A model generated the notes under the pieces. It did no database searches. It was not told the origin of the DNA and worked only from the letters and a program-made list of their open reading frames with translations. From Gammaproteobacteria bacterium (GTDB lineage Bacteria > Pseudomonadota > Gammaproteobacteria > Steroidobacterales > Steroidobacteraceae), in assembly GCA_028293805.1 (NCBI GenBank), contig JAQGOC010000110.1, forward strand, positions 1 to 32,291: DNA of 32,291 bases, given 5' to 3'. Shown here piece by piece: positions 1-32,291 of the stretch. The position numbers and the translations under genes are program-made. Each line of letters opens with the position of its first letter. Within the stretch, counting starts at the first letter, position 1.

Positions 1-40
1 CCGTAAGCCACCCTCGAGCAGGGGCGCGAATCGTAACTGA

Positions 41-70
41 TTGACGAATAAGCTCACAAGCTATTTTACT
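41..70 (+). promoter_or_regulatory. Possible promoter upstream of the pirin gene
   Basis: TTGACG at 41-46 matches the sigma-70 -35 consensus at five of six positions. It is followed about 15-18 bases later by the AT-rich run ATTTTACT, which is only a weak -10. Bases 1-187 hold no convincing gene. This is the only promoter-like signal ahead of the pirin gene and it is weak. Confidence 0.25.
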
Positions 71-187
71 CAGGGCCCCGGATTTGCACGCAGCGCCCGT
101 CGCGGAAGGGGCGGAACGGGGCTGAAACGCGTCTCGCAGGGGGGCCATTTACCTTGAACGGCACGTAGATGGCACCATCCCATAGAT

Positions 188-1051
188 ATGAGCACGCGCA
201 CACTTCAGCACACCATCGAATCGGCCCACGCCTCCGACGGCGCTGGCGTAAAGCTACGGCGCAGCCTGGGGGGCACGCACGGGGTGCGCGTCGATCCGTT
301 TCTGCTGCTCGACGAGTTTTCGTCCGAAACACCCGGCGATTACATCGCTGGGTTTCCGGCACACCCGCATCGTGGCTTCGAGACGGTCACCTATCTTCTC
401 GATGGCCATATGCTGCATGAGGACCACCTCGGTCACCGCGGTGATCTCAAGACCGGCGGTGTGCAGTGGATGACGGCCGGCCGCGGCATCGTTCACTCTG
501 AAATGCCGCAGCAGGAAAACGGGCGCCTGCGCGGGTTCCAACTGTGGATCAACCTGCCGGCGCGCGAGAAGATGAAGGCGGCAACTTATCGCGACTTGCA
601 GGCGAGCGAGATCCCTGTCGTGGCGCTGCCAGGTGGCGGGACAGCTAAGGTGATTGCCGGTACGGTGGAGGTCGATGGCCAAGCCACCGTCGGACCCATC
701 CAGGGCGGTTCCACCGATCCTGTCTACCTCGATATCTCGTTGCCCGCGGGCGGTCGCTTCTCGCATCCGATCGGCAGCGAGTACGCCGCATTCCTCTATC
801 CGTTCGAAGGGCAGCTGGACGTGGGCTCCAACGGAACCGCGCGCACGCTCAACACGCACAGCGCCGGCGTGCTGACACCCGGCGATCGCATCGACGTGAC
901 GGCCGGTAAGAATGGCGCACGCTTCCTCGTGCTGGCGGGCCGCCCGTTGCGCGAGCCTGTCGTGCAGTACGGGCCGTTCGTAATGAATACCCGCGAAGAG
1001 ATCGAGCAGGCGATCCGCGACTACCAGAGCGGCGCGCTGACTCGCACCTGA
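188..1051 (+). CDS. Pirin family protein
   Basis: A 287-residue bicupin protein of the pirin family, soluble and probably cytoplasmic. The N-terminal cupin carries the family's metal site: His59 and His61 in HPHRGFETVTYLLDG, then His103 and Glu105 in GRGIVHSEMP. Bacterial pirins bind Fe or another divalent metal; some, such as E. coli YhhW, have quercetin 2,3-dioxygenase activity in vitro. The usual physiological substrate is unknown and nothing here narrows it. The C-terminal cupin (about residues 175-265) is less conserved, as is normal. The length is typical for the family. The ATG at 188 has no clear Shine-Dalgarno, but the protein start aligns with the family start (MSTRTLQHTI). It faces an aldo/keto reductase across a short gap with a hairpin, so the two are separate units. 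Confidence 0.93.
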   Translation: MSTRTLQHTIESAHASDGAGVKLRRSLGGTHGVRVDPFLLLDEFSSETPGDYIAGFPAHPHRGFETVTYLLDGHMLHEDHLGHRGDLKTGGVQWMTAGRGIVHSEMPQQENGRLRGFQLWINLPAREKMKAATYRDLQASEIPVVALPGGGTAKVIAGTVEVDGQATVGPIQGGSTDPVYLDISLPAGGRFSHPIGSEYAAFLYPFEGQLDVGSNGTARTLNTHSAGVLTPGDRIDVTAGKNGARFLVLAGRPLREPVVQYGPFVMNTREEIEQAIRDYQSGALTRT

Positions 1052-1071
1052 CGGCCTGCTAGACGCGGGTT

Positions 1072-1096
1072 CGTGGACCGGGGCAGCCCGGCCACG
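1072..1096. terminator. GC-rich hairpin between convergent genes
   Basis: CGTGG, a bulged A, CCGGG, a GCAG loop, then CCCGG CCACG form a ten-pair stem with a four-base loop. It sits 20 bases after the pirin stop and in front of the convergent aldo/keto reductase stop. No T tract follows on either strand, so this may be a pause or mRNA-end hairpin rather than a classical intrinsic terminator. Confidence 0.4.
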
Positions 1097-1151
1097 GGTG
1101 CAAGGCATCCGTCGTCGCGTGTGTTGCAACGCCCGTGAGCCATGCAAGCTC

Positions 1152-2150
1152 TCATCGCTTCTCGCTATCCATGTGCGCGAGTTGTGCGGCAGGATAACGT
1201 TCGCCGGCGACGGCATCCGCCGGCACGGCGCGTGTAAGCGACTCAAGTTGCTCCCGCGAGAGTTTGAGATCGAGAGCACCGAGCGCTTCCACCAGCTGCT
1301 CACGCCGGCGCGCTCCGATCAGTGGAACGATGTCATCGCCCTGCGCCAACACCCACGCGATCGCTACCTGGGCTACCGACGCTCCGATGTCTGTTGCGAC
1401 CGCTCGCAGTCGCTCGACGAGCACTAGATTCTTCTCGAGGTTCTCGCCTTGAAAGCGCGGGCTGCGATGGCGGAAATCCCGCTCGGCCGCGGAGCGCTCG
1501 CGGGACCAGTGGCCGCTGATGAGCCCTCGCGACAGCACTCCATAGGCCGTGATGCCGATCCCGAGCTCCCGGCAGACCGGCAGGATCTCGGCCTCGATTC
1601 CACGGGACGCCAGCGAGTACTCGATCTGCAGATCGCAGATGGGATGAGCGGCCTGCGCGCGGCGCAGGGTTGCGGGCCCGACTTCCGAAAGTCCGACGTA
1701 ACGGACATAGCCGGCTTTGATCATGTCGCCGATGGCGCCGACCGTGTCTTCGATAGGCACGTTGGGATCGAGCCGCGCCGGGCGATAGATGTCGATATGG
1801 TCCACACCGAGCCGCTGCAGCGAGTACGCGAGGAAATTCTTCACGGCAGCAGGACGCGAGTCGTAGCCACTCCACCCCTGCGCAGGATCGCGCAGGGCAC
1901 CGAACTTCACGCTGATCAACACCTGGTCCCGATTGCGGCCTTCGAGCGCTTCCCGGATCAACAGCTCGTTGTGACCCATGCCGTAGAAGTCGCCGGTATC
2001 CAGAAGAGTGATGCCCGCATCGAGCGCCGCGTGGATCGTCCGGATGCTCTCTGCCCTGTCGGCAGGTCCGTACATGCCGGACATTCCCATGCAGCCAAGT
2101 CCGATCGCGGCTACCTGGGGGCCCGACTTGCCTAACTTACGTCCAATCAT
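1152..2150 (-). CDS. Aldo/keto reductase
   Basis: A 332-residue NAD(P)H-dependent aldo/keto reductase with a TIM-barrel fold, cytoplasmic. The catalytic Asp51 and Tyr56 lie in LLDTGDFYG, and Lys82 lies in ISVKFGA. The place where the catalytic His normally stands (YYQHRVDP in related enzymes) reads IYRPARLDP, with Ala125 at the His position. The motif NVPIEDTVGAI and the C-terminal cofactor segment near PLIGARRREQ are present. I recall this RPARLDP variant from other proteobacterial members, so it is probably a subfamily trait rather than decay. The open frame extends upstream to 2186, but the ATG at 2150 has AAGGAG seven bases before it and begins with the expected MIGRKLGKSG, so I chose it. 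The substrate is unknown. Confidence 0.92.
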   Translation of the reverse strand: MIGRKLGKSGPQVAAIGLGCMGMSGMYGPADRAESIRTIHAALDAGITLLDTGDFYGMGHNELLIREALEGRNRDQVLISVKFGALRDPAQGWSGYDSRPAAVKNFLAYSLQRLGVDHIDIYRPARLDPNVPIEDTVGAIGDMIKAGYVRYVGLSEVGPATLRRAQAAHPICDLQIEYSLASRGIEAEILPVCRELGIGITAYGVLSRGLISGHWSRERSAAERDFRHRSPRFQGENLEKNLVLVERLRAVATDIGASVAQVAIAWVLAQGDDIVPLIGARRREQLVEALGALDLKLSREQLESLTRAVPADAVAGERYPAAQLAHMDSEKR

Positions 2151-2293
2151 GCTTGCTCTCCTTTGTAAGCGATTGTAGCGCGTCAACCGAAGTGGGTTTC
2201 GAGCGCTCTCCTCTACACCACGGGACCTGTTTCAGGCCCTGGCCAAGGCAAAGATCGGTAATCATTTCTCCACCTTGCTCGAGGATTGCAGTC

Positions 2294-2830
2294 ATGAAGT
2301 TGAACAGGAATATCGCGTTGTTGGTCGCGGCGATGGCGGGCATCGGCACCGGTGCGGCTGTTGCGACTGCAGCCGAAACGACGACACCGGCCGCGACCAC
2401 GGCCGAACCCGCTGGCGGCGACCATCATCACTGGCGCGATCATCATGGCATGCTGGTCGGCATGACATTACGCGCCGCCCGGCAGCTGAACCTGACTGCC
2501 GAGCAGCAGGCGAACATCAAGACCTTGCTGAGCACCGCCCGGACGCAGCAGAAGGCGGCCAAGGCAGCGGCCCAGGGCGGCCCGGTCGATCTGACGGTGC
2601 TGGCCAGCCCCGGTGATCCCAATTACGCGGCGGCGCTGCAGAGTGCCAAGACGCTTGCGACGACCCGGATCCAGCGCGAAAGCGAGCTGCAGGGGCAGAT
2701 CTACAACGTTCTGACGGCCGAACAGAAGACCCAGCTCCCGACGGTTCTCGCCTCGATGAAAGCAAAAGCTGCGCAGCGTCGTGCCGCTTGGCAGCAAAAG
2801 CATACGTCGGGTAGTAGCGACAGCGGTTGA
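2294..2830 (+). CDS. Spy/CpxP-like LTxxQ periplasmic protein
   Basis: A 178-residue exported protein. The first 30 or so residues (MKLNRNIALLVAAMAGIGTG onward) form a signal peptide ending near VATAA. After it come a His-rich patch (DHHHWRDHHG) and two LTxxQ-type motifs, LNLTAEQQ and VLTAEQK. These mark the Spy/CpxP family of small alpha-helical periplasmic chaperones or stress sensors. The protein between them is predicted all-helical and rich in Ala, Gln and Lys. The frame is open from 2153, but the ATG at 2294 has GAGG nine bases upstream and starts a proper signal peptide. A hairpin follows the gene, separating it from the DUF2844 gene. The His cluster could bind metal, which is speculation. 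The family call is fair; the exact function is unknown. Confidence 0.8.
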   Translation: MKLNRNIALLVAAMAGIGTGAAVATAAETTTPAATTAEPAGGDHHHWRDHHGMLVGMTLRAARQLNLTAEQQANIKTLLSTARTQQKAAKAAAQGGPVDLTVLASPGDPNYAAALQSAKTLATTRIQRESELQGQIYNVLTAEQKTQLPTVLASMKAKAAQRRAAWQQKHTSGSSDSG

Positions 2831-2864
2831 TCTATAGCCCTGCTGAAGGCTACCGTAGATGGTG

Positions 2865-2892
2865 GTGGGACCCGGCGAGCAGGCGGGCCCAC
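2865..2892 (+). terminator. Hairpin after the Spy-like gene
   Basis: GTGGG, a bulged A, CCCG, a nine-base loop, then CGGG CCCAC give a nine-pair stem. It is followed by TCCTTTGT, a weak T-rich run. It lies between the Spy-like stop (2830) and the DUF2844 start (2916), so it could end the first transcript or attenuate read-through. Confidence 0.45.
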
Positions 2893-2915
2893 TCCTTTGT
2901 AATGTAGGAACCACC

Positions 2916-3404
2916 ATGAAACAGTCGAATCGCATGTGGCGCGTGCTGGATGGGAGAATGCCGGCCGCTGCGCTCGGCATGGCGTTACTGACTGGGTCGG
3001 CGGCGATGCCGGCTTTCGCGGCATTGGGCGATGATGTCGCCTCGATAGAGAACGATCGAGTCCAGATGAAGGGCCAATTGCGGCTCACGTCCGTCGCCGG
3101 TTACTCGGTGCACGAGCTGCAGTTGCCTTCCGGAACCGTCGTCCGTGAATATGTCTCATCGGGTGGAAAAGTCTTCGCGGTGAGCTGGCGCGGGCCTGCA
3201 ATCCCGGATCTGCAGCAGACGCTCGGGACGTACTTCGAGCAGTACAAGGCTGCCAGCGGTACGACCGAACGGGGCCATCATCACCTCGCCGTCAGGGAGC
3301 CGAGCCTCGTCGCGCATGCGGGCGGGCACATGCGGGCCTGGGCCGGGCAAGCCTACGTGCCGGGACTGCTGCCGCCGAATTTCTCAGTCGACGACATCAA
3401 ATAA
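2916..3404 (+). CDS. DUF2844 domain-containing exported protein
   Basis: A 162-residue protein with a signal peptide (MALLTGSAAMPAFAALGDD region, cleavage probably after AFA). The mature part matches the DUF2844 pattern: a short basic and polar start, then GYSVHELQLPSGTVVREYVS, VFAVSWRGPAIPDLQQTLG, and a C-terminal GQAYVPGLLPPNFSVDDI. DUF2844 proteins have no established function. They are found in beta- and gammaproteobacteria next to DUF3443 genes, as here, where the next gene starts 12 bases after this stop. I chose the ATG at 2916 because AGGAA precedes it by five bases; the frame is open from 2859. The pair is likely one transcript with a shared envelope role. Whether DUF2844 acts on the DUF3443 protein as partner, propeptide or inhibitor is not shown by the sequence. 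Confidence 0.85.
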   Translation: MKQSNRMWRVLDGRMPAAALGMALLTGSAAMPAFAALGDDVASIENDRVQMKGQLRLTSVAGYSVHELQLPSGTVVREYVSSGGKVFAVSWRGPAIPDLQQTLGTYFEQYKAASGTTERGHHHLAVREPSLVAHAGGHMRAWAGQAYVPGLLPPNFSVDDIK

Positions 3405-3416
3405 CGAGGAATGTCA

Positions 3417-4658
3417 GTGCGCAGAATCGTCTATTTGGCATGCATTCAGCTGGTGTTTCTGGCCGCCTGCGGCGGCGGCTCGGGTGGCAATATTGTCGGT
3501 GGCGGCGGAACGATTCCAGCCTCCGGAGACAACGTTGCGCAGATTGTCGTGGATGCCGGGCCACCCAGCACCATCGGCACTTTCAACACCCCGTACGTTA
3601 CCGTCATCGTCTGCGTGCCGGGTAGCACGACCAACTGCCAGACCATCGATCACATCGATGTCGACACGGGCTCATATGGGTTGCGAATCGTTGCCTCGGT
3701 GCTCAATACGCAGTTTCTGGCTGCCCTCCCCCAGGAGTCGGACGCAATCGTCCACAATCCGATCGTGGAGTGCACGAAATTCGCGGACGGTTTTGCCTGG
3801 GGCTCGATCAGGACCGCGGACGTGCACATCTCCAAAGAGGTGGCCGCCAACGTACCGATCCAGGTGATCGGCGATCCTGGCTTTCCGAACATACCGCCCG
3901 CTTGCTCCAGCGCCGGAAGGGCGGAGAACACCGTGGCCACTTTCGGATCCAACGGCATCCTGGGCGTAGGGCCTTTCGTGCAGGACTGCGGCGGGGGCTG
4001 CGTGAACTCCATGGCCACCGGCCTGTACTACATCTGCCCGCAGGGAGGCACCACCTGCAACCAGACTACGGTGACCCTTGCGCAGCAGGTCGCCAACCCG
4101 GTCGCCAGCTTCGCGACGGACAACAACGGGGTCATCATCGAGCTGCCGTCCATTCCAGACGCAGGTGCCATGACAGTCACGGGCTCCATCGTGTTCGGCA
4201 TCGACACCCAGAGCAACAACGGGCTGGGCAAGGCCGTGGTGCTCACCACCGACCCCAATGTCGGGAATATCACGGTGACCTACAAGGGCGCCGCCTTTCC
4301 CAACAGCTTCATCGACAGCGGCTCGAACCTGAATTTCGTCAACGACAGCTCGATTCCCCTCTGCGCGACGAACACCACGGCAGCGGGCTTCTTCTGCCCG
4401 AACGCGGAGCTCAATCTCACCGCCTCGAACAGCGGCGCGAACAACGTGACTTCGGCGGTGAGCTTCAACATCGCCAACGCCAACACGATATTCAACAACA
4501 ATATGACCTTCACGGCGTTCAACAACCTCGCGGCCCCGAATACCGCCGACCCGCAGAGCTTCGACTACGGCCTGCCGTTCTTCTTCGGCCGCAACGTGTT
4601 CACGGCGATCGAGGCCAGGAACACCTCGGGCGGCATGGGCCCGTACTTCGCCTATTGA
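3417..4658 (+). CDS. DUF3443 lipoprotein with pepsin-like motif order
   Basis: A 413-residue predicted lipoprotein (lipobox LAAC, Cys18) followed by a Gly-rich linker. The fold region resembles DUF3443, a family of unknown function. By eye it carries the landmarks of a bilobed A1 (pepsin-like) aspartic protease in order: IDVDTGSYG with Asp83, NGILGVGPF (hydrophobic-hydrophobic-Gly, 181-183), TGSIVFGID (about 256-264), FIDSGSNLNF with Asp300, and PFFFGRNVFTAIE (389-391). Pepsin shows DTGS, ILG, a GSV(V/L)FGG strand, DTGT and ILGD...VFD in the same order. Protease activity is inferred, not demonstrated. GAGGA abuts the ATG at 3411 directly, too close for initiation. The in-frame GTG at 3417 sits six bases after it and gives a clean signal peptide (MRRIVYLACIQLVFLAAC), so I chose it. 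Confidence 0.85.
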   Translation: MRRIVYLACIQLVFLAACGGGSGGNIVGGGGTIPASGDNVAQIVVDAGPPSTIGTFNTPYVTVIVCVPGSTTNCQTIDHIDVDTGSYGLRIVASVLNTQFLAALPQESDAIVHNPIVECTKFADGFAWGSIRTADVHISKEVAANVPIQVIGDPGFPNIPPACSSAGRAENTVATFGSNGILGVGPFVQDCGGGCVNSMATGLYYICPQGGTTCNQTTVTLAQQVANPVASFATDNNGVIIELPSIPDAGAMTVTGSIVFGIDTQSNNGLGKAVVLTTDPNVGNITVTYKGAAFPNSFIDSGSNLNFVNDSSIPLCATNTTAAGFFCPNAELNLTASNSGANNVTSAVSFNIANANTIFNNNMTFTAFNNLAAPNTADPQSFDYGLPFFFGRNVFTAIEARNTSGGMGPYFAY

Positions 4659-4701
4659 CCCTTAAACCCGTTCCGGCGCTGGGCGCCGAAAGATCCAGCG
4701 C

Positions 4702-4920
4702 GGCATACCAGCTGCAGAATCGAGCGAAGAGCGCCGCGCCCCAATGCTGCTGCGCCTGTAGAGCAGCTAACAACCGCCCCCAGCCGGTGCGCAGGCGATA
4801 GATCCACACGCCGAAGTGACCGTGCGCGCCGGAGAGGTGGCCGAATTCATAGGCAAGCACGGCCTGAAATTCCGCCAGCGAGAGGGACTGCGTAAAGTAA
4901 GACGGCGGTCGTACCGCCGG
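4702..4920 (-). pseudogene. Fragment of an M48-family metallopeptidase
   Basis: Between the DUF3443 and ftrA stops, the minus strand encodes about 73 residues resembling the active-site region of membrane M48 peptidases: SLSLAEFQAVLAYEFGHLSG, then AHGHFGVWIYRLR and HWGAALFARFCSWYA. In M48 proteins this stretch reads AVLAHEFGHLSG with the zinc-binding HExxH. Here the first His is Tyr (TAT at 4849-4851, one C-to-T change from CAT). Homology stops on both sides: upstream the frame runs into the ftrA 3' end, and downstream it becomes unrelated sequence. There is no start codon or ribosome site of its own. It is a short relic of a gene lost by deletion, not a working protein. The match is from memory of the family and would be settled by a protein search. 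Confidence 0.6.
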
Positions 4921-4936
4921 TGCCTGCCCTACCTGG

Positions 4937-5896
4937 CTAACGGCCGCGGCGCGAGAAGCGCGCCCGATACTGCGCGGGCGTCGTGCCGACCTGCGCCCGA
5001 AAATGGTGCCGCAGGGATTCCGCGCTGCCCATTCCGACCCGCTCGGCGATCCGCAGCGCCGGCAGTCGGCCGGTCTCCAGGAGTTCTTTGGCGTGCTCGA
5101 TGCGCTCGCGCACGATCCATGCATAAGGGGCAAGACCCGTGGCCGCTTTGAACTCCCGCTGCAGCGTCCGCGCGCTCATCGAGGCCTGCGCGGCGAGCGA
5201 CTCAATGGTGTGTTCCGCGGCCAGATGGGCTCGTATCCAATCCAACAACTTCGCCAGACGCCCGCGCTCGTCAGCGGCAACGGGCCGTGGCACGAACTGC
5301 GCCTGTCCGCCTTCACGATGTGGAGGAATGACCAGCCGTTGAGCCACCTGGTTGGCGATCTTTGCGCCGAAGTCCTTGCGCACCAGATGGACCAGCATAT
5401 CCAGGCCGGCTGCCGAGCCGGCCGACGTCAGCACCTGGCCTTCATCGACATACAGTGCGTTGGGCTCGACGCGGATGGCAGGGTACCGCGCGGCGAGACG
5501 ATCGACGTATTTCCAATGCGTGGTAGCCCGCTTCCCATCCAGCACGCCCGCGGCCGCGAGAACGAAGACTCCGGAGCAGATCGAGCACAGGCGCGCGCCT
5601 CGGTCATACGCTTCGCGAAGCTTGCGCAACAGATCCTCCGGCGGCGCCTCATCGGCATCCCGCCAACCCGGAATGACGATGGTGTCCGCGCGCTCCAGCA
5701 GCCGCAGCGAATGCGACACTTGGAGGGCAATTCCGCCGGTAGCCCGGATCGGCCCGCGTTCGGCGGCACAGACGGCGAAGTCGTACCAGGGTACCTTCAG
5801 CTCGGGTCGCGGCAGGGCGAAGAGCTCTACGGTGCAACCGAACTCGAAGGTGCACAGGCGATCGTAAGCGACCGCGGCAACGCTGTGGCGTGACAT
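4937..5896 (-). CDS. ftrA: FtrA-like AraC-family regulator with DJ-1/PfpI domain
   Basis: A 319-residue transcription regulator of the GlxA/FtrA type. Residues 1-190 are a DJ-1/PfpI (glutamine amidotransferase-like) domain with YDRLCTFEFG at the start, TIVIPGWRDADE, and the nucleophile elbow SICSGVFVLAAAG with Cys107. The segment ATTHWKY and the signature LVIPPHREGGQAQF follow. Residues about 220-319 are an AraC-type double helix-turn-helix (TIESLAAQASMSARTLQREF and RIAERVGMGSAESLRHHF). It probably binds DNA in response to a small ligand in the first domain; the ligand is unknown. Genes called ftrA often neighbour a rhodanese, and here a rhodanese gene starts 97 bases away on the other strand, so it is the most likely target. 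The length is normal. Confidence 0.9.
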   Translation of the reverse strand: MSRHSVAAVAYDRLCTFEFGCTVELFALPRPELKVPWYDFAVCAAERGPIRATGGIALQVSHSLRLLERADTIVIPGWRDADEAPPEDLLRKLREAYDRGARLCSICSGVFVLAAAGVLDGKRATTHWKYVDRLAARYPAIRVEPNALYVDEGQVLTSAGSAAGLDMLVHLVRKDFGAKIANQVAQRLVIPPHREGGQAQFVPRPVAADERGRLAKLLDWIRAHLAAEHTIESLAAQASMSARTLQREFKAATGLAPYAWIVRERIEHAKELLETGRLPALRIAERVGMGSAESLRHHFRAQVGTTPAQYRARFSRRGR

Positions 5897-5992
5897 GGCG
5901 TGATCTTAACGCATCCTGGCATTCGTGCCAGTGGGCTTGCCAGGGGCAGGAGAGCAGGATGGCGCCTGTCCCGCAAACACAGGATGAAACCC

Positions 5993-6382
5993 ATGCCCAG
6001 CTCCGTAACTCAAGTCAAACCTGCAGACAGTGACGCCGCCGCGCGGCATTTCGAGGAGTCCCTGGCCTTCGAAGCCGATTGTTGGGACGTGCATGACGCG
6101 CTGGCGAAAGGGCCCGACTTCGTGCTCATCGACGTGCGAAGCCCCGATCTCTACGCGCAAGGCCACGTGCCCGGCGCCATCAATATTCCACACGGCAAGC
6201 TCATCGAGTCCCGGATGGCGCAGTACCCACATGGAACGATCTTCGTGACCTATTGCGCGGGGCCCCACTGCAACGGCGGGCACAAGGGCGCGATCCGGCT
6301 CGCGCGACTGGGCCGACCGGTGAAGCTGATGATCGGCGGCATCACGGGCTGGATCGACGAGGGCTTCGCGCTCGAAAAATGA
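5993..6382 (+). CDS. Rhodanese-like sulfurtransferase
   Basis: A 129-residue single-domain rhodanese, probably cytoplasmic. It has the CH2A-like motif LIDVRSPDLYAQGHVPGAIN (about 45-64). The active loop VTYCAGPHCNGG has the candidate persulfide Cys88 and a second Cys93, and the domain ends in GITGWIDEGF. Such enzymes move sulfane sulfur to thiol acceptors, or in some cases reduce or detoxify sulfur species. The loop CAGPHCNG is characteristic of the rhodaneses found next to FtrA regulators. The frame is open from 5900. I chose the ATG at 5993 because AGGA lies about eight bases before it; the ATG at 5984 is possible. Transcription is likely controlled by the divergent ftrA. A strong hairpin follows 27 bases after the stop. 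Confidence 0.88.
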   Translation: MPSSVTQVKPADSDAAARHFEESLAFEADCWDVHDALAKGPDFVLIDVRSPDLYAQGHVPGAINIPHGKLIESRMAQYPHGTIFVTYCAGPHCNGGHKGAIRLARLGRPVKLMIGGITGWIDEGFALEK

Positions 6383-6409
6383 ACGGCAAGCGCGCGATAT
6401 AACAGTTGC

Positions 6410-6430
6410 CCCTGCGGCAATGCCGCAGGG
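6410..6430. terminator. Perfect nine-pair hairpin between convergent genes
   Basis: CCCTGCGGC, loop AAT, GCCGCAGGG is a perfect nine-base-pair stem with a three-base loop, midway between the rhodanese stop (6382) and the argO stop (6461). On the minus strand it is followed by AACTGTTATA, which is mildly T-rich; the plus side has no T run. It probably ends transcripts from both sides. Confidence 0.5.
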
Positions 6431-6460
6431 CTCACGGGGATTGAGCACTTACAGCATCGC

Positions 6461-7093
6461 TCAGGCGACGGCCAGCCCCGCCAGCCCCTGACGGATCAAC
6501 AGGACGGCTAGCCCCAACATCGTCAGGCCGACCAGCGTATCCAGGACCTGCCATGCGCGCGGTCGCGCGAAAACCGGGGCAAGCAGGCGCGCGCCGAACC
6601 CGAGCGTCGTGAACCACACTCCGCTTGCGCAGGCGGCGCCTCCCACGAACCAGATCCTCAGATCCGGCGGTTGTCGCATGCCGATCGAGCCCATCAGGAG
6701 CACTGTGTCCAGGTACACATGAGGATTGAGCAATGTGAAGCCGGCGGCCTGTGCCATGGCGTTGCCTAGCGATATCGGTTCGTTGCCGCCCGCCGCATGC
6801 AGGGACTGCAAGCTCAACGCGCGCCGCAGCGCCCGAATGCCGTACCAGAGGAGGAAAACCGAGCCGGCGATCGTAAGAAGCGCTACCAGCGTGGGCGAAT
6901 GGCCAAGAAGGCTCGCAAGGCCCGCTACGCCGGCAGCCATCAGGAGCAGATCGGCCAAGGCGCAGAAGACGACAATGGGCGCCACGTGCTCCTTCCTGAT
7001 GCCCTGGCGCAAGACGAACGCATTCTGCGCGCCGATCGCGATAATTAGCGTGGCGCTGACCGCAAAACCAGTCGTGAAAGCGGATCCGAGCAT
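6461..7093 (-). CDS. argO: LysE/ArgO family amino-acid exporter
   Basis: A 210-residue inner-membrane exporter of the LysE superfamily with about six hydrophobic segments. The diagnostic IAIGAQNAFVLRQGI lies near residues 18-32, and the second conserved region, LNPHVYLDTVLLMGSIG, near residue 120-140. ArgO exports arginine (and canavanine) in E. coli; LysE exports lysine and arginine in Corynebacterium. The divergent neighbour is an ArgP-type LysR regulator, the classic arrangement for this exporter, so export of basic amino acids is likely. The ATG at 7093 starts 82 bases from the argP start and the short gap should contain both promoters. Length and topology are normal. The exact substrate (Arg, Lys or both) cannot be read from the sequence. 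Confidence 0.9.
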   Translation of the reverse strand: MLGSAFTTGFAVSATLIIAIGAQNAFVLRQGIRKEHVAPIVVFCALADLLLMAAGVAGLASLLGHSPTLVALLTIAGSVFLLWYGIRALRRALSLQSLHAAGGNEPISLGNAMAQAAGFTLLNPHVYLDTVLLMGSIGMRQPPDLRIWFVGGAACASGVWFTTLGFGARLLAPVFARPRAWQVLDTLVGLTMLGLAVLLIRQGLAGLAVA

Positions 7094-7141
7094 AGGCCGG
7101 CGAGTCTGCTGGCGCAGGAGGGTTCACTCCAGTTAAACTTT

Positions 7142-7161
7142 CTGCGCTTCCCTAAGCACAG
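7142..7161. promoter_or_regulatory. Imperfect dyad, possible ArgP binding site
   Basis: CTGCGCTT, spacer CCCT, AAGCACAG is an inverted repeat matching at seven of eight positions per arm. It lies in the 82-base gap between argO and argP, 14 bases before the argP ATG. LysR-type regulators bind interrupted dyads of this kind near their own promoters. The assignment to ArgP rests on position only. Confidence 0.35.
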
Positions 7162-7175
7162 CTAAATCGACTCCC

Positions 7176-8093
7176 ATGCTGGACTACGCCTTGCTGTCAG
7201 CGATTAGCGCGGTCGTCCGCGAGGGGAGCTTTGAGCGCGCGGCGCGGGCGCTCAATGTCACTCCCTCCGCGGTGTCGCAACGGGTAAAGCAACTGGAGGA
7301 GCGCCTTGGCGCCGTCCTCATCGTCCGCGGGCAGCCCTGCATCGCCACCGAGACCGGCCGCCTGTTGTGCAGCCATGTCGAGCAGGTGGGCATGCTCGAG
7401 CAGGATCTGCAAGGAGCGTTGCCAAAGCTGACGCAGGCAAACGCTGGCAACGGGCGCGTTACCCTGCGGATCGCGGTAAACGCCGACAGCCTCGGCACCT
7501 GGTTCATCGATGCGATGGCGAAGTTTCTCGGCGCCGAGGCGGTACTGCTGGACGTGGCGCTCGACGACCAGGAGCACACGGTCGAATGGCTGAGATCCGG
7601 CGAGGTACTGGCTGCGGTGACCGCGCATGCACAACCGGTTCAGGGATGTAACAGCATCTCTCTGGGCCGCGTGAACTACGTCGCGGTAGCCAGTCCGGCA
7701 TTCATGGAAAGGCATTTCCCCGAAGGAGTGACGGCCGCCTCGCTCGGTGAAGCCCCCAGCCTTACCTTCAATCGCAAGGATCGGCTGCAATCGCAATGGG
7801 TCCGTCGAGTCTGCCGACGGGAAGTCGATATCCCGACGCACTGGTTTCCCTCGACCCAGGCGTTCATCGACGCCAGCGTGGCCGGCATCGGCTGGGGAAT
7901 GAACCCCGCCACTCTGGTGAAGGAGCATCTTCGAACCGGGTCGCTGGTCGAGCTCGTACCCGGCCGCACTCTGTCCGTCCCGCTATATTGGCAGCACACG
8001 CGGCTGCAGGTACCGATGCTGAGCCGCCTCACCCGTGCCGTCATCGCAGCAGCCAACCAGGCCTCGCTCCAAGGCACGCGCGTCGGGCACTAA
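7176..8093 (+). CDS. argP: ArgP-type LysR family transcriptional regulator
   Basis: A 305-residue LysR regulator. Residues about 3-60 form the winged helix-turn-helix (FERAARALNVTPSAVSQRVK, then QLEERLGAVLIVRG). The rest is the two-lobed effector-binding domain, with LTFNRKDRLQSQW and the C-terminal GWGMNPATLVKEHL segment typical of ArgP/IciA (also called LysG in actinobacteria). ArgP senses arginine and lysine and activates argO; the argO-like exporter is divergent here, supporting the call. The start at ATG 7176 gives the normal N-terminus MLDYALLSAI. Its own expression may be self-regulated through the dyad just upstream. A flavin reductase gene starts 28 bases downstream on the same strand and could be co-transcribed. 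Confidence 0.9.
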   Translation: MLDYALLSAISAVVREGSFERAARALNVTPSAVSQRVKQLEERLGAVLIVRGQPCIATETGRLLCSHVEQVGMLEQDLQGALPKLTQANAGNGRVTLRIAVNADSLGTWFIDAMAKFLGAEAVLLDVALDDQEHTVEWLRSGEVLAAVTAHAQPVQGCNSISLGRVNYVAVASPAFMERHFPEGVTAASLGEAPSLTFNRKDRLQSQWVRRVCRREVDIPTHWFPSTQAFIDASVAGIGWGMNPATLVKEHLRTGSLVELVPGRTLSVPLYWQHTRLQVPMLSRLTRAVIAAANQASLQGTRVGH

Positions 8094-8120
8094 GTCCGTG
8101 ATCGAGATGGGAGATTGGCG

Positions 8121-8690
8121 ATGGCAAAATTGATTGGTATTACCGGCAGCTTGCGGCGTGGGTCCTTCAACACTGCGCTATTGCGCGCTGCGGTTCAGGC
8201 GATGCCATCCGGATCCGAGCTCGTCGCCAAGACCCTACATGGCATTCCACTCTACGACGGCGATGTCGAAACAGCCGACGGAATTCCGCAGGCCGTCGCC
8301 GCGCTCAAGGACGCAGTCGCCGCCGCCGACGGGGTCCTGTTGGTCACCCCCGAATATAACAATAGCATCCCCGGGGTCTTCAAGAACGCGATCGACTGGA
8401 TGTCGCGCCCGCCGGCGGACGCCAAGCGTGTTTTTGGCGGTAAGCCGTTCGCGGTCATGGGCGCTTCCCCTGGAAACTTCGGCACTACGCTGAGCCAAAC
8501 GGCTTGGCTTCCCGTACTGCGCACCTTGGGCACCCACGCGTGGTTCGGAGATCGGCTCATGGTCTCGCGGGCACCAACCATGTTCGACGCAACCGGAGCG
8601 CTCATCGACCCGGCAACCCAGGAGCATCTGAAGCGCTTCATGCTCGGTTTCGTCGATTTCGTGGACCGGTCCACCGCGGCACTCCGATGA
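8121..8690 (+). CDS. NADPH-dependent FMN reductase family protein
   Basis: A 189-residue flavodoxin-like NAD(P)H:FMN or quinone reductase of the ChrR/YieF/SsuE group, cytoplasmic. The FMN phosphate loop is GITGSLRRGSFNTALLR at the N-terminus. The second flavin motif TPEYNNSIPGVFKNAIDW lies near residues 75-93, and GASPGNFGTT contacts the isoalloxazine side. Members reduce quinones, azo dyes or chromate with bound FMN; the in vivo substrate here is open. An upstream TTG at 8115 is in frame, but the ATG at 8121 has GGAGA seven bases before it. The last codon overlaps the ATG of the PhoD gene (ATGA), so the two are translationally coupled, an unusual partnership that suggests shared expression rather than an obvious common pathway. 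Confidence 0.92.
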   Translation: MAKLIGITGSLRRGSFNTALLRAAVQAMPSGSELVAKTLHGIPLYDGDVETADGIPQAVAALKDAVAAADGVLLVTPEYNNSIPGVFKNAIDWMSRPPADAKRVFGGKPFAVMGASPGNFGTTLSQTAWLPVLRTLGTHAWFGDRLMVSRAPTMFDATGALIDPATQEHLKRFMLGFVDFVDRSTAALR

Positions 8691-10759
8691 GTCGGATCAG
8701 TCGGCGGCAATTTCTCGCGGCAGCGGCGGCACTAGGGGCATCGGCTGCGTGGGCCGGTGTGCGACCCTCTTCCTCACGCATCTCGTGGCACGAGCACCGC
8801 GATATGTACCCGGAGGGTGTAGCTTCGGGCGATCCCCAACCCGACAGTGTGCTGCTCTGGACACGCCGGCCCTTCGAATTGGACACGCAAGCGCGGCTAC
8901 TCGTTGAAGTCTCGGAGGACGAGGCGTTCACACGCGTTGTGGCCACGGCACCCACCGTAGTCTCTGCGGCTGCCGACTGGACCTGCCGTGTGTTGGTCGG
9001 AAATCTGAAAGCCGCCCGCGTTTACTGGTACCGCTTTACCGATGAGAAGGGGCTTGGCAGCCGGGTCGGGCGCACGCTTACAGCGCCAGCGCAGAGCGAC
9101 ACGCGCCCGGTGAAGTTTGCCTTCATCAGTTGCCAGAACGCCAACCAGGGCGCGCAGAACGCCTATCGCCGGATGATCTTCGAGGACGAGCGCGCGGCGG
9201 AAGCGGACCGGCTGGGCTTCGTCCTGCACCTGGGCGACTTCATCTACGAGATCGTCTGGTATCCGGAAGATCGCCCGCAGGGCATGTACGACCGGCGCAT
9301 CCGCGACATCGTTCGTTATGGCCATGGCGAGAAGATCGAAGACTTCCACATTCCGACTACAGTCGATGATTACAGGTCCGTCTATCGGGCCTATCTTCAC
9401 GATCCGGATCTCCAGGACGCCCGCGCGCGCTGGCCGTTCGTGGCGATGTGGGACAACCACGAGTTTTCCTGGCGCGGTTGGCAGTCACTGCAGATCTTCA
9501 ACGGCACGACCCGGCCCGCGCAGACTCGCAAAGTGGCGGCCCACCAGGCCTGGTTCGAATACCAGCCCGCGCGCATCCGCAAAGCGAGCGGTGCGTCGCT
9601 GGCGCGGTTCGACCCACCGCGGGTGGTCGATGCTCCGATCAAAAACTTCGACGCTCACGGTCTCGGCCAGGAACCTAACAATCTCGCCGCGCTCGGCAGC
9701 CTCACCGGCTATCGGGCCATGCGTTGGGGACGCAACGTCGAGCTCATCATTACGGACCAGCGCAGCTACCGTTCGCAAGAGCCGACCGGTCGGACGGAGG
9801 CGGCGGTTTTCTCGAGCAAGGACTTCCCCGAGCTCTTCCCTCAGGAGGCACTGGAGATCCTCGATGCCGGCCGCGCGTACGCAGGCGGGAAACCGCCCGA
9901 TACGATCCGGTTCGGCAAGCTCGAGGTGCCTAACTTTCGCAAGGACGAGCCGCCGCAGACCATTCTCGGCGCCGAGCAGAAACAGTGGTTTCTCGACCGC
10001 CTGAAGACCTCCACGGCGACGTGGAAGATCTGGGGAAACACCACCGGGACCCTGGATTTCCGCGCGGACCCGCAGAATCTACCCGCCGGCCTCACGACGC
10101 CCTGGCCGGGCGCGGGGTTCGCGGGATTCGATGGGGGAGATCACAGCACGGCCTACGTCGAGCGCGCGGAAATCTATTCTTTCGTACGCGACCAGGGGAT
10201 CACGGGATTTGCGACGGTTGCCGGCGACCGCCATAGTTTTTGGGCCGGACTCGCGGCGGCGACCCTGCCACCCAACAAGTTCGAACCCGTCGGCGTGGCC
10301 TACGTCACCGGGTCGATCTCCGCCCCGGGCCTCGTCGAGGCATTGGAGCATAAGTTTCCGCAGGACCATCCGTTGCGCGCGCTCTATATCGCCCAACGAC
10401 CTGGAGATCCCCGGCCGCAACCGGCAGTCAACATGCTGCTCCGGCACGGAGTGCGCTCCTGCCTGGAATACCAGCGCAGCGGCGATGCGGACCGGGCGCG
10501 AGGCCTGTCGAACCCCGAGCTCTCGCCGCATCTGTCATTTCTCGATATGGGCGGACACGGCTACGCCACCGTGCGTGCGTCGAGCGATGCGTGGGAATGC
10601 GAGTTCGTTTGTATCCCGCGGCCCGTCGATCGCATTGCCCGCGACGATGGTGGACCCTTACTGTATCGGGTCGTCCATCGCACTCCACTGTGGAAGAAAG
10701 GCGAACGACCGAGGCTGGAGCAACGAGTCGTCGAGGGTAACCCCGAGCTGTCGCTTTAG
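8687..10759 (+). CDS. phoD: PhoD-like alkaline phosphatase, Tat-exported
   Basis: A 690-residue phosphodiesterase/phosphomonoesterase of the PhoD family. The N-terminus MSRISRRQFLAAAAALGASA is a twin-arginine signal, so it should fold in the cytoplasm and act in the periplasm or outside. Next come the N-terminal PhoD beta-domain (GVASGDPQPDSVLLWTR) and the metallophosphatase core with LHLGDFIYE, MWDNHEFSWRGW, TDQRSYRS, WGNTTGT and VAGDRHSFWAG. These supply the Fe/Ca ligands known in B. subtilis PhoD. The protein is about 100 residues longer than B. subtilis PhoD, mostly toward the C-terminus. The true start is the ATG at 8687, overlapping the previous stop. PhoD enzymes release phosphate under starvation, but I see no clear Pho box here. 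Confidence 0.9.
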   Translation: MSRISRRQFLAAAAALGASAAWAGVRPSSSRISWHEHRDMYPEGVASGDPQPDSVLLWTRRPFELDTQARLLVEVSEDEAFTRVVATAPTVVSAAADWTCRVLVGNLKAARVYWYRFTDEKGLGSRVGRTLTAPAQSDTRPVKFAFISCQNANQGAQNAYRRMIFEDERAAEADRLGFVLHLGDFIYEIVWYPEDRPQGMYDRRIRDIVRYGHGEKIEDFHIPTTVDDYRSVYRAYLHDPDLQDARARWPFVAMWDNHEFSWRGWQSLQIFNGTTRPAQTRKVAAHQAWFEYQPARIRKASGASLARFDPPRVVDAPIKNFDAHGLGQEPNNLAALGSLTGYRAMRWGRNVELIITDQRSYRSQEPTGRTEAAVFSSKDFPELFPQEALEILDAGRAYAGGKPPDTIRFGKLEVPNFRKDEPPQTILGAEQKQWFLDRLKTSTATWKIWGNTTGTLDFRADPQNLPAGLTTPWPGAGFAGFDGGDHSTAYVERAEIYSFVRDQGITGFATVAGDRHSFWAGLAAATLPPNKFEPVGVAYVTGSISAPGLVEALEHKFPQDHPLRALYIAQRPGDPRPQPAVNMLLRHGVRSCLEYQRSGDADRARGLSNPELSPHLSFLDMGGHGYATVRASSDAWECEFVCIPRPVDRIARDDGGPLLYRVVHRTPLWKKGERPRLEQRVVEGNPELSL

Positions 10760-10785
10760 AGCGCCGAGAGCGGGCGCCAGCAATG

Positions 10786-10824
10786 CCTCGCCCTGGCCGG
10801 AAATCCCCGGCAAGGCCGGCGAGG
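10786..10824. terminator. Long interrupted hairpin between convergent genes
   Basis: CCTCGCC (10786-10792) pairs with GGCGAGG (10818-10824), and inside it GGCC pairs with GGCC. It sits 26 bases after the phoD stop and directly against the stop of the convergent small gene. It probably limits read-through from both sides; there is no T tract. Confidence 0.4.
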
Positions 10825-11166
10825 TTAAGCGGTTTGGGCGCTCTGAGGCGCTGGCGCTGCAAGCGCCGAACGTCGCCGCTGCTCCTCGTGCACCTGCTCG
10901 AGGGTCAGATGAGTGAGAGTCGCGACCACGCGGAGCACCGAATGCGTCGATTCGCGCGGCAACCGCAGCCCATGCGTCTTTTCCCAAGCGCGGATCCGCG
11001 CCTCGGGTGCATTGAACTCGGAAGTCTGCTCCGCCAGCTCCTGCTGCCGAAGCTCCGCCGCCTGTGACTGCTCGAGCGCCAGGCGGGACCGATAGTCGGT
11101 TATCAACTCGCCAGCGGGACCCGAAGTCGAGGAATGCGAGCTGAAAACCCAGGAGGAGGAAGTCAT
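10825..11166 (-). CDS. Conserved-looking hypothetical protein
   Basis: A 113-residue soluble protein with no signal peptide or membrane segment. The middle (about 28-50) is Ala/Glu/Gln-rich and probably helical. The best-ordered part is NAPEARIRAWEKTHGLRLPR, then THSVLRVVATLTHLTLEQVHEEQRRR, which has the look of a conserved domain and of small proteins I have seen unannotated in related genomes. I cannot name a family. The plus-strand frames over the same bases are low-complexity Arg/Pro/Ser-rich shadows, whereas this frame has a balanced composition, so I take it as the coding one. It is divergent from the nuclease-helicase pair with a 172-base gap that must carry both promoters. The start ATG 11166 has only a weak AGG upstream. 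Confidence 0.6.
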   Translation of the reverse strand: MTSSSWVFSSHSSTSGPAGELITDYRSRLALEQSQAAELRQQELAEQTSEFNAPEARIRAWEKTHGLRLPRESTHSVLRVVATLTHLTLEQVHEEQRRRSALAAPAPQSAQTA

Positions 11167-11338
11167 GAATGCCTACGGTAAGTGGGGCGACGAGGCGCGC
11201 GCCCTTCGTGGGCAGTGTGCGCTTCCCGGCGGCGGATTGATACCTTTACAGTAGCTCTCACCCTCTGATGCTGTATGGACGGCGCGGCCGCATCTCTCCT
11301 AGGCTTAGCGTCCGTTTAGCACTACCCCTATCCACGTC

Positions 11339-12985
11339 GTGAACGCGCACCCGCGTCCCTACTACTACCTGGAGAACTTCAGCCTCGCGCTCGACTGGCT
11401 GCAGAGCCGGTATGGAGAGCTGTTGTCCGCGCAGGAGCAGGCATTCATCCGCGACTTCGGGCGGCTGCCCACAAAATCGAGCGCGCTCATAGCGCGATTG
11501 ATCACGCGTCAAGGCGATTTATTCCGGACCAGTAAGCTCGTCTACGCGGAGATCGGCTGTCCCAAGCGCGCCGCCGCGCCCTTGATCGAGCTTGGCTGGC
11601 TCGATCCAAGGCCATCGCTTTCCTTTCCGAATCTCTGCCGGCTGCTCAGAAAGCCCGAGCTGTTGAGCGCGCTCGCACTGGCGGGCAAGGCGCGATCGGC
11701 GCGCAAAGCAGAGCTGCTGACGCTGGTCGGCGATATCGCCGCGCAGACCCGACCGCTCGATGCGTGGTGGCCGGGCGCGCCCGACCAGGTGTTTCACGTG
11801 ACGATCGCCCCACTGTGCGAACGCCTGAGACTGATGTTCTTCGGTAACTTCCGGCAGACCTGGTCCGAATTCGTGCTCGCGGACCTTGGCATTTTCCGTT
11901 ACGAGAGCGTCGCGCTCGATGAAGCGGCGCGCGCGTTTCAGACCCGCGAGCAAATTGAGCAGTTCCATGCACTGTACCTGTGCCGCGAGCTCGTGCACGC
12001 GCAGGCCCCGCTCGATGAAGTCCTCGCGACACTGCCGCCGCCCCTGGAAAGCAGCGCCTGGATCGAGGCGAAGCGTTCGAAGCTGCTGTTCCTGATCGGC
12101 CAGCGGTGCGAGAAGGCGCGCGAGCTGGCTCAGGCACTGACGGTGTATGCGCAGTGCGGGCATCCGGAGGCGCGGATTCGCACGATTCGGGTGCTCGAAA
12201 AACTCGGACGTTGCGCGGAAGCCACCGAGCTTCTCGCGAGCACGCAAAGAGCGCCCGTCAGCGAGCTCGAAGCTCAGCAGGCGGCGCGCATCCTGCCCCG
12301 TCTGAAGCGCAAGCTCGGGCTGCCGGCCCAACGCGGACGCGTTCGGCACGGCTGGTCCAGTCTGGAATTGGAATTGCCGCGTCCGTTATCGCCCCACCCC
12401 GTCGAGCTCGTCGTCAGCGAACATCTCACCACGCCCGAGGCACCGGTGCTGTACGTCGAGAACACGCTGCTCAACTCGCTGTTTGGCCTTCTATGTTGGG
12501 ATGCGATCTTCGCGCCGATCACCGGGGCCTTCTTCCATGCCTTCCACGCGGCGCCCTCGGACCTGCTGGACGCCGGCTTTCAGCGGCGGCGCGCCGCCCA
12601 GTTCTCGACCTGTCTTGCGCGCCTCGAAACCGGTGAATACCGGTCCGCCATCCTGAGCACCTTCGAGCGAAAGAACGGCATTCAATCACCTTTTGTGGCG
12701 TGGGGGCTGCTGACACGCGAGCTGCTCGAGCTGGCACTCGACTGCCTGCCGGCCGCGCATCTGCGCAAGTGTTTCGAGCGGCTGCTCGGGGACCTGCGTG
12801 CCAATCGCAGCGGTCTGCCGGACCTCATCCAGTTCTGGCCCGGGGAGCGGCGCTATCGCCTCATCGAAGTGAAAGGCCCCGGCGATCGCCTCCAGGACAA
12901 CCAGATCCGATGGCTGGATTTCTGTGCCGGGCAGGGCATCCCGGTCTGCGTCTGCAAAGTCACGTGGCAGGCAGAGCCGTCTTGA
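11339..12985 (+). CDS. FAN1-like VRR-NUC domain nuclease
   Basis: A 548-residue DNA-repair nuclease resembling bacterial FAN1. The C-terminal VRR-NUC domain has the PD-(D/E)xK core: GLPDLIQFW with Asp495, then YRLIEVKGPGDRLQDNQ with Glu510 and Lys512 and a conserved Gln522. The N-terminal half (YYYLENFSLALDWLQSRYG, then a helical domain with FIRDFGRLP...LIARLITRQGDLF) corresponds to the SAP-like/HTH region, and the middle is helical TPR-like. Human FAN1 and Pseudomonas FAN1 cut branched DNA and unhook interstrand crosslinks. The bacterial protein lacks the ubiquitin-binding zinc finger, as expected. Initiation is at GTG 11339. The stop overlaps the TTG start of the helicase gene (TTGA), so the pair is translationally coupled. 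Confidence 0.88.
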   Translation: MNAHPRPYYYLENFSLALDWLQSRYGELLSAQEQAFIRDFGRLPTKSSALIARLITRQGDLFRTSKLVYAEIGCPKRAAAPLIELGWLDPRPSLSFPNLCRLLRKPELLSALALAGKARSARKAELLTLVGDIAAQTRPLDAWWPGAPDQVFHVTIAPLCERLRLMFFGNFRQTWSEFVLADLGIFRYESVALDEAARAFQTREQIEQFHALYLCRELVHAQAPLDEVLATLPPPLESSAWIEAKRSKLLFLIGQRCEKARELAQALTVYAQCGHPEARIRTIRVLEKLGRCAEATELLASTQRAPVSELEAQQAARILPRLKRKLGLPAQRGRVRHGWSSLELELPRPLSPHPVELVVSEHLTTPEAPVLYVENTLLNSLFGLLCWDAIFAPITGAFFHAFHAAPSDLLDAGFQRRRAAQFSTCLARLETGEYRSAILSTFERKNGIQSPFVAWGLLTRELLELALDCLPAAHLRKCFERLLGDLRANRSGLPDLIQFWPGERRYRLIEVKGPGDRLQDNQIRWLDFCAGQGIPVCVCKVTWQAEPS

Positions 12986-15276
12986 CGTACACCATCTCGG
13001 TGCGAGCCCTGTGTGAATTCACTGCGAAACAGGGCGATCTGGATCTGCGGTTTACGCCCTCGCCGTCCGCTCAGGAAGGAATGGAGGGACATGCGATCGT
13101 CGCCGCACGCCGGCGCGCGGGCTATGAAACGGAGCTCGCGCTGGAGGGCGAGTACGCGGAGCTGCAGGTGCGGGGTCGAGCGGATGGCTACGACTCCGCA
13201 GCCAATCTGCTCGAGGAGTTCAAGACCTACCGGGGTCATCTGGAACGCATGCCGCAAAACCACCGGGCGCTGCATTGGGCGCAGGTGCGCATCTATGGCG
13301 CGTTGTTGTGCCGTAAGAGAGCGCTGCAGGAGATTCGCCTGGCGCTCGTCTACTTCGACATCGCGAGCGAACGGGAGACAACGCTCATCGAGCACCACAG
13401 CGCCGAGTCGCTCGAGAGTTATTTCAACGCCCAATGCGCGCGTTTCATCGACTGGGCCCGGCACGAAACGGCCCACCGCACGGCGCGGGATGCCGCTCTC
13501 GAAGCGCTGCAGTTCCCGTTTCCCGACTTTCACTCCGGACAGCGTGAGCTCGCCGAATCGGCCTACCGGACGGTCCGTCGCGGCGGCGCGCTGCTGGCGC
13601 AGGCGCCGACCGGCATCGGCAAAACGGTCGGCACGATCTTTCCCGCCTTGAAAGCGATGCCCGCCGCGGGACTCGACCGTCTGTTCTATCTATCCGCGAA
13701 GACCCCCGGGCGACGTCTGGCGCTCGATGCGCTCGCACGCATCGAAGGGAGCCCTCCCCAACGCTCGCTGCGCGTTCTCGAGCTCGTGGCACGCGAGAAG
13801 GCTTGCGAGAACCCGGACAAAGAGTGTTTTGGGGAGTCGTGTCCACTGGCTCGCGGTTTTTACGAGCGGCTGCCTGCCGCACGCGCGGAGGCAGTCGAGC
13901 GCGCCCTGCTTGACCAGACATCGGTGCGTGAGGTCGCGCGCGCGCACCAGATCTGTCCGTACTATCTCGGACAGGAGTTGATGCGCTGGTCGGACGTCGT
14001 GGTCGGAGACTACAACTACTACTTCGACTCGAGCGCACCGCTGTACGCCCTCACGACGAGTTACCAGTGGAAAGTCTGCGTTCTCGTCGACGAGGCTCAC
14101 AATCTCATCGAGCGGGCGCGCAAGATGTATACGGCCTCTCTCGAACGGACAACATTCGACGCCGTACAGTTCGCGGCTCCCATTGTTCTGAAGACCTCCC
14201 TGGCCAGGGTGGCCCGCGCCTGGAACGAGATGCTGGACGCCCAGACCGAGGCCTACCGCGCGTACGAGCAGGTTCCCGAAGAATTCCTGGGGGCCCTGGA
14301 ACGGTCCGTGGCTGCGATCACCGACCTCGTGGCCGAACATCCTACAGCGCTCGCCGCCGAGCTCGAGGATTTTTACTTCGAGGCCATGCACTTTTGCAGG
14401 CTCGCCGCGGTACTCGACGAGGCCACATTATTCGATGTCACCCGCTCCGCGACGGCGCACGGCGCGAGTGACACGGGACAACAAGTCACCCTCTGCCTGA
14501 GGAATGTCATTCCCCGGCGCTTTCTCGCCCCGCGTTGGGCGGCTACTCACGCCGCGGTGTTGTTTTCCGCCACGCTCAGTCCACCCGAATTCCATCTCGA
14601 TGTGCTGGGCGTGCCGCAAGACAGCCGCCGCATCGACGTCCAATCACCGTTCAGCTCCGAACAACTCTCAATACGTGTGGTGCGCTCGATTTCAACACGG
14701 TGGCGACACCGGGCGGGCTCCGTGCAGCCCATCGTCCGGCTCATGGCGGAGCAGTTCGCGGCCCGTCCGGGCAACTACCTCGCGTTCTTCAGCAGCTTCG
14801 ATTACCTGCAACAGGTCGCCGCGGGCTTCGAAGAGCAGCATCCGGGAATTGCGGCGTGGCGGCAGGAACGCGGCATGTCGGAGCGCGAACGGGAGGGATT
14901 CCTGAGCCGATTCACACCTGATGGGCACGGCATCGGCTTTGCGGTACTAGGCGGCGCGTTCGGTGAAGGCATCGATCTTCCCGGCACACGGCTCATTGGA
15001 GCATTCATTGCAACGCTGGGACTTCCACAGGTGAGCGCCGTGAACGAAGAGATGCAGCGCCGCATGGAGGCGCGGTTTGGCGCCGGATACGAGTACACCT
15101 ATCTATACCCCGGCTTGCAGAAGGTGGTGCAGGCAGCGGGCCGCGTGATTCGCACTACGGAGGATTGCGGGGTGGTTTATCTGATGGATGAGCGCTTCGC
15201 GCAGGCCGGCGTGCGCCGACTCTTCCCGAAATGGTGGAAGGTCGAGTCCGCCTGGAATCGCAGCCGCAACGTCTGA
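12982..15276 (+). CDS. XPD/DinG-type DNA helicase with N-terminal RecB-like nuclease domain
   Basis: A 764-residue superfamily 2 helicase. Residues about 1-125 look like a RecB/Cas4-type PD-(D/E)xK nuclease: GRADGYD (Asp68), LLEEFKTYRG (Glu79, Lys81) and QVRIY (Gln101, Tyr105). The helicase has Walker A QAPTGIGKT (207-215), an iron-sulfur domain with Cys275, Cys282, Cys287 and Cys325, DEAH at 370-373, FSATLSPP, and motif VI QAAGRVIRT. These match the XPD/DinG 5'-3' iron-sulfur helicases. The frame is open from 12700 inside the nuclease gene. The family N-terminus (TYTISVRALCEFTAKQGDL) points to the TTG at 12982; GTG 13000 is an alternative. Coupling to the FAN1-like gene suggests joint action on crosslinked or branched DNA. 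Confidence 0.9.
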   Translation: MTYTISVRALCEFTAKQGDLDLRFTPSPSAQEGMEGHAIVAARRRAGYETELALEGEYAELQVRGRADGYDSAANLLEEFKTYRGHLERMPQNHRALHWAQVRIYGALLCRKRALQEIRLALVYFDIASERETTLIEHHSAESLESYFNAQCARFIDWARHETAHRTARDAALEALQFPFPDFHSGQRELAESAYRTVRRGGALLAQAPTGIGKTVGTIFPALKAMPAAGLDRLFYLSAKTPGRRLALDALARIEGSPPQRSLRVLELVAREKACENPDKECFGESCPLARGFYERLPAARAEAVERALLDQTSVREVARAHQICPYYLGQELMRWSDVVVGDYNYYFDSSAPLYALTTSYQWKVCVLVDEAHNLIERARKMYTASLERTTFDAVQFAAPIVLKTSLARVARAWNEMLDAQTEAYRAYEQVPEEFLGALERSVAAITDLVAEHPTALAAELEDFYFEAMHFCRLAAVLDEATLFDVTRSATAHGASDTGQQVTLCLRNVIPRRFLAPRWAATHAAVLFSATLSPPEFHLDVLGVPQDSRRIDVQSPFSSEQLSIRVVRSISTRWRHRAGSVQPIVRLMAEQFAARPGNYLAFFSSFDYLQQVAAGFEEQHPGIAAWRQERGMSEREREGFLSRFTPDGHGIGFAVLGGAFGEGIDLPGTRLIGAFIATLGLPQVSAVNEEMQRRMEARFGAGYEYTYLYPGLQKVVQAAGRVIRTTEDCGVVYLMDERFAQAGVRRLFPKWWKVESAWNRSRNV

Positions 15277-15287
15277 TGCCCAGCCAC

Positions 15288-16331
15288 TCAGGACGCCCAT
15301 CTGTTTGGGGGCACCGTCGAGTCGCGGACAACCAGCTCGAAATCCAACAGCCGGTGCGGCACGGGATCGGGCCAGCCGCGGCGGCGTGGGGAGTGCTCGA
15401 TGATGAGGTCGGTCGCCGTGCGCGCCAAAGCAGCCACTGGCTGACGGATGGTGGTTAGCTCCGGCCAGATCATCGATGCGACCGGAGCGTCGTCGAATCC
15501 GGCGACGGAGAGCTCGTCGGGGAGCGAGAGGCCCATGCGGCGTGCAACGGAGATAACGGCTGCGGCCGTGTCGTCGTTGCTTGCGAAGATGGCAGTAGGG
15601 GGTGAAGGGGAGCGCAGAATCAGATCGGCACAGACCAGGCCGTCCGCGAATACGGAATTCCCCGGCTTGACCAGATCGGTGTCGACCGCCGTGCCGCTCG
15701 CCTCCATCTCGTCGCGGAAGCCGCGATAGCGTTCATCCGTGGCACCGCGCCCCGTCTTCCCGAGGATGAACCCGATACGCCGATGCCCGAGCTCGAGCAA
15801 GTGCCGGGTCATCCGGCGCCCGGCGGCATAGTCGTCGATGCCGACCGAAGGCGAGTCGCTCGGCTCGAGTCGTGAAGCGATCCGCACGATGGGAATCGCC
15901 TTGTCGGCGAGCTTGCCGAGAATGACAGGATGGTCGCTCAGGGGCGGCAGAAGGATGACGCCTTCCAGGCGCAGCTGCCGCAGCAACGTATTCACCTGAC
16001 GTCCAACGTCCGGGCTGTCGCTGTCCCACGGCTCCACCATGAGGTGAAAATCCGACTCGCGGCAGCGCTGCACCGCGCCTGCCTGGAACTCGCTCAGGTA
16101 GTCGCCCGGCTTGTCGCAAAACAAGCCGATCAGGAAGGACCGGTCGCCGGCCAGCCCCCGGGCATTGACGTTGGGCTGGTAGTCGAGCTGCTCGATCGCC
16201 TGCAGGATCCGGTTGCGCGTGTCGACATGCACTCCGGGCTCGTTGTTGAGCACGCGCGAGACGGTCTTGGGAGACACCTCGGCGAGAGCGGCGACCTCCT
16301 GGATGGTGACGTACTGGGACGGTATCGTCAT
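15288..16331 (-). CDS. LacI family transcriptional regulator
   Basis: A 347-residue LacI/GalR regulator. The DNA-binding part is VTIQEVAALAEVSPKTVSRV followed by LNNEPGVHVDTRNRI and the hinge helix near YQPNVNARGLAG. The remainder is a periplasmic-binding-like sugar-sensing domain with GVILLPPLSD, SVGIDDYAAGRRMTRHL, FASNDDTAAAV and SVAGFDDAPVASMIWPELTT. The frame is open to 16385, but the ATG at 16331 gives the standard N-terminus and has AAGG upstream. It is divergent from a sodium/solute symporter, 148 bases apart, so it likely represses or activates that transporter in response to the transported sugar or its derivative. No sugar-catabolic gene accompanies them within the window. Its stop lies 11 bases from the convergent helicase stop. 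Confidence 0.92.
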   Translation of the reverse strand: MTIPSQYVTIQEVAALAEVSPKTVSRVLNNEPGVHVDTRNRILQAIEQLDYQPNVNARGLAGDRSFLIGLFCDKPGDYLSEFQAGAVQRCRESDFHLMVEPWDSDSPDVGRQVNTLLRQLRLEGVILLPPLSDHPVILGKLADKAIPIVRIASRLEPSDSPSVGIDDYAAGRRMTRHLLELGHRRIGFILGKTGRGATDERYRGFRDEMEASGTAVDTDLVKPGNSVFADGLVCADLILRSPSPPTAIFASNDDTAAAVISVARRMGLSLPDELSVAGFDDAPVASMIWPELTTIRQPVAALARTATDLIIEHSPRRRGWPDPVPHRLLDFELVVRDSTVPPNRWAS

Positions 16332-16479
16332 GAGCCTTGCGCGGGGCCAATACTGCGGCTGGCAGACACCGGCTATTGTCCGCATTTGCCTGCGCTTTGT
16401 CGTCCCCGGCGTCGCGGGCCCGAATCGCTGTTAAGCTAAGTCACGGAAAGATCGGGCAAAACCGGGGGGATTGCCGAAC

Positions 16480-18066
16480 GTGCCGACAGTGGGAGTGCTG
16501 GCCTTGTTCGACTGGGTGGTCGTTGCCACCTACACGGGCGGCCTGGTGGGCTTGGGAATCCTCGTGTCGCGGCGGCGGGCTCGTGCGGAGGACTACTTCC
16601 TCGCCTCGCGAGCGTCGCGATGGCCCGCGATCGGGCTCGCCCTGCTCGCCTCCAACGTCTCTTCCCCGGCCCTGATCGGCCTCGCCGGCGCGGCGTATTC
16701 CATTGGCATCTCCGCCTATGACTACGAGTGGAGCGCCGCCGTCGTGCTCGTGTTCTTCTGCATCTTCCTGTTGCCGTTCGTCCTGCAAAGCCGCGTCTAC
16801 ACCATGCCGGAGTTTCTCGAGCGGCGCTATGACCACAGGGCGCGGCTGTACTTCGCGGCGCTGACCCTGTTCCTGAATGTCTTCGTGGACTGCGCGGGAG
16901 CTCTGTACAGCGGTTCGTTGGTCGCCCGGCTGCTCTTCCCGGCAGCCCCGTTATGGTCGATCGTGGCGATTCTGGCCGGCGCGGCCGGCTTATATACGAT
17001 GCTCGGCGGCTTGCGCGCAGTCATGTACACCGAATCCGTGCAGGCGGTGCTGCTGATCGTCGGCGCTATCACGATCGCGGTGACAGCCTTCGCGCGCGCC
17101 GGCGGATGGCATGCCGTCATGACGGGAGTCGACCCCGCGGCCCTCTCGCTCATCCGTCCGGTCGGCGATGCGGGGGTACCTTGGCCCGGGCTGCTGTTCG
17201 GGATCCCGGTGTTGGGCTTCTATTACTGGTGCACGAATCAATTCATCGTCCAGCGGGTTCTGTCGGCGAAGAGTTTGGATCACGGCCGCTGGGGAGCGTT
17301 GTTCGCCGGTTTGCTGAAGCTGCCCGTGCTGTTTCTGATGGTGCTGCCCGGCACGTGCGCGATCCTGCTGTTTCCTCATCTCGCGCAGGGCGACATGGTC
17401 TATCCGGCGCTGATGTTCAACTTGCTGCCGACCGGATTGCTGGGTCTGGTCGCCGCCGGCTTCATCGCTGCAACCATGGCTTCGGTCGCCTCGACGCTCA
17501 ACTCGGCGTCGACCCTGATTACGATGGACATTGGCAGGCGCATCGCGCCCGCAATGTCCGAATCCCAGGTAGTTGGCATCGGCCGCATCAGCACGGCAGG
17601 GCTTCTGTTGGTCGCTGTTCTCTGGGCGCCGCAGCTGGCGCACTTCCCTTCGCTCTGGCAATACCTGCAAGCCGTGCTCGCGTATGCGGTTCCCCCGATC
17701 GTCGCGCTGTTTGTAGTGGGCCTGTTCTGGACTGGCGCCAACGCCACGGGTGCGGCGGCAACATTGCTCATTGGCTCGATCTGCAGTTTCGGTCTCTTCC
17801 TGACCAATGTCATCCTTCAGTGGACGCATCTGCATTTTCTGTACGCCGCGCCGCTCCTCCTCGCGATCGACGTCGTAATCTTCGTGAGCGCGAGCTTACT
17901 GAGCCCTCGACGGGGTGCACACATGGGCGACACTCTGATCTGGACGCCCGCTTTTTTCCGGGCAGAAAACCTGCGGCTGCGCTCGATGCCGCTCTGGCGC
18001 GACTACCGGATACAGGCGGTGCTGCTTCTCGCGCTCACAGCGTGTGTCGTGATTATCTTCCGCTAG
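16480..18066 (+). CDS. Sodium:solute symporter (SSS/SGLT family)
   Basis: A 528-residue inner-membrane symporter with about 13 hydrophobic segments and the LeuT-like fold known for this family. Diagnostic stretches are the RRARAEDYFLASRASRW loop after TM1, the unwound-TM region LLASNVSSPALIGLAGAAYS, GGLRAVMYTESVQAVLLIVG, YYWCTNQFIVQRVLSAKS and AAGFIAATMASVASTLNSAS. The order and spacing fit sugar-type SGLT homologues, and the divergent LacI regulator also argues for a sugar or sugar-acid substrate. The open frame begins at TTG 16471, but GGGGGA abuts that codon. GTG 16480 is nine bases after it, so I prefer it. The substrate cannot be read from the sequence. A GC-rich hairpin follows the stop. 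Confidence 0.92.
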   Translation: MPTVGVLALFDWVVVATYTGGLVGLGILVSRRRARAEDYFLASRASRWPAIGLALLASNVSSPALIGLAGAAYSIGISAYDYEWSAAVVLVFFCIFLLPFVLQSRVYTMPEFLERRYDHRARLYFAALTLFLNVFVDCAGALYSGSLVARLLFPAAPLWSIVAILAGAAGLYTMLGGLRAVMYTESVQAVLLIVGAITIAVTAFARAGGWHAVMTGVDPAALSLIRPVGDAGVPWPGLLFGIPVLGFYYWCTNQFIVQRVLSAKSLDHGRWGALFAGLLKLPVLFLMVLPGTCAILLFPHLAQGDMVYPALMFNLLPTGLLGLVAAGFIAATMASVASTLNSASTLITMDIGRRIAPAMSESQVVGIGRISTAGLLLVAVLWAPQLAHFPSLWQYLQAVLAYAVPPIVALFVVGLFWTGANATGAAATLLIGSICSFGLFLTNVILQWTHLHFLYAAPLLLAIDVVIFVSASLLSPRRGAHMGDTLIWTPAFFRAENLRLRSMPLWRDYRIQAVLLLALTACVVIIFR

Positions 18067-18075
18067 CCCGACTGG

Positions 18076-18097
18076 AGGGCCTGGGCCTGCCGGCCCT
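18076..18097 (+). terminator. Weak hairpin after the symporter gene
   Basis: AGGGCC, ten-base loop, GGCCCT forms a six-pair all-strong stem nine bases after the symporter stop. No T run follows. The rest of the gap to 18289 holds AT-richer sequence (CGCTTAATTATCGGG near 18163) that may carry a promoter, with no clear elements. Confidence 0.25.
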
Positions 18098-18289
18098 GCA
18101 TGGAAACGGCGACACAGTTGCGCCCGACAGTCCGCCTCTTCTTCCGCAGCCCGAGCCTCAGATCGCTTAATTATCGGGCAACGCGTTAAACTCAAAGGCG
18201 TGAGATCCCTCTGTGCCGGATGTGACGCGAATCACGCGCCCCGGCGCCAAATGCCGCGACTATTGCGTGCCTCTGCCGTAACACCATCC

Positions 18290-18787
18290 ATGCATCTGAT
18301 CGATTCACTACCCCGCCTGCTCTTCCCGACTCGCCGTCGCGGCCTCCAGTGGCTGAAGGAGCAGTTGCAGGCGCTGGGAGTGCGGGCACCCCTGTCGCCC
18401 GGATGTCTCGACGAGTTCGTCGCGAGTGCCGCGAAAGCGGCCACTCTCACGGCCAGCTCGAGCGAAACCTATGCGGCGTGTCTGCGGCGCGAGCTCGATG
18501 CGCGAGCACAGTTCATACACCTGTGGACCACTTCGGATGACAAGCTCGCGCGGCCTGAATGGAGCGAGTGGCTCGAGATCGCACGCAAACATCTGCTGCC
18601 GCGGTCCTGGAAGATCCAGCTGACGACGGCGACCGAAACCCGCCGTGACGATTCTTTCAAAGTGCCCGAGCGGCTCATCGTGAAGGGTACGAATGGCGCG
18701 CGTTCCGCACGTCCGCTCACCTCCGCGGACGATCTGCCGGGCGCGCAAATCCTCTCAGATCTCAAGCGAGCGGGCGACAAGTCATAG
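18290..18787 (+). CDS. Hypothetical protein
   Basis: A 165-residue predicted soluble protein that I do not recognise. The first part is mostly basic and helical (LPRLLFPTRRRGLQWLKEQL), the middle is Ala/Ser-rich, and the C-terminal half contains ARPEWSEWLEIARKHLLPRS and a Lys/Arg-rich tail. There is no signal peptide, membrane segment or known motif. GC-ending codons and the absence of stops over 590 bases support coding; the minus-strand frame over it is an Arg-rich shadow. The frame is open from GTG 18200, but ATG 18290 gives the more natural start. No ribosome site is obvious for either. It stands alone between the symporter and the DUF481 gene, with 178 bases before the latter. Confidence 0.5.
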   Translation: MHLIDSLPRLLFPTRRRGLQWLKEQLQALGVRAPLSPGCLDEFVASAAKAATLTASSSETYAACLRRELDARAQFIHLWTTSDDKLARPEWSEWLEIARKHLLPRSWKIQLTTATETRRDDSFKVPERLIVKGTNGARSARPLTSADDLPGAQILSDLKRAGDKS

Positions 18788-18965
18788 CGCGCGCTGCCGC
18801 ATTCAGGCGCCGTTCACGCGGCGCTCAATACCTTTGCCCGCCGGTTGCGCCTCGAGGCGCGCTGCCGATGTTGGCGCGTGTCGCGAGCTGTCGCGCCGCA
18901 CGAAGTTGTCACACTTTGGACCTGCGAGGCCGACGCCGGCGAAAAGAACCAAGGAGAGTTGCGTA

Positions 18966-19745
18966 ATGATTGGATCGATTCCCCGTGCGGCGCTCGTGAT
19001 GGCCGGCCTGCTCGTGATCCCGCTGGCTCACGCCGCCGATTGGACCGGAAAGGGACAACTCGGTGCGCTGCTCGCTCGCGGCAACGCCGATGCGACTTCG
19101 GCCGACGCGAAGCTCGATGTGGCGGAAACCAGCAACGACTGGAAGAACGCCGCCCATCTCGCCTTTCTATACGGCAGGAACGCCGCCTTTACGACCGCAC
19201 AACGCATTGAAACGGCCTGGCAGACCAACTACAACTTCAGCCCGCACACGTTCGTGTTCGGCGCCTTCAACGGCGAGGACGATCGTTTCAGTGGCTTTAC
19301 CTACCAGGCGACCCTCTCCACCGGTATCGGCTACAAGTTCATCGACTCGCAGAGCACCAGGCTCACGGGCACACTCGGCGCCGGTTATCGGCGGCTGCAG
19401 GCGGAGACGCTGGTCAAGGATCCGAACGGACAGGTGATCGATCGCATCAGGGGCGCCACAACCGGCGATGCCGTCGGCAGCGCCGGCGTCGACTACGCAC
19501 AGCAGCTGACGAAAACGACCAAGCTCACCGACAAGTTCCTCACGCAGCCCGGATACACGAACACCGCCGCGCAAAACGACTTCGCGGTGCAGGTCGCCAT
19601 CTCCGACAAGTTGGCGCTCAGCGTCGGCTACGGAGTGCGCTACAACAGCAACCCGCCGGCGGGTGCGAAGACGACCGACCAGCTCACCACGATCAATCTC
19701 GTGTACGACATCAAGGGTACGACGGCGCTTGCGAGCACGGAATAG
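18966..19745 (+). CDS. DUF481 (YdiY-like) outer-membrane protein
   Basis: A 259-residue exported protein of the DUF481 family, to which the putative salt-induced outer-membrane protein YdiY belongs. Residues 1-23 are a signal peptide ending in AHA, followed by DWTGKGQLGALLARGNADAT, the family's typical first strand with its GN motif. The rest alternates polar and hydrophobic residues, with aromatic belts (YNFSPHTFVFGAFNGEDD, TGIGYKFIDSQSTRLTG, LSVGYGVRYNSNPPAGAKTT) as in a 12- or so-strand beta-barrel, ending in LTTINLVYDI. The terminal residue is not aromatic. The frame is open from 18693; ATG 18966 is preceded by AAGGAG at about nine bases and starts the signal peptide. Function in the family is not established. 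Confidence 0.88.
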   Translation: MIGSIPRAALVMAGLLVIPLAHAADWTGKGQLGALLARGNADATSADAKLDVAETSNDWKNAAHLAFLYGRNAAFTTAQRIETAWQTNYNFSPHTFVFGAFNGEDDRFSGFTYQATLSTGIGYKFIDSQSTRLTGTLGAGYRRLQAETLVKDPNGQVIDRIRGATTGDAVGSAGVDYAQQLTKTTKLTDKFLTQPGYTNTAAQNDFAVQVAISDKLALSVGYGVRYNSNPPAGAKTTDQLTTINLVYDIKGTTALASTE

Positions 19746-19895
19746 CCCTGATCGGGTCGGAACAATGGCTCCCGTTGCTCGAAGACGGGCGTTCCCGGCC
19801 GACCGCATCGCCCGGGGGCACGAGGCTTGCTTCACGGGGGAAAAAAAACCGCGGGGATGGTCCTAGTTACCGCCAGCTGCATGACTTCAAGGCCC

Positions 19896-19901
19896 TATAA
19901 T
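19896..19901 (+). promoter_or_regulatory. Consensus -10 box before the beta-propeller gene
   Basis: TATAAT, a perfect -10 hexamer and rare in such GC-rich DNA, lies 36 bases before the chosen start of the propeller lipoprotein. No good -35 is visible 16-18 bases upstream, so a promoter is plausible but unproven. Confidence 0.35.
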
Positions 19902-19936
19902 TGTCCCGTGCTCCCACAGCTGTGAATCAGCCGCCT

Positions 19937-21583
19937 ATGTCGCCAAAGCCCGCCTGGCTGCCCGCATTCCTCGCGTTCGCGCTGCTCACAGCCTGCGGAG
20001 GCGGCGGGAGCACGCCCGCCGCAACGGATCCTCCCCCTTCTGCGCTAAACCCGGGAAGCCCCGCGACGCCCGCACAACGCACCGATGTCGTGACTTACAA
20101 GAACGATTCCGGCCGCACCGGTCAGAATCTGACGGAATCGATTCTGACGCTCACGAACGTAAACTCCTCGACCTTTGGCTTGCTGGGCACCCTCGCGGTA
20201 GACGGTAAGGTCGATGCGCAGCCCCTCTACCTTTCCCAATTGACCCTGGCAGGCGCGACGCACAACGTGGTCTTCGTAGCGACCGAGCATGATTCGGTGT
20301 ACGCCTTCGATGCGGATACCGGTACGACGCTGTGGCACGTCACTCTTCTGCCCTCGGGTGAGACATTGAGTGACACCCATGGCTGCAGCCAGGTGACACC
20401 CGAGCTCGGTATTACCGCGACTCCGGCAATCGACCGCAACGCCGGCCCGCACGGCGCGATCTATGTTGTCGCCATGTCGAAAGACCCGTCCTCACAGTAT
20501 CACCAGCGTCTGCACGCGCTCGACGTAACGACGGGGACTGAGCTGTTCAACGGCCCGATGGAGATCTCCGCCACCTATCCAACGGCGAGTGGGGGAACCA
20601 CGAGCTTCGAGCCGGGGCAATACGCAGAGCGGGCGGCCCTGTTGCTCTCGAAGGGCATTGTCTATACCAGCTGGACATCCCACTGCGACATCCAGCCCTA
20701 CACTGGCTGGGTCCTCGCATACAACCAGGCCACGCTGGCGCCCGCCGGTGTACTGAACGTCGGCCCGAACGGCGGAGCCGGCCCCGCGATCTGGATGGCC
20801 GGCGGTGGCCCGGCAGCGGACGCGGCCGGCAACGTCTATCTGCTCACCGCGAATGGTCCCTTTGAGGCCACTCTCGACGCGAATGGCTTTCCCAACAATA
20901 AGGACTTCGCCAACTCCTTTCTGAAGATTACGAACAATGGCGGCACCTTGGGCATCGGCGATTACTTCACCATGTCGAACGAAGCGGCCGAGTCCGCCGC
21001 CGATGCCGACCTGGGCTCGGGCGGCGGGATGCTTCTGCCTGACCTCACCGACGCCGGCAATGTCGTCCGGCATCTGATGGTCGGTGCGGGCAAGGACCAG
21101 AACCTCTATGTGGTCGATCGCGACTCCATGGGAAAATTCAGTCCGACCGCCAACAACATCTGGCAGCAGCTCAGTGGCGTCCTGCCGTCCGGCATCTGGG
21201 CCACTCCCGCGTACTTCAACGGCGCCGTGTACTATGGTGACAATGGGGGCACCCTGAAAGCGTTCACCATTGCAAACGCGAAGCTGTCCGCGCAGCCCAC
21301 CTCCCAGAGCGCCACTCAGTTCTCCTATCCCGGTACCGCGCCCGCCGTATCGGCGAATGGAACGGCCAACGGAATCGTCTGGGCACACGAAAACACGAAT
21401 CCGGCGGTCCTGCACGCGTATGATGCCGCCACACTCACGCACGAGCTCTACAACAGCAATCAGGCGGCCAACGGCCGCGATCACTTCGGCATGGGCAACA
21501 AGTTCATCACTCCCACCATTGCGGACGGCAAGGTGTTCGTGGGCACGACAACCACGGTGGCCGTCTTCGGACTGCTTAGGTAG
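19937..21583 (+). CDS. PQQ-type beta-propeller lipoprotein
   Basis: A 548-residue lipoprotein (lipobox LLTAC, Cys at about residue 20, then GGGGSTPAA linker). The body consists of PQQ/quinoprotein-like propeller blades: HNVVFVATEHDSVYAFDADT then GTTLWHVTLL, QRLHALDVTTGTELFNG, KDQNLYVVDRDSMGKF and NGAVYYGDNGGTLKAFTI. The last blade ends in KVFVGTTTTVAVFGLL. Catalytic residues of PQQ alcohol dehydrogenases (the Cys-Cys disulfide, Ca-binding Glu/Asn/Asp set) are not evident, so it is probably a binding or scaffold propeller, not a dehydrogenase. The frame is open from TTG 19901, and GTG 19922 is a further candidate start. ATG 19937 gives the cleanest lipoprotein signal. None has a clear ribosome site. 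The next gene begins 11 bases after the stop and is probably in the same operon. Confidence 0.82.
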   Translation: MSPKPAWLPAFLAFALLTACGGGGSTPAATDPPPSALNPGSPATPAQRTDVVTYKNDSGRTGQNLTESILTLTNVNSSTFGLLGTLAVDGKVDAQPLYLSQLTLAGATHNVVFVATEHDSVYAFDADTGTTLWHVTLLPSGETLSDTHGCSQVTPELGITATPAIDRNAGPHGAIYVVAMSKDPSSQYHQRLHALDVTTGTELFNGPMEISATYPTASGGTTSFEPGQYAERAALLLSKGIVYTSWTSHCDIQPYTGWVLAYNQATLAPAGVLNVGPNGGAGPAIWMAGGGPAADAAGNVYLLTANGPFEATLDANGFPNNKDFANSFLKITNNGGTLGIGDYFTMSNEAAESAADADLGSGGGMLLPDLTDAGNVVRHLMVGAGKDQNLYVVDRDSMGKFSPTANNIWQQLSGVLPSGIWATPAYFNGAVYYGDNGGTLKAFTIANAKLSAQPTSQSATQFSYPGTAPAVSANGTANGIVWAHENTNPAVLHAYDAATLTHELYNSNQAANGRDHFGMGNKFITPTIADGKVFVGTTTTVAVFGLLR

Positions 21584-21594
21584 GCCATCGCAAC

Positions 21595-22521
21595 ATGAAA
21601 AGACTCGCGGGGACGTTGGGGATGGTTTGCGGCTGGCTGCTGTCCGTGACGGCAGTGGGCAGACCGAGCGAGCACATGGAGCTGCCGGACTGGAGCAGGA
21701 CGCCGGTCGAGGATCGCGATCTCGGCCACGGCGTCCACATGCTGGAAAGTTTTGGCGGCAACATCGGTGTGCTGGCCGACGAGGCAGGCATTCTTCTGGT
21801 GGATGCGGAATGGCCGCAGCTGCACGACAAAGTGGTCGCCGCGGTGGCCCACATCTCACCGAAGCCCATCCGGTATCTCGTGAACACGCACTGGCACTGG
21901 GATCACGTCGGTGGAGATGCCGCCTTCGGAAAGACGGGCGTGGTCATCTTCTCGAGCGAGCAGACGCGCAAGCACATTGCCGACGCCCAGAAGCAGAATG
22001 GACCGGCGGGGGAGCCCTACGCGCCTGACCCGGCCGGCCTTCCCGTCGTGACCATCGTCTCCGGCGTCAAATTCCACCTGGCCGGACAGACTGTCGAAAT
22101 CATTCACGTGCCGCCTGCTCATACGGATGGCGACCTGATCGTGCGCTTCGTCGAAGCCGACATCGTGCAGACGGGCGATACCTTCTTTCATGGCTTCTAC
22201 CCCGACATCGACCAGCCTCACGGCGGCACGATCGATGGAATGATCGCGTTCTACGACACGCTTTATAAAATGTGCGGGCCGCACACCAGGATCATTCCGG
22301 GCCACGGCCCGGTCGCGAATCGCGACGACGTGCGTGAGTACCAGGCAATGTTGCGCGAAGTCCGAAGTCGCGTCGCCAAGGCGGTCGCCGCGGGCATGAC
22401 GGAAGACGCGCTCATCGCCGCACACCCGCTGGATGATCTCGATAAGAAATGGGGCGGCAATCTCATCAAGGCGCCCTATCTCCTCGCTATCGTTTACGAA
22501 GAGCTGAAGCCCCACCCCTAG
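21595..22521 (+). CDS. Exported metallo-beta-lactamase-fold hydrolase
   Basis: A 308-residue zinc hydrolase with an N-terminal signal peptide (MKRLAGTLGMVCGWLLSVTA). The fold's metal ligands are all present: His99, His101, Asp103 and His104 in NTHWHWDHVGG, His176 in PPAHTDGD, Asp195 in QTGDTFF, and His237 in PGHGPV. This is the pattern of the MBL superfamily with two metal sites. The HxHxDH core and overall length (about 300) resemble periplasmic MBL hydrolases of unknown substrate; true B3 beta-lactamases differ in flanking motifs, so antibiotic hydrolysis is not claimed. It follows the propeller lipoprotein by 11 bases, with AGGTAGG upstream of its ATG, suggesting joint expression in the periplasm. 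Confidence 0.9.
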   Translation: MKRLAGTLGMVCGWLLSVTAVGRPSEHMELPDWSRTPVEDRDLGHGVHMLESFGGNIGVLADEAGILLVDAEWPQLHDKVVAAVAHISPKPIRYLVNTHWHWDHVGGDAAFGKTGVVIFSSEQTRKHIADAQKQNGPAGEPYAPDPAGLPVVTIVSGVKFHLAGQTVEIIHVPPAHTDGDLIVRFVEADIVQTGDTFFHGFYPDIDQPHGGTIDGMIAFYDTLYKMCGPHTRIIPGHGPVANRDDVREYQAMLREVRSRVAKAVAAGMTEDALIAAHPLDDLDKKWGGNLIKAPYLLAIVYEELKPHP

Positions 22522-22698
22522 ACGCGGGGCCGGGGACGAAGCAGCCTGGTGAGCCGGGAAACCGTGCTGCACCGATCATTAAAACTATTTTCATGTTGTG
22601 GCCGCTCTGCGGGATACAAGGGATTTGGCCTACACTTTTCGCTTTTACACCGCTCCAGATCACGGACGCAGGGGACACCAACGTCTACTCTTGACCGC

Positions 22699-24060
22699 AT
22701 GCGACCATCGGAAGAACAGCAACGGATTGAGCAACTGCAGTTGATGCTGGCGGCCGAACGCGAAGAACGAGCGCGACTGCAGAGCGAATTCGACTTGCGC
22801 AACTGTGCACTCGATGCCGCCGCGACTCACTTCATGATCATCGACGTGTCCCAGCCACGCTGGACGATCGTGTACGCCAACCGTGCCAGCTCCAATGCCC
22901 ATGGTTACGAGTCTGCCGAGCTTTTGGGGCAAAGCCCGGCGATGTTGGTGTCGGAGGAGGCCAATACCGTAGCGCTGGAGCGGATTGCCCAGGCCGTGCT
23001 GGAAGGCACCAGCGTCCGCACCGAGCTCGTCGGGCGCCGCAAGGATACTTCAACTTTCTGGCTGGGTATGTTCATGGCGCCGGTGCGCAGCTCGGCCGGC
23101 GGCGTCACTCATTATCTCGCAATCGGAGCGGATATCACGCCACGCCTGGAGCAGGAGCGCGCGCAGCGCCAGCTTCAGGACCAGCTTTATAGCGAAATGC
23201 AGGAACGCGAGCGCATGGCGATCGAGCTGCGGCTGGCACAGAAGCTCGAGTCGATCGGCCGGCTCGCCGCCGGCATTGCCCATGAGATCAACACCCCGAT
23301 TCAATATATCGGGGATAGCGTGTCCTTCCTTCAGTCCACCCAGTCGGATCTCGATCGCCTGTTGGCCACGTACCGTGCGGCCATCCGCCAAATGGGCGAG
23401 CAGACCTCGGCGCCAAGCCTGCTCGCCGCTGTGAAGGAGACCGAGGAGGCGCTCGACCTGGACTTTCTGTCCCAGGAGATCCCGAAAGCGTTCGAGCGGA
23501 CGCTGCAGGGCGTCGAGCGGGTCGCGGCGATCGTGCGCGCGATGAAGGAATTTGCCCATCCCGATAGCGCCGAGCACAGTTCAGCGGACCTGAACCATGC
23601 GCTCCAGACCACGCTCACCGTCGCGCAAAACGAATACAGGTACAGCGCCCAGATCGAGACGCGGTTCGACGAGTTGCCCCCCGTGATCTGCGATGTCGGG
23701 GAGTTGAACCAGGTATTTCTCAATCTCATCGTGAATGCGAGCCACGCCATCGCCGAGTCGGGCAAGGACGCCGCGATGGGCCGCATCATCATTACGACGA
23801 GCGCCTCCGGCGAGGATGTCGTGATCTGCATTGCCGACAACGGCTGCGGCATCCCGGCGAACAATCTCGAAAAAGTTTTCGACCCCTTCTTCACGACCAA
23901 GCCGGTGGGCCGGGGCACCGGCCAGGGGTTGGCGATTGCCCGTGCCATCATCGCCGACAGACATGGGGGCAGCATCGATATCCGCAGTACTGTCGGCAGC
24001 GGTACGAGCTTCATACTGCGGCTGCCGGTAGCCGGCCGCTCCGCTGCGAAAACAACATGA
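22699..24060 (+). CDS. Soluble PAS-domain sensor histidine kinase
   Basis: A 453-residue histidine kinase without membrane segments, so it senses an internal or diffusible cue. A short coiled coil (about 4-33) leads into one PAS domain (about 34-150, with IVYANRASSNAHGYESAELL and the C-terminal PAC end IGADITPRLEQE). The HisKA-like helix follows with His195 in AAGIAHEINTP, then a long helical insert (residues 205-290) and the ATPase domain. That domain has VFLNLIVNASHAI, DNGCGIP and GTGQGLAIAR. The insert between the H box and N box resembles kinases with HEINTPIQY. The open frame starts at GTG 22549, but ATG 22699 is the more natural start. Its stop overlaps the next ATG (ATGA), so partner proteins are the two following response regulators. 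Confidence 0.92.
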   Translation: MRPSEEQQRIEQLQLMLAAEREERARLQSEFDLRNCALDAAATHFMIIDVSQPRWTIVYANRASSNAHGYESAELLGQSPAMLVSEEANTVALERIAQAVLEGTSVRTELVGRRKDTSTFWLGMFMAPVRSSAGGVTHYLAIGADITPRLEQERAQRQLQDQLYSEMQERERMAIELRLAQKLESIGRLAAGIAHEINTPIQYIGDSVSFLQSTQSDLDRLLATYRAAIRQMGEQTSAPSLLAAVKETEEALDLDFLSQEIPKAFERTLQGVERVAAIVRAMKEFAHPDSAEHSSADLNHALQTTLTVAQNEYRYSAQIETRFDELPPVICDVGELNQVFLNLIVNASHAIAESGKDAAMGRIIITTSASGEDVVICIADNGCGIPANNLEKVFDPFFTTKPVGRGTGQGLAIARAIIADRHGGSIDIRSTVGSGTSFILRLPVAGRSAAKTT

Positions 24061-25247
24061 AGAGCGTTCTCTTCGTCGACGATGAGCGCCCGGTACTGGA
24101 CGGACTGCGCTCACGGCTGCATCGCCTCAACAGCAAGTGGAGCATGAAGTTCGTCGAGAGCGGCGCGCTGGCGATCGAGCAGATGCAGGACCAGCGGTAT
24201 GACGTCATCGTCACGGACATGCGGATGCCCACGATGGACGGTGCGAAGCTGTTGGAATACGTGAGCGGGCACTGGCCGGAAACGGTCCGCATCGTGTTGT
24301 CGGGCTACGCCGAGCTCGAGCAGGCCATGAGTCTGGTGCCGCTCGCCCACCAGTACCTGAGCAAGCCCTGCCAGCCCCAGCAGCTCGAGAACGTCATTGA
24401 GCGCTGCCTGCTGCTGCACGGGCTGTTGAACGAGCCCCGGCTGCGGGCCATCGTCGGCCGCATCCGCAAACTGCCCTCGGTGCCGAGCCTCTATGTAGCT
24501 CTGCAAGCCATCATCGGGGACGAGAACGTGACGCTGCGCGACGTGGCCAAGCTCGTAGCGGCCGATTCGGCCCTCGCGGCACGGGTGCTGCAGATCGTCA
24601 ACTCCGCGTTTTTTCGCCTGGCCAAGCGCATCTCGAACATCGAGCAGGCCGTGAGCTATCTCGGCTTCAAGGCAATACGCAATCTCGCGATGTCGGTGGA
24701 GCTGTTCTCGCGGTGGCCGGGCGGCGGCTGCGCCGGGCTCGACCTGGATCGGTTGCAAGTGCACGTTCATGCCGTAGCCGCTGCCGCCAGTGCGCTCACC
24801 GTCAAAACCTCGATTGCCGATGACGCCATGCTCGCCGGTTTGCTCCATGACATCGGTTACTGGGTCCTGGCCCAGGAATGTCCGGACGAGCTCAACAGTG
24901 CGGTCGCGCTCGCCAGCTCCTCGGGCATCCCACTGCACGCCGCGGAGACGCAGGTGATCGGCGCGTCGCACGCTGAAATCGGCGCTTACCTGCTGGGAAT
25001 CTGGGGACTGCCCTATTCCGTGGTCGAAGCCGTGGCCCATCACCATCAACCCGGCCGCGTGACGCATTCGGAATTCGATGTCCTGTCGGCCGTCGTCATC
25101 GCTCATTCACTCGCGTCGACCGACGACGCGGCTGCATTCGGTACGGCTGTTCCGCCGGACCCCAGGATAGACGCAAGCTACCTGACCGCCGTCAAAGCGC
25201 CCTTTGATTGGAATGAAGCTCTGCGGCGAGTTGCCGAGAGAACCTAA
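24057..25247 (+). CDS. Response regulator with HDOD output domain
   Basis: A 396-residue protein. Residues 1-120 form a receiver domain (VDDE at 8-10, phospho-acceptor Asp54 in VTDMRMPTMDG, Lys103 in YLSKPCQP). Residues about 130-330 form an HDOD domain (LPSVPSLYVALQAII, LAARVLQIVNSAFF, EQAVSYLGFKAIRNLAMSVE, AGLLHDIGYWVLAQ, YLLGIWGLPYSVVEAVAHHH). HDOD domains are HD-related, usually non-catalytic signalling modules that act through protein contacts in motility, biofilm or stress control. Here HDIG and a HHH are retained, so a residual metal site is conceivable. It overlaps the kinase stop and its own stop overlaps the next start by one base (TAATG), making a strictly coupled operon. Confidence 0.92.
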   Translation: MKSVLFVDDERPVLDGLRSRLHRLNSKWSMKFVESGALAIEQMQDQRYDVIVTDMRMPTMDGAKLLEYVSGHWPETVRIVLSGYAELEQAMSLVPLAHQYLSKPCQPQQLENVIERCLLLHGLLNEPRLRAIVGRIRKLPSVPSLYVALQAIIGDENVTLRDVAKLVAADSALAARVLQIVNSAFFRLAKRISNIEQAVSYLGFKAIRNLAMSVELFSRWPGGGCAGLDLDRLQVHVHAVAAAASALTVKTSIADDAMLAGLLHDIGYWVLAQECPDELNSAVALASSSGIPLHAAETQVIGASHAEIGAYLLGIWGLPYSVVEAVAHHHQPGRVTHSEFDVLSAVVIAHSLASTDDAAAFGTAVPPDPRIDASYLTAVKAPFDWNEALRRVAERT

Positions 25248-26419
25248 TGCAAGAGGTCAACATGAGCGTACAGGTTCGCCCCCGAGTGCTCTGCGTCGAC
25301 GACGAGGCCCGGATCGTCGAAGGACTGGTGCTGCACCTGCGCAAGGACTACGAGGTTCATACGGCGCTCGACGGCGATGGGGCCTTGAAGGTCCTCAAGG
25401 AGATCCGCGGCGCCGCGGTCGTGGTGTCCGATATGCGCATGCCCGGCATGGATGGCGCAACTCTGCTGCATCAGGTGATGACCCTCTACCCGGATGCCAC
25501 ACGCATTCTGCTGACCGGCGATCCGGGACGCGACGCTGCCATAGAGGCGGTCAACAAAGCGCGCATTTTCCGGTTCCTCACCAAGCCCTGTCCACCGGAT
25601 CAACTCAAGGCCGCGGTCGAAGCGGGCGTCATGCAGCACCGGCTGATCAACGCCGAGCGCTCGATCCTCAAGGAAACGCTCATCGGCTGCATCAAGGCGC
25701 TCATCGATGTGCTGGCGATCGCGAATCCGGTCGCCTTCGGCCGCGCGAGCCGCGTCAAGCGGCTGGCCATGGAATTCGCGGCCGCCCTGCAGTGCACGGA
25801 CTACTGGCAGCTCGAAGCAGCCGCATTGCTCTCGCAGATCGGTTACCTGTCCCTGCCGGCCGAGCTCGTCGAAAAGTTGTATTTCGGCGAGGCGCTCACG
25901 TCCGCAGAGAAAACCCTGGCGGGCGGCGTGCCCGACGTGGCCATGATGGTCCTGGAGAACATTCCGCGTCTGGAGCCGGTGATGCAGATCCTCGCGGCCC
26001 TGAACGGGAACGACGAGCACATCAAGCGGCTGGGCGCTGGAACGATCGGCCTGGGCGCACGAATCCTGGGCCTGGTGTTGGAGTACGACACGCTCATCAG
26101 TCAGCGCCATTCGATGGAAGCGGCGCTCCAGAGCCTGCGCCGCCGGGCCTCGCGATTCACTCCGGAGCTCATAGAACAGTTCACCGCGCACCTCGGAGGG
26201 AGCTCCTGCCCGGACGAGTCGCGTGAGATGACCCTGAAGTCCGTGCGACCCGGAATGGTGATCATGCAGGATGTCAGGACTCATATGGGCACGCTGCTCG
26301 TGCCGCGGGGCTTCGAGGTGACGCCGTTGTTCGTCGAGCGGATCGTCAATTTCGGTCCGGAGCTGCTGGCGGAGCTTGTGAAGGTCATCGTTCCGGCAGC
26401 CAAGCCAGTCTCCGCCTGA
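25247..26419 (+). CDS. Response regulator with degenerate HD-GYP domain
   Basis: A 390-residue protein. The receiver domain (1-125) is intact: CVDDE, Asp62 in VSDMRMPGMDG, Lys113 in FLTKPCPP. The rest follows the RpfG-type HD-GYP layout, but the metal and catalytic residues are gone. GHSxRV reads GRASRV; LLHDIGK reads LLSQIGY (Ser196, Gln197); the later HH and the HHER.DGxGYP block are absent, replaced by ILAALNGND. The C-terminal part (LKSVRPGMVIMQDVRT, GTLLVPRGFEVTP) is the tail seen in HD-GYP response regulators. It is therefore unlikely to hydrolyse cyclic di-GMP and may be a scaffold or pseudo-enzyme partner. ATG 25262, with AAGAGG five bases upstream, is an alternative to the TAATG-coupled ATG at 25247. 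Confidence 0.9.
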   Translation: MQEVNMSVQVRPRVLCVDDEARIVEGLVLHLRKDYEVHTALDGDGALKVLKEIRGAAVVVSDMRMPGMDGATLLHQVMTLYPDATRILLTGDPGRDAAIEAVNKARIFRFLTKPCPPDQLKAAVEAGVMQHRLINAERSILKETLIGCIKALIDVLAIANPVAFGRASRVKRLAMEFAAALQCTDYWQLEAAALLSQIGYLSLPAELVEKLYFGEALTSAEKTLAGGVPDVAMMVLENIPRLEPVMQILAALNGNDEHIKRLGAGTIGLGARILGLVLEYDTLISQRHSMEAALQSLRRRASRFTPELIEQFTAHLGGSSCPDESREMTLKSVRPGMVIMQDVRTHMGTLLVPRGFEVTPLFVERIVNFGPELLAELVKVIVPAAKPVSA

Positions 26420-26484
26420 ATCCTGCCCTGGCAGTCCGGCTGACGGACAGTTGAATCCGACCTTTCGATCTGACCGCTGCAGAC

Positions 26485-26513
26485 AGTCATCGACTGCGCA
26501 AAGGCCGATGACT
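26485..26513. other. Eight-base inverted repeat after the signalling operon
   Basis: AGTCATCG and CGATGACT are perfect inverted arms separated by 13 bases, in the 178-base gap between the response regulator stop and DUF6502. It may be a weak terminator or an operator; there is no T run. A smaller CAGTC-ATC-GACTG hairpin shares its left arm. Confidence 0.3.
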
Positions 26514-26575
26514 TGACCTGTGCCCTGACGGTATCGAGCGGTCTGGAGCTGCGCTCAGGCCGGTTGCGGCGCCTG

Positions 26576-26597
26576 ATGTGTAATACTTGTCTCACAT
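26576..26597 (+). promoter_or_regulatory. Probable near-leaderless promoter of the DUF6502 gene with dyad motif
   Basis: TAATAC at 26581-26586 could be a -10 box only 11 bases before the ATG at 26598. That would give a transcript with almost no leader, consistent with the lack of a ribosome site. The stretch GTCTCACATATG runs into the start codon. Its reverse complement, CATATGTGAGAC, matches CATATATGAGAC at 29883 at 11 of 12 positions. ATGTG at 26576 and CACAT at 26593 form a loose dyad. Inferred, not proven. Confidence 0.3.
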
Positions 26598-27410
26598 ATG
26601 GTTGCTGCAACCACAAGCCGGGCCTTGGCCGCGGCACGTCAATGGCTCAAACCGGCCGTTCACGTACTCCTTCGCTGCGGCGTGACGTGGCGGGATTTCG
26701 CCGAGCTGGCGAAGTCCGTCTACGTCGAGGTCGCGACCACGCAGTTCGGCAAGCGGGGACGGCCGACCAATGTGTCGCGTACCGCGGTGCTCACGGGTCT
26801 CGCGCGTCGCGACGTCCGAAAACAGCGCGTCCACCTGGAGGCCGCAGAGCCGGCCCTGACCGGTTATGTGACGAAGGCCTCTGTTGTATTGACGGCCTGG
26901 CATCTGGACCCGGAATTCCTCGATAAGAAGGGCAAGCCTGCATTGCTGCCCGTCGAGGGCGAGGGGCCCACGTTCGCGGGATTGCTGCGCCGCTGCGAAA
27001 CGGGGGATGTACGCCCTTCGACGCTGCTCAAAGAGTTGCTGAGCTCCGGCGCGGTTCGCCAACGCGCGGATGGACGTCTCGAAGCGCTCGAGCGCAATTA
27101 CATTCCACAGGCCATGGACGAAAAACTGATCCTGCTGTGGGGTACGGTTCTTGCCGATGTAGCCTCCACGTACGTTCATAATCTGACCCGGAATGCCAAG
27201 ACACCGGCGCGATTCGAACGTGTGGCCGTGAACGATCGCGTCGCAGTCGCTGCGCTGCCGGAATTCCGGAACTTCCTGGACCGGGAGGGTCAGGCCTTTC
27301 TCGAGCGAATCGATGCGTGGCTTGCGGCGCATCAGTGCACGGAAACCAACCGTGAGCCGGCGACGCACATCATGCGCTTAGGCGCTGGTGTGTATCACGT
27401 CCAAGATTGA
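26598..27410 (+). CDS. DUF6502 family protein
   Basis: A 270-residue soluble protein. The N-terminus (LKPAVHVLLRCGVTWRDFAE, then LAKSVYVEVATTQF) and the segment NVSRTAVLTGLARRDVRKQR match what I recall of DUF6502 proteins. The latter looks like a helix-turn-helix, so DNA binding is plausible but not established for the family. The C-terminal half (RNYIPQAMDEKLILLWGTVL) is helical. There is no signal peptide and no ribosome site before the ATG at 26598. A DUF5666 gene starts 20 bases after the stop, and this order is common in proteobacteria. If the protein binds DNA it could regulate this operon and possibly the 29.9 kb promoter, where a related motif occurs. Confidence 0.82.
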   Translation: MVAATTSRALAAARQWLKPAVHVLLRCGVTWRDFAELAKSVYVEVATTQFGKRGRPTNVSRTAVLTGLARRDVRKQRVHLEAAEPALTGYVTKASVVLTAWHLDPEFLDKKGKPALLPVEGEGPTFAGLLRRCETGDVRPSTLLKELLSSGAVRQRADGRLEALERNYIPQAMDEKLILLWGTVLADVASTYVHNLTRNAKTPARFERVAVNDRVAVAALPEFRNFLDREGQAFLERIDAWLAAHQCTETNREPATHIMRLGAGVYHVQD

Positions 27411-27430
27411 ACGTCTGACGAGAGCGTGCC

Positions 27431-28861
27431 ATGCAACCACATCTGGCAACGTCACTGAAAGCCCGATTCGTCAGTACGACACTTGCCGCTGCGTGTTTAC
27501 TTCTCATGTGCACTGATGGCACGTCAATCGCCGGCATCCAGGGCTCGGGACGCAAAGTCCTCGCGGTCACCCTCGGTCGCATCACGGGATTCGGCAGCAT
27601 TTTCGTGAACGGCATCGAATACGCGACTTCCGGCGCTCAGATCCGCATGGATGACCAGCCCGCTTTCGAATCTCAGCTACAGGTCGGCCAGATCGTCACG
27701 GTGAACGGTAACATGGACATTGGCAGTCTGGCCGGAACGGCGACCGATGTTGCCTTCTCCGGCGATGTGCAGGGGCCGATAGCGCAAAGCGACGCGGCGA
27801 GCCGCACGCTCCTCGTCCTCGGGCAAACAGTTCGGGTGAGCGACGAAACGATTTTCGGCGCAGACATCCAGCCAGCCGCCATCGAGAGCCTGCAGGCGGG
27901 AATGGTCGTGGAGGTCAGTGCCTTTGCAACTGCCGCGGGCGATCTGATGGCATCACGCATCGATCTGAAACCCGTCAGCGCCGGCCAACAGGTAAAAGGG
28001 AGGGTGCAGTCCCTCGATCCGGCCGCTCGGACCTTCCGGATCAATGCGCTGACGATCGACTATAGCGACATTTCCCCGGCCGGGTCGTTTGCCGATGGCA
28101 TCACGGCTGCCGTGCAAGGAAGCCTCTCGAGCAGCGGGATGTTTCACGCCACCCGCGTACAAGTGTCCTCCGGAGCGGGCGGAACAGCGAACGAGAAGGG
28201 GCAGATCGAAGGCTTGATTACGACTTTCCATTCGGAGTCGGATTTCGAGTTGGGCGACCAACGGGTCGTCGCGGATGCCGCAACACATTTCGTCCTTCAC
28301 GGCCAGGTGCTCGGGCCCGACACGGCCGTGACCGTACGAGGCACCTTCGACGGCGCGGGACTGCTCGTGGCCCGCAAAGTCGAGTCGAAGCCTGGGAGCT
28401 CCCAGATGGCGCGCGGACTGGTCGACTCGGTATCGCTCTCCAGCGGTACGCTCAATATTCTGGGCATAAAGGTAACGCTCTCGGGGGCGACCTCGGTCGA
28501 GGACAAATCGGCCCAGCGGTTGCGACCGTTCGGTTTGCGAGATGTCCGGGCGGGCGACTACCTGGAGGTTCACGGAATCCCAGGAGCCTCCGGCAGTGGA
28601 CTCGTGGCGACCCTGATAGAACGCGAGCAGCCCGACAGCTCCTCCGAGCTCCAGGGTGTCGCGCTCAATGTCGCCGATTCCAGCTTCACGCTGCTGGGCG
28701 TGACGGTACTGACCAACGCTCAAACCCGTTTTGTCGGCTTCCCTGCCCGCGCGGGGGCCGCGGGCACGATCATGACAGACGCAGCCGGTAGTCTTGTCAG
28801 AGTCCAGGGAAGTCTGTCGGGCAATACTTTGATCGCCGCCGAGGTTAGCAGCGCGCGCTGA
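27431..28861 (+). CDS. Exported DUF5666 repeat protein
   Basis: A 476-residue exported protein. A signal-like hydrophobic stretch (STTLAAACLLLMC) is followed by GRITGFGSIFVNGIEYATSG, the usual opening of DUF5666 proteins. After it come five or so repeats of about 70 residues. Each has a G-x-V/I-x-x-x beta start and a short strand ending in a threonine-rich metal-free loop: IAQSDAASRTLLVLGQTV, VKGRVQSLDPAARTFRINAL, KGQIEGLITTFHSESDF, ARGLVDSVSLSSGTLNILGI and LQGVALNVADSSFTLLGVTV. DUF5666 repeats are OB-like beta barrels of unknown role. No lipobox is evident (MCTDG is not one). ATG 27431 has GAGAG seven bases upstream. It is probably co-transcribed with DUF6502. Confidence 0.87.
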   Translation: MQPHLATSLKARFVSTTLAAACLLLMCTDGTSIAGIQGSGRKVLAVTLGRITGFGSIFVNGIEYATSGAQIRMDDQPAFESQLQVGQIVTVNGNMDIGSLAGTATDVAFSGDVQGPIAQSDAASRTLLVLGQTVRVSDETIFGADIQPAAIESLQAGMVVEVSAFATAAGDLMASRIDLKPVSAGQQVKGRVQSLDPAARTFRINALTIDYSDISPAGSFADGITAAVQGSLSSSGMFHATRVQVSSGAGGTANEKGQIEGLITTFHSESDFELGDQRVVADAATHFVLHGQVLGPDTAVTVRGTFDGAGLLVARKVESKPGSSQMARGLVDSVSLSSGTLNILGIKVTLSGATSVEDKSAQRLRPFGLRDVRAGDYLEVHGIPGASGSGLVATLIEREQPDSSSELQGVALNVADSSFTLLGVTVLTNAQTRFVGFPARAGAAGTIMTDAAGSLVRVQGSLSGNTLIAAEVSSAR

Positions 28862-29071
28862 CTAACCTGTAACTACAGCGAGCGCGCCGCTTGACCGTCA
28901 TCCACGGCCGTTGGCTGCGATCCGTCGTACGCTCGCGCGCGCAGCAGCTCCAAAGCGGATTTGAGGCGGTGTCCAGGCTGGCGATGGCTCGACTCATGAT
29001 GATCTCCGCGGACCACTGCGTGCGATCGCGGCGCCGGGAACAATTCGAAGCGTGCTTGAACCTCGGACAGG

Positions 29072-29758
29072 TCATGCCCCGCACCGGGCTACCACGGCAC
29101 AACAGACCTGTTCGCGATCCCACGGCAGCGGGCTGCACTTCACCTCTTCGACGATGAACCCGGCCGACTCGAGCTCACGGCACAGAACGCGCTCATCGAG
29201 AAGGTGAATCGAGTCAGTCGAGCCGGCCCACTGCGCGCAGAATTGCGAAGCGTCCGTGATGTAGCCCGGCCACCGTAGCTGGGCAGCCACCCGTCGCTGG
29301 AACTCCAGCTGAAAGGGCTGCCAGAAACTGCCCAAGGGTGTCAGCGCACTGATGAAGAGCTTCCCATTGGGATACGACCAGCGGAAGAACTTGCGCAGCG
29401 ATTGCTCCAACTCGCCCGCGGTGAGGCAGTGCAGGACTCGTGCGACATGGATCGCGGCAAAGTTTGCGGTCTTGAAGTCAATGTGCGGAAGCTGGCCGAC
29501 GTGCGTCTTGAGTCTCGCATGCTGCACCGGCGGTACCTGGCTGCGAAGCCATTCCAACGCTTGTTCATCGGGATCGAACGCTACAAGACGGCATCCGCGT
29601 GCCACCGCAGCCGCCGCGGCAAGCCCATTGCCGCAGCCGATATCTAGACAGTCCCCTGCTGCATCACGCGCCCAGATAAGGAATTTCAGCGACAGCTCAT
29701 CGAGCACGGGAGTCATCCCCGCCGCGGCGAATGGGGGCTGCGCAAGCTCGGGCCGCAT
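29072..29758 (-). CDS. Class I SAM-dependent methyltransferase
   Basis: A 228-residue soluble methyltransferase. Motif I is DCLDIGCGNGLAAAAAVARG (Gly-rich SAM loop), motif II LVAFDPDEQALEW supplies the acidic residue that binds the ribose, and later regions include ANFAAIHVARVLHCL and NGKLFISALTPLGSF. The C-terminal part (ITDASQFCAQWAG, then LESAGFIVEEVKCSPLPWD) is typical of class I enzymes with small-molecule or peptide substrates. The substrate is unknown. The frame is open to a TTG at 29800, which has GGGGGA upstream; I chose ATG 29758 as the more usual start, so the N-terminus is uncertain by 14 residues. It is a lone minus-strand gene flanked by DUF5666 and by a plus-strand pair. The 210 bases on its DUF5666 side show no gene I can support. 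Confidence 0.85.
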   Translation of the reverse strand: MRPELAQPPFAAAGMTPVLDELSLKFLIWARDAAGDCLDIGCGNGLAAAAAVARGCRLVAFDPDEQALEWLRSQVPPVQHARLKTHVGQLPHIDFKTANFAAIHVARVLHCLTAGELEQSLRKFFRWSYPNGKLFISALTPLGSFWQPFQLEFQRRVAAQLRWPGYITDASQFCAQWAGSTDSIHLLDERVLCRELESAGFIVEEVKCSPLPWDREQVCCAVVARCGA

Positions 29759-29849
29759 GGACGCGGCATGTTGTTTCGCGACTGCTACGTTACAGCTCAA
29801 TTCCCATCCCCCATAGCAAAGGGTTGACGACGATCCGGAGGATCAGCAC

Positions 29850-29879
29850 TTGGCCCTCTTCTGTGCCCGGGACTACAAT
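29850..29879 (+). promoter_or_regulatory. Candidate sigma-70 promoter for the small-gene pair
   Basis: TTGGCC at 29850-29855 (four of six to TTGACA) and TACAAT at 29874-29879 (five of six to TATAAT) are 18 bases apart. The predicted start near 29886 lies in the following palindrome. It would transcribe the genes at 30006 and 30373. Confidence 0.5.
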
Positions 29880-29888
29880 CACCATATA

Positions 29889-29905
29889 TGAGACTAGCCG
29901 TCTCA
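29889..29905. promoter_or_regulatory. TGAGAC-N5-GTCTCA palindrome at the predicted transcription start
   Basis: A perfect six-base inverted repeat with a five-base spacer (TAGCC), starting ten bases after the -10 box and overlapping the predicted transcription start. This position suits a repressor operator. The flanking CATATATGAGAC resembles the motif before DUF6502 (see 26576-26597). The regulator is unknown. Confidence 0.4.
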
Positions 29906-30005
29906 CAAGTAGCATATTGCGTGCCGCAGCGGCAACGTGGCCGCTCCGGCAACCCATGTTGCGAGCCTCTCCCCTAAGCCATCTTTGCAAGTGGCGACGC
30001 ACCGG

Positions 30006-30272
30006 ATGCCCATACTGCAGATGACCATGAACGGAAACTGGGAGCTGCGGCGCAAGGCCAGGGAAAAACTCCAGTCCGGAAATCTTCCAACAGCCGCTGC
30101 CGGAACCTGGGCGGGCGCAGGAAGCGGCGCCGCCTGCGCTTTATGCGAGCTGCCGATTCCTCACAACGACGTCGAGTACGAAATCGAGGTGAACGCCGCT
30201 GCGGGCGTGCAGGTGTTCAAATTTCACATGCGATGCCATTACGTCTGGTCCATCGAAAGCAGGCATCGATAG
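30006..30272 (+). CDS. Small Cys/His protein, conserved hypothetical
   Basis: An 88-residue soluble protein. The basic start (NWELRRKAREKLQSGNLP) precedes a core with Cys44 and Cys47 in ACALCELPI and His74, Cys77 and His78 in FKFHMRCHYVW. This is the layout of a small zinc-binding domain (CxxC...HxxC), resembling short unannotated proteins I recall from beta- and gammaproteobacteria (LRRKAREKL...CAVCDLP...FH..C). I cannot name a family. The frame is open from 29937; ATG 30006, 30021 or 30027 could be the start, and none has a strong ribosome site. The tail repeats no known motif. It is followed after 100 bases by another small gene, and both lie behind the promoter at 29850. Confidence 0.6.
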   Translation: MPILQMTMNGNWELRRKAREKLQSGNLPTAAAGTWAGAGSGAACALCELPIPHNDVEYEIEVNAAAGVQVFKFHMRCHYVWSIESRHR

Positions 30273-30372
30273 CACCGGGCCCACTCTCCATTTGGTGGCG
30301 GGTGCGCGTCAGGCACCTGCCTTGCTGGTTTGTGAGGAATGTCAGTTTGAACATGGGTTCCGCCACACGCCG

Positions 30373-30663
30373 ATGAGCCGTTTTCTGGACAGCTTCGGAC
30401 TCACGTCCCTTCTCGATGACCTACGCGCCGCCTACGAGCTTGCGAAAGAAAACCATCAGGAGGATTTGCAGGCGCGCCTGATGGGCGCCCGGCGCACCGT
30501 GGTGACTTTGTTACACCGTCACCTCGAACTGCACAGCGAGGTCATCGCACTTCAAGAGCAGCTCGCACAGGCTCGCGTGGACGCTGCTCCCGCCGGGTCG
30601 GCTCCCGAAGGCAAGCTCTACGTGAGCCCTGCTCTGCGCCAATCCAAGCAAAAAGTTTCGTAA
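30373..30663 (+). CDS. Small helical hypothetical protein
   Basis: A 96-residue soluble protein, mostly alpha-helical with probable coiled coil: DDLRAAYELAKENHQEDLQA, then LLHRHLELHSEVIALQEQLA, ending in a Pro/Ala tail and KLYVSPALRQSKQK. There is no signal peptide. I do not recognise a family. The frame is open from TTG 30292 (or GTG 30295), which would add a CEECQFEHG segment with two cysteines; I chose ATG 30373 as the safe start, but no ribosome site supports either. It faces the gspD stop across 32 bases. Its link to the small Cys/His gene upstream is positional only. Confidence 0.5.
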   Translation: MSRFLDSFGLTSLLDDLRAAYELAKENHQEDLQARLMGARRTVVTLLHRHLELHSEVIALQEQLAQARVDAAPAGSAPEGKLYVSPALRQSKQKVS

Positions 30664-30695
30664 GGAGCGGCGGCGTCCCAGCGGCGCGCCGCATC

Positions 30696-32291
30696 TCATT
30701 TCTCCGGCGGCAGCGGTGCCGCAGGGAATTGCTCGCCACTGGGAACGGCCGGAGTCGATGGGGAAGTGCCTCGCACTTCGGGCTTTGAGGCCTGAGGAGC
30801 TGGCGATTTCTCGCGTGGGAGCAGCGGCGGCAAAGTAGGCTGCTCCTCGGTGGGCAGCAGGGGCGCCGAGTCCCGTTTTTCCGCTTTGCGCTGCTCCTCT
30901 ATCATGTAATTGTACTTGGCGCCGGTCTCGACGGCGGTCTGCAGGGGCGTGCGCAGAATTTTCGGGCGAATGAAGATCATGAGGTTGTTCCGCGTCCTGC
31001 TGTAGTCGCGAGTCTTGAAGAGCAGCCCGATCACCGGCAGGCTGCCGAGGAGGGGTACGCGTTGCTCGCTGCGGGTGACCGTGTCTGAAATCAGCCCCCC
31101 CAGTACGACGATACCGCCGTCCTCTATCAGGACATTCGTGGAAACGGTGCGCTTGTTGGTCGTGATATCGACGGTCGACACCGAAGTGGCGGCGACACTC
31201 GAACTCTCTACGCTGATCTTGAGCACCACCGAATCACCCTCCGCGGCGATCTGCGGAGTCACTTTCAGTATGGTGCCGACTTCCTGCCGCTGCACTGTCT
31301 CAAATGGACTCACCGTGCTGCTGGTGCTGGTGCCCGTCGTGGTGGCATACGAGCCGGTGATGAACGGAACTTCCTGGGCCACCTTCAGCTCGGCCTCCTG
31401 ATTGTCCAAGGTGATGGCCGAGGGCGTCGCCACGATCTTGGTACTGGAGTCGCCGCTGAGGGCGCGCAGCATCGCTCCGAAATTGATGCCGTTCGAGGAG
31501 ATCTTGCCTATTCCCAGGGTCGTGCCGGTCAGGGCGCTCGTGGTCGTGGTGGCGGTTCCACTGGCGATGCCTTGGACCGTGCTCGCCAGATCCACGAGCG
31601 AGGAACCGCCGACCGGCGCGACGAAGCCTCCAACGGGAATCTGAGTTCCGCTGGACCCATTCGACCATGCGGCCCAATTGACGCCGAGATCCGACGTCTT
31701 GTCTGCGTTGACTTCCACGATCACCGCCTCCACCAGCACCTGAGCGCGGCGAATGTCGATCTTGTCAATGATGTCCATGATGGCGCGCATGATCTTCGGC
31801 GGCGCCGTGATGATCAGCGCATTCGTCTCCGGCTCTGCCCAGATCATCGCATTCTTTTCCGCCTGCGCCTGCGGGGTGGCCTGCGCGCCGCCGGCGGCAC
31901 CGCCCGTGGCAGCCTGCGCGATGCCGGTGACCTGCTCCTTCAGCTTCGGGGCGATCTTCTCCGCATTGGCAAAGTGAAGATAACGGATTTGCGTGTCCCC
32001 GCCTTTCTCCAGCGGAGTGTCGAGGTGAGCGACCAGCGCGCGGATGCGCAGCCGCTGCGACTGGTCGCCGCTGATCAGGACACTGTTGGAGCGCTCGTCG
32101 GCCACGACTTTCACCACCACGCCGCCCTCCGCGGGTGCCTGTTGGAATAGTGAGTTGAGAACACGCACGGTGTCCGCCGCGGAAGCGTTCTGCAGCTGCA
32201 CGATCTCCACGCTCTGATCCCCCACCTTGTCTACCCGGCGTATGATACGGATGATGCGGTTCACGTTGCTGGCGCGGTCGGAGATGATCAT
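30696..32291 (-). CDS. gspD: Type II secretion secretin GspD, partial at the right edge
   Basis: The C-terminal 531 residues of a GspD secretin; the 5' part lies beyond the window, and the ATG at the very edge is an internal methionine. The fragment starts in the periplasmic N1 repeat (IISDRASNVNRIIRIIRRVD). N2 follows (VEIVQLQNASAADTVRVLNS and VVADERSNSVLISG), then N3 (IRYLHFANAEKIAPKLKEQV with WAEPETNALIITAP), and then the outer-membrane secretin domain from about residue 190 (VLVEAVIVEVN). It ends with the conserved VPLLGSLPVIGLLFKT and NLMIFIRPKILRTP. A Ser/Thr/Gly-rich loop (about 225-262) and a Pro-rich tail (PTEEQPTLPPLLPREKSPAP) follow normal variability. GspD forms the outer-membrane pore of type II secretion; sister gsp genes would be expected to the right. 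Confidence 0.96.
   Translation of the reverse strand: MIISDRASNVNRIIRIIRRVDKVGDQSVEIVQLQNASAADTVRVLNSLFQQAPAEGGVVVKVVADERSNSVLISGDQSQRLRIRALVAHLDTPLEKGGDTQIRYLHFANAEKIAPKLKEQVTGIAQAATGGAAGGAQATPQAQAEKNAMIWAEPETNALIITAPPKIMRAIMDIIDKIDIRRAQVLVEAVIVEVNADKTSDLGVNWAAWSNGSSGTQIPVGGFVAPVGGSSLVDLASTVQGIASGTATTTTSALTGTTLGIGKISSNGINFGAMLRALSGDSSTKIVATPSAITLDNQEAELKVAQEVPFITGSYATTTGTSTSSTVSPFETVQRQEVGTILKVTPQIAAEGDSVVLKISVESSSVAATSVSTVDITTNKRTVSTNVLIEDGGIVVLGGLISDTVTRSEQRVPLLGSLPVIGLLFKTRDYSRTRNNLMIFIRPKILRTPLQTAVETGAKYNYMIEEQRKAEKRDSAPLLPTEEQPTLPPLLPREKSPAPQASKPEVRGTSPSTPAVPSGEQFPAAPLPPEK

Follow-up and report, generated by a model that had tools for sequence, protein, structure and literature searches.

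The question raised by this locus is whether the gene at positions 3417..4658 (+), which encodes a member of DUF3443 (PF11925), specifies a pepsin-type aspartic protease exported as a lipoprotein, as a sequence-only reading of the window (the whole analysed stretch of 32,291 nucleotides) had proposed. The answer appears to be yes, with a probability of roughly 0.8: DUF3443 would be a two-lobed, pepsin-fold aspartic endopeptidase that reaches the cell envelope as a lipoprotein, with a catalytic role and a location that we infer from the sequence and from a structural model.

The open reading frame gives a protein of 413 residues from GTG 3417, or of 415 residues from an alternative ATG at 3411. 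GTG 3417 is probably the better start, since the sequence GAGG at 3406-3409 sits 7 nt before it and 1 nt before ATG 3411; V-R-K/R, which is found just ahead of the signal at the equivalent point in several relatives, fits the same start. Residues are numbered here from ATG 3411, which adds two to the numbers counted from GTG 3417, so that D85 and D302 are the Asp83 and Asp300 of the sequence-only reading. The product is a full-length DUF3443 protein in Pfam (E 9.5e-131, 436.5 bits against a curated cut-off of 25, profile positions 4-367 of 367), and is described here as a predicted pepsin-fold lipoprotein from this match, an AlphaFold2 model and a Foldseek search. NCBIfam gave a chance-level match (E 0.18) and no protease model, and a search of a defence library gave no match at E≤0.1. 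The assembly to which the window belongs (5.77 Mb, 89% complete) carries one copy of DUF3443.

The comparison with pepsins had been drawn from DTGS at 83 and DSGS at 300, with the two Asp residues 217 apart, from ILG at 181-183 and FFG at 389-391 (beginning at 183 and 391 in the present numbering), and from TGSIVFGID before the second Asp and VFTAIE near the end. All of these are present in the translation of 3417-4658, and the observation as a whole holds for the sequence. The motif pair on its own is suggestive only, since two D[TS]G[ST] motifs also arose in 312 of 200,000 shuffles of the window protein (at least one motif in 11,848).

Conservation, which had been named beforehand as a property able to speak against a protease, is what decides. 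It was read from an alignment of 97 distinct proteins, the window's included, which were obtained from 111 matching open reading frames in 106 loci after removal of duplicates and three partial proteins; from alignment A3, L005 (a fragment) and L001 (the window again) were left out. Of the 97 rows, 96 have Asp at the first position (D85, D-T-G-S at 3663..3674 (+)). The second (D302, D-S-G-S at 4314..4325 (+)) is Asp in all 96 ungapped rows, the sole gap belonging to L033, a relative described below. The first motif takes the form DTGS or DSGS in 90 of the 97 rows; for the second, 93 of the 96 ungapped rows show DSGS, DTGS or DSGT, and Gly and Ser/Thr are almost always retained in both. The distance between the two Asp residues ranges from 202 to 256 with a median of 215 (95 rows with both). 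Each motif is followed by a hydrophobic-hydrophobic-Gly element, ILG in lobe 1 (3957..3965 (+); Gly185 in 97/97) and FFG, then Arg394, in lobe 2 (4581..4592 (+); Gly393 in 95/97), so that a D-T/S-G-S/T motif in each lobe and the element after it, as in the aspartic protease superfamily, are both in place. Among the 387 columns the first Asp ranks 19th and the second 17th in conservation, and the three most conserved are W130, in first place, R92 and R394. A paralogue, L106:545-2317 (+), has NTGA instead of DTGS and lies without an upstream DUF2844 gene; it is possibly an inactive copy, and some DUF3443 copies may accordingly have lost activity.

Proposals for the fold could be compared with a model. 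AlphaFold2, given 84 aligned sequences, returned a model of the window protein with a pLDDT of 92.0 and a pTM of 0.89, in which residues 1-31 (signal and linker) fall below 50. Foldseek aligned this model with 499 PDB chains at E≤0.001, and every one of the 50 listed is a pepsin-type aspartic protease; the best among those listed is penicillopepsin (3app, E 6.2e-11), and the others include endothiapepsin, BACE, rhizopuspepsin, plasmepsins, Candida Saps, and renin. In these 50 rows the alignments span 403-474 columns with gaps counted, the matched chains being 323-402 residues long. The TM-scores, at 0.37-0.48 by query and 0.41-0.59 by target, are modest. Because of the modest scores, the lobes of DUF3443 may be set differently from those of pepsins. 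In contrast, the same model gave 0 matches at E≤0.001 against viral models, and a model of the DUF2844 protein gave 0 matches at E≤0.001 against the PDB. The fold check that had been suggested for the protein thus came out in favour of a pepsin-type protease, as a confident prediction that aligns with two-lobed enzymes at modest TM-scores, and the predicted two-lobed fold is that of the aspartic protease superfamily at the level of the clan.

Sequence comparisons point to a different neighbour within this superfamily than the one first proposed. At E≤1 the window protein had no match to PF00026 (pepsin family A1), nor did any other Pfam protease model match it. No protease was found among PDB sequences by phmmer with the window protein, by a family-profile search, or with L107, a bridge protein introduced below. 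In hhalign, the DUF3443 profile (alignment A1, 84 rows, with L102, L022, and the second copies of L012 and L002 left out of 88 non-redundant sequences) aligned weakly with four PF00026-type bacterial proteins taken jointly and with two of the four taken singly. Of these 84 members, three match Asp_protease_2 weakly (best E 0.0053) and one matches PF20729, the PE_PGRS C-terminal aspartyl peptidase-like domain, at E 1.6e-5 in hmmscan. Neither the window protein (at E≤1) nor any of 24 other DUF3443 proteins scanned singly (E≤0.1 or E≤0.5) showed a match to PF20729. When PF20729 was searched against genomes, weak matches to DUF3443 genes appeared over lobe 1, none of which reaches the 33-bit cut-off; they depend on search filters, since hmmscan of L060, L078, and L014 singly did not reproduce them at E≤0.5.

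Five of the ten PF20729 search matches are not DUF3443 proteins (L107, L133, L135, L136, and L138). They make up a neighbouring uncharacterised PE-PGRS_C-like group, in which L133, L135, and L136 have lipobox-like N-termini; L107 alone is over the PF20729 cut-off, and no PF20729 match was listed for L133 scanned singly. The 84-row DUF3443 profile aligned with these five proteins at 97.0% in hhalign, with both Asp motifs in register and a pairwise E of 9e-11 over 260 columns, a score inflated by the signal and lipobox region that these columns take in. Singly, L107 (91.4%) and L136 (93.4%) aligned over lobe 1 only. L107 itself matches PE-PGRS_C (E 5.3e-10, over cut-off) and DUF3443 (E 0.0013, under cut-off) in the same motif region. 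A profile of the five proteins found the PE_PGRS16 domain (4ehc) as its sole PDB match at E≤1, with E 1.4e-4 (0.025 for lobe 1 alone and 1.4 for lobe 2 alone), a match to be expected and not independent, as PF20729 had served to select the five. Lobe 1 and lobe 2 of the family profile, compared with each other, aligned at the two Asp motifs only (3.3%, E 0.013), which is not significant; in pepsin, according to Rawlings and Bateman (2009; PMC2761423), similarity between the lobes is likewise confined to the surroundings of the Asp and of the hydrophobic-hydrophobic-Gly motif. Overall, predicted fold and profile place DUF3443 within the aspartic protease superfamily, at a shorter distance from the PE-PGRS_C group than from A1 itself. 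The pepsin-type reading is supported by the fold and the Asp conservation, with the qualification that the nearest sequence relatives found are PE-PGRS_C-like domains (as in PecA and PE_PGRS16) and not shewasin-type PF00026 proteins.

The residues around the putative active site differ from those of pepsin. Trp39 is the pepsin residue that follows the first motif. By an ungapped count from each Asp or Gly, which gives likely positional equivalents, its place is taken in DUF3443 by Arg92, seven residues past the first Asp (3684..3686 (+); Arg in 95/97). A flap-like hairpin, F124-x5-W130-G131 (3780..3803 (+)), is formed in the model by strands 117-124 and 127-140; judged by the register of this hairpin, F124 (Phe 91, Tyr 5, Leu 1; n=97) is likely to stand in the place of pepsin Tyr75. 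R394 (Arg 89, Lys 6; n=97) would occupy the place of Asp303 and S305 that of Thr218, the latter with Ser in 93 and Thr in 3 of 97 rows and one gap (Ser/Thr in 96/96 ungapped). By position, then, Trp39, Tyr75, and Asp303 of pepsin appear to be replaced. The roles of Tyr75, Thr218, and Asp303 in pepsin are set out by Rawlings and Bateman (2009; PMC2761423), and that paper also describes a Sinorhizobium sequence with Arg at 303 as likely inactive because its hydrophobic-hydrophobic-Gly motifs are missing; DUF3443, in contrast, retains these motifs. A near-neutral pH optimum, as might be expected from the change of Asp303 to Arg through less adaptation to acid, was considered and dropped: the pH optimum is not predictable from these residues, since a residue-based prediction of the same kind failed for shewasin A.

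The N-terminus reads by eye as that of a lipoprotein, with a signal peptide that ends in the lipobox L-A-A-C (3459..3470 (+)), whose Cys is Cys20, followed by a Gly-rich linker. The lipobox column holds Cys in 87 of 97 rows. Within the domain, nine columns are Cys in 94-97 of the 97 rows, and a tenth is Cys in 87, which fits an oxidising compartment. In lipoprotein sorting, the absence of an Asp at position +2 points to the outer membrane. Lipidated Cys20, which is not followed by Asp at +2, and the Gly-rich linker would tether the protein to the envelope, probably to the outer membrane. The domain match begins about 20 residues after the lipobox Cys, and this stretch is mostly of low pLDDT, so there is no room for a pepsin-like prosegment. 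The absence does not call for a partner, since shewasins, which likewise have no prosegment, show activity although no partner of theirs is known. Some DUF3443 proteins carry additional N-terminal Ig-like domains (ASH/HYDIN-like in L026, L048, L053, and L055; Big_2 in L102), and one of the 84 members in A1 matches PASTA.

Directly upstream lies a DUF2844 gene (PF11005, E 4.1e-39) at 2916..3404 (+), whose product has a signal-peptide-like N-terminus by eye. ATG 2916 is the more likely start of a frame that is open from 2859, and the stop lies 12 nt before GTG 3417. The arrangement is frequent: with L030 (a fragment) set aside from 114 distinct rows and 13 rows with fewer than 900 bases upstream uncounted, 100 rows have 900 bases or more of upstream sequence, and in 89 of them a DUF2844 gene immediately precedes, in the same orientation (101 of 111 before removal of duplicates). 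One of these 100, L136, is the PE-PGRS_C-like protein and not DUF3443. It is among the 11 rows without an upstream DUF2844, together with four second copies of tandem pairs (L002, L003, L004, and L012) and six DUF3443 genes that have the room (L050, L103, L106, L113, L140, and L141). In the tandem loci, of which L004 is the same place as L035 and L057, a single DUF2844 gene precedes the first copy where the contig reaches; the contig of L003 ends within its first copy.

The DUF2844 protein was modelled with a pLDDT of 84.2. Its matches to 4k61, a DUF2874 protein (E 0.085-0.09, probability 0.6), and to 4fr9, a BLIP-like protein (E 0.24, probability 0.47), are too weak to use; they would fit the idea that DUF2844 is an inhibitor and prove nothing. 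Farther upstream, at 2294..2830 (+), is a gene for an LTXXQ-like exported protein (PF07813, E 9e-5, 23.6 bits, just below the cut-off of 24.3), which possibly belongs to the same transcription unit as DUF2844. LTXXQ-like frames were also seen in five other loci, upstream of the pair in L012 and L021 and downstream in L044, L048, and L051.

In the order to which the window belongs, 22 genomes out of 196 have DUF3443, its own genome included; the own genome is likewise counted in any other draw that contained it. DUF3443 was also found in 11 of 398 genomes phylum-wide (10 over cut-off), and in 10 of 155 genomes of the order that contains the L033 genome (6 of 119 in an overlapping draw). In one bacterial family, that of genome G444, it occurs in 67 of 150 genomes, with up to 7 matches per genome; this family is probably Burkholderiaceae, as suggested by plasmid matches in Burkholderia, Paraburkholderia, and Caballeronia. 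No DUF3443 was found in 14 control genomes. For comparison, PF00026 occurs in 5 of 299 genomes in a similar phylum-wide draw (4 over cut-off). Thirty-two loci bear mainly Proteobacteria and Acidobacteria labels, and also those of Myxococcales and Syntrophaceae. Of five matching plasmid records, four annotate the gene as DUF3443 and one lists no gene. L140 and L141 are divergent plasmid-borne members (about 29% identity). Both lack DUF2844, and in each case a gene for a TAXI-family TRAP solute-binding subunit lies upstream. A weak partial match below cut-off (L067, G332:C33:30355-30594; E 3.9e-4, profile 42-125) lies in an open frame of 4118 residues.

One relative differs in the order of its lobes. 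L033:946-2274 (+), from the Syntrophaceae MAG UBA7544, follows a DUF2844 gene and shows a signal with a lipobox-like Cys, then profile positions 174-367 (lobe 2), and then 3-174 (lobe 1), in one open frame of 443 codons with a stop after lobe 1; both Asp motifs are present. It is the only swapped-lobe case among the 10 matching genomes of its order. On this one MAG contig, a pepsin-type protein thus appears to have undergone circular permutation in nature. A misassembly could also give such an order, but it would need several in-frame joints.

The following scheme may be proposed for the protein as an exported endopeptidase. Once it is tethered to the envelope, D85 of lobe 1 and D302 of lobe 2 would bind a water molecule and activate it for attack on the peptide bond, each Asp sitting in a psi loop closed by the hydrophobic-hydrophobic-Gly strand, and the hairpin with F124 and W130 would close over the substrate. 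The exported DUF2844 protein, from the gene directly upstream, would most likely aid folding of the protease or restrain it. A more ambitious version, in which DUF2844 and DUF3443 constitute a two-gene envelope-anchored protease system across Proteobacteria, Acidobacteria, and other groups, with DUF2844 doing the job of a prosegment in trans, an Arg in each lobe replacing Trp39 and Asp303, and a lobe order that can be swapped by natural circular permutation (L033), is put forward tentatively and is rather unlikely. It is rated a little lower since shewasins are active without a prosegment. It is a little less likely still that the protease is confined to maturation, with its own linker, DUF2844, or tandem partners as its few substrates, instead of serving generally in the envelope. 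This would be a narrower form of the endopeptidase reading and overlaps with it; the flexible linker, the frequent pairing with DUF2844, and the tandem copies (e.g. L002, L004, and L012) are consistent with it, as is PecA, a related surface protease that, according to Burggraaf et al. (2019; PMC6819658), cuts itself and other PE_PGRS proteins.

The protein may also have kept the fold and lost the cutting, so that it binds a ligand or another protein. Plant TAXi-type xylanase inhibitors are pepsin-fold binders of this non-cutting kind. That W130, R92, and R394 are more conserved than either Asp would agree with such a role, as would the replacement of Trp39, Tyr75, and Asp303 and the NTGA of L106. 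Phe is a common replacement of Tyr75, and Rawlings and Bateman (2009; PMC2761423) state that homologues with Phe75 had been neither characterised nor found active; for PE_PGRS16, the solved relative, no activity was seen in the study of Burggraaf et al. (2019; PMC6819658). Against such a role stand the Asp kept in 96/97 and 96/96 rows and the Gly and Ser/Thr beside it, which are almost always retained. Rhizopuspepsin with Tyr75 changed to Phe is reported as weakened in activity (PMC2761423), and the related PecA acts as a protease in Mycobacterium marinum and requires the Asp of its first motif (PMC6819658). Loss of catalysis is considered distinctly unlikely. Far less probable again is a beta-rich envelope lipoprotein with chance motifs and no kinship to aspartic proteases; it would agree with the shuffle count and with the want of a Pfam protease match for the window protein, but the Foldseek fold match, the hhalign profile homology, and the Asp conservation speak against it. 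An exported aspartic endopeptidase is thus retained as the best explanation.

DUF3443, PF11925, and DUF2844 were not named in the open-licence literature searched, a body of 5.39 million papers that excludes preprints and most subscription papers. Pfam still describes DUF3443 as a 'Protein of unknown function', and the plasmid annotations state no function; the link to aspartic proteases may already stand in Pfam clans, InterPro superfamily lines, or MEROPS. If the present reading is true, DUF3443 is an exported branch of pepsin-type proteases with a wider reach than the known bacterial ones. A family so far uncharacterised would then have a catalytic hypothesis that can be tested, along with DUF2844 as a partner gene, and the origin of two-lobed aspartic proteases could be studied in one group more.

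Compared with pepsin A1 (PF00026), DUF3443 shares the two-lobed fold, predicted here, and a D-T/S-G-S/T motif with a hydrophobic-hydrophobic-Gly element in each half; it differs in the lack of a PF00026 match and, by position, at Trp39, Tyr75, and Asp303. The lipobox and DUF2844 are not known from mycobacterial PE_PGRS systems. The C-terminal domain of PE_PGRS proteins (PF20729; PecA and PE_PGRS16, 4ehc) resembles DUF3443 in being bacterial and exported, with an aspartic protease fold and DTG/DSG motifs, whereas these mycobacterial proteins, unlike DUF3443, are type VII secretion substrates with PE/PGRS domains, and PecA is presented as a surface-associated exception (PMC6819658). Pepsin homologues were described in seven bacterial species by Rawlings and Bateman (2009; PMC2761423), none with a signal peptide and all predicted to be intracellular, and shewasin D is reported to be mainly cytoplasmic. 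Shewasins are like DUF3443 in having no prosegment; DUF3443 differs from these published bacterial homologues in its lipobox and its conserved Cys columns.
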